The notes beneath the pieces were generated by a model that saw only the letters and a program-made list of their open reading frames with translations, had not been told where the DNA came from and searched no databases. A stretch of DNA of 64,000 bases from Bradyrhizobium rifense (lineage in GTDB: Bacteria; Pseudomonadota; Alphaproteobacteria; Rhizobiales; Xanthobacteraceae), in NCBI RefSeq assembly GCF_008123425.1, contig NZ_VSSS01000007.1:1-64000 (forward strand). The letters are read 5' to 3'. This document shows, piece by piece, positions 1 to 64,000 of this stretch. A program made the translations under genes and the position numbers. Every line of letters begins with the position of its first letter. Within the stretch, counting starts at the first letter, position 1.

Positions 1-34
1 CAGTGCTGTCACCGTAATTCAGAACTTGCCGCGG

Positions 35-193
35 TCATCGCGATACTCGCGATCCGAGCCACAGTCCCGCAGCAGCGCCGACACCACTGAGCAGTACGCC
101 CGAATATGAGAGCATGTCGCCGCCCCACAGCTCGGGAATCAACCCGCCCATCGTCGAGCCGATAAAGATACCGATCCAAATGGGCGATCGCAT
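35..193 (-). CDS. small hydrophobic membrane protein, 52 aa
   Basis: An unrecognised short protein that is almost entirely two hydrophobic segments (about residues 3-17 and 28-46) rich in Gly, ending in Gly-Ser-Arg-Val-Ser-Arg. It is probably an inner-membrane miniprotein. The ATG at 193 is chosen because a purine-rich GGGGTGGGG tract lies upstream; a TTG at 247 would add 18 polar residues and is less likely. No operon partner is visible because the window starts just downstream. Function unknown. Confidence 0.5.
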   Translation of the reverse strand: MRSPIWIGIFIGSTMGGLIPELWGGDMLSYSGVLLSGVGAAAGLWLGSRVSR

Positions 194-499
194 GTGTGCA
201 GTGTACCCCACCCCTCTACCTTTATTTGACTTCCATCGGAGAGGCAAAACTATCCGGAATTAGGGACAGCGCGCTCAATTGACGTTGTCCGCCAAGCGTG
301 GACCGACGTGGGCCCCAGCAGGCCGAATTGCGAATGGGGATTACGGTGTGACTGCACCCAATTGCACGCTCGGGATTACGGTCACGCTCGGCTAGCCGCT
401 CCCGTCGCCAAGGCAAGGCGCGACCACGCGCGCGTGATCGTCCGCTATGGCCTGCCCGGCGAACAGGGCAACCGCATATGGGAGCGTTTCCCCAGTGGC

Positions 500-542
500 C
501 ATCCTTCGAGACGCCCGCCGTTGGCGGGCCCTCAGGATGAGG
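500..542 (+). repeat. REP-like palindromic element, copy 1 (inverted pair)
   Basis: The outer arms CATCCT/AGGATG flank an inner perfect hairpin GCCCGCC-gtt-GGCGGGC. The phrase CCTTCGAGACG on the left and CTCAGGATGAGG on the right recur in the opposite orientation at 589-633. It resembles dispersed palindromes frequent between Bradyrhizobium genes. No coding role is seen. Confidence 0.75.
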
Positions 543-588
543 ACCGAATGTGCGGCCGTCCCCTTTTCCGAGCACCGATGCCGCTTAG

Positions 589-633
589 CCTCATCCTGAG
601 GAGACCGCTAAGCGGTCGTCTCGAAGGACGAGG
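589..633 (-). repeat. REP-like palindromic element, copy 2 (inverted pair)
   Basis: This is the reverse-orientation partner of the element at 500-542: it reads CCTCATCCTGAGG on the left and CTCGAAGGACGAGG on the right, around an inner hairpin ACCGCT-a-AGCGGT. The outer sequence is shared with copy 1, whereas the inner hairpin sequence differs but keeps its pairing, as is usual for this repeat class. Confidence 0.75.
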
Positions 634-751
634 CGCGCACTCAGGTCGTGCAAAATGCCATGCGCGATCGTCCTGCGCCGGCGAGATGGCCGGCCTGATG
701 AACCGGGATGCAGCGTGACGCGACGAATGCCTGGAAACGAGGTCTTTCGCC

Positions 752-958
752 GTGAACTGGTTCAAACGATATGTCGTCGGCTGCCCGATCGCGGTGCTGT
801 TCTTCGCCGCAGTCGATAGCCTAGAGCATCCGGACCAGGGCATGCGCTATGGCGCCATCCTGCTGGCGTCTGCCGGCTGGCCTGTCGTCGCCGCGATGGT
901 CGTGGGCAGCACCATCGGCGACGTCGTGCATGACGTCCGTCAAGGCAAGGCAGGATGA
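752..958 (+). CDS. small membrane protein, 68 aa
   Basis: A hypothetical inner-membrane protein with a GTG start preceded by a weak AACGAGG ribosome-binding site. Two hydrophobic segments are visible (about residues 8-20 and 34-56), separated by a short polar loop with Glu-His-Pro-Asp-Gln, and the tail is charged (His-Asp-Val-Arg-Gln-Gly-Lys). It is followed after 6 bases by another tiny membrane gene on the same strand, so the two are probably co-transcribed. I do not recognise the family. Confidence 0.6.
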   Translation: MNWFKRYVVGCPIAVLFFAAVDSLEHPDQGMRYGAILLASAGWPVVAAMVVGSTIGDVVHDVRQGKAG

Positions 959-964
959 GCGGCC

Positions 965-1129
965 ATGTTTGACGCCTTGTTCAGCCTGGTGTTCGACATC
1001 GTCCTCAGTGCGGTCGGGACCGCCATCGTCAAATTGTTCGGTGTGGACAACGCCGCCGAAGTCGCGACTGTCATCATCGGCATCGGCTTGATCGCGATTG
1101 GCTTCGTGGCCGCTGTGTGGGGGCACTGA
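965..1129 (+). CDS. small membrane protein, 54 aa
   Basis: A very short gene translated from ATG at 965, six bases after the preceding stop. The product begins Met-Phe-Asp-Ala-Leu-Phe-Ser and has one long hydrophobic C-terminal helix (about residues 32-51) with an amphipathic N-terminal half. An AGGATGAG sequence overlapping the upstream stop can serve as the ribosome-binding site, consistent with translational coupling to the 68-aa membrane protein. Function unknown; the tandem arrangement of two miniproteins suggests they act together. Confidence 0.5.
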   Translation: MFDALFSLVFDIVLSAVGTAIVKLFGVDNAAEVATVIIGIGLIAIGFVAAVWGH

Positions 1130-1220
1130 AGCGGGACGTTTCGGCAAGGTGCATCCGCGAGCTACCGTGACGCCGGTCTGCGTCCCGTGATGGATCGGGA
1201 CACGAAATCGCCGCCTGCAA

Positions 1221-1544
1221 CTAGGCTGCGATCCGTTGCACGACCGGCGCCGCCGTCGTCAGCAGCTTCAGCACTTCGGCATGCTCGAGGTCGGGAACCG
1301 CAATCGCCGTGTGGCTGTAGGCCGCGTACGTGCGTGATTTCGCGATTTTGTCGAGGATTTCTTTGCCCTTGATGACGTGGAGGCCCATGCCGTCTCCGGA
1401 CGGGAAGATCGCCAGCACCACGTCATAGGCGCCGATCACGGCCCTGAGCGCCTCGGCCTTGTCTTCGGCGACATCGACAAACACGCGAACATCGGCTGCG
1501 AGTTCACGCAGCTCGTCAAAATCCAGCACTGTGGGGTACTCCAA
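1221..1544 (-). CDS. conserved-looking hypothetical protein, 107 aa
   Basis: A soluble, acidic protein with an alternating helix/strand pattern. It has an acidic N-terminal helix (Leu-Asp-Phe-Asp-Glu-Leu-Arg-Glu-Leu), a central strand Asp-Val-Val-Leu-Ala-Ile-Phe and a C-terminal hydrophobic helix. There is no signal peptide or membrane segment. Codon use matches the neighbours, which supports a real gene. I cannot assign a family. It stands alone between a plus-strand pair of membrane genes and another minus-strand small gene. Confidence 0.55.
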   Translation of the reverse strand: MEYPTVLDFDELRELAADVRVFVDVAEDKAEALRAVIGAYDVVLAIFPSGDGMGLHVIKGKEILDKIAKSRTYAAYSHTAIAVPDLEHAEVLKLLTTAAPVVQRIAA

Positions 1545-1681
1545 CGCAACGATACTGAATGGAGAGTGGATGCGTTGGGTTACCAGAGTCTGAACAATGT
1601 CTGTCGAGTCACAAGTTTCACGACGAGGTGACGAAGCTACCTCACGGGAAGGTAGCTCACTGGCTCAGTCACTTCGCTAAG

Positions 1682-1867
1682 TCACTTGGCGTAGCCCTGG
1701 GAGCGGAGCCACGCGATCTTGCGATCTCCGTTCATCCAGTCGTCGGCATCCGCCTTGCTGGTGAAGCCTGAGATTTCGCGCTGTTCGTGGTCGGGGTAAT
1801 CCGCCAGAATTTTCCACTCGCCGTCTGCAATCCGGACGGCTCTGAAGGTCACTTTTGTTTTTGCCAT
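1682..1867 (-). CDS. small hypothetical protein, 61 aa
   Basis: A short basic/acidic mixed protein starting Met-Ala-Lys-Thr-Lys-Val-Thr-Phe, with Trp residues at 18, 44 and 53 and the phrase Gly-Phe-Thr-Ser-Lys-Ala-Asp-Ala. The pattern of two beta strands followed by a helix resembles small modulator or phage-derived adaptor domains, but I do not recognise it. It is cytoplasmic, with no membrane segment. The next gene downstream on this strand is the small protein ending at 1221. Confidence 0.55.
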   Translation of the reverse strand: MAKTKVTFRAVRIADGEWKILADYPDHEQREISGFTSKADADDWMNGDRKIAWLRSQGYAK

Positions 1868-1921
1868 GCAGCATTATGCAGGAAAAGGTTCGAAAAGAGA
1901 ACCCATATTGCAGTCATCGTG

Positions 1922-3472
1922 CTAACCCGCCTCCCGCCAGCGTATCGGAAGCACGCCATCCTCCCTGAAGCTGCCGAGGAAGCCGAATCGATCGGCGTCC
2001 GGATTGCGGCGGGCTTCGATCGTGTTGCCGAGGATCTGCACGACATCGCTCTTATCATAAGCCGGCCAGGAGGGCAGGCCGGGCCCATTGGGATCGCCGC
2101 GCATCGCGAAGTTCACCCAATAGTCCATCATGGTCGCTGAGAGGGCGCGGTCGGCTTCGGCCGGCGGCGTGGTGCTGCCGATCACCCGCTGCGGCGTCAG
2201 CGTACCGAACACGAAGGGGATCTCGGTGACGTGCGAGGCGATCGGCGTATAGGGCGAGGTGTAATTGAAGTGGTAGCCGTAGACGGGCGCGCGATCGCTT
2301 GCCTGATGCAGCCGCAGCCACTGCCAGCATTGCTCGCCAACGACCATGTCGCCGGTGAGCGCGGCGGCCGACGCTTTTGCTCGTGCGTCGGTGTTGGCGG
2401 TGTAAAGCCTCAGGAAGTCCGTCAGTCGCTCCTTGCCGAACATGTTTTCGGCGGCAGCACGAAAGGCTCGAGCGGAGTGCGCGGGGAGGGATTGCGACAT
2501 GAAGGGGAATCCTTCCGCGCTGTTCCAGCCGGCCAGCAGCGGGATGTGCATCTGATCGCCGCGCGAGAAGCGGCGCGCGGGCACATCAGGCACGACGTGA
2601 TGATCGATGCTCGGCGAGAACGCCTCGGTGACGTGGTCGCGCTCGAAATTCCAGAGAGCTGCCGCATTCAACTGCTCGGCCGGCATCGCGCGCAAGGCTC
2701 TGATCGACGCTTCGCCTTGCCGGCGCGTGAAGGCGAGGCCGCGCGCGCGAGCTTCGTCAAAACTCTGCAGCGGCCCGTGCCGGCCATCCCAGAATGCGCC
2801 GCTCTCGCCGATCGCTTTGTGGAATAGCCCGCGTGCGAGCGGCGACGCCATCAGAATCCCGACAGCCATGGCGCCGGCGGATTCGCCGAACAAAGTGATG
2901 TTATCGGGGTCACCGCCGAACGCGGCGATATTGGATTGCACCCAGCGGAGTGCTGCGAGTTGATCCTGCAGGCCGTAATTGCCGGATGGCGCGTCGGCAT
3001 CGAGATCGGGATGGGCGAGAAAGCCGAGGACGCCGAGGCGATAATTGAAGCTGACGACGACGACACCCTTGGCCGCCAGCAGACTTCCGTCGGTGGCGGG
3101 ATTGGCCGACGAGCCGAACTGAAAGCCGCCGCCGTGGATCCACACCATCACGGGCCGCTTCTCGTCAGCCTCTCTCGCGGCGGTCAAAACGTTGAGAGTG
3201 AGGCAATCCTCATCGCGCGGTCCCGGTCTCGGATCATTCTCGAGCGACGAGAGCGACGCCGGGCCGAAGGCCAGCGCATCGCGCTCGCCAATCCACGGCA
3301 TCGGCGGCTGTGGCGCGCGCCAGCGCAGAGGTCCAACCGGCGGTGCTGCGTAGGGGATGCCTTTGAACGCAAGCACGCCGCCGGCATCGCGTGGCTCGCC
3401 GCGCACCAGGCCGGCTTGCGTGCGAATGGTTCGGCCCGGTTGGGCTGCTGTTGGGATGATCGAGCCATGCAC
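1922..3472 (-). CDS. carboxylesterase type B (para-nitrobenzyl-esterase-like)
   Basis: An alpha/beta-hydrolase that hydrolyses carboxylic esters. The 516-aa length is normal for the COesterase family. Motifs visible: EDCLTLNV at 88-95, the oxyanion-hole HGGGF at 113-117, and the nucleophile elbow GESAG at 196-200 with Ser198. A Glu in the Asn-Ser-Ala-Glu-Gly-Phe stretch and a His in the Ser-His-Val-Thr-Glu-Ile-Pro stretch are the likely remaining triad members. There is no clear signal peptide, so it is probably cytoplasmic. It is divergent from a cupin-AraC regulator with a 95-bp shared upstream region, which suggests that regulator controls it. The natural substrate cannot be read from sequence. 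Confidence 0.9.
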   Translation of the reverse strand: MHGSIIPTAAQPGRTIRTQAGLVRGEPRDAGGVLAFKGIPYAAPPVGPLRWRAPQPPMPWIGERDALAFGPASLSSLENDPRPGPRDEDCLTLNVLTAAREADEKRPVMVWIHGGGFQFGSSANPATDGSLLAAKGVVVVSFNYRLGVLGFLAHPDLDADAPSGNYGLQDQLAALRWVQSNIAAFGGDPDNITLFGESAGAMAVGILMASPLARGLFHKAIGESGAFWDGRHGPLQSFDEARARGLAFTRRQGEASIRALRAMPAEQLNAAALWNFERDHVTEAFSPSIDHHVVPDVPARRFSRGDQMHIPLLAGWNSAEGFPFMSQSLPAHSARAFRAAAENMFGKERLTDFLRLYTANTDARAKASAAALTGDMVVGEQCWQWLRLHQASDRAPVYGYHFNYTSPYTPIASHVTEIPFVFGTLTPQRVIGSTTPPAEADRALSATMMDYWVNFAMRGDPNGPGLPSWPAYDKSDVVQILGNTIEARRNPDADRFGFLGSFREDGVLPIRWREAG

Positions 3473-3567
3473 GGTCGCGTCTCCTTATCTAAGGGCGACC
3501 TGAGATCTATCGACTTTGCAGGTGGATGAATTTATACATAATTGCATCCGATCGCTAAAAACCGTCA

Positions 3568-4362
3568 ATGATCAGGCAAAAGCTCCAATACCCCTGGCTC
3601 GAGCTGGATGTGGATGACCGCGCCGCGCCGGTCATTGCCGTGCGCGTCGATGCCGACGGGACCAAAGGGGAGGTGCCTGATCACAGGCATCGCAAGGGAC
3701 AGCTCGTGGTGTCGCTCGGCGGCGGCGTGATCTGTCGCGTTCCGAGCGGGCTGTGGATGGTGCCGCCGCATTGCGCGGTCTGGATTCCAAGCGACATGCC
3801 GCACAGCAATCGCGCGACTGCGAATGCAAATCTGTTCTTCGTCTACATCGAGGCGGAACTGGTCGGTCTGCCGGGTCGCTGCTGCACGATCTCGATCTCG
3901 CCGTTGCTGCGCGAATTGATCGTCGAGCTGTCCGATGGCGCGCAGCATGACGAGGCGAGGCGGGAGCGCCTGATCGGCGTGCTGCTCGGCGAGCTGCCGC
4001 TGATGCCCGTGCAGCAATTGCATCTGCCGCTCTCGCGCGAGCCGCGATTGAAGCGCATTGCGATCGCGTTGGCGGACAATCCCGCGGATCGGCGCACGCT
4101 GGCGCAATGGGCCGATCACGTCGCGCTCAGCGAGAGCAGTCTTGCGCGTCTCGTCGCGAAGGAGACGGGGCTGACGTTCGGACGCTGGCGTCAGCAACTG
4201 CATCTGATCGTCGCGATCAGGGAGCTTGCTGCAGGTGCGAGCGTGCAGCAGGTGTCCGCCGATCTCGGCTATGAATCAGTCACGGCCTTCATCACGATGT
4301 TCAGGAAGGCACTGGGAAAGTCGCCGGCCAAATATCTCAGCAGTGTGTCTCGGGAGACCTAG
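3568..4362 (+). CDS. AraC-family transcriptional regulator with N-terminal cupin
   Basis: A 264-aa DNA-binding regulator. The N-terminal half has the cupin-like sensing fold (His-Arg-His-Arg-Lys-Gly-Gln-Leu, then Val-Pro-Pro-His-Cys-Ala-Val-Trp-Ile-Pro). The C-terminal 100 residues carry the double helix-turn-helix of AraC proteins (Ser-Glu-Ser-Ser-Leu-Ala-Arg-Leu, then Ala-Asp-Leu-Gly-Tyr-Glu-Ser). It is divergent from the carboxylesterase at 1922-3472, its probable target. The ligand is unknown, though a metabolite linked to ester hydrolysis is plausible. The start ATG is the first in frame after the intergenic region. Confidence 0.9.
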   Translation: MIRQKLQYPWLELDVDDRAAPVIAVRVDADGTKGEVPDHRHRKGQLVVSLGGGVICRVPSGLWMVPPHCAVWIPSDMPHSNRATANANLFFVYIEAELVGLPGRCCTISISPLLRELIVELSDGAQHDEARRERLIGVLLGELPLMPVQQLHLPLSREPRLKRIAIALADNPADRRTLAQWADHVALSESSLARLVAKETGLTFGRWRQQLHLIVAIRELAAGASVQQVSADLGYESVTAFITMFRKALGKSPAKYLSSVSRET

Positions 4363-4636
4363 TCGCGCGCGGGCGCGGATGCATCCCGCAAGGTTGGCGA
4401 ACTCTCTAGGGATGCTGCGGAATTCGATTTGTCGCCGCTGCAGACGCCAGGATCCGGCGGAAACATTACGGAACCGAGTTCGAACTGCTGCTTGCGTTTT
4501 CGGCCTCAATGGGTTCTAAGCCCGGCTGCTTCGTGGCCGACAGGCATGAACAGACGCGCGGCCCGCGTGGTTTTACCGCTTCCCGGACAAAGCTACGTCG
4601 CAGTTCGCGCGCACCCAATTCAGAGGAAGTCCAGAC
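4363..4636. other. intergenic region upstream of the HU-like gene
   Basis: A non-coding stretch of 274 bases between the AraC gene and the HU-like gene. It probably carries the HU promoter. An AGAGGAAGT ribosome-binding site at about 4621-4629 precedes the HU start. No repeat or strong hairpin is seen. Confidence 0.5.
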
Positions 4637-4933
4637 ATGGCAAAGATGACCAAGACCCAATTGATCGATGCAATTGCGGAAGGCACGCAGCTTGCGAAGA
4701 ACGACGTGAAGTCGGTCATCGAATACATGGCGACCGTCGGCTACAAGGAGCTCAACGAGTCCGGTGAGTTCGTCATTCCCGGTTTCGTGAAGATGTCGGT
4801 CGTCAACAAGCCTGCGACCGAAGCCCGCATGGGCGTCAATCCCTTCACCAAGGAGCCGATGCAGTTTGCTGCGAAGCCGGCGAGCAAGTCGGTCAAGGCC
4901 TCGCCGCTGAAGGTCGCCAAGGACTCGGTCTGA
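4637..4933 (+). CDS. HU/IHF-family DNA-binding protein
   Basis: A 98-aa nucleoid-associated protein of the bacterial histone-like family. It has the helical dimerisation N-terminus (Met-Thr-Lys-Thr-Gln-Leu-Ile-Asp-Ala-Ile-Ala-Glu), then the strand phrase Phe-Val-Ile-Pro-Gly-Phe-Val-Lys and the DNA-binding arm with Asn-Pro-Phe-Thr-Lys-Glu-Pro. The arm reads Gly-Val-Asn-Pro where the family normally has Gly-Arg-Asn-Pro, so a conserved basic residue is missing. The C-terminus is Lys/Ala/Ser-rich and slightly longer than that of canonical 90-aa HU. It is monocistronic, with a strong terminator 20 bases downstream. Confidence 0.92.
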   Translation: MAKMTKTQLIDAIAEGTQLAKNDVKSVIEYMATVGYKELNESGEFVIPGFVKMSVVNKPATEARMGVNPFTKEPMQFAAKPASKSVKASPLKVAKDSV

Positions 4934-4953
4934 TCCCAGTCGACAAAAAGGGG

Positions 4954-4984
4954 AAAACCCCGCCTGGGGGAAGCGGGGTTTTCT
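4954..4984 (+). terminator. Rho-independent terminator of the HU-like gene
   Basis: A perfect GC-rich stem AAAACCCCGC/GCGGGGTTTT with a 9-nt loop, ending in a T tract, 20 bases after the HU stop codon. The A/T-rich outer pairs could let it work in both directions. Confidence 0.9.
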
Positions 4985-5100
4985 GATGGGGGTGAAGCCT
5001 GGGGGAAGCTTCATTTATTAGACGCGCCAGCGCTGAAAAAGTTCATCGCGCAGAGACAAGATCGTGCGCGGCGATCCCCGCAAAATCATCGCCCGATCTC

Positions 5101-5132
5101 CAAAAAGAAAAACCCCGCGCTTGCGCACGGGG
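5101..5132 (-). terminator. orphan intrinsic terminator reading leftward
   Basis: On the minus strand the stem CCCCGTGC/GCGCGGGG closes a GCAA (GNRA) tetraloop and is followed by TTTTTCTTTTT. Read on the plus strand the same hairpin has a C-A mismatch and no T tract, so the direction is clear. No annotated minus-strand coding gene feeds into it. Confidence 0.85.
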
Positions 5133-5285
5133 CTCTCTTGCTGACGGCGTTGGGATTTCAGCGCCTGGCCGTCAGCGATCTGCCTAACTTAAGGTTGAAA
5201 ATCCAAAAAGCAACAGCGCCGCGGTGACGGAGTATGTTCGTCCATCGCGGCGCCGGCATGCGACTGGGCGCTGAAATCCCCAGCC
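5101..5285 (-). ncRNA. candidate structured small RNA, about 185 nt
   Basis: No protein gene lies on the minus strand between 5101 and the next minus-strand gene, yet a strong minus-strand terminator sits at 5101-5132. Upstream of it the sequence folds extensively. There is a 9-bp perfect stem (5140-5148 with 5168-5176), a hairpin with an 8-bp GC stem (about 5214-5253), and a long-range 14- to 15-bp complementarity between 5151-5165 and 5266-5280 that competes with the first stem. The 5' end is inferred from the folding and not from a clear promoter. The long-range closing helix gives a 6S-RNA-like outline, but I cannot confirm homology. Confidence 0.5.
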
Positions 5286-5403
5286 TCCATGGGTCCCCGG
5301 CGCGCCGAAAAGGTTCAACGCGACATCACAGGAAATTTCGCGCGAGGACTGGACTTGTTGTTCTCATTTTGTTCTAGTGAGTCACCCGCTTTGGAGGTGA
5401 CTC

Positions 5404-5556
5404 ATGACCGTCGAGAAACAGCGCGAAGTGATCCGGCTCTGGAACCAGCTCAGGAAGGTCGAGGGCCCGGCCGCAGAAGAACTCCGCATCCAGATCCTGG
5501 AATGCTTTTCGGAGAAGGGCAGCGCAGAGAAGGGCCATGCGAAGCGCGCGGCTTGA
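5404..5556 (+). CDS. small helical hypothetical protein, 50 aa
   Basis: A short gene with an excellent ribosome-binding site GGAGGTGA seven bases before the ATG. The product is highly charged and predicted to be helical (Glu-Lys-Gln-Arg-Glu-Val-Ile-Arg-Leu-Trp-Asn-Gln-Leu-Arg), with a single Cys at residue 33 and an Ala/Lys/Arg tail. It is cytoplasmic and the family is unknown. The strong translation signal is the main argument that it is real. Confidence 0.65.
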   Translation: MTVEKQREVIRLWNQLRKVEGPAAEELRIQILECFSEKGSAEKGHAKRAA

Positions 5557-5644
5557 GTGATTTCGTCGCGCGGTCATCGTCGTCTCTGACGGTGCTTCGT
5601 TTCATCGATCGTTAGGAATCGTTTCGCACGGTTTTCCTCGACTC

Positions 5645-5688
5645 CGATTCGTTCTTTGGGAACGAAATGGAGTCGAAGCCCGAACAAA
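5645..5688 (+). repeat. 44-nt dispersed repeat, copy A
   Basis: This stretch matches 30484-30527 at about 36 of 44 positions without gaps, including the common blocks CTTTGGGAACG, GGAGTCG and GAACAAA. Both copies lie between genes. It contains TTCGTTC and GGAACGAA as an inverted pair. Role unknown. Confidence 0.6.
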
Positions 5689-5778
5689 GCCGGTCGCTGG
5701 ACGGCGACTAGCTGCAGTTCGTTGTCTCGACGCTTCCCATGCGCCGCGCTATCGTAGCAGGCCACGGCGGTCGCATCG

Positions 5779-6129
5779 ATGAAGAACGGGCTCTACTCCA
5801 TCCACATCCACATGCTCGACGGCGTGAAGGGCCGCGACAGCGGCGTGTTGATCTTGCGCGATGGCGTGCTGCTCGGCGGCGGACCGTACTTCTGGTCGCG
5901 CGGCTCCTACACAGTCGGCAACGGCACCTGGAAGGGCGAACTCGCCACCAACCAGCATTCGCCGTTCGCCGATCCGCTTGTCAGGCCGCTTTTCGCCGGC
6001 ACCGAGGCGACCAGCGGTTTTTCGGGAACGTTCAGCGAGGAGGGGGCCGAGGTGTTCGGCACGGTGCTGGTTGCCGGCCATCGCAGCCTCGGTTTCCGCG
6101 CGTCGCTGAAGTGGCTGGCGGAGATCTGA
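5779..6129 (+). CDS. GrlR-like small beta protein
   Basis: A 116-aa protein beginning Met-Lys-Asn-Gly-Leu-Tyr-Ser-Ile-His, rich in Gly and aromatic residues, with the phrases Gly-Val-Leu-Ile-Leu-Arg-Asp-Gly and Gly-Gly-Gly-Pro-Tyr-Phe-Trp. This layout fits the GrlR family of lipocalin-like regulators, first known as a negative regulator of type III secretion in enteropathogens; many alphaproteobacterial members have no secretion locus nearby, as here. It is soluble with no signal peptide. The family call is from memory of the pattern, and the partner protein is unknown. Confidence 0.6.
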   Translation: MKNGLYSIHIHMLDGVKGRDSGVLILRDGVLLGGGPYFWSRGSYTVGNGTWKGELATNQHSPFADPLVRPLFAGTEATSGFSGTFSEEGAEVFGTVLVAGHRSLGFRASLKWLAEI

Positions 6130-6268
6130 GGCGCCTGCAAATTCCTAACGGAAGCTTGCAGCGATCGCGATAACCCTATTCGGTTAGGTTAAAAGCCCAA
6201 TCGCGTTGCGCTTGCTGTGCGTTGGGATAGGTGTCTGGCAAAGACAACAAGAAAACCGATTTTTGCCA

Positions 6269-6466
6269 ATGACCCCGTTTTTAGAACCGTCATTTTATCA
6301 GGGCGACCGCCAGACCTATCGACGCGTCGCCGTCGTAGGCCTGCTGTTCTGTCTCGCTTTCGTGGTGATCAGTTTTTCGCTGCGGCCGCAGGACGAAGAC
6401 ACGCGCGTCGCGGTCAAGGCCGACCGTCTGGTGCGCACGGCGGGACAGCCGCCGCACGCGAACTGA
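6269..6466 (+). CDS. small single-pass membrane protein, 65 aa
   Basis: The product starts Met-Thr-Pro-Phe-Leu-Glu-Pro-Ser-Phe-Tyr and has a basic stretch (Arg-Gln-Thr-Tyr-Arg-Arg) just before one transmembrane helix at about residues 20-38. The C-terminal tail is polar, giving a probable N-in, C-out single-pass topology. An upstream in-frame ATG at 6206 would add 21 residues rich in Arg/Gln and looks less natural. The motif CGGTTAGGTTAA lies 77 bases upstream. Function unknown. Confidence 0.55.
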   Translation: MTPFLEPSFYQGDRQTYRRVAVVGLLFCLAFVVISFSLRPQDEDTRVAVKADRLVRTAGQPPHAN

Positions 6467-6473
6467 ACTCCCG

Positions 6474-6584
6474 TCACTGTAGATCGTCCGCACCCGTCTG
6501 CTGACACGAGGAACCGCGCGTTGCGAGGGCGACGAAGCCGGCATAGCCGGAGATATTAAGCAGGATATCGAGCCACACCGGCAT
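6474..6584 (-). CDS. tiny membrane peptide, 36 aa
   Basis: A 36-aa product starting Met-Pro-Val-Trp-Leu-Asp-Ile-Leu-Leu-Asn, with one hydrophobic helix (residues 4-21) and a polar tail. The start is supported by a near-perfect AGGAGG ribosome-binding site six to seven bases upstream on the minus strand. It ends 8 bases from the convergent membrane gene. No function can be assigned. Confidence 0.5.
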   Translation of the reverse strand: MPVWLDILLNISGYAGFVALATRGSSCQQTGADDLQ

Positions 6585-6662
6585 GTTGAGCCTCCTGGTA
6601 TCCGAAGGCGAGATCAACACGCAGTCCGCGTGCCCGTTCCCCGCGCGCCTATAATGTGCCGC

Positions 6663-6893
6663 TCAAAGCGGCGAGGTGGGATCGAGCCGCCGGCCCAGCG
6701 CTGCAACCGACTGCGCCGAGGGCGAGTCCTTGAGGAACTCGGCAATGGCGCGGGCGAGCTCGCCGTCGCTCATCGGCGTCGGCGGTGGGCGCAGCGCGCC
6801 GACACCGAAGTTGCGGACGATCTCGTCGTAATGCTGCGCGTTGGATTTGGGAACAAGCCTGCGAATGCGGGCCAGCAAAGCGGATAGCGGCAA
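6663..6893 (-). CDS. hypothetical protein, 76 aa
   Basis: A soluble basic protein with a helical N-terminus (Leu-Ser-Ala-Leu-Leu-Ala-Arg-Ile-Arg-Arg-Leu), then Tyr-Asp-Glu-Ile-Val-Arg-Asn-Phe-Gly-Val, and a second helix Asp-Gly-Glu-Leu-Ala-Arg-Ala-Ile-Ala-Glu. There is no signal peptide or membrane segment. Codon bias matches the genome. Family not recognised. Confidence 0.55.
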   Translation of the reverse strand: MPLSALLARIRRLVPKSNAQHYDEIVRNFGVGALRPPPTPMSDGELARAIAEFLKDSPSAQSVAALGRRLDPTSPL

Positions 6894-7171
6894 TCTCTCC
6901 TCCTCGACCTCCGCCCCGTTGGCAGCGCTTGAGTTCTGCTGCCATTTTGTCTTTTGAAACTGAAAACCCCGCCAGCACCGCGGAGATGCTGACGGGGTCT
7001 TCGTGCTGTCGCCTCAACCCGGATGGCGGAGGCTTCCGCACTTGCAGGTCCAATCCGCTCCTCCCGATATCGTTCCCCTCGCGACGCGATTTTTTTCGCG
7101 GTGCGCGGTTCCACGTCCGGCGAACCATCGCGCGCCGGCGACGTTGTTTCCCGGATATGAAGGAGGAGATC

Positions 7172-7441
7172 ATGAAGAAGACTCTCGCAGTTCTTGCCAC
7201 CGTCGCAGCCGTCGGCGCGACCGCGGTCGCAGCACCTGCGCAGGCGCGCGGCATCGGCCCGGGTCTGGCGTTCGGTCTGGCCGCCGGTGCGATTACCGCA
7301 GGCGCCATCGCAGCGTCCCATCCGTATGGCTATTACGGTCCGGGCTACGGCTATTATGGCGGCCCCGCTTATTACAGCCCCGGCCCGTACGCCTATTACG
7401 GCGGCCCGTACTACCATCGCCACTACTACCGTCACTGGTAA
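7172..7441 (+). CDS. secreted Gly/Tyr-rich protein, 89 aa
   Basis: It has a clear Sec signal peptide (Met-Lys-Lys-Thr then a hydrophobic Ala-rich core, cleavage after Ala-Gln-Ala at about residue 26). A Gly/Ala helix follows, then a C-terminal half dominated by Gly-Tyr-Tyr-Gly and Tyr-Gly-Gly-Pro repeats and a His/Tyr end. An AAGGAGG ribosome-binding site seven bases upstream fixes the start at 7172 and rules out an in-frame ATG at 7157. It is probably a periplasmic or surface protein of low complexity. A strong terminator follows 15 bases after the stop. Confidence 0.7.
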   Translation: MKKTLAVLATVAAVGATAVAAPAQARGIGPGLAFGLAAGAITAGAIAASHPYGYYGPGYGYYGGPAYYSPGPYAYYGGPYYHRHYYRHW

Positions 7442-7455
7442 CGGCTGAGGAATCG

Positions 7456-7486
7456 AAAAGCCCGGAGCGATGCTCCGGGCTTTTTT
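7456..7486 (+). terminator. Rho-independent terminator
   Basis: A perfect stem AAGCCCGGAGC/GCTCCGGGCTT with loop GAT, followed by six T residues, 15 bases downstream of the Gly/Tyr-rich protein gene. Confidence 0.92.
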
Positions 7487-7512
7487 CGTGGGCGCAGGGC
7501 TTGCGCGATAGC

Positions 7513-7677
7513 TCACGGCCAGAGCGAGGGCCGTTCCACCTTGCGGGCGTTCTCGAGCGTCGAGACGAAATACTCGTCGCGCTCGCGCTTGAATTTTTCC
7601 TGCGTGGCACGGAAGGCGGCGACACGGGCGGCGATCTCTTCGCGTTCGCGGATCTTTCGTTGTTCGTCTTCGGTCAT
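7513..7677 (-). CDS. small helical hypothetical protein, 54 aa
   Basis: A 54-aa very charged protein beginning Met-Thr-Glu-Asp-Glu-Gln-Arg-Lys-Ile-Arg, predicted to be a single long amphipathic helix or coiled coil (about residues 3-45), ending Pro-Ser-Leu-Trp-Pro. A GGGGAGA ribosome-binding site is present seven bases upstream on the minus strand. It converges with the terminator of the Gly/Tyr-rich gene. Function unknown. Confidence 0.6.
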   Translation of the reverse strand: MTEDEQRKIREREEIAARVAAFRATQEKFKRERDEYFVSTLENARKVERPSLWP

Positions 7678-7943
7678 GTCAAATCTCCCCACTTGAATAT
7701 GTGTCCACTTCTGAACTCAAGCACTGCCGCCGCAATCACGTTGAGTCGCGTCAACATATGCATTGGCGCTTCTGATTGGGGCGTCAATGGGGAGGAGGCA
7801 TTGCAGGATTGTGATAAGCGAAGGTCGGAAAAAATTGCCGCCCCATCGCCGCTCCCGACTTGCGCGGCGGTGGATAACAGCGTCAACAATCTTGTCGCTT
7901 GCAGATGTTGCAGCGAGCGCGACGGCAAATCAGGAGGCGGCGA

Positions 7944-8705
7944 GTGATTGCATCAGACCTTCAGAGCGGTGTTGAACGGCTCGGCGACATGATCGCAAGC
8001 GCCAAGATCATCGTGCCGTTCACCGGCGCCGGCATCTCGACCGAATGCGGCATCCCCGACTTCCGCTCGCCGGGTGGAATTTGGACCCGCAACCGTCCGA
8101 TCCAGTTCGACGAGTTCGTCGCGAGCCAGGAGGCGCGCGATGAATCCTGGCGCCGGCGCTTTGCGATGGAGGAGGTCTTTGCCGCAGCGAAACCCGGACG
8201 CGGCCATCGCGCGCTCGCCTCGCTGCATCGCGCCGGCAAGATTCCCGCGGTCATCACCCAGAACATCGACAATCTGCATCAGGCCTCGGGCTTCGCCGCC
8301 GATCGCGTGATTGAACTTCACGGCAATACTACTTACGCGCGCTGCATCGGATGTGGGCAGGCCTACCAGCTCGACTGGGTGAAGCAGCGCTTCGATCGGG
8401 ACGGCGCCGCGCCCAACTGCACCGCATGCGACGAGCCGGTCAAAACCGCAACGATCTCGTTCGGTCAGGCGATGCCCGAGGATGAAATGCAGCGCGCAAC
8501 CGAGCTGTCGCAGGCCTGCGATCTCTTCGTCGCGATCGGTTCCTCGCTGGTGGTGTGGCCGGCAGCGGGCTTTCCGATGATGGCGAAGAACGCCGGTGCA
8601 CGTTTGGTGATCATCAATCGCGAGCCGACCGAGCAGGACGACATAGCCGACCTCGTCATTCGTCACGACATCGGCGAAGCACTCGGGCCCTTTGTCGGGA
8701 ATTGA
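7944..8705 (+). CDS. cobB: NAD-dependent protein deacylase, Sir2 family
   Basis: A 253-aa sirtuin that removes acyl groups from lysines using NAD. Motifs are complete: GAGIS at 28-32 with Asp39-Phe-Arg, QNID at 106-109, catalytic His126 in Glu-Leu-His-Gly-Asn, and zinc cysteines 134, 137, 159 and 162. The GTG at 7944 is taken as start because AGGAGG lies seven bases upstream; a longer frame from 7899 would add 15 Arg-rich residues. It stands alone and is cytoplasmic. Whether it prefers acetyl or longer acyl groups is not visible. Confidence 0.9.
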   Translation: MIASDLQSGVERLGDMIASAKIIVPFTGAGISTECGIPDFRSPGGIWTRNRPIQFDEFVASQEARDESWRRRFAMEEVFAAAKPGRGHRALASLHRAGKIPAVITQNIDNLHQASGFAADRVIELHGNTTYARCIGCGQAYQLDWVKQRFDRDGAAPNCTACDEPVKTATISFGQAMPEDEMQRATELSQACDLFVAIGSSLVVWPAAGFPMMAKNAGARLVIINREPTEQDDIADLVIRHDIGEALGPFVGN

Positions 8706-8908
8706 GGCATCAATTTGATTCGCGCCTGTGCAAGCTGTTCATAGGTTCCGGCGAATCTCTTTTTTGTCTATGCCTCGCAACCGGGAGTGTTATCTTTTGA
8801 TTCGAAAGATTCGCGTCGATTGAGAAGATTCTCTGAAGGTTCTCTAAAGACGCGTGATTCGACGCCGCCATTGAGGCGGGTTGCATGGCATGTGTGGGGT
8901 CCGGGGTT

Positions 8909-9541
8909 ATGGGGTCGTCGGACGGATTTGAGTCCAAGAAGCTGGGAGTTCCCGCAGCCGGCGAGCACGGCGGCGGTCGCGACAGCGCGCTCAGTCCCTT
9001 CACCGGGTTAGGTGAGGGCAGCGCCAACCTCGTCGAGGTTCATGGCGTCATCAAATGGTTTGACGCCTCAAAGGGCTACGGCTTCATCGTTCCCGACAAT
9101 GGATGGCCCGACGTGCTCCTGCACGTTACCGTGCTTAGGCGCGACGGCTTCCAGACCGCGTACGAGGGCGCCCGGATCGTTGTCGAGTGCATCCAGCGCG
9201 CCAAGGGCTATCAGGCCTTCCGCGTCGTCTCGATGGACGAATCGACCGCGATCCATCCCGCGCAGATGCTGCCGCCGCGCACCCACGTCACGGTGACCGC
9301 GACCAGCGGGCTCGAGCGGGCCCAGGTGAAATGGTTCAACCGGCTGCGCGGCTTCGGCTTCCTGACCTGCGGCGAGGGCACCCCCGACATCTTCGTGCAC
9401 ATGGAGACGCTGCGCCGCTTCGGCATGACCGAGCTGCGGCCGGGTCAGTACGTGCTGGTCCGCTTTGGGCCGGGCTCCAAGGGCATGATGGCCGCCGAGA
9501 TCCATCCCGAGACCGGATCGCCGGGTCTCCAGTCGCACTAG
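8909..9541 (+). CDS. double cold-shock-domain protein, 210 aa
   Basis: An RNA/DNA-binding protein with two cold-shock domains. The first is at about residues 46-110 (Gly-Val-Ile-Lys-Trp-Phe-Asp, Lys-Gly-Tyr-Gly-Phe-Ile) and the second at about 138-202 (Ala-Gln-Val-Lys-Trp-Phe-Asn, Phe-Gly-Phe-Leu, Asp-Ile-Phe-Val-His). RNP1 is degraded in domain 2 (Arg-Gly-Phe-Gly-Phe-Leu). A roughly 45-residue Gly-rich leader precedes domain 1. ATG at 8909 is chosen; one at 8885 is possible. The AT-richer 200-base upstream region may be a structured cold-responsive leader. Confidence 0.88.
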   Translation: MGSSDGFESKKLGVPAAGEHGGGRDSALSPFTGLGEGSANLVEVHGVIKWFDASKGYGFIVPDNGWPDVLLHVTVLRRDGFQTAYEGARIVVECIQRAKGYQAFRVVSMDESTAIHPAQMLPPRTHVTVTATSGLERAQVKWFNRLRGFGFLTCGEGTPDIFVHMETLRRFGMTELRPGQYVLVRFGPGSKGMMAAEIHPETGSPGLQSH

Positions 9542-9672
9542 CGGCTTCCCATTTTCGTATTCGTGAGCAGACGCGCGCGGCCCCGGGGTCGCGCGCTTCT
9601 GGCTTTTGTCACGATCGCCGCGTATGGATTGTCGCAGTCCCACGCCTTTGCGCCCGTCCCGAGTGCCATCCC

Positions 9673-10158
9673 ATGAAGCTTGATCGAAACATTGTCTGGT
9701 CCCTCGCCAGGGGCTGGCTTGCCGCCGTTCTCGTCGTTGTCGGCTTTGCCGTCGCAAGTGCGCCCGCCGGAGCCGCCAGCTTCCAGCCGCTCGAGATCGT
9801 CACCAAGAACGGCGTGCAGGTGTTCTCGGTGGAGATCGCGACCACGGACGAGGAGAAGCAGACCGGGCTGATGTACCGCAAGGAATTGGCCGACGGCAAA
9901 GGCATGCTGTTCGACTTCAATCCCGAACAGGAAGTCTCGATGTGGATGAAGAACACCTATGTCTCGCTCGACATGATCTTCATTCGTGCCGACGGGCGCA
10001 TCCTGCGCATCGCAGAGAATACCGAGCCGCTCTCGACCAAAATCATTTCGTCGGGAGGTCCCGCCCGGGCCGTCCTCGAGGTGGTGGCGGGAACAGCGCA
10101 GAAATACGGCATCCGTCCCGGCGACCGCGTCGGCCACCCCCTGTTCGGCAGCAAATAG
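9673..10158 (+). CDS. DUF192 family exported protein
   Basis: A 161-aa protein with an N-terminal signal peptide (hydrophobic core to Ala-Gly-Ala-Ala at about residue 35), followed by the DUF192 beta-barrel domain. Typical phrases are Gly-Leu-Met-Tyr-Arg-Lys-Glu-Leu, Gly-Met-Leu-Phe-Asp-Phe and Met-Trp-Met-Lys-Asn-Thr. It is periplasmic. The biochemical role of DUF192 is not established. It follows the cold-shock gene by 130 bases and may be co-transcribed; tRNA-Pro lies 85 bases downstream. Confidence 0.85.
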   Translation: MKLDRNIVWSLARGWLAAVLVVVGFAVASAPAGAASFQPLEIVTKNGVQVFSVEIATTDEEKQTGLMYRKELADGKGMLFDFNPEQEVSMWMKNTYVSLDMIFIRADGRILRIAENTEPLSTKIISSGGPARAVLEVVAGTAQKYGIRPGDRVGHPLFGSK

Positions 10159-10243
10159 GTCCGGAAATGGGAGCTGGCGGCGGGGCGATTGCCGCCTTGC
10201 TGGCGCCTCCCGAAGCGTGTATCGACGGGGCTCGCCGGACATT

Positions 10244-10320
10244 CGGGGTATAGCGCAGCCTGGTAGCGCGGCAGTTTTGGGTACTGCAGGTCGTTGGTTC
10301 GAATCCAGCTGCCCCGACCA
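10244..10320 (+). tRNA. tRNA-Pro (anticodon TGG)
   Basis: A 77-nt cloverleaf with acceptor CGGGG.../...CCCCG, an anticodon stem GCAGT/ACTGC around loop TTTGGGT (anticodon TGG), a T loop GTTCGAATC, and an encoded 3' CCA. Confidence 0.96.
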
Positions 10321-10495
10321 GTCCCGGGCTTGGACCCTCTTCATCCCCTAGAGATCTAAAAGCGCGGATGTCCGTACGCCGCCGCTGGCATTGGTCCGGC
10401 GGCCTGAGCATTACCGCGACAACTCGTCCACGACACAACCTCCGCGTCAGCCTCGCGTGATTTACCTCTGCGCGGGCAATGGGGAATGTTCGGAC

Positions 10496-11206
10496 ATGTT
10501 CAAAACTCTCTGGGTCGTGGCGCTTCTCGCTCTGGCTGCGACGACCGCATCTGCGGCTGATTATGCGCTGCAGGCGCCTCCGCTGGCGCCGCTCACCTTC
10601 AACTGGACCGGCTGCTACATCGGAGGTCATCTCGGCGGCGGTGCAAGCGAAGATCGCACGACGGTTGATTTCGGCGCGGCCGGCTTTATCGGCGGCGGGC
10701 AGGCTGGCTGCGACCATCAATTCGCATCGAACTGGGTGGTCGGCGCCGAAGGCCGGGCCGCATGGTCGAGCCTTTCGAGCCAACACGCCAGCAATGTCAG
10801 ATTTCCTGCGCTCGGCAACCTCGTGGTGCCATCGCAGTTCGGCCTCAAGAACGATTTTCTCGCCTCGGTCACCGCACGGTTCGGCTACGCCTATGGCTCA
10901 GGCTGGCTGTTCTATGGGCGAGGTGGCGTCGCCTGGACTCACGAGAAGATCGATGATGCGTATATCAGTCCGGCCACTGGTTTTGCGGTCGATCCAAGCG
11001 CATCCGTCATGCGGACCGGCTGGACATTGGGTGCGGGTGTGGAATGGGCGTTTGCGTCAAGCTGGTCGGCCAACGTCGAATACAATTACCACGACTTCGG
11101 CACGAAGGGCCCGATACAGCTGATCAGCCCGGTCGAAGGCATCACCGTGGCCCATCTCAAGGACACGATCCATGCCGCGACGATCGGCCTGAACTACCAC
11201 TACTGA
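10496..11206 (+). CDS. outer membrane beta-barrel protein, Omp25/Omp31 type
   Basis: A 236-aa protein with a Sec signal peptide ending Ala-Ser-Ala-Ala-Asp at about residue 20. It then has Trp-Thr-Gly-Cys-Tyr-Ile-Gly-Gly-His-Leu-Gly-Gly-Gly, the standard first strand of this family. Amphipathic strands and a terminal aromatic (His-Tyr) complete an eight-strand barrel. Two Cys residues (about 39 and 74) could form a disulfide. It sits in the outer membrane, where homologues contribute to cell-envelope stability. It is related to the protein at 11742 but is not a close duplicate. Confidence 0.85.
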   Translation: MFKTLWVVALLALAATTASAADYALQAPPLAPLTFNWTGCYIGGHLGGGASEDRTTVDFGAAGFIGGGQAGCDHQFASNWVVGAEGRAAWSSLSSQHASNVRFPALGNLVVPSQFGLKNDFLASVTARFGYAYGSGWLFYGRGGVAWTHEKIDDAYISPATGFAVDPSASVMRTGWTLGAGVEWAFASSWSANVEYNYHDFGTKGPIQLISPVEGITVAHLKDTIHAATIGLNYHY

Positions 11207-11251
11207 TGTGATCGGAAGCGGCCGGCATATTGCAGCCGGCCAGCTCAGGGG

Positions 11252-11473
11252 TCAGGACAGCAGCCACTCGCCCAGGCGCCAGGCCAGCCAGCCCAGCGCG
11301 CAGATCCATCCCACCATCGCGATCGCCGCGATCCCAAGCCCGCACAGTGCAAACAGCGACGTCCGGGGCTCCTCTGCCTCGGACAGTTTCTCGGTCGTCT
11401 CAACTTGGCTCACAGCATCCCCTTGGCCGACGGCCTGCTGTTCATTGGTCTCCGTTCGCTCGCGAAAATTCAC
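11252..11473 (-). CDS. small single-pass membrane protein, 73 aa
   Basis: An acidic/polar N-terminal half (rich in Glu, Gln and Thr) is followed by one long hydrophobic helix at about residues 41-66 with Trp residues near both ends, and a short C-terminal Gly-Glu-Trp-Leu-Leu-Ser. It resembles the membrane miniprotein at 29552-29713 in its tail pattern. It is convergent with the Omp gene. Function unknown. Confidence 0.6.
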   Translation of the reverse strand: MNFRERTETNEQQAVGQGDAVSQVETTEKLSEAEEPRTSLFALCGLGIAAIAMVGWICALGWLAWRLGEWLLS

Positions 11474-11741
11474 CGGCCGCGCTCCAACTCACACGGACGT
11501 GAGACCATCCGGCCGTCCATGCCGGCGCGCTTACGTCCGCACCGGACAGTCGGGAAGCTCATGCAACTCGTTGCAGCAAAATAGGTTGCTGCTGTTCGGC
11601 CGGAAATCGATGTCGATCGGCGGGTACCCTTCTCGATGCACATGGGCACGCACACCTTTTGCGAGTGTGCCTCCCGGGTAACACCTCGAATCTGGAAAGA
11701 GTGGTAGTTTTTCCGCAACCATTCTTGGGGGACATCATTCA
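11474..11741. other. intergenic region before the second Omp gene
   Basis: About 268 bases without a convincing gene. It presumably contains promoters for the membrane protein on its left and the Omp gene on its right. No strong hairpin or repeat was found. Confidence 0.45.
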
Positions 11742-12485
11742 ATGAAAAAATTGCCACTCGCGATCGCCATTCTGGCGATGAGCGCCAGCAGCGCGCTCTC
11801 TGCCGATCTTGCCGCGCGTCCGTACACCAAGGCGCCGCCGATGATCGCAGCGATATACGACTGGAGCGGCTTCTACATCGGTATCAACGGCGGCGGCGGT
11901 TCCGCGCACACCTGCTGGGACCTCGTGTTCCCCGGCGGCTCCATCCCCCAGGGGTGTCACAATTCCACCGGCGGCACCGTCGGCGGCCAGGTCGGCTATC
12001 GCTGGCAATCAGCCAATTGGGTCTTCGGTCTCGAAGGGCAGGGCAACTGGGCCGACTTCTCCGGCAGCAACATCACGCCGGTCGGTGGCAATCCCTTCGG
12101 TGGCGGAAGCATCCGGACCCGGATCGATGCGTTCGGGCTGATCACCGGCCAGGTTGGCTATGCCTGGAACAACGTCCTTGCCTACGTTAAGGGCGGCGCT
12201 GCGGTTGTGAGCGACAAATACGATGTGTTCTTCGCCGGTGCCGTGGCCGATACCGGCAAGGAGACGCGCTGGGGTGGCACGGTTGGTGCTGGCCTCGAGT
12301 TTGGCTTTGCGCCGAACTGGTCGGTGGGCGTCGAATACGACCACATCTTCCTGAACAGCAAGGACACCACGCTGGCGGCAGTCCCGGCCGGCGCTGCGAG
12401 CACCATTCATGTTCGCCAGGACGTCGACATGGGCCTGGTGCGCCTTAACTATCGCTTCGGCGGCCCGTTGATCGCGAAGTACTGA
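11742..12485 (+). CDS. outer membrane beta-barrel protein, Omp25/Omp31 type
   Basis: A 247-aa protein with a signal peptide cleaved near Ala-Leu-Ser-Ala at about residue 20, then the family's opening strand Trp-Ser-Gly-Phe-Tyr-Ile-Gly-Ile-Asn-Gly-Gly-Gly-Gly. Alternating strands follow (Gly-Gly-Gln-Val-Gly-Tyr-Arg-Trp, Val-Gly-Tyr-Ala-Trp-Asn), ending with Leu-Asn-Tyr-Arg-Phe-Gly-Gly. Its outer-membrane role is probably structural. Two Cys residues (about 51 and 66) lie in the first extracellular loop. Confidence 0.87.
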   Translation: MKKLPLAIAILAMSASSALSADLAARPYTKAPPMIAAIYDWSGFYIGINGGGGSAHTCWDLVFPGGSIPQGCHNSTGGTVGGQVGYRWQSANWVFGLEGQGNWADFSGSNITPVGGNPFGGGSIRTRIDAFGLITGQVGYAWNNVLAYVKGGAAVVSDKYDVFFAGAVADTGKETRWGGTVGAGLEFGFAPNWSVGVEYDHIFLNSKDTTLAAVPAGAASTIHVRQDVDMGLVRLNYRFGGPLIAKY

Positions 12486-12654
12486 GGCGCGCGGGGCGGC
12501 GGTTTGAACGGCGGCCGCCCCGACCATCAGTTCCTGTTTCCTCGCACTGAAATTTCGTCGCGATCCTGACGCCTGAATTTGGCGCCTGCCGCGTTGAAGG
12601 GGAGAGCAGGCGCTCAAGCGGCGCCGCACTCAGCTTTCTTCAGGCGAGGTTCTC

Positions 12655-13074
12655 ATGTCGATCAGTGCGATTGCTTCATCTTCCGCGGCGGTGACGGCAA
12701 CGCCGTCAACATCAGCGAATTCGTCCTCGGCGGCTTCGTCGACGTCGGCAACATCATCGACGTCTGCGACGTCGTCGACATCAGCGGCCTCGTCGACGTC
12801 TGCGACGTCGTCCGCGCAATCGGCGGGCGGAAGCTCAGGCTCGGGCGGCAGCGGCGGCTCGTCCAAGACGGTCGTCAGCGAGGTCTCGACCACCGTGAAC
12901 GGGATGACGACGACGACGATCACCTATTCCGATGGGACGACCGAGGTGGAGACAACCCCCGCCAGCTCGCAGGCCAGCCAGGGCAACCAGCCGGGACAGA
13001 CCTACAATTCGCAAGGTGCGCTGAGCTCCAGTGCCAACGCGAACAGCGCGTCGGCCGCGAGCAGCGGGGTCTGA
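12655..13074 (+). CDS. Ser/Thr/Ala-rich repeat protein, 139 aa
   Basis: A low-complexity protein with no recognisable catalytic domain. Residues 29-52 are a tandem hexapeptide (Ser-Thr-Ser-Ala-Thr/Ala-Ser) encoded by four 18-nt units at 12739-12810. A Gly/Ser hinge follows, then a short beta-rich segment (Thr-Thr-Val-Asn-Gly-Met-Thr-Thr-Thr-Thr-Ile-Thr-Tyr) and a second Ser/Ala/Gln region. There is no classical signal peptide, and a non-classical surface or secreted location is plausible. The opposite strand is also open but encodes an Asp/Val-Ala artefact of the repeat, so the plus strand is preferred. Confidence 0.55.
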   Translation: MSISAIASSSAAVTATPSTSANSSSAASSTSATSSTSATSSTSAASSTSATSSAQSAGGSSGSGGSGGSSKTVVSEVSTTVNGMTTTTITYSDGTTEVETTPASSQASQGNQPGQTYNSQGALSSSANANSASAASSGV

Positions 13075-13805
13075 ACGCTGATCAATCACTGACCGGAGGG
13101 CGCGTTCAAACGCGACGCCGAACCCCTCAGCGTTTGTTCTTTGATGGACGCGATCTCTGTGCGATTTTTGCTGGAGTTAAAACAGGTTATCCCGCGCAGA
13201 ATTACCAAAGCTTCATCGAACCTTTGGCCGTCACCACAGACATAACAGTGTTGGGGATTTCAGCGCCCAATGTCTAAACGGACGCCGCCAAGCGATGATA
13301 TTCCGCTTGCGCGGCGTTGCGCTTTTGAGGGCTCAGCCCGAGGCATACCAGCCGGCCGGAAACGGGATCAGCGGCCAGACCGGATAATTGTCGTTGGCAG
13401 CCCTCGTCGACCTCTCGTGGGGCGGCCTGGCAACGGGTATCGCGGGCGATGAAACCATCGCCAGATGCAAATGCGCAAATTGCAAATTCATGATCATCGA
13501 CCTGCAGTCAGTCGTTTGAAAAATTCAGCTTGAAATCAACCAGGCGCGCTTTCGGAAACGGCGCACTCATTCTCAAATCGCGCATGCATCTTAGAAAAGA
13601 TAGGCAGGCGTTTCAACCGGCAAGGCGGCGGTCTGTGGGCAAGTGTGGGCCAGGTAAGGTTGATCGGTTAGGTTAAGCACGAGCCGTCGTTGCGGCGGTT
13701 TTGAAGGCTGGTATCAAACCGGTCCCGGCACGCGACGATGCCGCATCTGCGGCTCACACGAGATCACATTCGTCGCGGCGTTTCGTTTCGCGCGAGTTGT
13801 CCGCC
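13075..13805. other. 731-base intergenic region with hairpin and short repeats
   Basis: No convincing gene. It contains a bulged hairpin around the repeated motif GGGGATTTCAGCGCCCA (annotated at 13238-13275) and a copy of CGGTTAGGTTAA at 13665-13676, also found at 6181-6192. A 60-codon frame starting at 13270 is Arg/Pro-rich and was not accepted. The AT content is higher than in flanking coding DNA. Confidence 0.5.
13238..13275 (+). repeat. hairpin bearing the 17-nt motif shared with the 5.1-5.3 kb RNA candidate
   Basis: Arms AGACA and TGTCT enclose a second perfect pair TTGGG/CCCAA, with an 8-nt bulge between them on the left and a 10-nt loop. The inner part, GGGGATTTCAGCGCCCA, is identical to the minus strand at 5281-5265, and it is complementary to the other arm at 5151-5165 with one extra G. 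Confidence 0.55.
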
Positions 13806-14000
13806 ATGACTTTCGATCTCACCTCCAAAACACTTCGCCAACGGTCGAACTGGACCGAGATCTGGCACCTCTGGACCGTGATCGTGCCGCGCCGCTCAAT
13901 CAACGGGCAACTCGTCTACGGCAAGGTCTGGCGCCGTCACGACGGCCGTGACTGGATCTACAAGAAGTTCACCGAATACGACGGCGAGGCGGCGGCCTGA
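13806..14000 (+). CDS. small hypothetical protein, 64 aa
   Basis: A 64-aa protein starting Met-Thr-Phe-Asp-Leu-Thr-Ser-Lys, rich in Trp (five residues) and Arg, with the phrases Trp-Thr-Val-Ile-Val-Pro-Arg-Arg and Gly-Lys-Val-Trp-Arg-Arg-His-Asp-Gly-Arg. It is predicted to be a small beta-sheet protein. The ATG at 13806 is preferred to one at 13701, whose extension is Ser/Arg-rich and unlike neighbouring coding DNA. Cytoplasmic. Family not recognised. Confidence 0.55.
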   Translation: MTFDLTSKTLRQRSNWTEIWHLWTVIVPRRSINGQLVYGKVWRRHDGRDWIYKKFTEYDGEAAA

Positions 14001-14048
14001 GGCTTCCGCCGCCGCGTGTCTCAGGCGGCCTTTTTCAAGCAGCCTTTT

Positions 14049-15227
14049 TCAAGCTGCTTTGGCCGCCGGGGTAGCCGCGGGCTTCGCCGGCGGCGGTTTC
14101 AGCGGCTTGTCCTGCCGCTTCGACCACGAGATGTAATAGGCGACCGTCGTCATGATCGCGATGCCAGCGATGGAGACGAAGAGCTGCGCGAACAGCGAAC
14201 CCGAGCTCATCGACAACTCGAAATGGCCGACGAAGGACAGGAACACGCCGACGCAGAACACGGCGAGCGATTGCTGGCCGCAGACGATCACCGGATCGAA
14301 GATCTTCCACTCCAGGCCCGGCCACTCCTTCGGCACGAAGCGGATCACCAGGATCACGATCACGACGAAGTGGATGAAGCGGTAGGGCGCGAGGTTGGTC
14401 TTGTCGTTCGGATTGAACGTCGAGAACAGCCATTCCGGGAACATGCCTCCGAGGGTGGGGAAGCGGCCGGCCATGGTCATGATCAGCGCGAACGCGAGAT
14501 AGCCAAGACAAAGCCACAACGTGATCGGCGAGTTGATCAGCTTGCCCGAGCGGCGCGCGCCGCCCATCGCGCACCAGGCGCCGAACACGAACAGCACCTG
14601 CCAGCAATACGGGTTGAAGTACCACTGGCCGGCCGGGTAGGCGTTCAGGTTCAGGCTGAAGTGACGCGCCGTCAGCCACAGGATGATGGAGAGCACCATC
14701 GTCAGGTCGGGCTTGCGCAGCATGAACCACAGCACCGGCGGAAACAGGCCCATCAGCACGATGTAGAGCGGCAGCACGTCGAGATTGAGCGGCTTGAAGC
14801 GCAGGAACAGGCCCTGGCGCAGCGTCTCGGTGGCGTTGTCGACGAGGCCTGCGACGTTGAACTCGTTGATCATCTCGGAATCGCCGAAGCGCAGCGCCAG
14901 ATAGCTGATCGAGGCGATGTAGATCACGAACAGGATGATGTGGGCGACATAGAGCTGCCAGACCCGCTTGGTGAGACGGGTGGCGCCGACGATGAAGCCG
15001 CGCTCCAGCATCATGCGGGCATAGACGAACGAGGCCGTATAGCCGGAGATGAAGACGAACAGGTCGGCGGCGTCGGAAAAGCCGTAATTGCGCGTCGTGA
15101 TCCAGTTCACGACGTTGTCGGGGATGTGGTCGAGGAAGATCGCCCAGTTGGCGATGCCGCGAAACAGGTCGAGCCTGAGGTCACGGCCCTTCTCGGGCAG
15201 CGTGGCGTTGATGTTCAGGAAGGCCAT
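14049..15227 (-). CDS. opgC: OpgC family membrane acyltransferase
   Basis: A polytopic protein of 392 aa with about ten transmembrane helices. It begins Met-Ala-Phe-Leu-Asn-Ile-Asn, then Gly-Arg-Asp-Leu-Arg-Leu-Asp-Leu-Phe-Arg-Gly-Ile-Ala-Asn-Trp-Ala-Ile-Phe-Leu-Asp-His, the signature opening of OpgC proteins, which succinylate osmoregulated periplasmic glucans. The C-terminal tail is Lys/Pro/Ala-rich and cytoplasmic. The start at 15227 is chosen over a longer frame whose first 35 residues are not hydrophobic. It is monocistronic on the minus strand. Confidence 0.88.
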   Translation of the reverse strand: MAFLNINATLPEKGRDLRLDLFRGIANWAIFLDHIPDNVVNWITTRNYGFSDAADLFVFISGYTASFVYARMMLERGFIVGATRLTKRVWQLYVAHIILFVIYIASISYLALRFGDSEMINEFNVAGLVDNATETLRQGLFLRFKPLNLDVLPLYIVLMGLFPPVLWFMLRKPDLTMVLSIILWLTARHFSLNLNAYPAGQWYFNPYCWQVLFVFGAWCAMGGARRSGKLINSPITLWLCLGYLAFALIMTMAGRFPTLGGMFPEWLFSTFNPNDKTNLAPYRFIHFVVIVILVIRFVPKEWPGLEWKIFDPVIVCGQQSLAVFCVGVFLSFVGHFELSMSSGSLFAQLFVSIAGIAIMTTVAYYISWSKRQDKPLKPPPAKPAATPAAKAA

Positions 15228-15497
15228 GCGACGGGAGCTCTCGAAGGGGACGGATACGCTGATGTCGGCGAGGCAGATGTTGGCAAGATTTGGCCGCCGG
15301 GCGGGATTCCCGGGCGGACGGCGGGTACGCAATTGTCACAGTGCAGCATAATGACTATACCCGTCGGTGAGGGACCCGGGGGCCCGGAATCACCGATCAG
15401 TTCCCGAAAGGTGTCTCTATACTATGCCCGCGGTTTCCACCAATCGCTACCGTGACGCATTAAAATCGAACGAAAAGACCAAGAGGCCGGACCGCCA

Positions 15498-15803
15498 ATG
15501 ACCGCACGCATTTTCAAGCCCGCCAAGAACGCGATGCAATCCGGCCGGTCCAAGACCAAGGAATGGCAGCTCGATTACGAGCCGGAGCAGCCGCGTGCGG
15601 TCGAGCCGCTGATGGGCTGGACCTCGTCCGGCGACATGAAGCAGCAGATCACGCTGCACTTCCACACCAAGGACGAGGCGATCGCCTATTGCGAGCGCAA
15701 GGGCATCGCCTACCAGGTGATCGAGCCGAAGGAATCGCTGCACCGCCAGGTCGCGTATGCCGACAACTTCTCCTTCCGTCGCGGCGAGCCCTGGACGCAC
15801 TGA
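15498..15803 (+). CDS. complex I NDUFS4-like accessory subunit (ETC complex I subunit)
   Basis: A 101-aa soluble protein of the ETC_C1_NDUFS4 family. Its phrases are Lys-Glu-Trp-Gln-Leu-Asp-Tyr-Glu-Pro, Pro-Leu-Met-Gly-Trp-Thr-Ser-Ser-Gly-Asp, Phe-His-Thr-Lys-Asp-Glu-Ala-Ile-Ala-Tyr-Cys and Tyr-Ala-Asp-Asn-Phe. It is an accessory subunit on the peripheral arm of NADH:ubiquinone oxidoreductase in alphaproteobacteria and mitochondria. As usual it lies apart from the nuo operon. The length matches the family. Confidence 0.9.
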   Translation: MTARIFKPAKNAMQSGRSKTKEWQLDYEPEQPRAVEPLMGWTSSGDMKQQITLHFHTKDEAIAYCERKGIAYQVIEPKESLHRQVAYADNFSFRRGEPWTH

Positions 15804-15898
15804 GGCTTAACGTCGTCCGTCCCCGCGGAGAGCCCTTGGCACCCATTCCGCCGCATGCTTCGCTGGTCCGCGTGAGGGGACCATGACGAGGTGGGGGG

Positions 15899-16393
15899 AT
15901 GGCCGGGCGTGACCAGCTCGACGGCGTCGATCTGAAGATCTTATCCGAGCTGCAGCAGGACGGGCGGGTTCGCAATAACGAACTGGCGCTGCGCGTCGGC
16001 GTGTCTGCGCCGAACTGTCTGCGGCGGCTCAAATCGCTGTTCAGCCGCGGCGTGATCCGCGCGGTGCGTGCCGTCATCGACGAGCGATTGCTCGGCTATG
16101 AGGTGATGTCGTTCGTCTCGATCCAGCTTGGCAGCCAGGCCCAGCCGGTGCTGGAGGCGTTCGAGGGATCGATCGCTGCGATCCCGCGCATCCAGCAGTG
16201 CTGGCGCATTTCGGGCGAAACCGACTATCTCCTGAAATGCGTCGCGCCGAGCGTCGAGAGCATGCGCCAGCAGCTGCTGCATTTTGCCGCCATGCCGAAC
16301 GTGAAGAACGTGCGCAGCTTTCCGGTGCTGGGTGTCGCGAAGGACGTGCCGCTGCCGCTGCAGGAGATCGCGGCTGCGGTGCCGGCAGGATAG
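15899..16393 (+). CDS. Lrp/AsnC-family transcriptional regulator
   Basis: A 164-aa regulator. The N-terminal winged helix-turn-helix (residues 7-62: Leu-Asp-Gly-Val-Asp-Leu-Lys-Ile-Leu through Arg-Leu-Lys-Ser-Leu) is followed by the RAM/ligand domain (Phe-Val-Ser-Ile-Gln-Leu, then Cys-Trp-Arg-Ile-Ser-Gly-Glu-Thr-Asp-Tyr-Leu-Leu-Lys). Such proteins respond to amino acids or their derivatives. It is convergent with the AraC-type regulator of the leucine cluster, with only a 17-base gap, so an involvement in branched-chain amino-acid control is possible but unproven. Confidence 0.9.
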   Translation: MAGRDQLDGVDLKILSELQQDGRVRNNELALRVGVSAPNCLRRLKSLFSRGVIRAVRAVIDERLLGYEVMSFVSIQLGSQAQPVLEAFEGSIAAIPRIQQCWRISGETDYLLKCVAPSVESMRQQLLHFAAMPNVKNVRSFPVLGVAKDVPLPLQEIAAAVPAG

Positions 16394-16410
16394 GACGGCG
16401 ACTGCGCCCT

Positions 16411-17439
16411 TCAGCGATACCGGCCGCGAAATTCGCGCGGCGAGGCGCCGGTCCAGCTGCGGAAAGCCCGCGAAAAACTCTTTTCGTTGCGGAAACCGGC
16501 GATCTCCGCGATCCGCTTGATCGGCGTGCGGCCGCGCATCAGCTCCTGCTTGGCGAGCTCGAGCTTGGCTTCCTCCTTGAGGTCGCGCAGCGAGGTGGCT
16601 TCCTCGCGGAGCCGCCTGTGCATGGTGCGGGTGGAGAGCGCGAGCTCGCTTGCGACATCCTCCGCGCCGAGAATGCGTCCGCGCGCCGCGCGGAGCACGC
16701 GCCTGACACGCTCGACCAGCAAACGGTCGCGGCGATAGGGCAGCACGGTCAGCCGCAGCGCGCCCTTGAGCATGCTGTCGAGGTCGGCGGCGCTGCGGGT
16801 TAGCGGCAGCGAGAGATAATGCTTGTCGAAGACGATGCGGGCACCGTCAGCATCGAAGCGGAATTGTTTGCAGAAGATGGTCGGATAGACCGAGACGTGT
16901 CCGGGCTCGGAATAGGGAAACTCCGCCGCACGCAGCGCGATCGCGGAATCCACCGCCCAGCAGGAGAAGCCGAGCACATAGCGGAGCAGGGTGACGAGGC
17001 AGAATTCGCGCAAGGGTCCGAGATCGCGCTGCTCGCGAAGGGAAATGGTCGCGGTCTCGCCGCTGACCGCAAGTTCGAACAGCACGTCCTCTGTCAGCAG
17101 GCGATGATGCCGGCACCACCGCTTCAGCGCGACCTCGAGAGTGGGCGCGGTGATCGAAGCGCGGCACAGCATGCCGTAAGTGCCCCAAGGCAGCTTCCGC
17201 GAGAACCAGCCGAGCGCCTCGTCGTCGAGCTCGCGCATGGCGTGGCCCGCCAACGCCTCGAATTGCGCCGCGGTGACCCGCCCGTCGGTCGATCCGATGA
17301 GGTCGGACAGGACCTGCCCCTTGCTCAGGGCCTCGGCCGGATCCCGCCCATAGCGGGCATAGGCCGCGACCACGCCGCGGACAAAGGCGGCGGGGGTCAT
17401 GGCGCGGCGGGGCGTCGCGGTTGCGGCCTGAAAGGGCAT
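16411..17439 (-). CDS. AraC-family regulator with arabinose-binding-like domain
   Basis: A 342-aa regulator. The N-terminal about 200 residues match the Arabinose_bd-type effector domain of the OruR/ArgR group (Gly-Thr-Tyr-Gly-Met-Leu-Cys-Arg-Ala, Arg-Trp-Cys-Arg-His-His). The C-terminus has the AraC double HTH ([10 protein letters not shown], then [14 protein letters not shown]). It is divergent from the leucine-catabolic operon across 116 bp and is the likely activator, responding to a leucine-derived metabolite. In other proteobacteria this pathway is often controlled by a MerR-type LiuR. Confidence 0.9.
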
Positions 17440-17555
17440 CGGGAGTCCTTTGGAAAATCCTCGCCAAACTTGGCGGAAAATGCAACCTTTTCGACCGCCA
17501 CGGCGCCCGGGCGAGGGTAGGTTCGGGGCCGATAAGAAATCCGGAGGGAATCGCC

Positions 17556-18728
17556 TTGAACATCCCGAGCATCGACTTCGATCTGGGCGAGGACATCAGC
17601 ATGCTGCGCGACACCGTGCGCGCCTTTGTCGAGGCGGAGGTGGCGCCGCGCGCGGCGGAGATCGAAAAAGCAAACCTGTTCCCGGCCGATCTCTGGAAGC
17701 GCTTTGGCGATCTCGGCCTGCTCGGCATGACCGCGCCGGAGCAATACGGCGGCTCCAACATGGGCTATCTCGCCCATATCGTCGCCATGGAGGAGATTTC
17801 GCGCGGCTCGGCCGCGGTCGGGCTGTCCTACGGCGCGCACTCCAACCTCTGTGTCAACCAGATCCGCCGCAATGGCAATGACGCGCAGCGGCAGCGCTAT
17901 CTGCCGAAGTTGATCTCAGGCGAGCATATCGGCGCGCTCGCGATGTCCGAGTCCGGTGCCGGATCGGACGTGGTCTCGATGAAGTTGCGAGCCGACAAGC
18001 GCGGCGACCGCTACGTCCTCAACGGCTCTAAGATGTGGATCACCAGCGGCGGCGATGCCGACGTACTGGTCGTCTACGCCAAGACCGATCCGGACGCCGG
18101 CCCGCGTGGCATGACCGCCTTCCTGATCGAGAAAGGCTTCAAGGGTTTCACCCACGGCCAGCATCTGGACAAGCTCGGCATGCGCGGCTCCAATACCTAT
18201 CCGCTGTTCTTCGACGACTGCGAGGTGCCTGAGGAGAACGTGCTCGCCGGCGTGGGCGAGGGCGTCAAGGTGCTGATGTCAGGCCTCGACTATGAGCGCG
18301 CGGTGCTCTCCGGCGGCCCGCTCGGGATCATGGCGGCCTGCATGGACGCGGTGGTGCCCTACATGCATGAACGAAAACAGTTCGGCCAGCCGATCGGCGA
18401 TTTCCAGCTGATGCAGGGCAAGCTCGCCGACATGTATTCGACCTGGCAGGCCACGCGCGCCTATGTCTACGCCGTGGGAAAGGCCTGCGACCGCGCCAAT
18501 CACGCGCGCAGCTTGCGCAAGGACGCCGCGGCCGCGATCCTCTATTCCGCCGAGAAGGCGACGTGGATGGCGGGCGAGGCGATCCAGGCGCTGGGCGGCG
18601 TCGGCTACACATCCGAGTTTCCGGTCGGCCGGCTCTGGCGCGATGCCAAGCTCTACGAGATCGGCGCGGGCACGTCCGAAGTGCGCCGCATGCTGATCGG
18701 CCGCGAGCTGATGGCGGAAACGGCCTAA
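17556..18728 (+). CDS. ivd: isovaleryl-CoA dehydrogenase
   Basis: An FAD-dependent acyl-CoA dehydrogenase that oxidises isovaleryl-CoA to 3-methylcrotonyl-CoA in leucine breakdown. A TTG start at 17556 is chosen because GGAGGG lies nine bases upstream and it gives the usual 390-aa length. Signature [11 protein letters not shown] is at 128-138. The catalytic base Glu247 lies in Gly-Leu-Asp-Tyr-Glu-Arg, the position specific to isovaleryl-CoA dehydrogenases. Gly-Gly-Val-Gly-Tyr-Thr is near the C-terminus. It is the first gene of the four-gene leucine operon. Confidence 0.93.
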
Positions 18729-18767
18729 ATCCTCCACGCAACCACGTCATAGGAAACGCGGGACCAC

Positions 18768-20372
18768 ATGCCGCTCCATTCCAGCATCGATCCATCTTCA
18801 TCTGATTTTGCGCGCAACTCCGACGCCATGCGCGCGCTCGTCGCCGATTTGCGTGAAAAGCTCAGCCAGGTTGCCGGCGGCGGCGGCGAGGCTTCGCGAG
18901 ATCGCCACACGTCGCGCGGCAAGATGCTGGCGCGGGAACGCGTCGATCTTCTGGTCGATCCCGGGACCTCGTTCCTGGAGCTGTCGCCGCTGGCGGCCCA
19001 CGGCCTCTATGGCGGCGACGTGCATTCGGCGAGCATCGTCACCGGCGTGGGACGCATCTCGGGCCGCGAATGCGTGATCGTCGCCAACGATGCCACCATC
19101 AAGGGTGGCACCTATTATCCGATGACCGTGAAGAAGCATCTGCGCGCGCAGGACATCGCGCGGCAGAACAATTTGCCCTGCGTCTACATGGTCGATTCCG
19201 GCGGCGCCTTCCTGCCGCTGCAGGACGAGATCTTTCCGGACGAACGGCATTTTGGCCGCATCTTCTACAACCAGGCGCAGATGTCCTCAGCTGGCATCCC
19301 ACAGATCGCGATCGTGATGGGTTCCTGCACCGCCGGCGGCGCCTATGTGCCGGCGATGTCGGACGAGAGCATCATCGTGCGCAATCAAGGCACCATCTTC
19401 CTCGGCGGCCCGCCGCTGGTGAAGGCCGCGACCGGTGAGGTGGTGACCGCGGAAGAGCTCGGCGGCGCCGACGTGCACTCGCGGCAGTCGGGTGTGACCG
19501 ATCACTACGCCCAGAACGATGCGCACGCGATCGGCATCGCCCGCCGCATCGTCGGTACGCTGAAACCATCGACGCGGCCGAACCTTAACATGCATCCGCC
19601 GCGCGATCCGTTGTTCGCTGCGGAGGAGATCTACGGGGTGGTGCCGGTCGACGGCCGCAAGCCGTTCGACGTACGCGACATCATCGCGCGCGTGGTTGAT
19701 GGTTCCGAATTCGACGAGTTCAAGAAGCTTTACGGCACGACGCTGGTGTGCGGCTTCGCGCACATCTGGGGCTATCCCGTTGGCATCATCGCCAACAACG
19801 GCATCCTGTTCAGCGAGAGTTCGCTGAAGGGCGCCCATTTCATCGAGCTGTGCTGCCAGCGCGGCATACCCCTGGTGTTCCTGCAGAACATCACCGGCTT
19901 CATGGTCGGCAAGAAATATGAGGCCGGCGGCATCGCGCGCGATGGTGCGAAACTCGTGACGGCTGTGGCGACCGCCTCGGTGCCGAAATTCACCGTCGTG
20001 ATCGGCGGCTCCTACGGCGCCGGCAATTACGGCATGTGCGGCCGTGCCTACGCGCCGCGCTTCCTCTGGATGTGGCCGAATGCGCGCATCTCGGTGATGG
20101 GCGGCGAGCAGGCCTCGATGGTGCTGAGTCAGGTCCGCCGCGACAACATCGAGGCCAAGGGCGATAGCTGGTCGAAGGAAGCGGAAGACAAATTCCGCGA
20201 GCCGATCCGCGCGCAATATGAGAGCCAGGGGCATCCATATTACGCGACCGCGCGTCTTTGGGACGACGGCGTGATCGACCCGGCCGACACGCGGCTCGTG
20301 CTTGGCCTCGGCCTCTCAGCGGCGTCGAATGCGCCCATTGAACCTACGAAATTCGGCCTGTTCAGGATGTGA
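18768..20372 (+). CDS. mccB: methylcrotonyl-CoA carboxylase, carboxyltransferase (beta) subunit
   Basis: A 534-aa carboxyltransferase subunit that transfers CO2 from carboxybiotin to 3-methylcrotonyl-CoA. Features include [12 protein letters not shown] (acyl-CoA site), [11 protein letters not shown] and [14 protein letters not shown]. The length and the Gly-Gly-Thr-Tyr pattern fit MCC better than propionyl-CoA carboxylase. It begins 39 bases after ivd and ends 4 bases before the alpha subunit, indicating one operon. Confidence 0.93.
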
Positions 20373-20376
20373 TGCG

Positions 20377-22380
20377 ATGGACCGCTCAAAGCTCTACCGC
20401 CGTTTTCGCACGCTCCTGATCGCCAACCGCGGCGAGATCGCCTGCCGCGTCATCCGCACCGCCCGCGCCATGGGCTTGCGCACCGTCGCGGTCTATTCCG
20501 AGGCCGACCGCGACGCGATGCATGTCGCGCTCGCCGACGAAGCCGTGCTGCTCGGGCCTGCGCGGGCCCGCGACAGCTATCTCAATGTGGAGCGGCTGAT
20601 CGAGGCTGCGCGCAAGACCGGGGCGGAGGCCGTCCATCCCGGCTACGGCTTCCTGTCCGAGAACGCCGAATTCGCACAGGCCTGCCTCGATGCCGGCCTC
20701 GTCTTCGTCGGCCCGACCGCCGAGATGATGACCGCGATGGGCTCGAAGTCCGGCTCGAAAGCGCTGATGGAGAAGGCCGGCGTGCCGCTGGTGCCCGGCT
20801 ATCACGGCGAGGCCCAGGATGACGCCACGCTGTCGAAGGCTGCGGACAAGATCGGCTTCCCCATCCTGGTGAAGGCCTCGGCCGGCGGCGGCGGCCGCGG
20901 CATGCGCATCGTCCGCTCGGCGGCCGAGCTTGCGCCCGCGATTGTCAGCGCCAAGCGCGAAGCCAAGGCCGCGTTCGGCGACGATCGCATGCTGATCGAA
21001 AAATATGTCGACAATCCCAGGCATATCGAGGTGCAGATCATCGGCGACAGCCACGGCAATCTGCTGTCGCTGTTCGAACGCGAATGCACCTTGCAGCGCC
21101 GCCACCAGAAGGTGATCGAGGAGGCGCCGTCGCCGACCCTCAATGCCGCCCAGCGCGAGACTGTTTGTGCCGCCGCGCGAAAAGCGGCGGGCGCGGTGAA
21201 CTATGTCGGCGCCGGCACCATCGAGTTCGTCTCCGACGGCAAGGACGTGTTCTTCATCGAGATGAACACGCGTCTCCAGGTCGAGCATCCCGTGACGGAG
21301 CTGATCACCGGGATCGACCTCGTGGAGTGGCAGCTGCGCGTCGCCTTCGGCGAGGCGCTGCCGCTGAAGCAGGACGAGATCAAGCTCAACGGCCACGCCG
21401 TCGAGGCCCGCGTTTACGCGGAAAACCCGACCAAGAACTTCATGCCCTCGGTCGGCAAGATCTCGACCTGGCGGCTGCCTGCGGAGACCGGTGGCTTGCG
21501 CATCGACGCCGGCTATCGAGAGGGCGATACGGTCTCGCCGTACTATGACGCCATGCTCGCTAAGATGATCGCGTGGGCGCCAACGCGCGATGTTGCGATC
21601 GACCGGCTCAACCGTGGGCTGGAAGATTCGGACGTCCGTGGCATCGTCACCAACATTCCGTTCCTGTCGGCGCTGATCACGCACCCGAAGGTGCGGGCGA
21701 ATGCGATCGACACCGGCTTCATCGAGCGCGAGCTGGCAGCCCTGACCTCGGGAGCGCCGGCGCCCGGTGAGTTGGAGCTGTGCGCTGCAGTCGCCGCGAT
21801 CGTCAATGACGAGCGGCAGGTCGCGCAAGGGGAGGCGAAATCGCCGTGGCAGACCTTTGGCTGGATGCCCCTCGGCCGTCGCCAGCGCAGCTTTGCCTTC
21901 CGCGTCGGCCACGGGCCCGAGCTGAAAGTGACGTTGAATTACGGAAGCGGACCGTCAACGCTGGTGATCGGCGAGCGCGAGCTGGCGTTCACGGTTGCGC
22001 GGAAGGATGGCGGCTTCGACCTGACGCTCGACGGTGTGAAATCCTCCGTCGCGGCCGTGATCGACGGCCACGAGCTGTACTTGCGCACGCGCAATGGACG
22101 CTTCGACCTGCACTGGGTCGATCCGTTCGGCGGCGAGACCGAGGAACAGGCCGGCGCGGACAAGATCGCAGCCCCGTTGCCGGGCACGGTCGTTGCCGTG
22201 CTGGCCGAGGAGGGGGCGAAGCTCGAGAAGGGCGCGCCGATCCTGACACTGGAGGTCATGAAAATGGAGCAGACGCTGCGCGCGCCCTATGCCGGCGTGC
22301 TGAAGTCGATCAAATGCAAGGTCGGCGACATCGTCCAGGAGGGCGTCGAGCTCGCCGTGGTCGAGGCTTCCGGGGAGTGA
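20377..22380 (+). CDS. mccA: methylcrotonyl-CoA carboxylase, biotin-containing (alpha) subunit
   Basis: A 667-aa protein with biotin carboxylase (about 10-455), a linker/BT domain, and a C-terminal biotin carrier domain. The glycine-rich ATP loop is Ala-Ser-Ala-Gly-Gly-Gly-Gly-Arg-Gly-Met. The catalytic block is Glu-Met-Asn-Thr-Arg-Leu-Gln-Val-Glu-His-Pro. The biotinyl site is Glu-Val-Met-Lys-Met with Lys629. The start at 20377 follows the beta-subunit stop by four bases, and HMG-CoA lyase starts one base after its stop. It works with mccB on the leucine pathway. Confidence 0.93.
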   Translation: MDRSKLYRRFRTLLIANRGEIACRVIRTARAMGLRTVAVYSEADRDAMHVALADEAVLLGPARARDSYLNVERLIEAARKTGAEAVHPGYGFLSENAEFAQACLDAGLVFVGPTAEMMTAMGSKSGSKALMEKAGVPLVPGYHGEAQDDATLSKAADKIGFPILVKASAGGGGRGMRIVRSAAELAPAIVSAKREAKAAFGDDRMLIEKYVDNPRHIEVQIIGDSHGNLLSLFERECTLQRRHQKVIEEAPSPTLNAAQRETVCAAARKAAGAVNYVGAGTIEFVSDGKDVFFIEMNTRLQVEHPVTELITGIDLVEWQLRVAFGEALPLKQDEIKLNGHAVEARVYAENPTKNFMPSVGKISTWRLPAETGGLRIDAGYREGDTVSPYYDAMLAKMIAWAPTRDVAIDRLNRGLEDSDVRGIVTNIPFLSALITHPKVRANAIDTGFIERELAALTSGAPAPGELELCAAVAAIVNDERQVAQGEAKSPWQTFGWMPLGRRQRSFAFRVGHGPELKVTLNYGSGPSTLVIGERELAFTVARKDGGFDLTLDGVKSSVAAVIDGHELYLRTRNGRFDLHWVDPFGGETEEQAGADKIAAPLPGTVVAVLAEEGAKLEKGAPILTLEVMKMEQTLRAPYAGVLKSIKCKVGDIVQEGVELAVVEASGE

Positions 22381-22381
22381 C

Positions 22382-23293
22382 ATGAGCGATCCCGTCCGCA
22401 TCATCGAGATGGGGCCGCGCGACGGCCTCCAGAACGAGAAGACGCCCGTCAGCGTCGAGGCCCGCATTGCCTTCATCGAGGCGCTGGTTGGAGCCGGTCT
22501 CGATACGGTCGAGGTCGGCGCCTTCGTCTCACCCAAGGCGATTCCGCAGATGACGAGCTCGGATGCCGTGCTGCGCGGCGTTAGCCACGTGAAGAACGCC
22601 GAATTCCACGTGCTGGTGCCGAACGAAAAGGGCTATCACGCCGCGCGCGCCGCCGGCGCAAACGTGGTCTCGGTGTTCGCGGCAGCCTCCGAAGGCTTTT
22701 CGCGCGCCAACATCAACTGCACGGTCGCGGAGTCCATCGAGCGGTTCAAGCCGGTGCTGGCGCGCGCCAGGGCCGATGGCGTCAAGGTGCGCGGTTATAT
22801 CTCCTGCGTGCTCGGTTGTCCCTTCGACGGCGAGATCAAGCCGAAGGCGGTTGCCGATCTTGCGACCACGCTGTGGGAGCTCGGCTGCTACGAAATCTCG
22901 CTCGGCGACACCATCGGCGTCGGCACGCCTGACAAGGCCAAGGAGATGCTGCGCGCGGTGGCCGCCGAGATTCCCGCCGCGAACCTCGCGATGCATTTCC
23001 ACGACACCTATGGCCAGGCGCTCGCCAATCTCTACGCCGGCCTGGAGGAGGGCGTCCGCGTGATCGATGCCGCCGCGGGCGGCCTCGGCGGTTGCCCCTA
23101 TGCGCCAGGTGCCACGGGCAATGTCGCGACCGAGGATGTCGTCTACATGCTCGAGGGCATGGGGATCAGGACGGGGGTGGATATGGAGAAGCTGCTGGCG
23201 GCGACGAACGAGATGAGCGGAGTACTTGGCAAACCGCCGGTGAGCCGCGTCGCGACAGCGCTGAATGCGAAGAAGAAGCGGGCCAGTTCGTAG
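22382..23293 (+). CDS. mvaB: hydroxymethylglutaryl-CoA lyase
   Basis: A 303-aa TIM-barrel lyase that splits HMG-CoA to acetoacetate and acetyl-CoA, the last leucine step. Visible: Met-Gly-Pro-Arg-Asp-Gly-Leu-Gln-Asn-Glu (metal and catalytic Arg), Leu-Gly-Asp-Thr-Ile-Gly-Val-Gly, Met-His-Phe-His-Asp-Thr-Tyr-Gly (metal His pair), and Gly-Gly-Leu-Gly-Gly-Cys-Pro-Tyr-Ala with the active-site Cys. The ATG follows the mccA stop directly. No methylglutaconyl-CoA hydratase gene accompanies this operon, so that step must be encoded elsewhere. A palindromic repeat follows directly. Confidence 0.93.
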   Translation: MSDPVRIIEMGPRDGLQNEKTPVSVEARIAFIEALVGAGLDTVEVGAFVSPKAIPQMTSSDAVLRGVSHVKNAEFHVLVPNEKGYHAARAAGANVVSVFAAASEGFSRANINCTVAESIERFKPVLARARADGVKVRGYISCVLGCPFDGEIKPKAVADLATTLWELGCYEISLGDTIGVGTPDKAKEMLRAVAAEIPAANLAMHFHDTYGQALANLYAGLEEGVRVIDAAAGGLGGCPYAPGATGNVATEDVVYMLEGMGIRTGVDMEKLLAATNEMSGVLGKPPVSRVATALNAKKKRASS

Positions 23294-23301
23294 GTCTCGT
23301 A

Positions 23302-23392
23302 GGGTGGCCAAAGGCGCGTCGCGCCGTGCCCACCATTCAGGGGTGCGATCGTTGAGAGATGGTGGGCACGGCGCTAAGCGCCTTTGCCCACC
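23302..23392. repeat. palindromic intergenic repeat, GGTGGGCAAAGGCGC family, copy 1
   Basis: Two inverted arms (23302-23336 and 23359-23392) each containing a short GGCGC.../...GCGCC hairpin and the phrase GTGCCCACCAT or ATGGTGGGCAC. The whole can fold as a long imperfect hairpin with about a 22-nt loop. A second copy lies at 52366-52447. Being between the HMG-CoA lyase and TRAP genes, which converge, it could act as a bidirectional transcription barrier. Confidence 0.8.
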
Positions 23393-23406
23393 GTACGGCA
23401 GTGTGC

Positions 23407-24765
23407 CTACCTGCTCCCGTCCGGCCCCATCACCAGATCCGGCAGCCAGGTCGAGATCTCCGGCACGAGGCAAAGCAGCAGCACGGCACCCATCATCAGC
23501 AGCACGAAGGGCAGCGTGCCCCAGATCACTTCGCTCAGCGAAATGTCCGGCGCGACGTTGCGGATGACGAAGATGTTGAGGCCGACGGGCGGATGGATCA
23601 GCCCCATCTCCATCACAATGGTCATGACCACGCCGAACCAGATGATGTCGAAATTGGCCGCACGTAGCGGTGGCAGGATGATCGGCGCGGTCATGAGAAT
23701 GATCGAGACCGGCGGCAGGAAGAAGCCGAGCACGACCACCATGACGAGGATCGCAAACAGCAGCCCCCAGCGCGGCAGATGCATCGCGACGACAGATTCG
23801 GCCGCCGATTGCGAGATGTGGAGATAGCTCATCACATAGGAATAGAGCAGCGACATGCCGATGATCATCATCAGCATCGTCGATTCCCGGATCGTCGACT
23901 TCATGATCGGGCCGAGATCTTCCGGCCGCCAGACGCCGTAGATCGCGGCGATCAGCGCCAGCGCCAGCAGGCCGCCAAGGCCGGCCGTTTCCGACGGCGT
24001 GGCATAGCCGCCATAGAGCGCGGCCATGACGCCGGTGAGCAGCAGGACGAAGGGGAGCACCCTCGGCAGCACGCTGAAGCGCTCGGCGAGCGTATATTCG
24101 TCGCGGGCGAGGATCGCCGCTTCCGGGCCGCCGTTCTTATAGGCGGCCTCGGCCGCGGCATATTCCTGGCGGAAGCGGATCACGGCATAGAAGCCGAACA
24201 GCGAGACCAGCAGCAGGCCGGGGCCGATTCCGGCGAGAAACAGCCGTCCCAGCGACTTTTCCGCGGCGACCGCGAACAGGATCATGGTGATCGACGGCGG
24301 CAGCAGGATGCCGAGCGTGCCGCCGGCGGCGATGATGCCGGCGGCGAAGCCGCCGGAATAGCCGCGCTTGCGCATCTCGGGAATACCGGCCGAGCCGATC
24401 GCCGAGCAGGTCGCGGGTGAGGAGCCCGCCATCGCCGCAAACAGCGCGCAGGCGAAGACGTTGGCGACGCCGAGGCCACCGGGCACGCGATGCAGCCAGG
24501 CGTGCAGCGCCGAATAGAGATCCTGGCCGGCCCGCGACTTGCCGATCGCCGCGCCCTTCAGGATGAAGAGCGGGATCGACAGCAGCGTGATCGAGGCCAT
24601 CTCCTCGTAGACATTCTGCGTCACGGTATCGAGCGATGCCGCGGGCATGTAGATGCCCATGAACACGACCGCGACGGCGCCAAGGGCAAAAGCAATCGGC
24701 ATGCCCGAAAACATCACGAGCAGCGTCGCGACCCCGTAAGCGATACCGATACCGAAAACGCTCAT
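23407..24765 (-). CDS. dctM: TRAP transporter large permease (DctM type)
   Basis: A 452-aa inner-membrane protein with about 12 helices, the ion-coupled translocating subunit of a tripartite periplasmic transporter. Characteristic phrases are Thr-Leu-Leu-Ser-Ile-Pro-Leu-Phe-Ile-Leu, Ser-Pro-Ala-Thr-Cys-Ser-Ala-Ile-Gly, Leu-Gly-Ile-Leu-Leu-Pro-Pro-Ser and His-Pro-Pro-Val-Gly-Leu-Asn. The start ATG at 24765 overlaps the small permease stop (ATGA), showing translational coupling. It is the last gene of the P-Q-M operon. Confidence 0.92.
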   Translation of the reverse strand: MSVFGIGIAYGVATLLVMFSGMPIAFALGAVAVVFMGIYMPAASLDTVTQNVYEEMASITLLSIPLFILKGAAIGKSRAGQDLYSALHAWLHRVPGGLGVANVFACALFAAMAGSSPATCSAIGSAGIPEMRKRGYSGGFAAGIIAAGGTLGILLPPSITMILFAVAAEKSLGRLFLAGIGPGLLLVSLFGFYAVIRFRQEYAAAEAAYKNGGPEAAILARDEYTLAERFSVLPRVLPFVLLLTGVMAALYGGYATPSETAGLGGLLALALIAAIYGVWRPEDLGPIMKSTIRESTMLMMIIGMSLLYSYVMSYLHISQSAAESVVAMHLPRWGLLFAILVMVVVLGFFLPPVSIILMTAPIILPPLRAANFDIIWFGVVMTIVMEMGLIHPPVGLNIFVIRNVAPDISLSEVIWGTLPFVLLMMGAVLLLCLVPEISTWLPDLVMGPDGSR

Positions 24766-25316
24766 GGACGCTTGGCTCCCGCGAACGGCAGCGCCAGCTG
24801 CACGAGGATCTGGACGCAGAGCAGGCTCATGCCAAGCGCCATCAGTGAATAGGGAATCGCGAGCGGCGGCGACCACATCGAGTTCGAGACCTGACCGTCG
24901 ACATAGGCCTCATGGGCCAGCGTCCACGACTTCCAGGCGAAGAAGGTGCAGAACAGGAACGTCACGGCGTCGACGATCCAGAGCCGGATCCTGTTCGCGA
25001 GCGGCGACAGCAGGCCGACAAAGGCCTCGATGCCGATGTGGCCGCGGTTCTGCTGCACATAGGCCGCCGTCATGAAGGTGGCGCCGACCAGCAGGAACAC
25101 GGCGGCCTCGTCCTGCCAGTAATTGGCGGCCTTGAACAGCGCGCGGCTCAGCACGCTGTAGCTCAGGATGGCGCAGGCGGCGACCAGCGCCAGTGCCGCG
25201 AACGCGACGATGATGCGGTTGAGGATGGCGAGGCCGCGATCGAGTGCTGCCGCAAGTCCGGTCCTTGCGGCAGCATTCGCCGTGTCGTCACGATCCCTCA
25301 GCGGACCGTGGCTCAT
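24762..25316 (-). CDS. dctQ: TRAP transporter small permease (DctQ type)
   Basis: A 184-aa protein with four transmembrane helices and the family phrase Trp-Gln-Asp-Glu-Ala-Ala-Val-Phe-Leu-Leu-Val-Gly, plus Arg-Gly-His-Ile-Gly-Ile-Glu in the conserved loop. The start at 25316 overlaps the DctP stop codon (ATGA), and its own end overlaps dctM in the same way. The N-terminal roughly 28 residues are cytoplasmic and charged. It bridges DctP and DctM functions. Confidence 0.88.
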   Translation of the reverse strand: MSHGPLRDRDDTANAAARTGLAAALDRGLAILNRIIVAFAALALVAACAILSYSVLSRALFKAANYWQDEAAVFLLVGATFMTAAYVQQNRGHIGIEAFVGLLSPLANRIRLWIVDAVTFLFCTFFAWKSWTLAHEAYVDGQVSNSMWSPPLAIPYSLMALGMSLLCVQILVQLALPFAGAKRP

Positions 25317-26335
25317 GCCGCGACGTCGGAGGCGAGCTTGAGCAGGTTGGCCGCGGTCGCGGTCTTGGCGCCGTAGTCTTTCCACGCGGTGTCGCGGGCG
25401 ATGTCGCGCCACTTGCCGACCGTCGCGGCATCGAGCACCGAGACCTTTGCGCCGGCCTTCTCGTAGACCTTTGCGACCTCGACGTCGTCATCCTGCGCGC
25501 CCTTGCGGCCGAAGGTCTCGAGCTCGGTGCCGACCGCGAGCAGGACGTCCTGCTGGTTCTTCGGCAGCTTGTCGAAGATCGACTTCGACATCATCAGCGG
25601 CTCCAGCATGAACCAGTAGGAGGCGCCCGCGCCCGAGGTCAGCGCCTTCGCGACCTCTTCGAGGCGGAACGAGATCAGGCTGGTGGAGGAGGTGATGCCG
25701 GCATCGCAGGCGCCGGTCTGCATCGCCGCGTAGAGTTCGTTCGAGGGCACCGACAGCACCGAGGCGCCGGCGGTCTGCAGCACCATGTCCATCTCGCGCG
25801 AGCCGCCGCGCACCTTCATGCCCTTGGCATCTTCGGGCGACACGATCGCCTTGGAGCGGCTGGCGACGCCGCCGGCCTGCCAGACCCAGCTCAGGAGGAT
25901 GATGCCCTTGTCGGCGAGGAAATCGGTGAGCGCCTTGCCGACCGGCTCCTTCTTCCAGCGCATGCCCTGGTCGTAGGTGGTGACGAGACCCGGCATCAGG
26001 CCGATATTGGTCTCCGGCAATTCGCCGCCGGCATACGGCATCGGATAGAGACTGATGTCGAGCGCGCCCTTGCGCATCGCGGAGAACTGGGCGTTGGTCT
26101 TGATCAGCGAGGAGTTCGGATAGATTTCAGCAGCGATGTCGCCATTGCTGCGCTTCGCCACTTCGGCGGCGAACATGCGGCAGAGCCGATCGCGGAAATC
26201 ACCCTTGTCGATGGTGCCGCCCGGGAATTGGTGCGAGATCTTCAGCGTGGTCGCGGCATGCGCGGTACCAACGCCGAAGCGAAGAATGGCGGGTGCTGCG
26301 ACGGCGGTCGCGAGCAGGTTTCGACGCGTGAACAT
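25313..26335 (-). CDS. dctP: TRAP transporter periplasmic solute-binding protein (DctP type)
   Basis: A 340-aa binding protein. It starts Met-Phe-Thr-Arg-Arg-Asn-Leu-Leu-Ala, a twin-arginine type signal, cleaved near Ala-His-Ala at about residue 29. The domain shows Leu-Lys-Ile-Ser-His-Gln-Phe-Pro-Gly-Gly, Asp-Ala-Lys-Gly-Met-Lys-Val-Arg-Gly and Asp-Ala-Gly-Ile-Thr-Ser-Ser; the middle Lys-Val-Arg contains the Arg that usually binds a substrate carboxylate. The substrate is probably an organic acid but is not determinable. It is the first gene of the operon. Confidence 0.9.
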   Translation of the reverse strand: MFTRRNLLATAVAAPAILRFGVGTAHAATTLKISHQFPGGTIDKGDFRDRLCRMFAAEVAKRSNGDIAAEIYPNSSLIKTNAQFSAMRKGALDISLYPMPYAGGELPETNIGLMPGLVTTYDQGMRWKKEPVGKALTDFLADKGIILLSWVWQAGGVASRSKAIVSPEDAKGMKVRGGSREMDMVLQTAGASVLSVPSNELYAAMQTGACDAGITSSTSLISFRLEEVAKALTSGAGASYWFMLEPLMMSKSIFDKLPKNQQDVLLAVGTELETFGRKGAQDDDVEVAKVYEKAGAKVSVLDAATVGKWRDIARDTAWKDYGAKTATAANLLKLASDVAA

Positions 26336-26678
26336 GGAGTATCCCCTTGGACGGTTCTTTGAACGGCTCTTGTTTGACGTGATCTGGGCGGTCATGAGAC
26401 CGGCGCGAAGGCCCATCCTAGCCGGTCTTTGACCCGAACTTCTCTCATCTGATAGTTCGAGACCGAATGCCGCGGCAAGTGTTGGCCTTGCTGCGCTGCA
26501 CACGCCGGGCCTCACGGTTCCCATTGTTAATGCTGTGCCTCAGGCGACGATCACGCGGGGGCGACCGATGACATACGAAAAAATAGCAACGTCGCGTAAC
26601 AAGCATGCGCGTCGATCCGTCGAGATTGTGTAGCGGCACAAGTCGCTGACAAACACCATCTCGAAGGGATTATCTCTC
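26336..26678. other. divergent intergenic region, 343 bases
   Basis: This separates the minus-strand TRAP operon from the plus-strand MXKDX gene and must hold both promoters. A GAAGGGA ribosome-binding site lies just upstream of the MXKDX start. I see no long repeat or clear operator. Confidence 0.45.
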
Positions 26679-26918
26679 ATGACCATTCGCACCCGCATCG
26701 TGTTCGGCGTCACGGCCGCCGCTCTCTCGCTTGGCCTGGCGCTGTCGCCGGCCGCTTTCGCCCAGGACAAGATGGGCAAGGACGACGGCATGATGAAGAA
26801 GGACACGATGTCCAAGGACGGCATGAAGAAGGACACCATGTCCAAGGACGACGGCATGAAGAAGGACACGATGTCGAAGGATGGCATGAAGAAAGACGAC
26901 GGCATGAAGAAGAACTGA
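26679..26918 (+). CDS. pentapeptide MXKDX repeat protein
   Basis: A 79-aa exported protein. Residues 1-28 are a signal peptide ending Ala-Phe-Ala. The mature part is only repeats of the type Met-Ser-Lys-Asp and Gly-Met-Lys-Lys-Asp, with no Cys or aromatic residue, giving a very hydrophilic Met-rich, Lys/Asp zwitterionic periplasmic peptide. The repeats are also close to identical at DNA level (about 30-33 nt period). Members of this family are described by repeat only; a Met-based metal or oxidant scavenging role would be speculation. Confidence 0.85.
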   Translation: MTIRTRIVFGVTAAALSLGLALSPAAFAQDKMGKDDGMMKKDTMSKDGMKKDTMSKDDGMKKDTMSKDGMKKDDGMKKN

Positions 26919-26931
26919 TCTCATGCCGTCG

Positions 26932-26962
26932 TGCCGGGCGCCTCGACGGGGCGAGCCCGGCA
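26932..26962 (+). terminator. GC-rich hairpin downstream of the MXKDX gene
   Basis: Arms TGCCGGGC/GCCCGGCA with a 15-nt loop, 14 bases after the stop. No T tract follows, so it may be a stabilising 3' hairpin or a Rho-assisted stop, or a relic of a GCCGGGC-type palindromic repeat. Confidence 0.4.
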
Positions 26963-27041
26963 TGCGCTCATCCGGTTTCGGTCGAAGGCCTGTCATCGTA
27001 CGCGCGCGTTCGCGCGGACGCAGCTGGTCCGTACCGTCAGG

Positions 27042-27075
27042 ATTTGACCTGAAGCACGTGCGCTTCAGGTCAAAT
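27042..27075 (+). terminator. 14-bp perfect hairpin between convergent genes
   Basis: A perfect 14-bp stem (ATTTGACCTGAAGC with GCTTCAGGTCAAAT) around a 6-nt loop, followed on the plus strand by TTTGTT. It lies 12 bases past the stop of the minus-strand DUF6481 gene, so it may end transcription from both sides. Confidence 0.65.
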
Positions 27076-27086
27076 TTTGTTGAAGG

Positions 27087-27434
27087 TCACTTCCGCTTGG
27101 CCTTGCGGGCGGCGTAACGGGCGTCGCGCTTGGCCTTTTGCTCGGCCTCGAGCTCGGCTGCCTTGGCAGCGGCTTCCTCGGCCTCACGCGCGATCCGAGC
27201 GGCTTCGAGCGCTGCGGTCTCTTCCTCGCGACGCTTCTGCTCGGCCTTTTCTGCCTCGCGCGTAGCCTTTGCCTCGGCGCGCTTGGCTGCAAGAGCCTCG
27301 CGCTCGGCACGCTTCGCCAACACCGCGGGATCATCAGGCCCGGGCTGCGATTTGAACTTGTTCAAAAGATTTTTGCGCGCTTCCTGCGCCGCCTTTTGCC
27401 GGTCTGAAAACCCGGGTTCCCTAAATCCACTCAC
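27087..27434 (-). CDS. DUF6481-like coiled-coil protein
   Basis: A 115-aa very charged protein, almost all Ala/Glu/Lys/Arg and predicted to be one long coiled coil from about residue 30 to the end. It begins (V/M)-Ser-Gly-Phe-Arg-Glu-Pro-Gly-Phe-Ser-Asp-Arg-Gln-Lys-Ala-Ala, a head I associate with the DUF6481 family of rhizobiales. A GTG start at 27434 is inferred because the upstream extension is Cys-rich and unrelated. Cytoplasmic; the function is unknown, and nucleic-acid or ribosome binding is possible from the basic tail. Confidence 0.7.
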   Translation of the reverse strand: MSGFREPGFSDRQKAAQEARKNLLNKFKSQPGPDDPAVLAKRAEREALAAKRAEAKATREAEKAEQKRREEETAALEAARIAREAEEAAAKAAELEAEQKAKRDARYAARKAKRK

Positions 27435-27697
27435 GGGCCTTGCCTTCCTCGCTTTCAATCCTACATCGGTGACTGTTGGTACGTCGGCTGGGCATAGCAG
27501 GCACCACGCGACGCAGATGCGTGTACATGCACGCGCGCCGCAACGCCACCCATAATCGCAGCCGATCAGGTCAACGAAAATCACTTACCCAGTCGATCCT
27601 TCGTAGCCCGGAAAAACTGCCGAATTGTGATGCCCTTCATAAAGGGCACCCAGCGGCGGCGCCTAGCGTCCGCCCCAATACGAGACGGAGCACGGGC
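27435..27697. other. intergenic region, nothing recognised
   Basis: 263 bases between divergent genes, presumably carrying the two promoters. No repeat or hairpin worth annotating was found. Confidence 0.4.
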
Positions 27698-27934
27698 ATG
27701 ATCTATTTCCGGCTGAGCCTGAAAGCCCTTGCAGTGACAATCGCAGCAGTGGCGGTCGCGGGCGCGGTGTTGCTGGCCGCCCGCCCACAGCCCATCGAGA
27801 GCGCTGTTCTGGGGGCGGCATGGGAGTGCACCCAGACCGCGTTCATCCTGACAAGCTGCGCGCCGCGCGTGCAGCAGGCGGTCCCGGCGGTCGAGACCTC
27901 GCGCAAGGAGGCGCTGAGGTCGACCAGGGGCTGA
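27698..27934 (+). CDS. small membrane-anchored protein, 78 aa
   Basis: Starts Met-Ile-Tyr-Phe-Arg-Leu-Ser-Leu-Lys, with one long N-terminal hydrophobic helix (residues 9-28) that could be a signal anchor. A short periplasmic segment with two Cys residues (about 43 and 54) follows and may be disulfide-bonded, then a charged tail. The upstream context CACGGGC is a poor ribosome-binding site. Function unknown. Confidence 0.5.
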   Translation: MIYFRLSLKALAVTIAAVAVAGAVLLAARPQPIESAVLGAAWECTQTAFILTSCAPRVQQAVPAVETSRKEALRSTRG

Positions 27935-28009
27935 GCGGCCAGGCGCTGAGTGGGATGTGACGCGACGTCGCAGAGGTGATAAAGGGCCTCACCGAGCGAC
28001 AGGGTCCCC

Positions 28010-28234
28010 ATGTCCGAACCTAAGTCCAAGCCTGACCCCACCAAGAAGCCCAACTCCTCGCCAAAGTCCCAATCCGGCGACAGCCGCCGCGGCGCGATCG
28101 CGGGTCTGATCATCGCCGCTGTCATCCTTGGTGTCGGCCTGTGGCTCGCCCGCGACCTCACCGCGGCCAGCAAGCTGCAGGATTGCCTGATGTCGGGGCG
28201 CAGCAATTGCAATGTGATCGAGCCGGCCCGCTAG
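28010..28234 (+). CDS. small membrane protein with Lys/Pro-rich head, 74 aa
   Basis: A disordered basic head (residues 1-26, rich in Lys, Pro and Ser) is followed by one transmembrane helix (about 28-46) and a short periplasmic tail carrying two Cys residues (about 59 and 67) in Asp-Cys-Leu-Met-Ser-Gly-Arg-Ser-Asn-Cys. The Cys pair near the membrane resembles that of the 78-aa protein just upstream, suggesting the two genes belong together. Family not recognised. Confidence 0.6.
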   Translation: MSEPKSKPDPTKKPNSSPKSQSGDSRRGAIAGLIIAAVILGVGLWLARDLTAASKLQDCLMSGRSNCNVIEPAR

Positions 28235-28418
28235 ACACTTTCTGCAATGTGTCGGGACGAAAAATTGCCGTGATCTGAATCATTTGTAACGGGACATAGC
28301 CGATTGGCCGGGCCAGTTTGGCAGGTCAGTCATGTCGGTCGGCATCACCCAGGCGCGACCCGAATCGTCTATCGCGCGTGGACTACGGCAATTGCGAAAG
28401 TTGAGGGGGTAAGCACGC

Positions 28419-29243
28419 ATGAGTGCGTCCAGCCGCATGAAGTTCATCATTCCCATGGTTTCGGCCATGTCGTTGCTGGCGGTGTCCGCGCAAGCGCAGG
28501 AGGCAGGGCCGCCGAAGGGCGTCGGCCAGCCGCCAGGGCAGGGCGCAGGTAGCCCACCCCCGGCCAATCAGAACATGCGCAAGGGTCCTTCGCCGCAGCA
28601 GGCCGTACACCCCGGGCCTCAGCCTGGCGGCCAGGCCCACGTGGGCCCAGGTCCTGGAGGAGCTCCAGGAGCAGGTCCCGGACCGCATGGCCCCGGACCG
28701 CGTAATGCCGGTGGCCCGCCGCCGGGACCCGGTCGCTACATGGCACGCGGTCCCGCACCGGCGCGCGACTGGGGCGGACACGGCTATCGCGGCAATCTTG
28801 CCTGGGACGGCGGACGCTGGCGCCACGAGGTCCACAACGGCCGCTCCGGCTGGTGGTGGGATGTCGGCGGCGTCTGGTACTATTATCCGCAGCGGATGGA
28901 CGGGCCACCCGCCTACATCTCAGAGGACTTTGCCGACGATGTGCCCGTGGCCTACGCGCCGCCGGGTCCGCCGGTCGCCTATGAACCGCCGCCTCCACCA
29001 CCTCCGGCCCCCGACCCCGGTGCGAGCGCGCTGGGTGGGGCCATCGTCGGCGGCGTGCTCGGCGGCCTGATTTCCGGGCGCGCTTCGGGTGCAGCGGCTG
29101 GCGCCGTGATCGGTGGCGCCACCGGCGCGATCGCCGGTGCGACGGCTGCCGCGCGCCCAGGCTACTATGTCGCCGAGGGCGTTTGCTATTACCGCTATCC
29201 GAGCGGCCAGTATGTGCAGGCCGATCCGCGCGCCTGCTACTGA
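28419..29243 (+). CDS. exported Pro/Gly-rich protein with glycine zipper, 274 aa
   Basis: A signal peptide of about 26 residues precedes a Pro/Gly/Gln-rich disordered segment (about 27-105). A Trp/Tyr-rich block (Asp-Gly-Gly-Arg-Trp-Arg-His-Glu, Trp-Trp-Trp-Asp-Val-Gly-Gly-Val-Trp-Tyr-Tyr-Tyr-Pro, about 125-155) follows, then a poly-Pro linker. A glycine-zipper membrane segment (Gly-Gly-Ala-Ile-Val-Gly-Gly-Val-Leu-Gly-Gly, about 206-245) leads to a Cys/Tyr-rich end. The glycine zipper suggests insertion into the outer membrane. It is an envelope protein of unknown role. An alternative start at Met7 is possible. Confidence 0.65.
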   Translation: MSASSRMKFIIPMVSAMSLLAVSAQAQEAGPPKGVGQPPGQGAGSPPPANQNMRKGPSPQQAVHPGPQPGGQAHVGPGPGGAPGAGPGPHGPGPRNAGGPPPGPGRYMARGPAPARDWGGHGYRGNLAWDGGRWRHEVHNGRSGWWWDVGGVWYYYPQRMDGPPAYISEDFADDVPVAYAPPGPPVAYEPPPPPPPAPDPGASALGGAIVGGVLGGLISGRASGAAAGAVIGGATGAIAGATAAARPGYYVAEGVCYYRYPSGQYVQADPRACY

Positions 29244-29438
29244 ACTTCTCAAAGCGCAATCCAACATGAATGAGGCGGGCCCGGTGCCCGCCTCATTTGC
29301 GTTTGCTCCTGTGTGGAGACGAGGTCTAACGACGTTGCGGCGACGCACAACAACTGTCCCAACTTTTCTCTGGCGCTCCCCGCCGCAACGCGCCTTCATC
29401 AAAGAAAAAACGAAGACGCGAGTCGCGGGGATAGGAAC

Positions 29439-29531
29439 ATGCTGGATGCGATCCAGATCAGCCTGGCGCTATGGGCCATGATCGTTTGCGGAGGGATCAA
29501 GGCGGTGCAACTGGTGCACTACCTGTTCTAA
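29439..29531 (+). CDS. membrane miniprotein, 30 aa
   Basis: A 30-aa hydrophobic peptide starting Met-Leu-Asp-Ala-Ile-Gln-Ile-Ser-Leu-Ala, with a single transmembrane helix containing Cys18-Gly-Gly-Ile-Lys and ending His-Tyr-Leu-Phe. A GGGATAGGA purine tract precedes the start. Very short genes are hard to prove; the hydrophobic design and ribosome-binding site support it. Confidence 0.45.
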   Translation: MLDAIQISLALWAMIVCGGIKAVQLVHYLF

Positions 29532-29551
29532 CGCGTGCGATCGCGTTGCGC

Positions 29552-29713
29552 TCAGGAGACGAGCCAGGTCAGGAACGCCATCGCGGCCCAGACCAGGCCG
29601 CCGATCCAGGCTGTCATCACCAGGACGATGGCGGCGAGAAGGGAGAGACCGAACAGGTCGGTCTTGCGCGATGATGCGTGAGCCCGTGCTGCGGCTTCGG
29701 CCTTTCGTGTCAT
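29552..29713 (-). CDS. small membrane protein, 53 aa
   Basis: A basic head (Met-Thr-Arg-Lys-Ala-Glu-Ala-Ala-Ala-Arg-Ala-His-Ala) is followed by one long hydrophobic stretch (about 20-50) ending Trp-Ala-Ala-Met-Ala-Phe-Leu-Thr-Trp-Leu-Val-Ser, which is similar in pattern to the tail of the protein at 11252-11473. The ATG at 29713 is chosen over 29728, where the purine tract would be too close. A CRP-like palindrome lies about 80 bases upstream. Confidence 0.55.
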   Translation of the reverse strand: MTRKAEAAARAHASSRKTDLFGLSLLAAIVLVMTAWIGGLVWAAMAFLTWLVS

Positions 29714-30064
29714 GAGCAGAACAGCCATCCTTCCCGTGTCGCGTTCTTGCGGCGCGTGAGGCACTGTCTAGCGAACGCGCCGGAAATCGGCTGTGATGCA
29801 ATTCACAGATCACCAGAATGAAAGCCGGCCTCACCGGTTTGTGCACGCGGCGCTCAGAACACGAAGGCCGGCGCTATCAGGTTTCGCGCTTTCTGACGTA
29901 ACGTCGTCGGCGAAAATCGAGATCGCGCGGGGCCCGGTCGCACGTCAAATTCATCGCGGTAATATCGTGCGGAAGCGCGTACGCCGGTGCGACTTTCGTC
30001 CTCCGCAATCATACGGACGAAATTGCCACGCACTTGTCCATATCTGCCGGTTAAACTTGGCCGC
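29714..30064. other. divergent intergenic region, about 350 bases
   Basis: Apart from the CRP-like palindrome at 29791-29808 I see no gene, terminator or repeat here. It should contain the promoters of the flanking divergent small genes. Confidence 0.45.
29791..29808. promoter_or_regulatory. CRP-like palindromic site
   Basis: CTGTGA-N6-TCACAG, a perfect palindrome matching the consensus half-sites of the CRP/FNR superfamily (TGTGA-N6-TCACA). It is placed about 78 bases upstream of the minus-strand membrane protein start and about 260 bases upstream of the plus-strand gene at 30065. The regulator is inferred only from the consensus. Confidence 0.5.
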
Positions 30065-30217
30065 ATGTGTACCAAGTACGATCCACAGCATGAAGCCGAG
30101 GCGGCGATGAAGCGCGCCGCGGCGTCCGAAGGCCCCGACCGGCAACGACTGATCGAGCTGGCTCTGGCCTGGCATCAGCTCGCTCGCGATCGGCGTGACG
30201 ACGAGCGAAGGGACTGA
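30065..30217 (+). CDS. small helical hypothetical protein, 50 aa
   Basis: A 50-aa protein starting Met-Cys-Thr-Lys-Tyr-Asp-Pro-Gln-His-Glu-Ala-Glu-Ala-Ala-Met-Lys, predicted to be two amphipathic helices with an Arg/Asp-rich end. It is soluble. The charge pattern and codon use suggest a real gene, but I do not know the family. Confidence 0.5.
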   Translation: MCTKYDPQHEAEAAMKRAAASEGPDRQRLIELALAWHQLARDRRDDERRD

Positions 30218-30273
30218 CTTTCGTCTGACAGACAAGTTCGCCTGGTTCGGGTCTTGGCACCGGTCATGAGAAA

Positions 30274-30303
30274 GCCCCGTGCTCGGGGGGACAAGCACGG
30301 GGC
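30274..30303 (-). terminator. 10-bp perfect hairpin, terminator-like on the minus strand
   Basis: GCCCCGTGCT paired with AGCACGGGGC around a 10-nt G-rich loop. On the minus strand it is followed by TTTCTCAT, a modest T tract; on the plus strand by CCTTCAAAG. It could stop minus-strand transcripts from the gene at 30573-30806, 270 bases upstream on that strand. Confidence 0.5.
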
Positions 30304-30483
30304 CCTTCAAAGCCGACCGGGGGCTGGCAGGTCGGCACCACTCTGTTTCGTCGCAGACAACTTGGCGGTCGTAGTCTCGTTCCGCGTGCCGTCGTATTTT
30401 GTTGAACGCCGCGACCGATGCGTGTCGGCTTTGATTTGCGAAACGCGCCGTTAAGACATGCGCGGTGCTGCGTATTGTGGTCG

Positions 30484-30527
30484 CGATTCGTGCTTTGGGA
30501 ACGGAGCGGAGTCGGACCGTGAACAAA
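30484..30527 (+). repeat. 44-nt dispersed repeat, copy B
   Basis: Matches 5645-5688 at about 36 of 44 positions in the same orientation. Both copies are intergenic. It includes GGGAACGGAG, which resembles the -35 half of a general-stress (EcfG) promoter, but no matching -10 follows at the right distance. Confidence 0.6.
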
Positions 30528-30572
30528 CGGAATGCTGACCCTTCAGGGCCCAAGTTCAGGCCAAAGCTGGAA

Positions 30573-30806
30573 TCACTCGACCGCCGATGGCTGCTTCTGG
30601 TGGCCTCGACGCGCCCAGGCCTGAACCGCGGAGGCGAGCTGATGCTGGCTCATGGCGGCATCCGCAATGGACGCCTGCGCCATCTCGATCCGCTTTGTGA
30701 TCACGCTGGAGTTGACGTCCACGATTGCGTCGAGCGCGAGAAACGATATCGCAACAATCGCCACCGCGCAGGCGATCCCCATTCTCGTCAATTCGGCTCG
30801 CGGCAT
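30573..30806 (-). CDS. small membrane-anchored protein, 77 aa
   Basis: Starts Met-Pro-Arg-Ala-Glu-Leu-Thr-Arg-Met-Gly, with one N-terminal transmembrane helix (about 9-28) followed by a polar helical domain (Asp-Val-Asn-Ser-Ser-Val-Ile-Thr-Lys-Arg-Ile-Glu-Met) probably in the periplasm. The ATG at 30806 is chosen because the longer frame from 30962 is Cys/Pro-rich and unlike a protein N-terminus. Function unknown. Confidence 0.55.
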   Translation of the reverse strand: MPRAELTRMGIACAVAIVAISFLALDAIVDVNSSVITKRIEMAQASIADAAMSQHQLASAVQAWARRGHQKQPSAVE

Positions 30807-30979
30807 CGACAGTCCCTGATCGGGCGCACGTCGCCCGCCGCCGATACATAGGGCGCACCCGCACGGTTCAAAGACCGGGGCAAGGTTACCCACGCATTCG
30901 TGAAAGACGACAGATTTGCAATGAGGGGATGGGGGCGCCGTTAATGATGAACGCCGGGGCACGTCGACAAGACTGAGGC

Positions 30980-31056
30980 TGGCGATCCCAGCAGGACTCG
31001 AACCTGCAACCCGCGGAGTAGAAATCCGCTACTCTATCCAGTTGAGCTATGGGACC
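30980..31056 (-). tRNA. tRNA-Arg (anticodon TCT)
   Basis: On the minus strand a 77-nt cloverleaf: acceptor GGTCCCA with TGGGATC (one G-T pair), an anticodon stem GCGGA/TCCGC around loop TTTCTAC (anticodon TCT), T loop GTTCGAGTC, and an encoded CCA at the 3' end. Confidence 0.95.
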
Positions 31057-31458
31057 GTCTGGGCCACCCCGGTTTGGGGGCTGGCTGTCATATATCATGC
31101 CAATATGAAAAATCTGGTGTTTCGCCAAGCCTGAACCGAACCGTTTTCCCTCGAGCCGCGACAAAGCGGAACGGCGGAGTGTCAGGGTGCCGGGTTGAGC
31201 GGCAGCGTACTGGACGATGGATCACATCGCCGGGGGCGCTGACTAGCTTCCGGGATACGGCCGCCGGACGACGGGTCCGATATTGCTGCGCCTCAGGACG
31301 GCGTGCGCGGCGATATCTCGATCGGTCTCCTCTGGGCGTGCCTTGCCATGGCGAATGCGACGTTTTGCACCTTGGGTTCCATCGCCTTGAGTCTGTCACC
31401 CTTTCCGCGCAGTTTAGCGCCGCCGCGGCGTTCGTCCACGATTTCCGGGAGTCCCTTC
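31057..31458. other. 402-base region before the alpha-2-macroglobulin gene
   Basis: No convincing gene, hairpin or repeat. The open frame of the next gene extends back into it from 31459 to 31303, but those residues do not look like a protein N-terminus. I see no integration remnants next to the tRNA gene. Confidence 0.5.
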
Positions 31459-34400
31459 ATGATCGGTCTGGTTCGCGCCGTCACACTCTGCGCCACGCTG
31501 GCGCTTGGCCTGAGCACCGTGCTAGCCGCGGACAAGGCGTTCAAGCGCGACGATCTCGCTGATTCCGCCATCAAGCTGGAGGCGCAGATCAAGAGCGAGG
31601 CCGGGCCGGTCGCCAAGACCGGGGCGACCTTGCGCACGGACGCCGATGCCGCCTTCAGGCGCAACGATTACCGCACCGGGCTCTCGGTGCTCGGCCAGAT
31701 CGCCGCCGTCACGCCCGATGACGCCGGCAACTGGCTGCGGCTCGCAAAAGTCATCTTCCAGATCACGCCGAAGAGTTCGAGCGAGCAGACCTTCCTGCTG
31801 GAGCGCGCCTCGACCGCTGCCTACATCGCCTATCAGCGGGCCGGCAATCCGGGCGAGGAGGCGGACGCGCTCGCCGTGCTCGGCAAGTCGCTCTCCGAAC
31901 GAAAACTGTGGCGGCCGGCGCTGGACGCGTTGCGGCTGTCGCTCGACATGCGCGAGGTCGCCGACGTTCGCGGCAGTTACGAGAAGCTGCGCGACGAGCA
32001 CGGTTTTCGGCTGCTCGACTATACCGTGGACTCGGATTCGGCTAGCCCGCGTGCCTGCTTCCAGTTCTCGGAAGAGCTCGCCAAGCGCACCGACTTTGCG
32101 CCGTTCCTGGCGCTCGCGGGCCAGGACAAGCCGGCGCTGTCGGCCGAAGGCAAGCAGCTCTGCGTCGACGGGCTCAAGCACGGTGAGCGCTACAACATCA
32201 ATTTGCGTGCGGGCCTGCCGTCGACCGTGAAGGAGGGCCTGCCGAAATCGGCCGAGTTCAACATCTATGTGCGCGACCGCAAGCCGTTCGTGCGCTTCAC
32301 CAGCCGCGCCTATGTGCTGCCGCGGACCGGCCAGCGCGGCATTCCCGTGGTCAGCGTCAACACGCCGGCGGTTACCGTCGACGTGTTCCGGATCGGCGAT
32401 CGCAATCTGATCAACACGGTTGTCGACAGTGACTTCCAGAAGACGCTGTCGAAATACCAGCTCAGCGATCTCGGCGATCAGCGCGGCGTCAAGGTCTGGT
32501 CCGGCGAACTCGCGACCGCGATGAATCTGAACCAGGATGTCATCACCGCGTTTCCGGTCGATCAGGCGCTGGGCGAGCTCCAGCCCGGCGTCTATGTGAT
32601 GACGGCGGCGGCCAAGGGCCCGGGCAGCGACGACGACTCCCAGCTCGCAACCCAATGGTTCATCGTCTCGGATCTCGGCGTCACGGCCTATTCTGGCAAT
32701 GACGGCATCCATGTCTTCGTCAATTCGCTGGCCTCGACCGACCCGGTCGGCAAAGCCGAGGTGCGGCTGGTCGCCCGCAACAACGAGATTTTGGCGACGC
32801 GCAAGACCGACGAGTCGGGCCACGTGCTGTTCGAAGCGGGGCTGGCGCGCGGCGAGGGCGGCTTGTCACCGGCGATGCTGACTGTCACTGGCGAGAAGGC
32901 CGACTACGCCTTCCTCAGCCTGAAGACCTCGGCCTTTGATCTGTCCGACCGCGGCGTCGCGGGTCGCGCAGTGCCATCAGGCGCTGACGCCTTCGTCTAT
33001 GCCGAGCGCGGCGTCTATCGCTCCAGCGAGACCGTCTATCTGACCGCGCTGCTGCGCGACGGGCAGGGCAATGCCGTCAATGGCGGGCCGCTGACCCTGG
33101 TGATCGAGCGCCCCGACGGTGTCGAATTCCGCCGCGCCGTGCTGTCCGACCAGGGCGCCGGCGGTCGCTCGCTTGCCGTACCGCTCAACTCGGCCGTACC
33201 GACCGGTACCTGGCGGGTGCGCGCCTTCACCGATCCGAAGGGGTCGTCGGTCGGCGAGACCACCTTCATGGTCGAGGACTACGTCCCCGATCGGATCGAA
33301 TTCGACTTGTCTGCCAAGGACAAGCTGATCAAAGCTAACGCTCCTGTGGAGCTTAAGGCGGACGGTCATTTCCTCTATGGCGCGCCGGCCTCGGGCCTCC
33401 AGCTCGAGGGCGATCTACTGGTCGCGCCTGCGAGCGAACGCCCGGGCTTTGCCGGCTATCAGTTCGGCGTCGATGACGAGCAGACCACCTCGAATGAGCG
33501 CACGCCGCTGGAGAATCTGCCGGAGGCCGACGCCAACGGCGTTGCGACCTTCCCGGTGACACTGGAGAAGCAGCCGGCCTCAACCCGTCCGCAGGAAGCG
33601 CAGATCTTCGTCCGCATGGTCGAGACCGGCGGTCGCGCCGTCGAGCGCAAGCTCGTGCTGCCAGTCGCGCCCGCGACCGCCCTGATCGGCATCAAGCCGC
33701 TATTCGGCGACAAGAACGTCGCGGAGGGCGACAAGGCGGAGTTCGACATCGTGTTTGTCTCGCCCGAGGGCAAGACCTTGCCGCGCGACGGCCTGCGCTA
33801 CGAGCTGCTGAAGATGGAGTCGCGCTACCAATGGTATCGCCAGAACAATTACTGGGAGTACGAGCCGGTCAAGTCGACCTCGCGCGTTTCTGACGGCGAC
33901 GTCACGATCGCTGCCGACAAGCCGTCGCGCGTTTCGCTCAGCCCCCAGCCCGGCCGCTACCGGCTCGACGTGAAGTCGAACGATGCCGACGGCCCGGTAA
34001 CCTCGGTGCAGTTCGACGTCGGCTGGTATTCCGACGGCAGCGCCGACACGCCGGACCTGCTGGAGACCTCGATCGACAAGCCGCAATATGCCTCCGGCGA
34101 TATCATGACCGTCTCGGTCAATGTCCGCTCCGCCGGCAAGCTCACCGTCAATGTGCTCGGCGACCGACTGCTGACGACACAGACCATCGACGTCAAGGAA
34201 GGCACCGCACAGGTGAAGCTCCCGGTCGGCAAGGACTGGGGCACCGGCGCCTATGTGGTGGCAACGCTGCGCCGTCCGCTCGATGCGGCAGCCCAGCGCA
34301 TGCCGGGCCGCGCGATCGGCCTGAAATGGTTCGGCATCGACAAGCAGACGCGGACGCTCCAGGTGAAGCTGACGCCGCCGGCGCTGATCCGGCCGAATGC

Positions 34401-36663
34401 GATGCTGAAGATCCCGGTCAAGCTCGACGGGCTCAATCCGGGTGAGGACGCCAAGGTCGTGATCGCTGCCGTCGATGTCGGCATTCTCAACCTCACCAAT
34501 TACAAACCGCCGGCGCCGGATGACTATTATCTCGGCCAGCGCCGCCTCAGCGCAGAGATCCGCGATCTCTATGGGCAGCTGATCGACGGCATGTCGGGCA
34601 CGCGCGGCCAGATCAAATCCGGCGGTGACGCCGGCGCAGCCGAGCTCCAGGGCTCGCCGCCTGCGCAGAAGCCGCTCGCGCTCTATTCGGGCATCGTCAC
34701 GGTCGGCGCCGACGGCAGCGCGGAAGTCAGCTTCGATATTCCGGAGTTCGCCGGCACCGCGCGCGTGATGGCCGTGGCATGGACCGCGACCAAGCTCGGC
34801 CGCGCCAACACCGACGTCGTGATCCGCGATCCCGTCGTGTTGACCACGACCCTGCCGCGCTTCCTGCTCAACGGCGACCACGGCACGGTCAATCTCGAGA
34901 TCGACAATGTCGAGGGGCAGGCCGGCGACTACGTCATCAACGTCAAGACGGGTGGACCCGTTAAGATGACCGGCAATCCCGCCACCACCGTCAAGCTCGC
35001 CGCCAAGCAGCGCAATTCGTTCTCGCTGGCGATCGACGCGACCGCGGCGGGGCCGGCGACGCTCGACGTCGACATCAAGGGCCCGAACGGCTTGGCGCTC
35101 GCGCGTCACTATGCGCTCGACGTCAAGGCGGCAACGCAGGTGCTGGCACGGCGTTCGATCCGGACGCTGGCGAAGGGTGAGAGCCTGACGCTGACCTCGG
35201 ACATGTTCTCCGACCTCGTGCCGGGCACCGGCAGCGTCTCGGTCTCGGCGAGCCTGTCGACCGCGCTCGATGCGGCGACGATCCTCAAGGCGCTCGACCG
35301 CTATCCCTATGGCTGCTCGGAGCAGATCACGAGCCGCGCCATGCCGCTGCTCTATGTCAACGACCTCGCGGCCGGCGCCCATCTCGCCATGGACACCGAG
35401 GTCGACCAGCGTATCCGCGACGCCATCGAGCGGCTCCTGGCGCGCCAGGGCTCGAACGGCTCGTTCGGCCTGTGGTCGGCCGGCGGCGACGATGCCTGGC
35501 TCGTTGCGTACGTCACGGACTTCCTCACCCGCGCCCGTGAAAAGGGTTTTGTGGTGCCGGACGTGCTGTTCAAGAACGCGCTGGATCGTATCCGCAACTC
35601 GGTCGTCAACGGCAATGAGCCGGAGAAGGACGGCGGGCGCGATCTCGCCTACGGCCTCTACGTGCTCGCCCGCAATGGCGCTGCTCCCATCGGCGATCTC
35701 CGTTATCTCGCCGACACCAAGCTGAACAACCTCGCAACGCCGATTGCGAAGTCGCAGCTCGCGGCGGCGTTGGCTCTGGTCGGAGACCGCAACCGTGCAG
35801 AGCGGGTCTATGGCGCGGCCCTCGACAGCCTCGCGCCAAAGCCGGTGCTGGAATTCGGCCGCACCGACTACGGCTCGCAGCTGCGCGATGCCGCTGCTCT
35901 CGTCTCGCTTGCGAGCGAAGGCAACGCGCCGAAGGCGACGCTGACGCAGGCGGTCTTGCGGGTCGAGACCGCGCGCGGGCTCACGCCCTACACCTCGACG
36001 CAGGAGAATGCGTGGCTGGTGCTGGCCGCCCGCGCCCTGGCCAAGGAAAACCTCTCGATCGACGTCGACGGCCAGAGCGTCAAGACCGCGCTCTACCGCA
36101 GCTACAAGGCGGATACGCTGAGCGGCAAGCCGCTGAAGATCACTAACACCGGCGACGCGCCGGTGCAGGCGGTGATCTCGGTGTCGGGCTCGCCGGTCAC
36201 GCCGGAGCCCGCGGCGTCGAACGGCTTCAAGATCGAGCGCAATTACTTCACGCTCGACGGCAAGCCGGCCGACATCAGCAAGGTCAAGCAGAACGACCGT
36301 TTTGCGGTGGTGCTGAAGATCACCGAGGCCAAGCCGGAATACGGTCACATCATGGTGTCCGACTATTTGCCGGCGGGGCTGGAGATCGACAACCCGAAGC
36401 TGGTGTCGTCGGGCGACAGCGGCACGCTGGACTGGATCGAGGACGGCCAGGAGCCGGAGGACACCGAGTTCCGTGACGACCGCTTCACCGCTGCGGTCGA
36501 CCGCGCCTCGGATTCCAAGGCGGTCTTCACCGTCGCCTATGTCGTGCGCGTGGTTTCGCCCGGCAAATACGTGCTGCCGCAGGCCTATGTCGAGGACATG
36601 TACAATCCCTCGCGCTACGGCCGCACGGGAACGGGATCCGTCGAGGTGCGGGCGGCGAAGTGA
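31459..36663 (+). CDS. alpha-2-macroglobulin family protein
   Basis: A 1734-aa periplasmic protease trap related to E. coli YfhM. The ATG at 31459 (CGGGAG upstream) gives a Sec signal peptide of about 23 residues. There is no lipobox Cys, so unlike YfhM it is not a lipoprotein. The domain order fits bacterial macroglobulins: N-terminal MG domains, bait region, then the thioester site Cys1286-Ser-Glu-Gln1289 in Tyr-Gly-Cys-Ser-Glu-Gln, the TED helices and a C-terminal receptor-like domain. It overlaps pbpC by four bases, the classical pairing for guarding and repairing breached peptidoglycan. Confidence 0.93.
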   Translation: MIGLVRAVTLCATLALGLSTVLAADKAFKRDDLADSAIKLEAQIKSEAGPVAKTGATLRTDADAAFRRNDYRTGLSVLGQIAAVTPDDAGNWLRLAKVIFQITPKSSSEQTFLLERASTAAYIAYQRAGNPGEEADALAVLGKSLSERKLWRPALDALRLSLDMREVADVRGSYEKLRDEHGFRLLDYTVDSDSASPRACFQFSEELAKRTDFAPFLALAGQDKPALSAEGKQLCVDGLKHGERYNINLRAGLPSTVKEGLPKSAEFNIYVRDRKPFVRFTSRAYVLPRTGQRGIPVVSVNTPAVTVDVFRIGDRNLINTVVDSDFQKTLSKYQLSDLGDQRGVKVWSGELATAMNLNQDVITAFPVDQALGELQPGVYVMTAAAKGPGSDDDSQLATQWFIVSDLGVTAYSGNDGIHVFVNSLASTDPVGKAEVRLVARNNEILATRKTDESGHVLFEAGLARGEGGLSPAMLTVTGEKADYAFLSLKTSAFDLSDRGVAGRAVPSGADAFVYAERGVYRSSETVYLTALLRDGQGNAVNGGPLTLVIERPDGVEFRRAVLSDQGAGGRSLAVPLNSAVPTGTWRVRAFTDPKGSSVGETTFMVEDYVPDRIEFDLSAKDKLIKANAPVELKADGHFLYGAPASGLQLEGDLLVAPASERPGFAGYQFGVDDEQTTSNERTPLENLPEADANGVATFPVTLEKQPASTRPQEAQIFVRMVETGGRAVERKLVLPVAPATALIGIKPLFGDKNVAEGDKAEFDIVFVSPEGKTLPRDGLRYELLKMESRYQWYRQNNYWEYEPVKSTSRVSDGDVTIAADKPSRVSLSPQPGRYRLDVKSNDADGPVTSVQFDVGWYSDGSADTPDLLETSIDKPQYASGDIMTVSVNVRSAGKLTVNVLGDRLLTTQTIDVKEGTAQVKLPVGKDWGTGAYVVATLRRPLDAAAQRMPGRAIGLKWFGIDKQTRTLQVKLTPPALIRPNAMLKIPVKLDGLNPGEDAKVVIAAVDVGILNLTNYKPPAPDDYYLGQRRLSAEIRDLYGQLIDGMSGTRGQIKSGGDAGAAELQGSPPAQKPLALYSGIVTVGADGSAEVSFDIPEFAGTARVMAVAWTATKLGRANTDVVIRDPVVLTTTLPRFLLNGDHGTVNLEIDNVEGQAGDYVINVKTGGPVKMTGNPATTVKLAAKQRNSFSLAIDATAAGPATLDVDIKGPNGLALARHYALDVKAATQVLARRSIRTLAKGESLTLTSDMFSDLVPGTGSVSVSASLSTALDAATILKALDRYPYGCSEQITSRAMPLLYVNDLAAGAHLAMDTEVDQRIRDAIERLLARQGSNGSFGLWSAGGDDAWLVAYVTDFLTRAREKGFVVPDVLFKNALDRIRNSVVNGNEPEKDGGRDLAYGLYVLARNGAAPIGDLRYLADTKLNNLATPIAKSQLAAALALVGDRNRAERVYGAALDSLAPKPVLEFGRTDYGSQLRDAAALVSLASEGNAPKATLTQAVLRVETARGLTPYTSTQENAWLVLAARALAKENLSIDVDGQSVKTALYRSYKADTLSGKPLKITNTGDAPVQAVISVSGSPVTPEPAASNGFKIERNYFTLDGKPADISKVKQNDRFAVVLKITEAKPEYGHIMVSDYLPAGLEIDNPKLVSSGDSGTLDWIEDGQEPEDTEFRDDRFTAAVDRASDSKAVFTVAYVVRVVSPGKYVLPQAYVEDMYNPSRYGRTGTGSVEVRAAK

Positions 36664-38804
36664 GTAGCGAGATGAGCGATGTGCTGAGCAGCGGCGTGGA
36701 TGGCCGGGTCAAGCCCGGCCATGATGGAGGACGGGGCAGGGGACATCGTCTCCTCTCTGTCGCCGCGCTCGCGTTCATCCTTGCCATCATCGGCTTCGTC
36801 GGCTGGGTCTACTCCCTCGGCCCGCTGCCGCTCGACGAAGCGCGCCGCATCTCCACCACCATCATTGATCGCAACGGCAAACTGCTGCGCGCCTACGCCA
36901 TGGCCGATGGGCGCTGGCGGCTTCCGGTCGATGCCAAGGTCAACGTCGATCCGACTTACCTGAAGCTGCTGTTCGCCTACGAGGACCAGCGCTTCTACAC
37001 ACATGACGGCATTGATCCGCTGGCGCTGGGCCGCGCCGCGGTGCAGCTCTCGACGCGCGGGCATATCGTGTCCGGCGGCTCGACCATCTCGATGCAACTC
37101 GCCCGCCTGATGGAGCCGCGGCAGCAGCGCTCGCTCTACGCGAAGCTGCACCAGATCGTGCGCGCGATCGAGCTGGAGCGGACGCTGAACAAGGACGAGA
37201 TCGTCAACCTCTACCTCGCGCTCGCGCCCTATGGCGGTAATCTCGAAGGCATCCGTGCCGCCTCGATTGCCTATCTCGGCAAGGAGCCGAAGCGGCTGTC
37301 GTTGGCGGAAGCCGCGCTTTTGGTCGCGCTGCCGCAATCGCCGGAGACGCGCCGGCTCGATCGCTATCCCGAAGCGGCGCGTATCGCACGCGACCGCGTG
37401 CTCGACCGCATGGTCGAGGAGCATGTGGTCAGCGTCGACGACGCCAAGCAGGCCAAGGCCGTGCCGGTGCCAAAGCTGCGCAAGCCGATGCCGATTTTGG
37501 CTCCGCACGCGTCCGATAGCGCGCTCGCAACGGTGAAGGATGCGCCGGTCATCAAGCTAACGCTGGACTCCAATCTCCAGAAGGTGCTGGAGCCCTTGGC
37601 GCGCGACCGCGCTATCGCGCTGGGCCCGAACATTTCGGTCGGCATCATCGTGGTCGACAACGAAAGCGGCGATGTGCTCGCGCGTGTCGGCTCGGCCGAT
37701 TATTTCGATGAGAGCCGGGCAGGGCAGGTCGACATGACCCGCGCTATCCGCTCGCCGGGCTCGACGCTGAAACCGTTCATCTATGGGCTCGCCTTTGAGG
37801 ACGGTTTTGTCCACCCCGACAGCCTGATCGACGACCGGCCGGTCCGCTTCGGCTCCTACGCGCCGGAAAATTTTGACATGACGTTCCAGGGCACGGTGCC
37901 GGTGAAGAAGGCGCTGCAATTGTCGCTGAACGTGCCGGCGATCGTGCTGCTCGACCGCGTCGGCTCGAGCCGGCTGGCCTCGCGGCTGCGGCAGGCGGGA
38001 GGCAACCTCATTCTGCCCAAGGACGAGGCACCGGGGCTCGCCATGGGGCTCGGCGGCGTCGGCGTGACGCTGCAGGACCTCGCCCAACTCTATGCGGGCT
38101 TCGCCCGGCTCGGCACCACCAAGCCGCTGCGCGAGGTCATGGCGGCCACGGACGACCGCGAGCCGCTGCGGCTGCTGGACCCCGTCGCGGCCTGGCAGGT
38201 CGGCAATGTCCTGCTCGGCACCCCACCGCCGGAGAACGCCGCCCACAACCGCATCGCCTTCAAGACCGGCACCTCCTACGGTTATCGCGACGCCTGGTCG
38301 GTCGGCTTCGATGGCCGCATGACCGTCGGCGTCTGGGTCGGCCGGCCGGATGGCGCCCCCGTTCCCGGCCTGATTGGCCGCATCGCCGCGGCGCCGATCC
38401 TGTTCGATGCCTTCGCGCGGACCGGCAAGACCCTGACCCCATTGCCGAAGCCGCCCAAGGGAACCCTGGTTGCCAGCAACGCGAAGTTGCCGTTGCCGCT
38501 GAAGCGGTTCCGCCCCGTGGGAGAACTCGTCCGGACCGGGGGCGAGCGGGCGCTCCACATCCAGTTCCCGGTCAATGGCTCCCGGATCGACGTGGATCGC
38601 TCCGCCGGGGCTGACGCTGCCGCCATGCCCGTCAAGGTCGCCGGCGGGGTGCTGCCGATGACCGTCATGGTCAACGGTACGGCGCTCGGCGAGATCGACG
38701 GGCGGCGCCAGCGCCTGATCGATCCGCCCGGCCCGGGCTTTGCACGGCTGACCGTGATCGACGCCACTGGCGCCGCGGACACAGTTGTGATTCGAATTCA
38801 ATGA
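36660..38804 (+). CDS. pbpC: penicillin-binding protein 1C
   Basis: A 714-aa bifunctional peptidoglycan synthase. A GTG start at 36660 overlaps the macroglobulin stop (GTGA); an ATG at 36672 is possible. There is one TM helix at about residues 32-50. The glycosyltransferase GT51 domain has Glu-Asp-Gln-Arg-Phe and Gly-Gly-Ser-Thr-Ile-Ser-Met-Gln. The transpeptidase has Ser368-Thr-Leu-Lys371 and Lys-Thr-Gly-Thr-Ser, and a C-terminal BiPBP_C beta domain follows. A 23-bp palindromic repeat is embedded in codons of the cytoplasmic tail. Confidence 0.93.
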   Translation: MSSEMSDVLSSGVDGRVKPGHDGGRGRGHRLLSVAALAFILAIIGFVGWVYSLGPLPLDEARRISTTIIDRNGKLLRAYAMADGRWRLPVDAKVNVDPTYLKLLFAYEDQRFYTHDGIDPLALGRAAVQLSTRGHIVSGGSTISMQLARLMEPRQQRSLYAKLHQIVRAIELERTLNKDEIVNLYLALAPYGGNLEGIRAASIAYLGKEPKRLSLAEAALLVALPQSPETRRLDRYPEAARIARDRVLDRMVEEHVVSVDDAKQAKAVPVPKLRKPMPILAPHASDSALATVKDAPVIKLTLDSNLQKVLEPLARDRAIALGPNISVGIIVVDNESGDVLARVGSADYFDESRAGQVDMTRAIRSPGSTLKPFIYGLAFEDGFVHPDSLIDDRPVRFGSYAPENFDMTFQGTVPVKKALQLSLNVPAIVLLDRVGSSRLASRLRQAGGNLILPKDEAPGLAMGLGGVGVTLQDLAQLYAGFARLGTTKPLREVMAATDDREPLRLLDPVAAWQVGNVLLGTPPPENAAHNRIAFKTGTSYGYRDAWSVGFDGRMTVGVWVGRPDGAPVPGLIGRIAAAPILFDAFARTGKTLTPLPKPPKGTLVASNAKLPLPLKRFRPVGELVRTGGERALHIQFPVNGSRIDVDRSAGADAAAMPVKVAGGVLPMTVMVNGTALGEIDGRRQRLIDPPGPGFARLTVIDATGAADTVVIRIQ
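36700..36722. repeat. palindromic repeat inside the pbpC start region
   Basis: Arms ATGGCCGGG and CCCGGCCAT are perfect over 9 bp with loop TCAAG. It is translated as Asp-Gly-Arg-Val-Lys-Pro-Gly-His-Asp-Gly in the cytoplasmic tail of PbpC. That decapeptide is the usual translation of a REP-like palindrome widespread in Bradyrhizobium, so the repeat has probably been captured as coding sequence. Confidence 0.7.
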
Positions 38805-38854
38805 CCGTGCCTTAAGCGGTTGTGGCGATGGCGGTTTCAGCGTAAGCGGAACCA

Positions 38855-40597
38855 ATGGCCGAGACCTACCCAACGCCTCGTTTTGGAGCGCCGCGAGAGC
38901 CGAAAACGCCCGTGAATCCGGGCAGCCGGCTCGCGCTGATGCTCGACTTTGTCACCGGCAGCCACGCCCGCGCCGTGGCCTTCCTCGTGCTGTGCGCGCT
39001 GCTGCTGTTCCTGCCCGGTTTCTTCACGATTCCGCCGGTCGATCGCGACGAGGCGCGCTTTGCCCAGGCCACCAAGCAGATGGTCGAGAGCGGCGACTAT
39101 GTCGACATCCGCTTCCAGGAGGACGTGCGCTACAAGAAGCCGGTCGGCATCTATTGGTTGCAATCCGCGGCCGTCGAAGTCGCGACTGCACTGAAGCTGC
39201 CGAAGGCCGAACTCCGGATCTGGGTCTACCGGCTGCCGTCGCTGTTGGGGGCGATCGGCGCCGTGCTCATGACCTATTGGGCGGCGCTCGGCTTCGTCAC
39301 GCGGCGCGCCGCGGTCCTTGCCGGGCTTCTGATGTGCTCCTCCGTGCTGCTCGGCGTCGAGGCGCGGCTCGCCAAGACCGACGCGATGCTGCTGTTCTGC
39401 GTGGTCGCGGCGATGGGCGCGATGGCACGCGCCTATCTGTCCTGGCAGCGCGCCGAGGACGAAACCCATCCGCCCTGGAGCTGGCCTGCGATCTTCTGGA
39501 CCGCGCTCGCCGTCGGCATCCTGATCAAGGGCCCGCTGATCCTGATGTTCGCAGGCCTGACGATCGTCGCGCTCGCGATCCAGGATCGCGATTCCTCCTG
39601 GCTGTGGAAGCTGCGCCCGGTCTGGGGCCTGATGTGGATGCTGGTGCTGGTGCTGCCCTGGTTCGTCGCGATCTTCTGGCGCGCGGGCGATGCCTTCTTC
39701 GCCGACTCCGTCGGCGGCGACATGCTGAGCAAGATCGGTGCGCAGGAATCCCATGGCGCGCCGCCCGGTCTTTACCTGGCGCTATTCTGGATCACCTTCT
39801 GGCCGGGCGCGCCGCTCGCGGCGATGGCGGCACCTGCGGTGTGGCGGGCGCGGCGCGAGCCCGGCGCGCAGTTCCTGCTGGCCTGGCTGATCCCGTCCTG
39901 GATCGTGTTCGAGGCGGTGCTGACCAAGCTGCCGCATTACGTGCTGCCGCTCTATCCCGCGATTGCGATTCTCACCGCGGGCGCGCTAGAGCGGAATGTG
40001 CTGTCGCGCTCCTGGCTGGCGCGCGGCTCGGCCTGGTGGTTCGCGATCCCCGCGGGCGGCTCGATCATCGCGGTCGTCGGCGCCGTCATGCTGACGCGGC
40101 AGCCGGCCTTCGTGGCCTGGCCGTTCATCGCGGCCTCGCTGATCTTCGGCCTGTTCGCGTGGTGGCTCTACGACAACAACCGCGCCGAACGCTCGGTGCT
40201 CAACGCGCTGGTCGCGGCGCTGATGCTGGCGGTCGTGGTCTACGGCATCGTGCTGCCGTCGCTGACACCGCTGTTTCCGAGCATCGAGGTCGCGCGCGCG
40301 CTGCGCAACGTGACCTGCGTCGGGCCGAAGGCGGCGTCGGCCGGCTATCACGAGCCGAGCCTCGTCTTCCTGACGGGTACCCAGACGCTGCTGACCGACG
40401 GATCGGGAGCCGCCGATTTCCTCAGGCAGGGAAGCTGCCGGTTTGCGCTGATCGAGCAGAAGTCAGAGCGCAGCTTCGTGCAGCGTGCCGAGGCGATCGG
40501 ACTGCGCTACAAGGTCGGCACGCGCATCGACGGCTATAATTTCTCGCAGGGACGCGCGATCTCGATCTCGATCTTCCGCTCCGAGGGCACCGAATAA
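38855..40597 (+). CDS. GT39/ArnT-like polyprenyl-phosphate glycosyltransferase
   Basis: A 580-aa inner-membrane GT-C glycosyltransferase with about 12 transmembrane helices. The periplasmic catalytic loop carries Asp63-Arg-Asp65-Glu66 and, at about 91-103, Arg-Tyr-Lys-Lys-Pro-Val-Gly-Ile-Tyr-Trp-Leu-Gln, the layout of ArnT-type enzymes that move a sugar from a polyprenyl-phosphate carrier to lipid A. It heads a run with PAP2, GT2 and LAB_N genes. The donor is probably made by the GT2 enzyme at 41511. Sugar identity (mannose or galacturonate are known on lipid A of related bacteria) cannot be read. Confidence 0.85.
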   Translation: MAETYPTPRFGAPREPKTPVNPGSRLALMLDFVTGSHARAVAFLVLCALLLFLPGFFTIPPVDRDEARFAQATKQMVESGDYVDIRFQEDVRYKKPVGIYWLQSAAVEVATALKLPKAELRIWVYRLPSLLGAIGAVLMTYWAALGFVTRRAAVLAGLLMCSSVLLGVEARLAKTDAMLLFCVVAAMGAMARAYLSWQRAEDETHPPWSWPAIFWTALAVGILIKGPLILMFAGLTIVALAIQDRDSSWLWKLRPVWGLMWMLVLVLPWFVAIFWRAGDAFFADSVGGDMLSKIGAQESHGAPPGLYLALFWITFWPGAPLAAMAAPAVWRARREPGAQFLLAWLIPSWIVFEAVLTKLPHYVLPLYPAIAILTAGALERNVLSRSWLARGSAWWFAIPAGGSIIAVVGAVMLTRQPAFVAWPFIAASLIFGLFAWWLYDNNRAERSVLNALVAALMLAVVVYGIVLPSLTPLFPSIEVARALRNVTCVGPKAASAGYHEPSLVFLTGTQTLLTDGSGAADFLRQGSCRFALIEQKSERSFVQRAEAIGLRYKVGTRIDGYNFSQGRAISISIFRSEGTE

Positions 40598-40598
40598 G

Positions 40599-41444
40599 AT
40601 GCCTGGTTCGACCACCATCGCGCCGTATGCAAGCTACCCCGCTCAGCTGCTCGGGGTCGCGGGACGCGCGCTGGCGCAGCTTGTGCGCACGCCTTCGCAT
40701 TCGCGCCGCGACGCGGCGGCGCGAAAACTGGCGCGGCATTCGCTGTGGCTCAGCGCGGCGGGCGCCGCTCTAGTTATTGTGCTCATGGTCGTGTTCGATG
40801 GGACCGAGATCCAGCTGATGCCCGCGCGCGGCACGCCGGCGCTCTGGCCGATCCGCATCCTCACCGATTTCGGCAAGGACGAGAATGTGCTCTCGGTGCT
40901 GGGTGTCGCGCTCATCGTCGTGGCGCTTGTTGCGGCAGGCCTGCACGGCACACGCCGCGCGCTGGTGCTCGGCTTCGGCACCCGGCTGCAATATCTGTTT
41001 CTGTCCGTTGCCCTGTCGACGTTCGTCACCGATATCCTGAAATATCTCATTGGCCGCGGACGTCCATTCGTCGGCGGTAAGGCCGATCCGTTCAACTACA
41101 TTCCGTTCGAGGGCACGGGGGCATATGCCAGCCTGCCGTCAGGGCATGCGGCGACGGCCTTCGCTCTTGCCTTTGCAGTCTCGGCGCTCTGGCCACGCCT
41201 GCGCGTATTCATGTTCACTTACGCAATCGTGATCGTGCTGACGCGCCTGGTGCTGCTGGCGCATCACCCGAGTGACGTCACGGCCGGTGCGCTGGTCGGC
41301 ATGGTAGGCGCCATGGCCGTCCGCTACTGGTTCGCGGCGCGCAGGCTCGCTTTTGCCATCCGGGCCGACGGCACCATCGTGCCGCTTCCGGGACCGCTTC
41401 CCAGGCGCCTCAAAAGGGTTGCCCGCGGGGCATCTGCCCCATAA
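40599..41444 (+). CDS. PAP2-family membrane phosphatase
   Basis: A 281-aa integral membrane acid phosphatase. The three catalytic motifs are intact: Lys148-x6-Arg-Pro156, Pro180-Ser-Gly-His183, and Arg216-x5-His222-x3-Asp226. Six helices are expected. It starts one base after the GT39 stop. In this setting it may dephosphorylate lipid A (LpxE/LpxF-like) or recycle a polyprenyl diphosphate. The proline/arginine-rich tail is cytoplasmic. Confidence 0.88.
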   Translation: MPGSTTIAPYASYPAQLLGVAGRALAQLVRTPSHSRRDAAARKLARHSLWLSAAGAALVIVLMVVFDGTEIQLMPARGTPALWPIRILTDFGKDENVLSVLGVALIVVALVAAGLHGTRRALVLGFGTRLQYLFLSVALSTFVTDILKYLIGRGRPFVGGKADPFNYIPFEGTGAYASLPSGHAATAFALAFAVSALWPRLRVFMFTYAIVIVLTRLVLLAHHPSDVTAGALVGMVGAMAVRYWFAARRLAFAIRADGTIVPLPGPLPRRLKRVARGASAP

Positions 41445-41510
41445 AAGCGGCTGCTTCCCGGGGCTCCCGGTTCCCCAGGTCGCAGGCCAATTCCAACCAC
41501 GAGCTTCGAT

Positions 41511-42245
41511 TTGTCGTCGTCCCAGCCTTCGGTTTCCATCGTCGTCCCCGTGCGCAACGAAGCCGACAACATTGCGCCTTTGATCGACGAGATCACGGCC
41601 GCGCTCGATGGCCGCTGGGCCTATGAGATCATCTATGTCAACGACGGCTCGACCGATGCGACCGGCGAGCGGCTCGCAGCGATCATGACGCAGCGGGACA
41701 ATCTGCGGCAGCTGCGGCATGCCAAATCGGGCGGCCAGTCGGCGGCGGTGCGCAGCGGTGTGCGCGCGGCCCGCGGCACGATCGTGGCGACGCTCGATGG
41801 CGACGGCCAGAACAATCCAACCTTCCTGCCGGACCTGATCGCGGCGGTCGAGAAGGGCGCCAATGTCGGGCTTGCCGCGGGCCAGCGGGTCGGGCGCAAG
41901 GACACCGGTTTCAAGAAACTCCAGTCGCGCGTAGCAAACGGCGTCCGCAATGGCATCCTGAAGGACGGCACGCGCGACACCGGTTGTGGGCTGAAGGCAT
42001 TCCGGCGCGAGGTCTTCCTGACGATGCCCTATTTCGACGGGTTGCATCGTTTCCTGCCGGCATTGGTCCGCCGCGAAGGCTTTGACATCGCCTATGTCGA
42101 CGTGATCGACCGGCCACGCCATTCCGGCGTGTCCAACTACGGCTTCTTCGACCGGCTGTGGATCGGGATCTTGGATCTCGCCGGCGTGTGGTGGCTGATC
42201 CGCCGCAAGAAGGCGACGCCAGAAGTGACTGAGGTAAAAGCATGA
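41511..42245 (+). CDS. GT2 family polyprenyl-phosphate sugar synthase (DPM1/ArnC-like)
   Basis: A 244-aa cytoplasmic glycosyltransferase of family 2. It shows Ser-Ile-Val-Val-Pro-Val-Arg-Asn-Glu, Asn-Asp-Gly-Ser-Thr-Asp (44-49), the metal-binding Asp96-Gly-Asp-Gly-Gln, and Asp-Thr-Gly-Cys-Gly-Leu-Lys-Ala-Phe. Lacking C-terminal transmembrane helices, it resembles dolichyl-phosphate-mannose synthases. It probably loads a sugar onto undecaprenyl phosphate for the GT39 enzyme upstream. A TTG start is used; its stop overlaps the LAB_N start (ATGA). Confidence 0.85.
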   Translation: MSSSQPSVSIVVPVRNEADNIAPLIDEITAALDGRWAYEIIYVNDGSTDATGERLAAIMTQRDNLRQLRHAKSGGQSAAVRSGVRAARGTIVATLDGDGQNNPTFLPDLIAAVEKGANVGLAAGQRVGRKDTGFKKLQSRVANGVRNGILKDGTRDTGCGLKAFRREVFLTMPYFDGLHRFLPALVRREGFDIAYVDVIDRPRHSGVSNYGFFDRLWIGILDLAGVWWLIRRKKATPEVTEVKA

Positions 42246-42580
42246 TCATTCAATTCGGTCAGGCGCTGAGCAACTATCTCTACGACGTCTTTGTCGCCAA
42301 GTTCGATTTCTGGCTCGCCTTCGGCCTGGTCGCGCAACTGTTCTTCACCGCGCGCTTCCTGGTTCAGTGGATCGCGAGCGAACGCGCCGGCAACAGCGTG
42401 GTGCCGATGGCGTTCTGGTTCTGCTCGATGGGCGGCGGGTTGATGACGCTGGTCTACGGCGTCGTGAAGCGCGAGCCCGTCATCATCCTCGGGCAGGCGC
42501 TGGCGACGATCATCTACATCCGCAACATCATGCTGATCATCAAGAACCGCGGCCGGACGGCGAAGACGCTGGACCGCTGA
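42242..42580 (+). CDS. LAB_N (lipid A biosynthesis N-terminal domain) small membrane protein
   Basis: A 112-aa protein with three to four transmembrane helices: Phe-Trp-Leu-Ala-Phe-Gly-Leu-Val-Ala-Gln-Leu-Phe-Phe-Thr-Ala-Arg-Phe-Leu-Val-Gln-Trp-Ile is the typical LAB_N start. A second helix contains Ser-Met-Gly-Gly-Gly-Leu and a third Ala-Thr-Ile-Ile-Tyr-Ile-Arg-Asn. The four-base overlap with the GT2 gene shows coupling. Small LAB_N proteins next to GT2 enzymes may flip the lipid-linked sugar across the inner membrane; that is inference. Confidence 0.85.
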   Translation: MIIQFGQALSNYLYDVFVAKFDFWLAFGLVAQLFFTARFLVQWIASERAGNSVVPMAFWFCSMGGGLMTLVYGVVKREPVIILGQALATIIYIRNIMLIIKNRGRTAKTLDR

Positions 42581-42637
42581 TCCCCGATTAGACCGCAAAC
42601 CTCCCAAAAGCTGTTCCAAACCGATCCAAAACAGCGC

Positions 42638-42666
42638 TTGCTATTTCAAGACCGATTGGTTCATAT
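42638..42666 (+). promoter_or_regulatory. tetR promoter with operator in the spacer
   Basis: A -35 TTGCTA and a -10 TCATAT are 17 bp apart, with the operator-like AGACCGATTGGT (42649-42660) filling the 3' part of the spacer. The TetR ATG lies six bases after the -10, so the mRNA may be leaderless; no ribosome-binding site is visible. This arrangement would allow autorepression. Confidence 0.55.
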
Positions 42667-42672
42667 ATCGCC

Positions 42673-43287
42673 ATGCGCCACCAATCTCCCGTGCAGTTGC
42701 CGCGTGGGCGGCCCCGAGGTTTCGACGTCGAGGCCGCGGTCGAACGCGCGATGGATGTGTTCTGGTCGCGCGGCTATCACGCCACGGCGCTGCCGGACCT
42801 GCTTCGCGCGACGAAGCTCTCGCGTGGCAGCCTCTACGCTGCCTTCGGCGACAAGCATTCGCTGTTCCTGCGCGCGCTTGATCGCTACATTGCCATTGCC
42901 TTGACACGGATGGATATCGAACTCGACCACCGCAGAGAGCCGGTCGACGGCCTACGGGCCTACCTTGCCGGCTACGTTGACCGCAACAGCGGTGCCAATG
43001 GCCGGCGCGGATGCCTGCTGGTAGCCACAGCCATGGAACTGGCTGGCCGTGATGCCGACGTTGATCGTCGCATCGGGAGCTTTTTCAAAGCCATGGAGGC
43101 TCGGGTGGCTGGTGCACTTTCCCGTGCGAAGGCGGCAGGCAAGTTGGCTGATGGTGTCGAGCCTTCGAGTGCCGCCCGAATTCTCGTCTGTTTCGTCGAG
43201 GGCCTGCGGGTGGTCGGTAAAACGGCACCGACACGGATCATTTCGCAAGCGACCGTTGACGCTTTTCTCGACCGCTTCATCAGGTAG
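42673..43287 (+). CDS. TetR/AcrR-family transcriptional regulator
   Basis: A 204-aa repressor with an N-terminal HTH (Gly-Arg-Pro-Arg-Gly-Phe-Asp, Ala-Leu-Pro-Asp-Leu-Leu-Arg-Ala-Thr-Lys-Leu-Ser-Arg-Gly-Ser-Leu-Tyr-Ala-Ala-Phe-Gly-Asp-Lys) followed by a helical ligand domain. It lies 70 bases upstream of an EamA exporter on the same strand. Operator-like AGACC...GGT sites precede both genes, so it probably represses itself and the exporter. The inducer is unknown. Confidence 0.9.
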   Translation: MRHQSPVQLPRGRPRGFDVEAAVERAMDVFWSRGYHATALPDLLRATKLSRGSLYAAFGDKHSLFLRALDRYIAIALTRMDIELDHRREPVDGLRAYLAGYVDRNSGANGRRGCLLVATAMELAGRDADVDRRIGSFFKAMEARVAGALSRAKAAGKLADGVEPSSAARILVCFVEGLRVVGKTAPTRIISQATVDAFLDRFIR

Positions 43288-43319
43288 ACAAACCATGGAC
43301 GTTTCCGCTGTTCGCGCGC

Positions 43320-43341
43320 CTATATCTAGACCGAATGGTCT
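43320..43341 (+). promoter_or_regulatory. EamA gene -10 element and TetR operator-like palindrome
   Basis: CTATAT (-10; weak -35 TGGACG 18 bp upstream) is followed by AGACCGAATGGTCT (43328-43341), perfect 5-bp arms around GAAT. The same core, AGACCGAWTGGT, occurs in the tetR promoter at 42649-42660. Placement over the transcription start fits repression. Confidence 0.6.
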
Positions 43342-43357
43342 TGAAAAGAACGACTCC

Positions 43358-44215
43358 ATGTCCGCCATTCAAATCGTCTGCGCCGTGGTCGTCCCCTTGC
43401 TCTGGGGTTATCAATTCGTGGCCATCAAGGTGGGCGTTATGGAGTTTCCACCCCTCTTCTTCCTCGCGCTGCGCTTCCTCGCCATCGCGCTGCTGCTTGT
43501 TCCCTTTGTCAAAAGGCCCGCACGTCAACAATTCGGCCCTATCGCAGCCATTTCGTTTTTCCTTGGTGGACTGAACTTCGGGCTCTTCTATGTTGGCCTC
43601 GGCCTCGGCTCGGGAAGCATGTCGGCCGTCGCAATTCAGCTCGCCACGCCCTTCACCGTCTTGTTAGGTTGGCCGCTGCTCGCGGAGCGGCCGTCTCTCA
43701 CCACGTCCGCTGGAGTGGTGCTTGCATTCGTCGGCGTGGTCGTGCTGGCAGCGGGGCCTGGTCTGACGGCAAACGCGCTTCCGCTGCTGCTCGTGGTCGG
43801 AGCCGCTTTCGCGTTCGCCGTGTCCAATGTCCTCACAAAACGCTACGGCCCTTTTGATCCCCTGATGCTGATGGGCTGGTCGTCGCTGCTGACGGTGCCG
43901 CAGGTCATGGTGATGTCGCTGCTGCTCGAATATGGACAGATGGCGAGCCTTGGCACGGCCGATGGACGTGGCTGGCTGGCGCTCGCCTACACGATCTTCA
44001 TCGGTGGCATCGTCGGCTTCGGCCTATGGTTCTGGCTGATCGGGCGCTGCTCGATGGGCCGGGTCGCGCCCTTCGGCCTGCTGCTTCCGGTGTTCGCACT
44101 GATGTCGAGCGTGTTGTTCCTCGGCGAGCGCATCACGCCAAAGCTGATCGTCGGCGGACTGCTTGCGATCTCCGGCGTCGCCATCACGCAAGTCAAACCG
44201 CGCGTCGCGTCTTAG
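43358..44215 (+). CDS. EamA-family (DMT) transporter
   Basis: A 285-aa inner-membrane protein with ten transmembrane helices arranged as two EamA repeats. The first opens Val-Pro-Leu-Leu-Trp-Gly-Tyr-Gln-Phe-Val-Ala-Ile-Lys, and the second ends Ser-Ser-Val-Leu-Phe-Leu-Gly-Glu-Arg-Ile. Such proteins export metabolites or drugs, but the substrate cannot be read. The ATG at 43358 is taken because a longer frame back to 43049 overlaps tetR. Probably controlled by the adjacent TetR. Confidence 0.9.
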   Translation: MSAIQIVCAVVVPLLWGYQFVAIKVGVMEFPPLFFLALRFLAIALLLVPFVKRPARQQFGPIAAISFFLGGLNFGLFYVGLGLGSGSMSAVAIQLATPFTVLLGWPLLAERPSLTTSAGVVLAFVGVVVLAAGPGLTANALPLLLVVGAAFAFAVSNVLTKRYGPFDPLMLMGWSSLLTVPQVMVMSLLLEYGQMASLGTADGRGWLALAYTIFIGGIVGFGLWFWLIGRCSMGRVAPFGLLLPVFALMSSVLFLGERITPKLIVGGLLAISGVAITQVKPRVAS

Positions 44216-44218
44216 CCG

Positions 44219-45907
44219 CTAACGGGGCAACGCCGTGGCACCTGAGGCGGGCAGGGTGCTCGTCTCCGCCTCGGCCCGGCGATAGGGTTGGCCTGCCGCG
44301 TCCAGCACGGGATAGGCGACCGAGCAGATATGCGAGTGGATGCGGCGCAGATCGCGCAGCACGTCCAGATGCAGCGACGTGGTCTCGATGGTCTCGGGGC
44401 GGCCCTCGCGCAGGCGGTCGAGATGGCGTTCGACGGCGGCGAGCTCGGTGTTCTTCAGCGCCGTCTTTTCCACCAGCAGCTTGCGGGCCTCGTTGGCATC
44501 GCCCGACATGAAGACGCCGAAGGCAATCCGCAGCGAGTCCATCGTGCGCTTATGGAAGGCGGCGAGTTCCTCAGCGCCTTCGGCCGAGAACTGGAAGCGG
44601 CGCTTGATCTTCTTGGTGGCGAGCTCACTCAGATTCTTGTCGATGATGTCGCCGATATGCTCGAGGTTGATGGCGAAGGAGATGATCTCCATCGCGCGCC
44701 GGCCCTCGCTCTCGTCAAGGCTGCCGCGGGTCAGCTTGGTGACGAAGAGCTTGATGGCCTCGTCGAGACTGTCGACGACATTGTCCGTCTTCGAGACCTG
44801 GTCGACCAGCGAACGGTCGCCGGTCATCATCGCGGCCATCACCTTGCGCAGCATGGTTTCAACGAGATCGCCCATGCGCAGCGTCTCGCGGGCCGCGTCC
44901 GCAAGCGCGAGCGAGGGGCTGTCCAGCGCGGTCTCGTCGAGATAGCGCGGACGGGCCGGGTCGGTTTCCCGCACACGATCCGGCAGGAGTTTCGTCAACA
45001 GCCGCGACATGGTGTCGAGCAGACCGATGAAGATGACGGCGGTGCCGACGTTGAAGGCGATGTGGAACGCCGCAATCATCTTGGCGAGATCAGGCTGCCA
45101 GGCATGCATGTGGCTCGCGATCGTGCCCAGGAACGGCAGGACCAGCGCAATGCCGACGACGCGGTTGACGAGATTGCCGACCGGCAGGCGATAGCTCGCG
45201 GGATCGTCGCGTTTTGCGCCCTCGAACACGGGGTTGACGGCGCTGCCGAGATTGGCTCCCAGCACCAGCGCCAGTGCTGCGTCGGGTGTGATGAACTGCG
45301 AATAGGCCAGCGACATGATCAGCAGCACGCTGGCGACGCTCGAATGCACCGCCCAGGTAAGAAGCCCGGCGACGATGATGCACAGAACGGGGTCGCCCGT
45401 TATCGCGGACATCACGACACGGACACCCGGGGCGTTCTCCGCGGGCGCCAGCGTGTCGAGCAGAATATGCAGCGACAGCAGCATCAATCCGAGGCCGATG
45501 CAGAGACGGCCGATGTCCTTGATCCGCGAGCGCGGGCCGGAGCGGAAGGCGACGAGGCCGAGCACGAACAGCACCGGCGCAACGGCTGCGATGTTGAACG
45601 ACAATGCCTGGACGATCAGCGTCGTGCCGACATTGGCCCCAAGCATGATGGCGAGCGCGGCGACGAGGCTGAGCAGGCCCTCGGCAGCAAAGGAGCTGGT
45701 CAGCAACGCGGTCGCCGTGCTGCTCTGAAGCAGTGCGGTGAGGCCCAGGCCGGCCGCAAAGGCGCTGAAGCGGTTGCCGAGGGCCTTGCCGAGCAGGCGT
45801 CGCAGGTCGGGGCCAAATGCGCGCAGGATGCCGCTTTGGACCATATGCAGGCCCCACAGCAACAGCGCCACGCCGCCCATCAGATCGAGCAGAACCAACG
45901 TTCCCAT
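44219..45907 (-). CDS. Na/phosphate cotransporter family protein with PhoU-like domain
   Basis: A 562-aa protein. The N-terminal half has two inverted Na_Pi_cotrans repeats with Gln61-Ser-Ser-Thr-Ala65 and Gly-Ala-Asn-Val-Gly-Thr-Thr in the first, and His-Ser-Ser-Val-Ala and Gly-Ala-Asn-Leu-Gly-Ser-Ala in the second (the first Gln of the second repeat is replaced by His). The C-terminal about 200 residues form a helical PhoU-like cytoplasmic domain. It is similar to E. coli YjbB, proposed to move phosphate outward. It is convergent with the EamA gene, with a three-base gap. Confidence 0.9.
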   Translation of the reverse strand: MGTLVLLDLMGGVALLLWGLHMVQSGILRAFGPDLRRLLGKALGNRFSAFAAGLGLTALLQSSTATALLTSSFAAEGLLSLVAALAIMLGANVGTTLIVQALSFNIAAVAPVLFVLGLVAFRSGPRSRIKDIGRLCIGLGLMLLSLHILLDTLAPAENAPGVRVVMSAITGDPVLCIIVAGLLTWAVHSSVASVLLIMSLAYSQFITPDAALALVLGANLGSAVNPVFEGAKRDDPASYRLPVGNLVNRVVGIALVLPFLGTIASHMHAWQPDLAKMIAAFHIAFNVGTAVIFIGLLDTMSRLLTKLLPDRVRETDPARPRYLDETALDSPSLALADAARETLRMGDLVETMLRKVMAAMMTGDRSLVDQVSKTDNVVDSLDEAIKLFVTKLTRGSLDESEGRRAMEIISFAINLEHIGDIIDKNLSELATKKIKRRFQFSAEGAEELAAFHKRTMDSLRIAFGVFMSGDANEARKLLVEKTALKNTELAAVERHLDRLREGRPETIETTSLHLDVLRDLRRIHSHICSVAYPVLDAAGQPYRRAEAETSTLPASGATALPR

Positions 45908-46041
45908 GCTCCGTGTCCGGATGAGAGTCGAAGGGATAAGGCTAGCGCCAAACGCCAGCGGATTAAACCCTTTGTTGGCGCGTCGTCGTTAACGCCTGCG
46001 GTCCTTGCTCGTTCCCAAGGCGAAATGCCTTCTGAGCAGGC

Positions 46042-47226
46042 TCACACTGCCGCTTTGAAGGCAGCGAAGCCGCGATCGAGATCGGCCTTGAGGTCGTCGG
46101 TGCTCTCGAGCCCGATATGAAGTCGCAGCGTCGGGCCGCCGGGCGCCCATTTCGTCGCCGTGCGATAGTCGTTGCAGTCGAAGGGAATCGCGAGGCTCTC
46201 GAAGCCGCCCCAGGAAAAGCCCATGCCGAACAGCTTGAGCGTGTTGAGCATGGTGTCGACGGCCTTCTGCGGTGCCGGCTTCAGCACGATGCTGAACAGG
46301 CCCGAAGCGCCGGTGAAGTCGCGCTTCCAGATGGCATGGCCCGGATCGGTCTCGAGCCCCGGATGCAGGACGCGCGCGACCTCGTGCCGGCCCGCAAGCC
46401 AGCGCGCCATGTCGAGGCCGGAGCGATGATGCTGCGCAAGTCGCACTGACAGTGTGCGCAGGCCGCGCAGCGCGAGGAAGACGTCGTCGGGGCCGGCGCA
46501 GACGCCGAGCAGGCGGATGCCTTCGGTAATCTGCGGCCAGGCCTTGGCGTTGGCCGAGATGGTGCCGAACATGATGTCGGAATGGCCGCCGATATATTTG
46601 GTGGCGGCCTGCATGCTGATGTCGACGCCCTGCTCGAGTGAGCGGTGATAGAGCGGCGTCGCCCAGGTGTTGTCGTCGATCACGAGCGCGTCGCGCGCAT
46701 GCGCTACCTCGGCGATGGCGCGGATGTCGGGCATCTCGAACGATTGCGAGCCAGGCGCCTCGACCAGCACGGCGCGGGTGTTGGGCTTGAACAGCTTCTC
46801 GATGCCGGCCCCGATCAGCGGATCGAAATAGGTGGTCTCGATGCCAAGGCGGGCCAGCATGCCGTTGCAGAAATTGCGCGTGGGACGATAGACATTGTCG
46901 CAGACCAGGATGTGGTCGCCGGTCTTCAAGACCGCGAGCAGGGTGGTCGAGATCGCCGACAGGCCCGACGGCACGATACCGACGCCGGCACATTGCGGCC
47001 CCTCCAGCGCCATCAGCGTATCCTGGAACGCCCGGGTGGTCGGGCTGCCGTGGCGGCCATAGGTGAACTCGCCGCGATGGGCGTGCAGGTCCTCGGCGGT
47101 GGGATAGAGCACGGTCGAGCCGTGGAACACCGGCGGATTGACGAACCCCCTCTGCGCCTTGGTGTCGCGGCCGGAGGTGACCAGCCGGGTTTCGGCGTGC
47201 TGCTGTGCGGGGTGCGAGGAATCCAT
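46042..47226 (-). CDS. metC: cystathionine beta-lyase
   Basis: A 394-aa PLP enzyme of the Cys/Met metabolism family that cleaves cystathionine to homocysteine, pyruvate and ammonia. The start at 47226 removes an 82-residue non-conserved extension. Tyr56-Gly-Arg-His is the substrate-phosphate region. The PLP Lys210 lies in Gln-Ala-Ala-Thr-Lys-Tyr-Ile-Gly-Gly-His-Ser-Asp, and Asp-Asp-Asn-Thr-Trp-Ala precedes it. The Gly-Gly-His-Ser-Asp context fits beta-lyases. It is divergent from aapJ, with a long regulatory region and an orphan terminator in its leader. Confidence 0.9.
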   Translation of the reverse strand: MDSSHPAQQHAETRLVTSGRDTKAQRGFVNPPVFHGSTVLYPTAEDLHAHRGEFTYGRHGSPTTRAFQDTLMALEGPQCAGVGIVPSGLSAISTTLLAVLKTGDHILVCDNVYRPTRNFCNGMLARLGIETTYFDPLIGAGIEKLFKPNTRAVLVEAPGSQSFEMPDIRAIAEVAHARDALVIDDNTWATPLYHRSLEQGVDISMQAATKYIGGHSDIMFGTISANAKAWPQITEGIRLLGVCAGPDDVFLALRGLRTLSVRLAQHHRSGLDMARWLAGRHEVARVLHPGLETDPGHAIWKRDFTGASGLFSIVLKPAPQKAVDTMLNTLKLFGMGFSWGGFESLAIPFDCNDYRTATKWAPGGPTLRLHIGLESTDDLKADLDRGFAAFKAAV

Positions 47227-47332
47227 GCGTCTGCTTTCAAAAAGCGTTTCCGCCGGGCGCGGATCGCGCGGTCGGGGCGGCTTGGAGGCCACTGACGCTA
47301 ATAACAGAACACAGAAGAGTCCCGTCAACCCC

Positions 47333-47361
47333 TTGACCCGGCTCGCCAGTCGTTCTGTGAT
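47333..47361 (+). promoter_or_regulatory. promoter-like block 1 (TTGACC-N17-TGTGAT)
   Basis: A -35 TTGACC and a -10 TGTGAT are 17 bp apart. The CGTTCTGTGATGCGC around the -10 is identical to that of the block 200 bp downstream. It reads rightward, away from metC, and enters the hairpin at 47386-47411. Confidence 0.5.
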
Positions 47362-47385
47362 GCGCGCAAGCGTTTTCTGGAATGC

Positions 47386-47411
47386 AAAAAACCCCTGTGG
47401 CACAGGGGGTT
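47386..47411 (-). terminator. intrinsic terminator in the metC leader (minus strand)
   Basis: On the minus strand: a CCCCTGT/ACAGGGG stem with loop GCC, then six T residues. It sits 160 bases upstream of metC and no minus-strand gene ends here, so it is either an attenuator in the metC leader or the end of a small RNA. Confidence 0.75.
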
Positions 47412-47532
47412 CTGCGATTTTCGAGGGGGAGAACGGAAGGGGCCTAAAATCCGCTGGGCACCACATGGGCACCAGTCGAACCGTTTTAGCGGATTGTACC
47501 GGCCTGAACGTGGATGAACGGGTCTGAACCGC

Positions 47533-47561
47533 TTGACACCGGGTTGGTGCCGTTCTGTGAT
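47533..47561 (+). promoter_or_regulatory. promoter-like block 2 (TTGACA-N17-TGTGAT), likely aapJ promoter
   Basis: A consensus -35 TTGACA, 17-bp spacer, and -10 TGTGAT. It shares the 15-nt CGTTCTGTGATGCGC with block 1. It lies 237 bp upstream of the aapJ start, which would leave a long leader. Confidence 0.6.
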
Positions 47562-47797
47562 GCGCAGGTGCTATTCAGTCGCCGCATGTTGAGGGGCCTG
47601 CCGCGACCTTCGATCCATCGTCCGACCGGACCTTGCGCCACAGCCATAAGTGCGGGCGCCTGCGGCGAGGATTTAAGGTATGGCCTCCCAGCATCGGCGA
47701 GTGTTCGGCAAGGTTTTCCAGCATGACTCTTGCAAGGCTAAACCCTGGCAGAGACACCGTTCCCGACCTTGAGATGACTTTGAAAGGCTTGAAGCCC

Positions 47798-48814
47798 ATG
47801 AAACGCGTAACCCTGGCTCTCTCTCTTGCTCTCGCCGCCGGCCTATCTGCCCAGGCCGCCGATGCGCAAACGCTCAAGACCATCAAGGACCGGGGCACGC
47901 TGTCCTGCGGCGTCAGCCAGGGCCTGCCGGGCTTCTCCTCGCCCGACGACAAGGGCAACTGGACCGGGCTCGACGTCGACGTCTGCCGCGCCATTGCGGC
48001 GGTGGTCTTGAACGATCCGACCAAGATCAAGTTCGTGCCGCTGTCTGCCAAGGATCGCTTCACGGCGCTCCAATCCGGCGAGATCGACGTGCTGTCGCGC
48101 AACACCACATGGACGGTTTCGCGCGACACCTCGCTTGGCGCCAACTTCACCGGCGTCACCTATTATGACGGGCAAGGCTTCATGGTGAAGAAGTCGCTCA
48201 AGGTCAATTCCGCGCTGGAACTGAACAGCGCCTCCGTCTGTGTGCAGACCGGCACCACCACCGAGCTGAACCTTGCTGATTACTTCAAAGCCAATAACAT
48301 GAAGTATGAGGTGATCGCGTTCGGCACGATCGACGAAGCGGTCAAGGCCTACGAGTCGGGGCGCTGCGACGTCTTCACCGACGATTCATCCGGACTCTAT
48401 GCCAGCCGCCTGAAACTGACGAATCCCGCCGATCACATCGTGCTGCCCGAGATCATTTCGAAGGAGCCGCTGGGTCCGATGGTGCGCCACGGCGACGATC
48501 AATGGTTCGACGTGGTGAAATGGACGCTGTTTGCAATGGTCACGGCCGAGGAGCTCGGCATCACCCAGAAGAACGTCGACGAGATGGCGAAATCCGACAA
48601 GCCAGAGTTGAAGCGGGTGCTCGGCACTGACGGCAATCTCGGCGAACAGCTTGGTCTCACCAAGGACTGGGTGATCCGGATCGTAAAGGCGGTCGGCAAT
48701 TACGGGGAGTCGTTCGATCGCAATGTTGGCGACGGCTCGCCGCTTAAGATCAGCCGCGGCATCAACAGTCTCTGGACCAAGGGCGGCCTGCAATACGCGC
48801 CGCCGATCCGCTGA
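47798..48814 (+). CDS. aapJ: general L-amino acid ABC transporter, periplasmic binding protein
   Basis: A 338-aa solute-binding protein of the polar amino-acid family. The ATG at 47798 starts a Sec signal peptide (Met-Lys-Arg-Val-Thr-Leu-Ala-Leu-Ser-Leu-Ala) cleaved near Ala-Asp-Ala at about residue 23. The mature part shows Cys-Gly-Val-Ser-Gln-Gly-Leu-Pro-Gly-Phe-Ser and Gly-Leu-Asp-Val-Asp-Val-Cys-Arg-Ala, typical of AapJ/BztA. It is the first gene of aapJQMP, a broad-range amino-acid uptake system in rhizobia. Confidence 0.93.
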   Translation: MKRVTLALSLALAAGLSAQAADAQTLKTIKDRGTLSCGVSQGLPGFSSPDDKGNWTGLDVDVCRAIAAVVLNDPTKIKFVPLSAKDRFTALQSGEIDVLSRNTTWTVSRDTSLGANFTGVTYYDGQGFMVKKSLKVNSALELNSASVCVQTGTTTELNLADYFKANNMKYEVIAFGTIDEAVKAYESGRCDVFTDDSSGLYASRLKLTNPADHIVLPEIISKEPLGPMVRHGDDQWFDVVKWTLFAMVTAEELGITQKNVDEMAKSDKPELKRVLGTDGNLGEQLGLTKDWVIRIVKAVGNYGESFDRNVGDGSPLKISRGINSLWTKGGLQYAPPIR

Positions 48815-48836
48815 GCGGCAAAGCCAGGCTGCGCCG

Positions 48837-50042
48837 ATGGGCGTCGAGGCCCGAAAACCGCCAACCCAGATCGCGCTGAAGCTGAGGCGCGCGCTCGGTG
48901 GCAAGGCAGGCTGGAACGGCGTCGCCGTCCAGCTTGTCTTTGGCGCGATCCTGGCCTGGATTGCCTATGAGATCATATCGAACGCCCGTACCAACCTGGA
49001 AACCCAGCACATCGCCGCTGGCTTCGGGTTCCTGCAAAACAGCGCCAGCTTCGACGTCAATCAGACCCTGATCTCCTATTCGGGGTCCGATACCTACTTC
49101 CGCGTCTTTGTCGTCGGCGTCTTGAACACGCTGCTGGTCTCGGTGATCGGCATCTTCTTCGCCACTCTGATCGGTTTCGTCGTCGCGCTCTGCCGCTTGT
49201 CGCCCAACTGGCTGGTGTCGCGCGTTGGCGGTCTCTATGTCGAGGCCATCCGCAACCTGCCGCTGCTGTTCCAGATCCTGTTCTGGTACCTGGCGGTGCT
49301 CGCGGCGCTGCCCAATCCGCGGCAGAGCGTTTCGATCCTCGGCTCCTTCTTCCTCAACAATCGCGGCGTGATCGTGCCGTCACCGCTGGCTCAGCCCGGC
49401 CTTGTTCCATTCCTTGCCATGCTGGCGCTTGGTCTCGTCGCGTCGCTGGTGTTGCGCAGCTACGCGCGGCGGGCGCTGTTTGCTCAAGGCCGCGTGATCC
49501 GGATATGGCCGTACGTGCTGACATTGCTCGTCGGATTGCCGCTCGTCACGATGCTTGTGTTCGGTCTGCCTTTCTCGTTCGAATTTCCGCAGCTGAAGGG
49601 GTTCAATTTCGCCGGCGGCGCGCGGATCATTCCGGAACTCGTCGCACTGACGGTGGGATTGTCGACCTATACGGCGGCCTTCATCGCCGAGATCGTGCGC
49701 GCCGGCATCCAGTCCGTTCACAAGGGACAGATGGAGGCGGGATCTTCGCTGGGTCTCAGCCGCGGCACCGCGTTGCGGCTGATCGTGGTGCCACAGGCGA
49801 TGCGCGTGATCGTGCCGCCGCTGACCAACCAGTACCTCAACCTGACCAAGAATTCCTCACTCGCCGTGGCCATTGGCTATCCTGATCTCGTGTCGGTATG
49901 GGCCGGCACGTCGCTGAGCCAGACGGGCCAGGCAATCGAGATCATCGCCACGACGATGGGTGTCTACCTCCTGATCTCGCTCTTCACCAGCGCCGTCATG
50001 AGCATCTACGGCTGGCGCCTGAACCGGAGCCTCGGCGCATGA
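48837..50042 (+). CDS. aapQ: general L-amino acid ABC transporter permease AapQ
   Basis: A 401-aa inner-membrane permease with about eight helices. The ABC permease coupling loop reads Glu-Ala-Gly-Ser-Ser-Leu-Gly-Leu-Ser-Arg-Gly-Thr-Ala-Leu-Arg-Leu-Ile-Val-Val-Pro-Gln-Ala, and the helix Tyr-Leu-Asn-Leu-Thr-Lys-Asn-Ser-Ser-Leu follows. It begins 22 bases after aapJ, and its stop overlaps the aapM start (ATGA). Confidence 0.92.
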   Translation: MGVEARKPPTQIALKLRRALGGKAGWNGVAVQLVFGAILAWIAYEIISNARTNLETQHIAAGFGFLQNSASFDVNQTLISYSGSDTYFRVFVVGVLNTLLVSVIGIFFATLIGFVVALCRLSPNWLVSRVGGLYVEAIRNLPLLFQILFWYLAVLAALPNPRQSVSILGSFFLNNRGVIVPSPLAQPGLVPFLAMLALGLVASLVLRSYARRALFAQGRVIRIWPYVLTLLVGLPLVTMLVFGLPFSFEFPQLKGFNFAGGARIIPELVALTVGLSTYTAAFIAEIVRAGIQSVHKGQMEAGSSLGLSRGTALRLIVVPQAMRVIVPPLTNQYLNLTKNSSLAVAIGYPDLVSVWAGTSLSQTGQAIEIIATTMGVYLLISLFTSAVMSIYGWRLNRSLGA

Positions 50043-51559
50043 CCGACATCACCGCGTCATCCTTCGTTCGTGAGGATCTGGTCGCTGAGCGCCCGGCGCC
50101 GGTCAAGACCGCCGGCTTTCTCGGCTTCGTGCGTACGCGCCTCTTGAACTCGCCGACCAATATCCTGCTGACGATCCTTGGCCTGTTGCTGATCTGGTAC
50201 ACCGTTATTCCCACCATCAAGTTCCTGCTGGTCGATGCAGTTTGGAGCGGCAAGGATCGCACGGCCTGCCTCGCCGAGAATGCCGGCCATCCGGTCGGCG
50301 CCTGCTGGCCCTTTATCCAGGCCAAGTTCCCGCAGCTTTTCTACGGCTTCTATCCCGAGGCCGAACGCTGGCGGGTCAACCTGACCTTCGCACTTGGCGC
50401 AGTGCTGCTCTTGCCGCTGCTCATTCCGCGGCTGCCGGCCAAGGGGTCGAATGCCGGGCTATTCTTCTTCGCCTTTCCCGCGGTCGCATTCTTCCTGCTG
50501 CATGGCGGCGGCATCACCGGCTTCGGCGTGAGCTGGGTCGCGGGCCTCCTGCAATTGTTCGCCGACAGCATCAGCGGAGTCGGTGAGGTTCTGGTCGGTC
50601 TGAGCAAGGCTTCGGCCGCCGGGCCGCTGCTTTGGGCGATCGGCGGCGCCATCGCGCTGGTCGGCACGTTGCTGCACTGGGTGATCTTTCCACTCATTTG
50701 GCTGCGCGATCAGATGCAAGCGGCAGGACAGGGGCTCTGGCTCGACTTCCTGATCACTGCGGTGATCGTATCGGTGATCCTGTTCATGCTCGGCGGTGGC
50801 GCGCGCGCCGGTTCGCGGCCACTGATCGCCAGCCTCGCCACGTTCGCCGGAATTGCGGCGGTGATCAAGCTGATGGGGCTCGACCACGGCGGCATGCCGA
50901 TTGTCGACACGCGGCTATGGGGCGGGTTGCTGGTGACGCTGGTCATCGCGATCACCGGCATCGTGGCGTCATTGCCGATCGGCATTGCGCTGGCGCTCGG
51001 CCGACGTTCGACCATTCCCCTGATCCGGATATTCTCGATCACCTATATCGAGTTCTGGCGCGGGGTGCCGCTGATCACAGTGCTGTTTTTCGCGACTTAC
51101 ATGCTGCCCTTGTTCCTGCCGGGCAACTTCACCGTCGACGGCCTGGTGCGCGCGCTGATCGGCGTTTCCCTGTTCACCGGCGCCTATCAGGCCGAGAACC
51201 TGCGTGGCGGTCTGGCAGCGGTGCCGCGCGGACAGGAAGAGGCAGCCTCCGCGCTCGGTTTGTCCTGGTGGAAGACCACCTCGCTGATCGTACTGCCCCA
51301 GGCGCTGCGCCACGTCATTCCCGCCATCGTCAACAGCTTCATTTCGCTGTTCAAGGACACTTCGCTGGTCTCGATTGTGGCGCTATTCGACCTTCTCGGC
51401 TCGCTGCGGGCCTCATTCGCCGATCCGGTCTGGACCACGCCGTCGACCGCCTTCACCGGATTTGCGTTCATCGGTATCATCTACTTCATTTTCTGCTTTG
51501 GAATGTCGCGCTATTCGCTCTTCGTCGAGCACCGCCTCAACGCCCACCGCCGCAACTGA
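50039..51559 (+). CDS. aapM: general L-amino acid ABC transporter permease AapM
   Basis: A 506-aa permease, partner of AapQ. The C-terminal 200 residues hold the transport domain ([10 protein letters not shown], [11 protein letters not shown], Leu-Pro-Gln-Ala). It is roughly 100 residues longer than the AapM I recall from Rhizobium; the surplus is hydrophobic segments at about residues 135-290. The start overlaps aapQ by four bases. Confidence 0.9.
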
Positions 51560-51570
51560 TCGAGGCCACC

Positions 51571-52311
51571 ATGTCCGCTGATCCAATCGTCAACATTTCC
51601 GGCCTCAACAAATGGTACGGCGAGTTTCACGTGCTGCGCGACATCGACCTCGAGGTCACCAAGGGTGAGCGCATCGTGATCTGCGGGCCCTCGGGGTCTG
51701 GCAAATCGACGCTGATCCGCTGCATCAATGCGCTTGAGGAATTCCAGGAGGGCGAGATCGTCGTCGACGGCATCGAGCTCGGGCCCAACCTCAAGCATGT
51801 CGACGCGGTGCGCCGCGAAGTCGGCATGGTGTTCCAGAGCTTCAATCTGTTCCCGCATCTGACCGTGCTGGACAATTGCACGCTGGCGCCGATCTGGGTG
51901 CGCAACATCCCCAAAAAGGATGCCGAGGAGACCGCGATGAAATTCCTGGAGCGGGTCAAGATTCCGCACCAGGCCAACAAGTTTCCCGGCCAGATGTCCG
52001 GCGGTCAGCAGCAGCGCGTCGCGATCGCGCGCGCGCTAACCATGAATCCGAAGGTGATGTTGTTCGACGAGCCCACCTCAGCGCTTGACCCCGAGATGGT
52101 CAAGGAGGTCCTCGACACCATGGTCGACCTGGCCGAGGAGGGCATGACCATGCTGGTCGTGACTCACGAGATGGGCTTTGCCAAGGAAGTCGCCAACCGT
52201 GTGGTGTTCATGGACGCCGGCCAGATCATCGAGGCCAACACGCCGAGCGAATTCTTCGCCACCCCGCAGCATGCCCGCACAAAGCTGTTCCTGAGCCAGA
52301 TCCTGCGGTGA
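51571..52311 (+). CDS. aapP: general L-amino acid ABC transporter ATP-binding protein
   Basis: A 246-aa ATPase that powers AapQM. Walker A is Gly39-Pro-Ser-Gly-Ser-Gly-Lys-Ser46, the Q loop is Phe-Gln-Ser-Phe-Asn-Leu-Phe-Pro, the signature is Met-Ser-Gly-Gly-Gln-Gln-Gln-Arg, Walker B is Val-Met-Leu-Phe-Asp-Glu-Pro, and the switch is Val-Thr-His-Glu. The ATG is 11 bases after aapM. A palindromic repeat of the GGTGGGCAAAG family follows the operon. Confidence 0.95.
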
Positions 52312-52365
52312 CGCCAGTTCTGGTGCGACTATTGTGCTGAGATGACCCCGTAGGCGGTGCCGTAG

Positions 52366-52447
52366 CGGTGGGCAAAGCGCAGCGTGCCCACCATTTCTGT
52401 CTGCGCGGCGAGATGGTGGGCACGGCGCAAGGGCGCCTTTGCCCACC
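52366..52447. repeat. palindromic intergenic repeat, GGTGGGCAAAGGCGC family, copy 2
   Basis: Arms 52366-52393 and 52413-52447 share GGTGGGCAAAG and GTGCCCACCAT with the copy at 23302-23392. The left arm has lost part of its inner hairpin. It lies just after the aap operon, again at the 3' end of a transport/catabolic operon. Confidence 0.8.
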
Positions 52448-52581
52448 TAAGGCACCGGTGAACCCGTAAAATTTTACGCAATTCCGACGCAAGCCAACAA
52501 CCATGCCGCGAGCGACACCCCGGCGCTTCACGCGTCCGAAAGCTCTTTCTGAACATCTGGCGATAAATGGGGGTGTGTCAA

Positions 52582-53112
52582 ATGCTCGGCTTCGTGTTCG
52601 GCCTCAATGCCCGTCTCGGGCGCCTGCATTTCTTCCTGGCCTCGATCGCGCTGGCGATCGTGATGACCGCGATCTGCTTTGCAATCGCGATGGCCGTGCT
52701 GCGCACGACATCACCGAGCATGGTCCGCTCCGAAGACCTCACCCATAACTGGGCCATCATCGGTGCGATGGTGTTCTTCGGGCTTGCGAGCTTCACGCTG
52801 CAATCGATGCGCATCCGCGACATCGGCTGGGATCCGGTCTGCGTGATCCCGGCCTGGATCGCGCTCATGATCGTCGACCACGTGGCGGCAGGCCGGTTTC
52901 CGGCCTGGGCGATCGGCGGGGAGCATCAGGGCACGATAGTCGGCGGGCTGGTCAATCTCGCTCTGCTGCTGGCGCTCACCTTCTGGCCGAGCGCCGTGAG
53001 TGAGGCTTACACAAATCCCTTCGAGCCGCCCGCGCGCGCAATCACCAAGGTCTCGGCATCGGATGCACGCATTGCGCGCGTATCGCAAGGCGCGCGTCCG
53101 ACCTGGAGCTAG
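52582..53112 (+). CDS. DUF805-like membrane protein
   Basis: A 176-aa protein with four transmembrane helices. It has the DUF805 hallmarks Arg-Leu-Gly-Arg-Leu-His-Phe-Phe-Leu near the start and Met-Arg-Ile-Arg-Asp-Ile-Gly-Trp-Asp in the middle. The ATG at 52582 is preferred (GGGGGTG seven bases upstream) over 52567. The C-terminal tail is polar (Asn-Pro-Phe-Glu-Pro-Pro). Function of the family is unknown; it lies in the inner membrane. Confidence 0.8.
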   Translation: MLGFVFGLNARLGRLHFFLASIALAIVMTAICFAIAMAVLRTTSPSMVRSEDLTHNWAIIGAMVFFGLASFTLQSMRIRDIGWDPVCVIPAWIALMIVDHVAAGRFPAWAIGGEHQGTIVGGLVNLALLLALTFWPSAVSEAYTNPFEPPARAITKVSASDARIARVSQGARPTWS

Positions 53113-53136
53113 GTGCCTGGAGCTGAGAGCCCGGAG

Positions 53137-54171
53137 CTAGACGAACGGCAGCTTGATGTTGCTGCGCTTCTCCAGCCATTCCGGCACCGGCAGGTTCTTG
53201 GCGCGCATGAAGTCGGCGTTGAACAGCTTTGACTGATAGCGGCTACCGGAATCGCAGAGAATGGTGACGATGGTCTTGCCGGGCCCGAGCTGCTTGGCGA
53301 GCCGCATCGCGCCGACGATATTGATGCCGGTCGACCCGCCGAAGCACAGGCCTTCGTGCTGGAGCAGCTCGTAGATCACCGTGACAGCTTCGGCATCGGG
53401 AATGAGATAGGCGTCATCGACCTTGGCGCTCTCGACGATCGCGGTTTTCCGGCCGAGCCCAATGCCTTCCGTGATGGAATCGCCGGGCGTTGCCTTGGCT
53501 TCGCCGGTCCTGAAATATTCAAACATTCCGGCGCCATGCGGGTCGGCGCAGGCGATCCGGATGTCCTTGTTCTTCTCTTTCAGATAGCGGCTGATGCCGG
53601 CGAGCGTGCCGCCGCTGCCGACCGAGCAGACGAAACCGTCGACCTTGCCGCCGGTCTGCTCCCAGATCTCGGGGCCGGTCGAGTCGTAATGCGCCTTGGC
53701 ATTGTCGAGGTTATTCCACTGGTCGGCGAACAGCACGCCGTTCGGCTCGGTCTTGCGCAGCTCGTCGGCAAGACGGCGGCCGACATGCTGGTAGTTGTTC
53801 GGATTGGAGTAGGGCAGCGCCGGCGATTCCAAGAGCTCCGCGCCGCACAGCTTCAGAAAATCCTTCTTCTCCTGGCTCTGCGTCTCCGGAATCACGATCA
53901 GCGTGCGATAGCCGCGCGCGCTCGCGACCACCGCAAGTCCGATGCCGGTGTTGCCGGCGGTCGCCTCCACCACGAGGCCGCCCGGCTTCAGCTCGCCGCG
54001 CTTCTCGGCCTCCTGGATCATCCATTTGCCGGCGCGATCCTTGACGGACTGGCCGGGATTCATGAACTCGGCCTTACCGAGAATGGTGCAGCCGGTCAGT
54101 TCGGAGGCGCGCTTAAGCTTGATGAGCGGGGTGTTGCCGATGGCTTCGACAACGTCGTTTTTGAAGGTCAT
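53137..54171 (-). CDS. cysK: cysteine synthase A
   Basis: A 344-aa PLP enzyme making cysteine from O-acetylserine and sulfide. Lys44 in Asn-Pro-Gly-Gln-Ser-Val-Lys-Asp-Arg binds PLP. The substrate loop Thr71-Ala-Gly-Asn-Thr-Gly and the phosphate cup Gly-Ser-Gly-Gly-Thr-Leu-Ala-Gly are intact. There is no CBS domain. The start Met at 54171 is chosen; one three codons earlier is possible. It is monocistronic, near the lipid operon that uses methionine-derived SAM. Confidence 0.93.
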   Translation of the reverse strand: MTFKNDVVEAIGNTPLIKLKRASELTGCTILGKAEFMNPGQSVKDRAGKWMIQEAEKRGELKPGGLVVEATAGNTGIGLAVVASARGYRTLIVIPETQSQEKKDFLKLCGAELLESPALPYSNPNNYQHVGRRLADELRKTEPNGVLFADQWNNLDNAKAHYDSTGPEIWEQTGGKVDGFVCSVGSGGTLAGISRYLKEKNKDIRIACADPHGAGMFEYFRTGEAKATPGDSITEGIGLGRKTAIVESAKVDDAYLIPDAEAVTVIYELLQHEGLCFGGSTGINIVGAMRLAKQLGPGKTIVTILCDSGSRYQSKLFNADFMRAKNLPVPEWLEKRSNIKLPFV

Positions 54172-54270
54172 GTCAGGCAATTACCGGCTGGATGCGTGAA
54201 GTCATCGAGACCCTAAAGTAGGGTCGCCGGCCTTACAAGCGACCCCTTGCAAGGCAAGGGCGCAAACTCT

Positions 54271-55500
54271 TTATTGCTGCTTTGCGAAGATAACCTGCCG
54301 GACATCGATATTGCCGGAAAGGAATCCGGCCTCGCAATAGGCGAGGTAGTACTCCCACAGCCGCCGGAACCGGTCGTCAAAGCCCAGCGGCACGAGCCCC
54401 GGCCAAGCCGCGCGAAAATTATTTCGCCAGGTGGCGAGCGTCTTGGCATAATCTTGCCCGAAGATGCGCTCGCGGATGACCGGGACGCCGAATTTGTCCC
54501 CGAGCGATTTGAGCACCGCCGGCGAGGGCAGCATGCCTCCGGGAAACACGTAGCGCTGGATGAAGTCGACCTCGCGCCGGTAGCCCTGGAACAGCCGGTC
54601 CTGGATTGTGATGGCCTGGATGCCGGCCAGTCCGTCCGGCAGCAGCCGGTCGCGCAGCTGGGCGAAATAGCGCGGCCAGAACTGCTCACCGACAGCCTCG
54701 ATCATCTCGATCGAAGCGATCCGGTCGTAGCGATCCCGCTCGTCGCGATAGTCCTGCAGCCGGATCTCGACCTTCTCGGCGAGGCCCGCCTCGTGAATGC
54801 GCCTGCGCGCGAAGTCGCGCTGCTCGGTCGAGATGGTGAGGCCGACGACGCGTGCGTCAAAAGTCTTGGCGGCGAATTCGGCGAAGCCGCCCCAGCCGCA
54901 ACCGATCTCGAGCAGCTTCTGGCCTGGCCTCAGGTCGAGCGCTTCGGCGAGGCGGCGATATTTGTTGGTCTGCGCGGCCGTGAGGTCGGTGGTCGATTCT
55001 TCGAACAGCGCGGATGAATAGGTCATGCTCGGATCGAGCCAGGCCGAGTAGAACGCATTGCCGATGTCGTAATGGGCGTGGATGTTGCGCCGGGCCTGGC
55101 GGCGGGTGTTGCGGTTGAACCAGTGCTGCACCATCTGGACGAACCGCATCAGCGGCTTGTCGCGCAACATCGCCTGGATCAAATCGTGGTTGACGCAGAA
55201 CAGGTAGAGAAACTGGGTCAGGTCCGGCGTGTCCCAATCGCCGGCGAGATAGGCTTCCGCAACGCCGATGTCGCCGCTGTTGATCATGTGCGAAGCAACG
55301 CCGTAATTGTGCAGGCGCATCGCTGCACTCGGGCCCAGCTCGTGACCGCCAAGCCGGATCACGCGGCCGTCGGGCAGAGTGACGTCGAGCGTGCCGCGCC
55401 GCAGTCGCGACCCGAAGCTCAGCGCCAGGCGAACGATGCGCGGCAGGTCGGCGAGCGTTGTCTCCACATTCTTGGGCGTCACCGAGATGGCATTCGACAT
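54271..55500 (-). CDS. cyclopropane-fatty-acyl-phospholipid synthase family methyltransferase
   Basis: A 409-aa SAM-dependent enzyme acting on unsaturated phospholipid acyl chains. An N-terminal lipid-binding domain is followed by His143-Tyr-Asp-Ile-Gly-Asn-Ala-Phe-Tyr and the SAM motif Glu198-Ile-Gly-Cys-Gly-Trp-Gly-Gly. It could be a true CFA synthase or a methylase that makes methyl-branched chains. It is last in the operon after the COG2907 oxidoreductase and DUF1365 genes, with a 94-base gap. Confidence 0.9.
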   Translation of the reverse strand: MSNAISVTPKNVETTLADLPRIVRLALSFGSRLRRGTLDVTLPDGRVIRLGGHELGPSAAMRLHNYGVASHMINSGDIGVAEAYLAGDWDTPDLTQFLYLFCVNHDLIQAMLRDKPLMRFVQMVQHWFNRNTRRQARRNIHAHYDIGNAFYSAWLDPSMTYSSALFEESTTDLTAAQTNKYRRLAEALDLRPGQKLLEIGCGWGGFAEFAAKTFDARVVGLTISTEQRDFARRRIHEAGLAEKVEIRLQDYRDERDRYDRIASIEMIEAVGEQFWPRYFAQLRDRLLPDGLAGIQAITIQDRLFQGYRREVDFIQRYVFPGGMLPSPAVLKSLGDKFGVPVIRERIFGQDYAKTLATWRNNFRAAWPGLVPLGFDDRFRRLWEYYLAYCEAGFLSGNIDVRQVIFAKQQ

Positions 55501-55594
55501 CGGAAAATCCATAAACTGAACGGATAATGTCCGACCGCGAACTGGCCGCGCCCAACTGTCCCTTTCGCCAGACCCGAGCGCGCCCTGCATGCGG

Positions 55595-56431
55595 TCAGCG
55601 ACTGGTAATATAAGTATGGGATTTGCCGGCCGCCAAGGTGGTTTCTGACCCACGCTGCTCTGCGGTATCCAGTCGCGGCACCATCCGTGCCCCCTTCAGC
55701 CAAAGCCGCAGCGCTTCCCAATGGATCGCCGCCATCACCTTGAGGCTCACGAACGGCAGCGCGACGAACGATCGCAGCAGGGCGCGCGAGGTCAGGGCGC
55801 GGCGGCGACCGCTGAAGGTCGCCGCGAGCAGCGAGCCGTCGCGGTCGGTTTCCAGAATGCGCAGCTTGACCGTGTCGGACGGCGGCAATACGCGAAAATG
55901 ATAGCGCATCGCCATCGGCATGAAGGGCGAGACATAGAACAGCTTTTCGTGCTGCTGCCGCAGGCCGGCCTCACTCCATTCGCCCGGCTGCACCGGCAGG
56001 ACGTACGGATGAATCTCACCAAAAGTGTTGCGCACCTCGTAGATCACCAGCGCCAGCTCGCCGCCGGCGCGATAGCAGAAATAGACCGAGAGCGGACTGA
56101 AGCCGTAGCCGAGCAGGCGGGGATAGCAGAGCAGTGCGACCCGGCCGCCATTGAGGTCGATGCCGTGCACGGCGGCGCAGCGCTCCGCATAGGCGCGCAG
56201 CGAGGAGCCGTCGCGCGGGCCGTGGTCCTTCTCGTGAAAACTGTAGAGCGCGGCGCGGTTGACGCCGAACAGCGCCGTCTGCCGGTCGGCCTCACCGAGC
56301 CGGGCGAGATCAATCAGAAGGCTCATGACGCGGTAGCTGAAGCGATGGCCCATCGGCTTCAGGCGCGCATGCATGACGTCGCCGAAATAGAGCGAGGCGG
56401 CATCGGCCGCGGGAAGGGCTCTCGTCTCCAT
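55595..56431 (-). CDS. DUF1365 protein
   Basis: A 278-aa protein of the DUF1365 family: Tyr-Phe-Gly-Asp-Val-Met-His-Ala-Arg near the start, Phe-Ser-Tyr-Arg-Val, then Tyr-Pro-Arg-Leu-Leu-Gly-Tyr-Gly-Phe-Ser-Pro-Leu-Ser-Val-Tyr-Phe-Cys-Tyr and Glu-Val-Arg-Asn-Thr-Phe-Gly-Glu. Its role is not firmly known, but it is always coupled to COG2907 oxidoreductases and CFA-like methyltransferases, so it belongs to lipid acyl-chain modification. It starts four bases after the upstream gene. Confidence 0.9.
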   Translation of the reverse strand: METRALPAADAASLYFGDVMHARLKPMGHRFSYRVMSLLIDLARLGEADRQTALFGVNRAALYSFHEKDHGPRDGSSLRAYAERCAAVHGIDLNGGRVALLCYPRLLGYGFSPLSVYFCYRAGGELALVIYEVRNTFGEIHPYVLPVQPGEWSEAGLRQQHEKLFYVSPFMPMAMRYHFRVLPPSDTVKLRILETDRDGSLLAATFSGRRRALTSRALLRSFVALPFVSLKVMAAIHWEALRLWLKGARMVPRLDTAEQRGSETTLAAGKSHTYITSR

Positions 56432-56435
56432 CGCG

Positions 56436-57749
56436 CTACTCCGCGGCCTCCGCGAGCTCGACCGGCGCCGTGCGCCAGGGCGCGGTCGCCCCGAGCGCCT
56501 CGGCGACCCCAAGGCCCGAGCGCAGGCCATCCTCGTGAAAGCCATAGCCGGTCCAGGCACCGCAGAACCAAATGTGCCGCTGCCCCTGGATCTCGCCAAG
56601 CCGCTTCTGTGCGACGAAGGCGGCCGCATTGTACTGCGGATGCTCGCAGAGATATTGGCCGAAGGTGAGCTCCGGCGCAGGCTCGAACGGCGGGTTGAGG
56701 CTGACGAACAGCGGCTTGCTGGGATCGATGCCCTGGAGGTTGTTCATCCAGTAGGTCACCGCGACGTCGTTCATCGCATTTCCCTCGCGCTGCCAGCGCA
56801 GGAAATTCCACGACGCCCAGGCGTGCCGCCGCTTCGGCATCAGCCTGACGTCGCGATGCAGATAGACCTTGTTCGGGGAATAACCGATCTCGCCGAGGAT
56901 CTCGCGCTCGCGTGGGTCTGCGTCGGACAGCATCGCGAGCGCCTGGTCGCTGTGGGCGGCGATCACCACATGGTCGAATGCCTCGCGTCCGCCGTGGCTG
57001 TCATGGACGACGACGCCATGAGTGCTCCGCTCGACCGACGTGACGGCGCAGCCGAGCCGGATGCTGTCCTTGAACCCGGCCTGGAGCCGCTCGACATAGC
57101 GCTGGCTGCCGCCTTTGACCGTGCGCCAGACCGGTCGATCGTAGTGCAGCAGGCGATGGTTGCCGAAAAAAGTGACAAAATTCTCGGCCGGAAAGTCGAG
57201 CATCTCGTTTGCGGGGGCCGACCAGATCGCTGCGCCCATCGGGGCGAGATAGTCGGTCAGCAGCCGTTTGGAGAAGTGCCGTTGCTGGAGATAATCGCCG
57301 AGCGTCAGTCCGCTCAGCTGGCCGTTGCGCAAATCGTCGACGCTTTGCCGGCCGAATTTTGGGATCTCCGCGAGCATCCGCAGGTAGGACGGGGAGAGCA
57401 GGTTGCCAGCTTGCGCAAAGAGGCCGGCCGCCGTCTCCCGCCAGTCATTGCCGCCGCCGCGCCATTCGAAACGGCCGCGATCGGCCGAGACGGCAAAGCT
57501 CATGCAGCTCGCGACCGTCTCGACGCCGAGATGGGCGAACATTGCGGTCAGGTCGGAATAGTTGAGCTCGTTGTAGACGATGAAGCCGACGTCGACCGCG
57601 ACCGCCGTGCCCTGATAGTCGATGGTGACGGTGTGGCTGTGGCCGCCGGGGCGCAGCTCGCGGTCATAGACCGTCACCGGATAGCGCTGCGAAAGCGTCC
57701 AGGCCGCCGCGTTGCCGGCGATGCCCGTTCCGATGACCGCGATGCGCAT
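56436..57749 (-). CDS. NAD(P)/FAD-dependent amine-oxidase-like oxidoreductase (COG2907)
   Basis: A 437-aa flavoprotein. The N-terminal Rossmann motif is Gly7-Thr-Gly-Ile-Ala-Gly-Asn-Ala-Ala-Ala-Trp, followed by Arg-Pro-Gly-Gly-His-Ser-His-Thr for FAD. The C-terminal FAD-contact block is Trp-Thr-Gly-Tyr-Gly-Phe-His-Glu-Asp-Gly. The substrate is likely an unsaturated phospholipid chain, judged from the operon. It is first in the operon; the promoter is to its right. Confidence 0.9.
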   Translation of the reverse strand: MRIAVIGTGIAGNAAAWTLSQRYPVTVYDRELRPGGHSHTVTIDYQGTAVAVDVGFIVYNELNYSDLTAMFAHLGVETVASCMSFAVSADRGRFEWRGGGNDWRETAAGLFAQAGNLLSPSYLRMLAEIPKFGRQSVDDLRNGQLSGLTLGDYLQQRHFSKRLLTDYLAPMGAAIWSAPANEMLDFPAENFVTFFGNHRLLHYDRPVWRTVKGGSQRYVERLQAGFKDSIRLGCAVTSVERSTHGVVVHDSHGGREAFDHVVIAAHSDQALAMLSDADPREREILGEIGYSPNKVYLHRDVRLMPKRRHAWASWNFLRWQREGNAMNDVAVTYWMNNLQGIDPSKPLFVSLNPPFEPAPELTFGQYLCEHPQYNAAAFVAQKRLGEIQGQRHIWFCGAWTGYGFHEDGLRSGLGVAEALGATAPWRTAPVELAEAAE

Positions 57750-58152
57750 GTGTGAAAGCGTCCCTGCCTCGTGTGAAACAAGCTACGGTGCGTTGCGGCG
57801 CAGGTTTCAGTGGAGCAAAGGCGGCCTTCGCTGGTCTCGCGGCCAGTGTGGCCGCAATATCACATGAAATCTTGGTAAGCTTGAACGCGCTTCGGAATGG
57901 CGCAACAAATCAAAAAGCCGCTGCGAGACAGTGGTTTTTTGTATTTTCGTTGCCCATATCCGGGTGCGGTCGGGTGTGCTTTTCGCAGGTGCGGGACTGT
58001 CCCGCAGTTCCGCGCCCGGCTAGGATGAAATTCAGGTTGCGCAGAAAGCATCACGCTGTGAACGAGCTACAGAAAGGCCCCCAGCCGTCAGCCCGCGAAT
58101 CGGCTAATCCGGCCGCGCGGTGGCGGCGTGATCTGCCCGGCAGGGGGTGGAT
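57750..58152. other. 403-base divergent region between the lipid and efflux operons
   Basis: No gene is visible. It contains the perfect palindrome TGCGGGActgTCCCGCA at 57990-58006 and, near the lipid operon start, two direct copies of TGTGAAA 22 bp apart. Confidence 0.5.
57990..58006. promoter_or_regulatory. 17-bp perfect palindrome upstream of the efflux operon
   Basis: TGCGGGA-ctg-TCCCGCA, 7-bp arms with a 3-bp spacer, about 147 bases upstream of the efflux start. It is a possible operator for a dimeric repressor; no regulator gene is adjacent. Confidence 0.45.
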
Positions 58153-59622
58153 GTGACACAGCGGGTTCCGGCCGTCGCCAAGCGGAAATTCCTCGGGTCT
58201 GCGGCCCGAACGCTGCGGGCGGTCGCGGTGGTGTGCCTGGCGTCGAGCTCGGGCGCCTGCGTGCTGACCCAGGACCTTCCTGATCCCGCGCTCGATGTCC
58301 CCATGCAATACAAATACGCCGGCAAGGCGGATGCGCCGCCGACGCTGGATTGGTGGCGCGGCTTTCGTTCGTCGGAGCTGGCGCAACTGATGGAAGAGGC
58401 GCAGACCGTCAATCTCGACATCGCCGCCGCCGTCTCCCGCATCGTCGAGGCGGACGCCCAGGCGCGCCAGGCGGGCGCGGCGCTGTTGCCGAGCCTGTCG
58501 GGGAGCGGATCGGAGACGTATTCGCGCACATCCGGCTCGAGCGCTTCGGGCCTGACCAACGGCGGCCGTGAAGTCGTCAATTACTCCTCGTCGCTCAGCG
58601 CCAGCTACCAGCTCGATTTCTGGGGCCAGAACCGCGACGCGCTGCAAACGGCGGAGGAGACCGCCAACGCCAACCGCTTCGACCGCGACACGGTCGCCCT
58701 GACGACGCTCGCAGCCGTCGCGAACGCCTATTTCCAGGTTCTGTCCTCGCAGGATCGCCTGCGCACCGCCCAGCGTAATATCGCCAGCGCCCAGCGCATC
58801 CTCGATGCCATTCGGGAGCGCCGCAAGGCCGGCACCGGGACCGATCTCGACGTCGCCCAGCAGGAGAGCGTGCTGGCCAACCAGAAGGCGCTGGTGCCGC
58901 CGCTACGCCAGACGCTCGACCAGAACGCCAATGCGCTCGCAGTGCTGGTGTCGCGGCCACCGGAGAGCGTGCGGCTCGCGGGGGGCTCGCTGGACCGGAT
59001 CGCGATCCCGCGCGTCACGCCCGGCCTGCCGTCGGAGCTCCTGACGCAGCGGCCCGACATCCGCCGGCAGGAGGCGCAGCTTGCCTCGGCGACGGCCAAC
59101 ATCGGCAATGCGCGTGCGCAATTCTTCCCGACCATCCAGCTCACCGGCAATGGCGGCTATCAGAGCTCGGCGCTGGTCTCGCTGTTCCAGCCGCACGCGG
59201 CGTTCTTCCAGCTGGTCGGCAGCGCGACCCAGCCGATCTTCGACGGCGGCAAGATCCTCGGCAATTTCGAATACGCCAAGGCGCGGCAGGAGGAGTTGCT
59301 CCAGACCTACCGCAAGACCATCGTCCAGGCCTTTACCGACGTCGACAATGCGCTGTTCTCGATCAAGCAGACCACGATCAAGCTGCAATTGCAGCGCGAT
59401 GTCGTCAACGCCTCGCGGCGCGCTTTCGACCTCGCCGAGCAGCAGCTGCGCGCCGGCACGGCCGACATCGTGACCGTGCTCAACACCCAGCTGACGCTAT
59501 TCCAGGCCGAAGATGCGCTGTCGCAGGCGCAACTCGCACGCCTTCTAGCCATTGTCAGCCTGTATCAGGCGCTTGGCGGCGGTTGGGAGCCGCGAATGGA
59601 GAAACCGGTCAATGCTCTTTAA
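58153..59622 (+). CDS. RND efflux outer membrane lipoprotein (NodT/TolC family)
   Basis: A 489-aa (from GTG at 58153) outer-membrane channel. A CAGGGGG ribosome-binding site favours this GTG over one six bases upstream. The signal ends in a lipobox (Ser-Ser-Gly-Ala-Cys36). Two outer-membrane efflux repeats follow, with long helices and Tyr-Gln-Leu-Asp-Phe-Trp-Gly and Arg-Pro-Asp-Ile-Arg-Arg-Gln-Glu-Ala. The next gene overlaps its end by 11 bases, so channel, adaptor and pump form one operon. Confidence 0.92.
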   Translation: MTQRVPAVAKRKFLGSAARTLRAVAVVCLASSSGACVLTQDLPDPALDVPMQYKYAGKADAPPTLDWWRGFRSSELAQLMEEAQTVNLDIAAAVSRIVEADAQARQAGAALLPSLSGSGSETYSRTSGSSASGLTNGGREVVNYSSSLSASYQLDFWGQNRDALQTAEETANANRFDRDTVALTTLAAVANAYFQVLSSQDRLRTAQRNIASAQRILDAIRERRKAGTGTDLDVAQQESVLANQKALVPPLRQTLDQNANALAVLVSRPPESVRLAGGSLDRIAIPRVTPGLPSELLTQRPDIRRQEAQLASATANIGNARAQFFPTIQLTGNGGYQSSALVSLFQPHAAFFQLVGSATQPIFDGGKILGNFEYAKARQEELLQTYRKTIVQAFTDVDNALFSIKQTTIKLQLQRDVVNASRRAFDLAEQQLRAGTADIVTVLNTQLTLFQAEDALSQAQLARLLAIVSLYQALGGGWEPRMEKPVNAL

Positions 59623-61021
59623 GCCGGATACGAAGGACAACGCGAAACAGGGTACGGCGAAGAAGTCGGGCGGCCGCGGCTTCGTCATGACCCTGATCAC
59701 GCTCGCGATCCTCGGCGGCCTCGGCTATCTCGGCTGGACCGTGATGCACCAGCAGCCGCAGCAGCAGGGCAACGGCCGCAACCAGCGGCCCGATCTGCCG
59801 GTGCCGGTGCTGGCGGCGACGCCCAAGGTCCAGGACGTGCCTGTCTATCTCGACGGCGTCGGCGCGATCCGTGCCCTCAACACGGTCACCGTGCGCTCGC
59901 AGGTCGACGGCAAGCTGATCGCCGTGAAGTTCACCGAAGGCCAGGACGTCAAGAAGGGCGACGTGCTCGGTGAGATCGACCCGGCGCTCTACCAGGCGAC
60001 CTATGACCAGGCAGTCGCCAAGAAGGCCCAGGACGAAGCCCAGCTCGCCAACCAGCGCATCGATTTGACGCGCTACGAGCAGCTTGCGGCCTCCAATGCC
60101 GGCTCCAAACAGCAGGCCGACACCCAACGCGCCGCGGTCGCGCAGACCGAGGCGCTGGTCAAGGCCGACCAGGCCTCGATCGACAATGCCGCGGCGACGC
60201 TGAGCTACACCAAGATCGTGGCGCCGCTCTCGGGTCGCGCCGGCCTGCGCCAGGTCGACCAGGGCAATATCATCCACGCCGCCGACACTGTCGGCCTCGT
60301 GGTCATCACGCAATTGCAGCCGATCGCGGTATGGTTCAGCCTGCCGCAGCAGCAGATCATGCGCGTCAATGCGGCCGCGGCCAAGGGCGCGCTCGCGGTC
60401 GACGTGTTCGGCAATGACGGCGTCACCGTGATCGACACCGGCAAGCTCACCGGCATCGACAACCAGGTCGACCAGACCACCGGCACGCTCAAGCTCAAGG
60501 CCGAATTCCCCAACGCCAATTACCAGCTCTGGCCCGGCCAGTTCGTCAATGTGCGGCTCAAGGTCGAGACCTTGTCGCAGGCGCTGGTGGTGCCGACATC
60601 AGCAGTGCAGCGCGGACCAATCGGGACGTTCAGCTATATCATCGGTGAGGGAGACATCGTCTCGGCCAAACCGGTGACAGTGACGCAGCAGAACGAGCAT
60701 GACACGGTCATCGCGAGCGGTCTGTCGCCGAACGATCGGGTCGTGACCACAGGCTTCGCCAATCTGTCCGACGGCTCCAAGGTGATCGTCGGCCGCGACG
60801 AGCAGACGCCATCGGCCGACCTCGCCCCGCGCAAGCGCACGCGCGCGCCGGATGGCCAGAAGAAGGATGGTCAGGCCAAGGACGGCCAGAAGGACGGGCA
60901 AGGCAAGGACGGCGAGCACCGCGCCAAGCGGAGCAGCAGTGAGGGCGACCAGAAGGGCCAGACCGGCCCGGCGCCGGGGCCGGGGGCTCAACCATCGGGA
61001 CCTGGAGCCAAGCAGCCATGA
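59612..61021 (+). CDS. RND efflux periplasmic adaptor (membrane fusion protein)
   Basis: A 469-aa protein anchored by a transmembrane helix (about 24-45). It has the lipoyl halves (Arg-Ser-Gln-Val-Asp-Gly-Lys-Leu, Ile-Val-Ala-Pro-Leu-Ser-Gly-Arg-Ala-Gly), a coiled-coil hairpin, beta-barrel and MP domains, close to MdtA. The C-terminal about 75 residues are an unusual disordered tail of Lys-Asp-Gly-Gln repeats and then Gly/Pro. It overlaps the channel gene by 11 bases and precedes the pump by 36. Confidence 0.92.
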   Translation: MLFKPDTKDNAKQGTAKKSGGRGFVMTLITLAILGGLGYLGWTVMHQQPQQQGNGRNQRPDLPVPVLAATPKVQDVPVYLDGVGAIRALNTVTVRSQVDGKLIAVKFTEGQDVKKGDVLGEIDPALYQATYDQAVAKKAQDEAQLANQRIDLTRYEQLAASNAGSKQQADTQRAAVAQTEALVKADQASIDNAAATLSYTKIVAPLSGRAGLRQVDQGNIIHAADTVGLVVITQLQPIAVWFSLPQQQIMRVNAAAAKGALAVDVFGNDGVTVIDTGKLTGIDNQVDQTTGTLKLKAEFPNANYQLWPGQFVNVRLKVETLSQALVVPTSAVQRGPIGTFSYIIGEGDIVSAKPVTVTQQNEHDTVIASGLSPNDRVVTTGFANLSDGSKVIVGRDEQTPSADLAPRKRTRAPDGQKKDGQAKDGQKDGQGKDGEHRAKRSSSEGDQKGQTGPAPGPGAQPSGPGAKQP

Positions 61022-61057
61022 TCCCGACAACAGCCGCCTGAGCGGCAGGCGCATATC

Positions 61058-64000
61058 ATGGGTGTCTCTGAACCCTTCATCCGCCGGCCGATCGCGACCT
61101 CGCTGCTCGGCATAGCGCTGCTGATCGGCGGCGCGCTCGGCTATTTCGCGCTGCCGGTCTCGGCGCTGCCGCAGGTCGATTTCCCGACCGTGCAGGTGTC
61201 GACGCAGCTGCCGGGCGCGAGCCCCGACGTGATCGCCTCGCTGATCACCGCTCCGTTGGAGCGTCAGCTCGGCCAGATCCCGTCGCTGACGGCGATGAAC
61301 TCGACGAGCTCGTTCGGCGTCAGCCAGATCTCGCTGCAGTTCGACCTCAACCGCGATATCGACGGCGCGACGCAGGACGTGCAGGCCGCGATCAACGCGG
61401 CCGCAGGCGTGCTGCCCAAGACGCTGCCTTATCCGCCGACCTACGCCAAGGTGAACCCGGCAGACGCGCCGGTGATGACGCTGGCGCTGCGCTCGGACAC
61501 GATCTCGCTCCGGGCCATGAGCGATATCGCCGACACGCTGCTGGCGCAGCGGCTGAGCCAGATTTCCGGCGTCGGTCGTGTCTCCGTGCTCGGCGGACTG
61601 AAGCCGGCCGTGCGCATCCAGGCGGATCTGGCGCGGCTGGCGGCCTGCGGCATCGCCATGGAGGATCTGCGCAACGCGATCGCGAACGCCAACGTCTCCG
61701 GACCCAAGGGCTCGCTCGACGGCGCGCAGCAATCCTACATCATCGCGGCCAACGACCAGATCGCCGCCGCCGACGCTTACAGGCCGATCATCATCGCCTA
61801 TCGCAACGGCTCGCCAGTCACGATTGGCGACGTCGCGCAGATCGTCGACGGGCTCGAGAACGACCGCACCGGCGGCTGGTACCAGGGCACGCCCGCCGTC
61901 ATCATCGACATCCAGCGCCAGCCCGGCGCCAACGTCATCGACGTCGTCAGCCAGATCCGCGCCGAGATCCCGAAGGTCCAGCGCGCGATCCCGGCCGGCG
62001 TGCACCTGACCATCGTCTCCGACCGCACCGTCACCATCCGCGCTTCCGTCCACGACGTGCAGTTCACGCTGATCCTCAGCGTCGTGCTGGTGACGCTGGT
62101 GGTGCTCTTGTTCCTGCGCTCGCTGCGCGCGACACTGATCGCCGGCGTCGCGCTGCCGCTGTCGCTGATCACCAGCTTCGGCATCATGTATTTTGCCGGC
62201 TTCAGCCTCGATAATCTGTCGCTGATGGCGCTCACGATCGGTACCGGATTCGTGGTCGACGACGCCATCGTCATGATCGAGAACATCGTCCGCCACATGG
62301 AAAATGGCGACAGCGCGATGACTGCCTCGCTCAAGGGCGCGAGCGAAATCGGCTTCACCGTGATCTCGCTGACGGTGTCGCTGATTGCGGTGTTCATCCC
62401 GCTGCTGTTCATGTCGGGCCTGGTCGGCCGCATGTTCCGCGAATTCGCGCTGACCTTGACCATCGCGGTCGTGACCTCGGCCGTGGTGTCGCTGACGCTG
62501 ACGCCGATGATGTGCTCGCGCCTGCTCAAGCACGCCCATGAGGAGTTCGCGGTTCCGGGGCTTGCCGCCGTCAGCCGCTTCATCGACCGCACCGTCGAAT
62601 TCTACCACCGCACGCTGCTCGTTGTGTTGCGGCACCAGCGCACCACGCTGGTCGTGACATTTGCCACGCTGATCGCGACCCTGGTGCTCTATGTCGTCGC
62701 GCCAAAGGGTTTTCTGCCGCTGCAGGACACCGCATCGATCACGGCAGTGACGGAAGCAGGTCCCGACGTGTCGTTCGGCGAGATGCAGAAGCGGCAGGCC
62801 GAAGTCGCCGACGCCATCAAGGCCGATCCTGACGTGACCGGTGTGGTCTCGGTGATCGGTGCGGGCTCGGTCAATCCGACCACCAATGTCGGCCGCCTCG
62901 TCATGAGCTTGACGCCTCGCGGCGAGCGGCGCGACGATGTCAGCGTGGTCATTGCCCGGCTGAAGGAGAAGGTCTCGGGCATCCCCGGCATGACCGTCTA
63001 CTTCCAGCCGGTGCAGGACGTGCAGATCTCGACGCAGTCGAGCCGCTCGCAATACCAGTACACGCTGACCGGCACGGATGCGGCCCTGGTCTCCGAATGG
63101 GCGAAGAAGCTCGTCGACGAGATGCGGCGCGATCCCCTGTTCCGCGACGTCTCCTCGGAGGCGCAGGAAGGCGGCCTGCGCGCGCAGCTCGATGTCGACC
63201 GCACCCGCGCCGGCCAGCTCGGCGTCAGCCTGCAAGCCATCACCGACACGCTGAACGACGCCTTTGCCCAACGCCAGATCTCGACCATCTACGGCCAGGC
63301 CAACCAGTACCGCGTAGTGCTCGAGGCGCTGCCGATGTACCAGCGCGATCCCTCGATCCTGTCAAAGCTGTACCTGCCGGGCGGCGCCAGCAGCTCGGTC
63401 GTCGGCGCGCCCAACGCGCAGGTGCCGCTGGATGCAGTGGCGACGCTGAAGCGCACCACGGCGCCGCTTGCGATCTCGCACCAGGCGCAATTTCCGGCGA
63501 TTTCGCTGAGCTTCAACCTCGCGCCGGGCGCAGCACTCGGCGACGCCGTCGATGCGGTGAAGGCGATCGAGACCCGGATCGAGATGCCGAACAGCATCGT
63601 CGGTGTTTATGCCGGCGACGCCGCCGAATTCGCCAAGGCGCTCGCCGGCCAGCCCTGGCTGCTGCTCGCCGCCGTGATCACGATCTATATCGTGCTGGGC
63701 GTGCTCTATGAGAGCTACATCCACCCGATCACGATTCTCTCGACGCTGCCATCGGCCGGCGTCGGCGCCATCCTGGCACTGATCCTGTTCGGGCAGGACC
63801 TCTCGGTCATCGGCCTGATCGGCATCATTCTGTTGATGGGCATCGTCAAGAAGAACGCGATCATGATGATCGACTTCGCGCTGGAGGCAGAGCGCGGGCA
63901 GGGCATGCCGGCCGATGAGGCGATCGTGCAGGCGTGTCTGTTGCGCTTCCGCCCGATCATGATGACGACCTTGGCCGCACTGTTCGGCGCGCTGCCGCTG
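61058..64000 (+). CDS. RND efflux pump permease, MdtB/AcrB-like (3' end outside window)
   Basis: At least 981 codons of an inner-membrane proton-driven multidrug pump, truncated by the window edge. It starts Met-Gly-Val-Ser-Glu-Pro-Phe-Ile-Arg-Arg-Pro-Ile-Ala-Thr. The TM4 proton-relay pair is present in Val-Val-Asp-Asp-Ala-Ile-Val, and the TM10 Lys in Val-Lys-Lys-Asn-Ala-Ile-Met. Similarity to the MdtB/MdtC branch suggests a second pump subunit gene could follow. No frameshift is seen. Confidence 0.95.
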   Translation, partial: MGVSEPFIRRPIATSLLGIALLIGGALGYFALPVSALPQVDFPTVQVSTQLPGASPDVIASLITAPLERQLGQIPSLTAMNSTSSFGVSQISLQFDLNRDIDGATQDVQAAINAAAGVLPKTLPYPPTYAKVNPADAPVMTLALRSDTISLRAMSDIADTLLAQRLSQISGVGRVSVLGGLKPAVRIQADLARLAACGIAMEDLRNAIANANVSGPKGSLDGAQQSYIIAANDQIAAADAYRPIIIAYRNGSPVTIGDVAQIVDGLENDRTGGWYQGTPAVIIDIQRQPGANVIDVVSQIRAEIPKVQRAIPAGVHLTIVSDRTVTIRASVHDVQFTLILSVVLVTLVVLLFLRSLRATLIAGVALPLSLITSFGIMYFAGFSLDNLSLMALTIGTGFVVDDAIVMIENIVRHMENGDSAMTASLKGASEIGFTVISLTVSLIAVFIPLLFMSGLVGRMFREFALTLTIAVVTSAVVSLTLTPMMCSRLLKHAHEEFAVPGLAAVSRFIDRTVEFYHRTLLVVLRHQRTTLVVTFATLIATLVLYVVAPKGFLPLQDTASITAVTEAGPDVSFGEMQKRQAEVADAIKADPDVTGVVSVIGAGSVNPTTNVGRLVMSLTPRGERRDDVSVVIARLKEKVSGIPGMTVYFQPVQDVQISTQSSRSQYQYTLTGTDAALVSEWAKKLVDEMRRDPLFRDVSSEAQEGGLRAQLDVDRTRAGQLGVSLQAITDTLNDAFAQRQISTIYGQANQYRVVLEALPMYQRDPSILSKLYLPGGASSSVVGAPNAQVPLDAVATLKRTTAPLAISHQAQFPAISLSFNLAPGAALGDAVDAVKAIETRIEMPNSIVGVYAGDAAEFAKALAGQPWLLLAAVITIYIVLGVLYESYIHPITILSTLPSAGVGAILALILFGQDLSVIGLIGIILLMGIVKKNAIMMIDFALEAERGQGMPADEAIVQACLLRFRPIMMTTLAALFGALPL

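Follow-up and report, generated by a model that had tools for sequence, protein, structure and literature searches.

Among described systems, the nearest experimentally demonstrated case that we found is CrfA of Caulobacter crescentus, an RNA that neutralizes the sibling small RNAs (sRNAs) SisA-D (PMC12559287). Like the RNA described here, CrfA is alphaproteobacterial and has a stem-loop complementary to a core shared by sibling sRNAs, but it has a gene of its own, and the sRNAs that it targets are of the alphaR8 family, with an unstructured UUUCCUCCCU core (PMC12559287). In the RNA of gene L of Bradyrhizobium rifense, by contrast, the putative antagonist hairpin and a copy of the sRNA that it matches are joined in one RNA, a hairpin loop holds the seed, and at the gathering score there is no match to any Rfam family. 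Membership of L or its sister gene S in the alphaR8/SisA-D group was rejected by reading, since the unpaired 10-mer UUUCCUCCCU (PMC12559287) is absent from both. A second comparison is with CJnc180/CJnc190 of Campylobacter jejuni, where an RNA antagonist likewise lies next to an sRNA and the precursor forms a duplex within itself (PMC8687705). There the antagonist, CJnc180, is an antisense RNA encoded in cis on the same DNA (PMC8687705), whereas that of L would be a 3′ hairpin on its own transcript, matching a distant sister gene. In the parts of these two reports consulted, neither the CrfA nor the CJnc180/190 antagonist is joined to a copy of the family that it targets (PMC12559287, PMC8687705).

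The preliminary description of this locus had likened L to 6S RNA, which it does recall in size and in a closing helix that can be drawn. Covariance searches with Rfam models did not bear this out: no 6S match was obtained at the gathering score across the window (the whole stretch of DNA analyzed, 64,000 nt) or at E ≤ 10 within 4930–5450, and the fold consists of four hairpins, not one with a central bubble. The best-scoring model at E ≤ 10 was instead BjrC68 (RF02353), a Bradyrhizobium sRNA, with a weak match over 5185–5101; identity with BjrC68 was rejected because the 26.3 bits fall below the gathering score of 39 and the real gene, scoring 99.1 bits and unlike L in sequence, lies elsewhere in the genome. 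No other BjrC RNA, of those in Rfam, reached the gathering score in the scan of the window, L had no Rfam 15 match at that score across the window, and S had no Rfam match at E ≤ 1. Genome G027 (9,105,828 bp), which we take to be that of strain USDA 110, carries L at 4867207–4867285 and S at 4873118–4873196. From B. japonicum USDA 110, the Bradyrhizobium sRNAs BjsR1-BjsR10, several of them in imperfect copies, and Br-REP1/2 have been described (PMC5082802). If G027 is indeed USDA 110, L and S are not BjsR genes, because their G027 positions differ from the listed start sites (PMC5082802). Similarity to L and S was at chance level in 11 stretches at the positions of BjsR1–7, and BjsR8, 9, and 10 were compared by position alone.

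Results

Architecture of the L locus

Gene L occupies about 185 nt of the minus strand, with its 5′ end near 5285 and its 3′ end near 5101, as delimited by its terminator, fold, and conservation and by an 85-bit match over 5205–5285 to R1, a covariance model of hairpins A and B (the A+B module) that we built on 36 L and S copies. It is preceded by a promoter-like motif (5290–5318) consisting of TTGAAC (5318–5313), a 17-bp spacer, and GACCCA (5295–5290), whose spacing is fixed in relatives. Hairpin A (5264–5283) carries the 14-nt seed GGGATTTCAGCGCC (5280–5267), with the core in its loop (5278–5269). Hairpin B (5214–5255) has a conserved loop, approximately AAYATAYTC, and is followed by GTTGCTTTTT (5214–5205), a possible first, weak terminator. 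The remainder, which we call unit 2, comprises a conserved single-stranded linker, TTCAACCTTAAGTT (5186–5199), hairpin C (5140–5176), and the intrinsic terminator (5101–5137). The loop of hairpin C holds the anti-seed GGCGCTGAAATCCC (5165–5152), which is the exact complement of the seed in hairpin A.

The preliminary description had proposed that the minus strand encodes a separate regulatory RNA of about 185 nt that ends at a terminator of its own; our analysis supports this and adds the promoter-like motif, which that description lacked. A terminator scan located the expected minus-strand terminator at 5137–5108, with 13 pairs, a GCAA (GNRA) loop, and a T tract running to 5101. The 9-bp stem described at 5140–5148/5168–5176 proved exact on reading, the GC-rich hairpin was recovered at about 5214–5255, and the long-range complementarity, put at 14 to 15 bp, comprises 14 bp (5152–5165 with 5267–5280), within one pair of the original estimate. 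We also agree that no plausible minus-strand coding gene feeds the terminator. The flanking genes, an HU-like gene (4637–4933) and a 50-aa ORF (5404–5556), both lie on the plus strand, and a minus-strand ORF in the ORF list (5577–5374), antisense to the 50-aa ORF, was judged not to be a gene. A coding role for L itself was rejected: the window does contain a minus-strand frame of some 34 codons, but an ATG lies near its start in 26 of 89 relatives, and an ATG frame of at least 25 codons starting at offsets 20–60 was found in 10 of the 89 L relatives.

Two features of the neighborhood deserve mention in their own right. At 4953–4983, 3′ of the HU-like gene and about 120 bp from the L terminator, lies a strong hairpin that has A and T tracts; the HU-like gene unit and L are convergent. 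On the other side, a GTTC-N7-GTTC box, GTTCTCATTTTGTTC, which we take to be of the alphaproteobacterial LexA type, lies on the plus strand at 5360–5374, upstream of the 50-aa ORF (beginning MTVEKQREVIRLWNQ). The box is present upstream of L at 78 of 79 type-1 loci and at none of 22 type-2 loci. Its likely role is therefore at the divergent 50-aa ORF, and control of L by LexA was rejected on that ground. The 50-aa ORF may possibly encode an SOS-controlled small protein.

Conserved structure, strand, and promoter-like spacing

BLAST matched the L element in 172 of 265 genomes of the genus, with the same genes around the locus in most stretches compared. We fetched 80 further loci and extracted full-length copies from 89 of 101, of which 57 were aligned after dereplication; the 12 that were not extracted had no recognizable start or end and include 9 of 13 loci with a mutated seed. 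The minus strand of L folds at −95.3 kcal/mol, compared to −67.3 ± 4.5 kcal/mol for 200 shuffled sequences, none of which reached it (z −6.2). The plus strand folds almost equally well (z −5.9, likewise beyond all shuffles), and strand is therefore not given by energy alone. Wobble pairs decide the matter: in stems A–C of the 57 relatives we counted 79 G-U against 6 A-C cells (with 1319 Watson–Crick, 17 other, and 4 gap cells), which indicates the minus strand.

Run without an input structure on the 57 relatives, RNAalifold returned four local hairpins, namely A (5283–5264), B (5255–5214), C (5176–5140), and the terminator, with 9 of 37 pairs changed on both sides. When the loop–loop pairs are added, the 47 pairs are 97.7% paired and contain 33 double-change cells, compared to 7.1 ± 2.4 in shuffled alignments (0 of 500 reaching the observed value), although these counts overstate the regularity of pairing in cis because 9 of the 13 seed-mutated type-1 loci are missing from the alignment. 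Compensatory changes, which the preliminary description had proposed to look for in an alignment of relatives, are present. For the A+B module alone, the 36 L and S copies contain 50 double-change cells against 15.4 ± 3.0 in shuffles. L thereby shows conserved secondary structure without a coding signal, as a bacterial sRNA should.

Upstream, a TTGAAC-like box was found in 85 of 94 regions (those of 111 loci with a recognizable G run); the distance from the start of the box to the G run is exactly 37 nt in 72 and 38 nt in 10 more, and a second hexamer, mostly GACNNA, follows 17 bp beyond the box. Promoters of the TTG-N(16–18)-TATA type are reported for B. japonicum (PMC4842269), and the TTGAAC-N17-GACNNA motif of L is unlike that type.

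The good folding of both strands, together with the several copies of the module per genome, could also suggest a DNA-level repeat, such as a REP- or MITE-like element or a protein site, instead of an RNA gene. We regard this as extremely improbable, given the asymmetry between G-U and A-C cells, the strand-specific terminator, the fixed promoter-like spacing, and the constancy of the gene neighborhood of L. The repeat Br-REP1 is absent from the window, and L and S resemble it only at chance level, which excludes them as Br-REP1 copies. We conclude that L is very probably a real, structured, and conserved noncoding RNA gene on the minus strand at about 5285–5101.

The sister gene S and the A+B family

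The 13-nt core of the seed recurs on the plus strand at 13255, and this match led us to gene S (13249–13328, plus strand). S contains the same A+B module (R1 match 81.6 bits) with the seed GGGATTTCAGCGCC at 13254–13267, lacks hairpin C, and has its own promoter-like motif at 13216–13244 (TCGAAC, a 17-bp spacer, and GACATA). A small minus-strand ORF (13325–13500) faces S and seems, by eye, to be conserved in 11 type-1 S loci; S could overlap the 3′ end of this opposite-strand ORF. The pattern GGGATTTCAGSGCC was matched in 193 of 257 genomes of the genus, with three matches of the reversed control in the same table. Among the matches listed, a common arrangement of three has the L seed, the L anti-seed some 115 bp from it, and S at a distance of 5–8 kb; the S–L distance is often in this range and reaches about 60 kb in some genomes.

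The A+B module extends beyond this pair. R1 matched 133 of the 391 genomes searched in the taxonomic family, spread over 9 of 47 genera (with a single match at E 0.001–0.009 in each of four), and 10 of 297 genomes of the order, all within that taxonomic family; both searches used stricter filters, by which weak matches are lost. Bradyrhizobium and Nitrobacter carry several copies of the module, which is also present in other genera of the taxonomic family; there are nine copies at E ≤ 0.05 in genome G018 and six, four of them weak, in the genome of the window. Plasmids and phages yielded no match, and the family was not found in the open literature searched. An anti-seed downstream (z ≤ −3) was detected in 6 of 56 copies tested, all in Bradyrhizobium, and in 0 of 20 copies from other genera; the 56 were selected from the known copies, for the most part away from the L locus, and include the two of the window. 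Among the copies examined, those with hairpin C and an anti-seed were all from Bradyrhizobium, and we infer that hairpin C was added to an older A+B module.

Three further observations concern individual members. Copies L287–L291 form a distinct and closely similar subgroup in five genomes, with hairpin B around GGCGCCACGCGACGAAGATATTCCGTCG. Copies L185, L281, and L285 lie, by eye, upstream of an apparent tRNA gene on the opposite strand. The element also occurs in a record named Frankia sp. RB7 (L464), which is probably a mislabeled Bradyrhizobium.

Pairing between seed and anti-seed

The preliminary description held that two mutually exclusive folds compete in this RNA. The complementarity is real and its pairing is possible in cis, but the consensus consists of local hairpins that leave both complementary segments largely in loops, so that competition between nested folds becomes one of two possibilities. 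We therefore recast the claim: the hairpin loops are complementary and can pair in the same molecule, from one copy to another, or with the RNA of the sister gene. Computed for a single strand, the nested long-range helix (−93.6 kcal/mol) is more stable than the local fold without loop–loop pairing (−84.4 kcal/mol), and thus either state is physically possible.

The duplex energy of loop A with its own loop C averages −25.8 kcal/mol, compared to −10.2 ± 3.0 with shuffled loop C. Type-2 seeds pair about equally with the type-1 anti-seed (−25.7) and with that of their own class (mean −25.5), making the energetic specificity one-sided. The computed co-fold of S with unit 2 reaches −89.5 kcal/mol, against −32.7 and −43.2 for the two apart. 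Cognate arms covary: the seed variants CAGCG, CAGGG, and UAAGG are each accompanied by matching anti-seeds, and one of the UAAGG-type copies has the exact complementary GCCCTTAAATCCC. The anti-seed accordingly shows conserved complementarity to an sRNA interaction site, as a sponge should, if the loop of S is, as we suppose, such a site. A search for mRNA targets found none; an exact 13-nt complement of the seed occurs at four other sites in the genome, three of them in or at open frames, without evident target logic.

Some of these data would suit a switch in cis, in which the A–C contact forms mainly within one molecule, as a kissing-loop pseudoknot or the long-range helix, and serves to fold or silence L; an active form of 80 nt would then arise by termination after hairpin B, and an inactive one of 185 nt by read-through. 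The greater stability of the nested fold, the covariation of the cognate arms, and the T-rich run after hairpin B all fit such a switch, as does the presence of both arms, exact, in 62 of 79 full type-1 loci, by which cis pairing is also possible. The consensus over 57 relatives, however, is hairpins A and C and not the long helix, and the behavior of the anti-seed in genomes that have lost the L seed (below) speaks against it as well. We consider a mainly intramolecular role unlikely.

Retention of the anti-seed where the L seed has decayed

In 17 genomes, identified among the BLAST matches listed (to about E 2e-15) as those starting after query position 48, the 5′ part of L including hairpin A is missing or decayed. 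In another 13 loci, which are all such cases among the 79 full type-1 loci fetched, the seed is mutated. Taking deleted and mutated seeds together, among the matches listed, the anti-seed remains exact in 28 of 30 genomes and S has an exact seed in 29 of 30. For the 17 deletions, again among the matches listed, S has both the exact seed and the promoter motif in every genome, and the anti-seed is exact in 15, the exceptions being G127 and G184; of the 13 mutated loci, 12 go with an exact S seed, whereas that of G034 carries a single mismatch. The classification of matches covers 30 of 33, with G216 assigned by eye and the anti-seeds of G218 and G240 read in their own stretches. An extra match in G218 resembles a distant copy without a promoter motif.

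Across the 79 full type-1 loci, both arms are exact in 62, the anti-seed alone in 13, the seed alone in 4 (L107, L116, L126, and L135), and neither in 0. In G131 and G263 the L seed has become GGG, the type-2 form, and mismatches the anti-seed, which S still matches. An earlier comparison of remnants found 14 of the 17 by a search word that contained the anti-seed, and its invariance in those 14 is therefore by construction; a comparison of all 14-mers of the window's unit 2 is free of that, and here the anti-seed is the most often kept, being present in 15 of 17 remnants (among the matches listed) against a median of 2. Retention of S says little by itself, S being common to most genomes. More telling is the anti-seed, which is preserved even as its own partner decays.

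Type-2 loci are less uniform. In G036, G001, and G038 a nearby partner and L both carry GGGATTTCAGGGCC (seed read as GATTTCAGGG). A separate S partner was not seen in 4 of 7 type-2 neighborhoods (G037, G020, G150, and G068, in stretches of 16–17 kb); further GGGATTTCAGGGCC sites occur elsewhere in these four genomes. Of these, one in G068 reads as an S-type copy and one in G150 as a second L-type copy; G020 has two CGC-type sites as well.

That unit 2 outlasts the A+B part, with its loop as the best-kept stretch, could also mean that the roles are reversed, hairpin C being the active, mRNA-binding regulator and the A loops of S and L its decoys. We find this improbable, as the A+B module is far more widespread than hairpin C, which with its anti-seed occurs in Bradyrhizobium alone among the copies examined. 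The conserved loop of hairpin B and the linker, neither with an obvious base-pairing partner, might instead point to protein binding or to an RNA dimer, in which the complementarity would serve architecture or oligomerization rather than antagonism. This would leave unexplained both the persistence of the anti-seed after the decay of its own partner and its match to a partner encoded elsewhere, and we think it very doubtful.

Discussion

Conserved structure, strand, promoter-like spacing, family membership, complementarity, compensatory changes, and the persistence of the anti-seed with only a trans partner can all be read from the sequences compared here. On that basis we propose that L probably combines an sRNA with a fused antagonist, or sponge, hairpin whose main target is its sibling S. 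Transcription, intracellular pairing, the identity of the silenced RNA, and any mRNA targets are what we infer from these features.

L and S belong to a multicopy small-RNA family in which, according to this model, the shared 80-nt A+B module would be the regulator and the hairpin-A loop, GAUUUCAGCG, the site (seed) that interacts with other RNAs. To this module the Bradyrhizobium L adds unit 2 (linker, hairpin C, and terminator), whose hairpin C loop, complementary to the seed, may capture the seed loop of S, and that of L itself where the L seed is intact. Capture would proceed by loop–loop pairing that may extend to the 14-bp duplex. L transcripts ending after hairpin B would supply a second copy of the regulator, while those reading through to 5101 would carry the antagonist. 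The pattern of conservation points mainly to pairing of L with the sister RNA.

More tentatively, and with somewhat less than an even chance in our estimation, the locus may be a self-antagonizing sRNA gene, in which a sponge hairpin arose on a copy of the very family that it blocks, was tuned to the sister locus, and became a stand-alone sponge after the sRNA module decayed. sRNA sponges are known, but to our knowledge the origin of a dedicated sponge is largely open. If the proposal is correct, it would make visible an evolutionary route from a duplicated sRNA to a dedicated antagonist and, because regulator, fused regulator and antagonist, and antagonist alone occur within one genus, the steps along that route would be comparable and testable.
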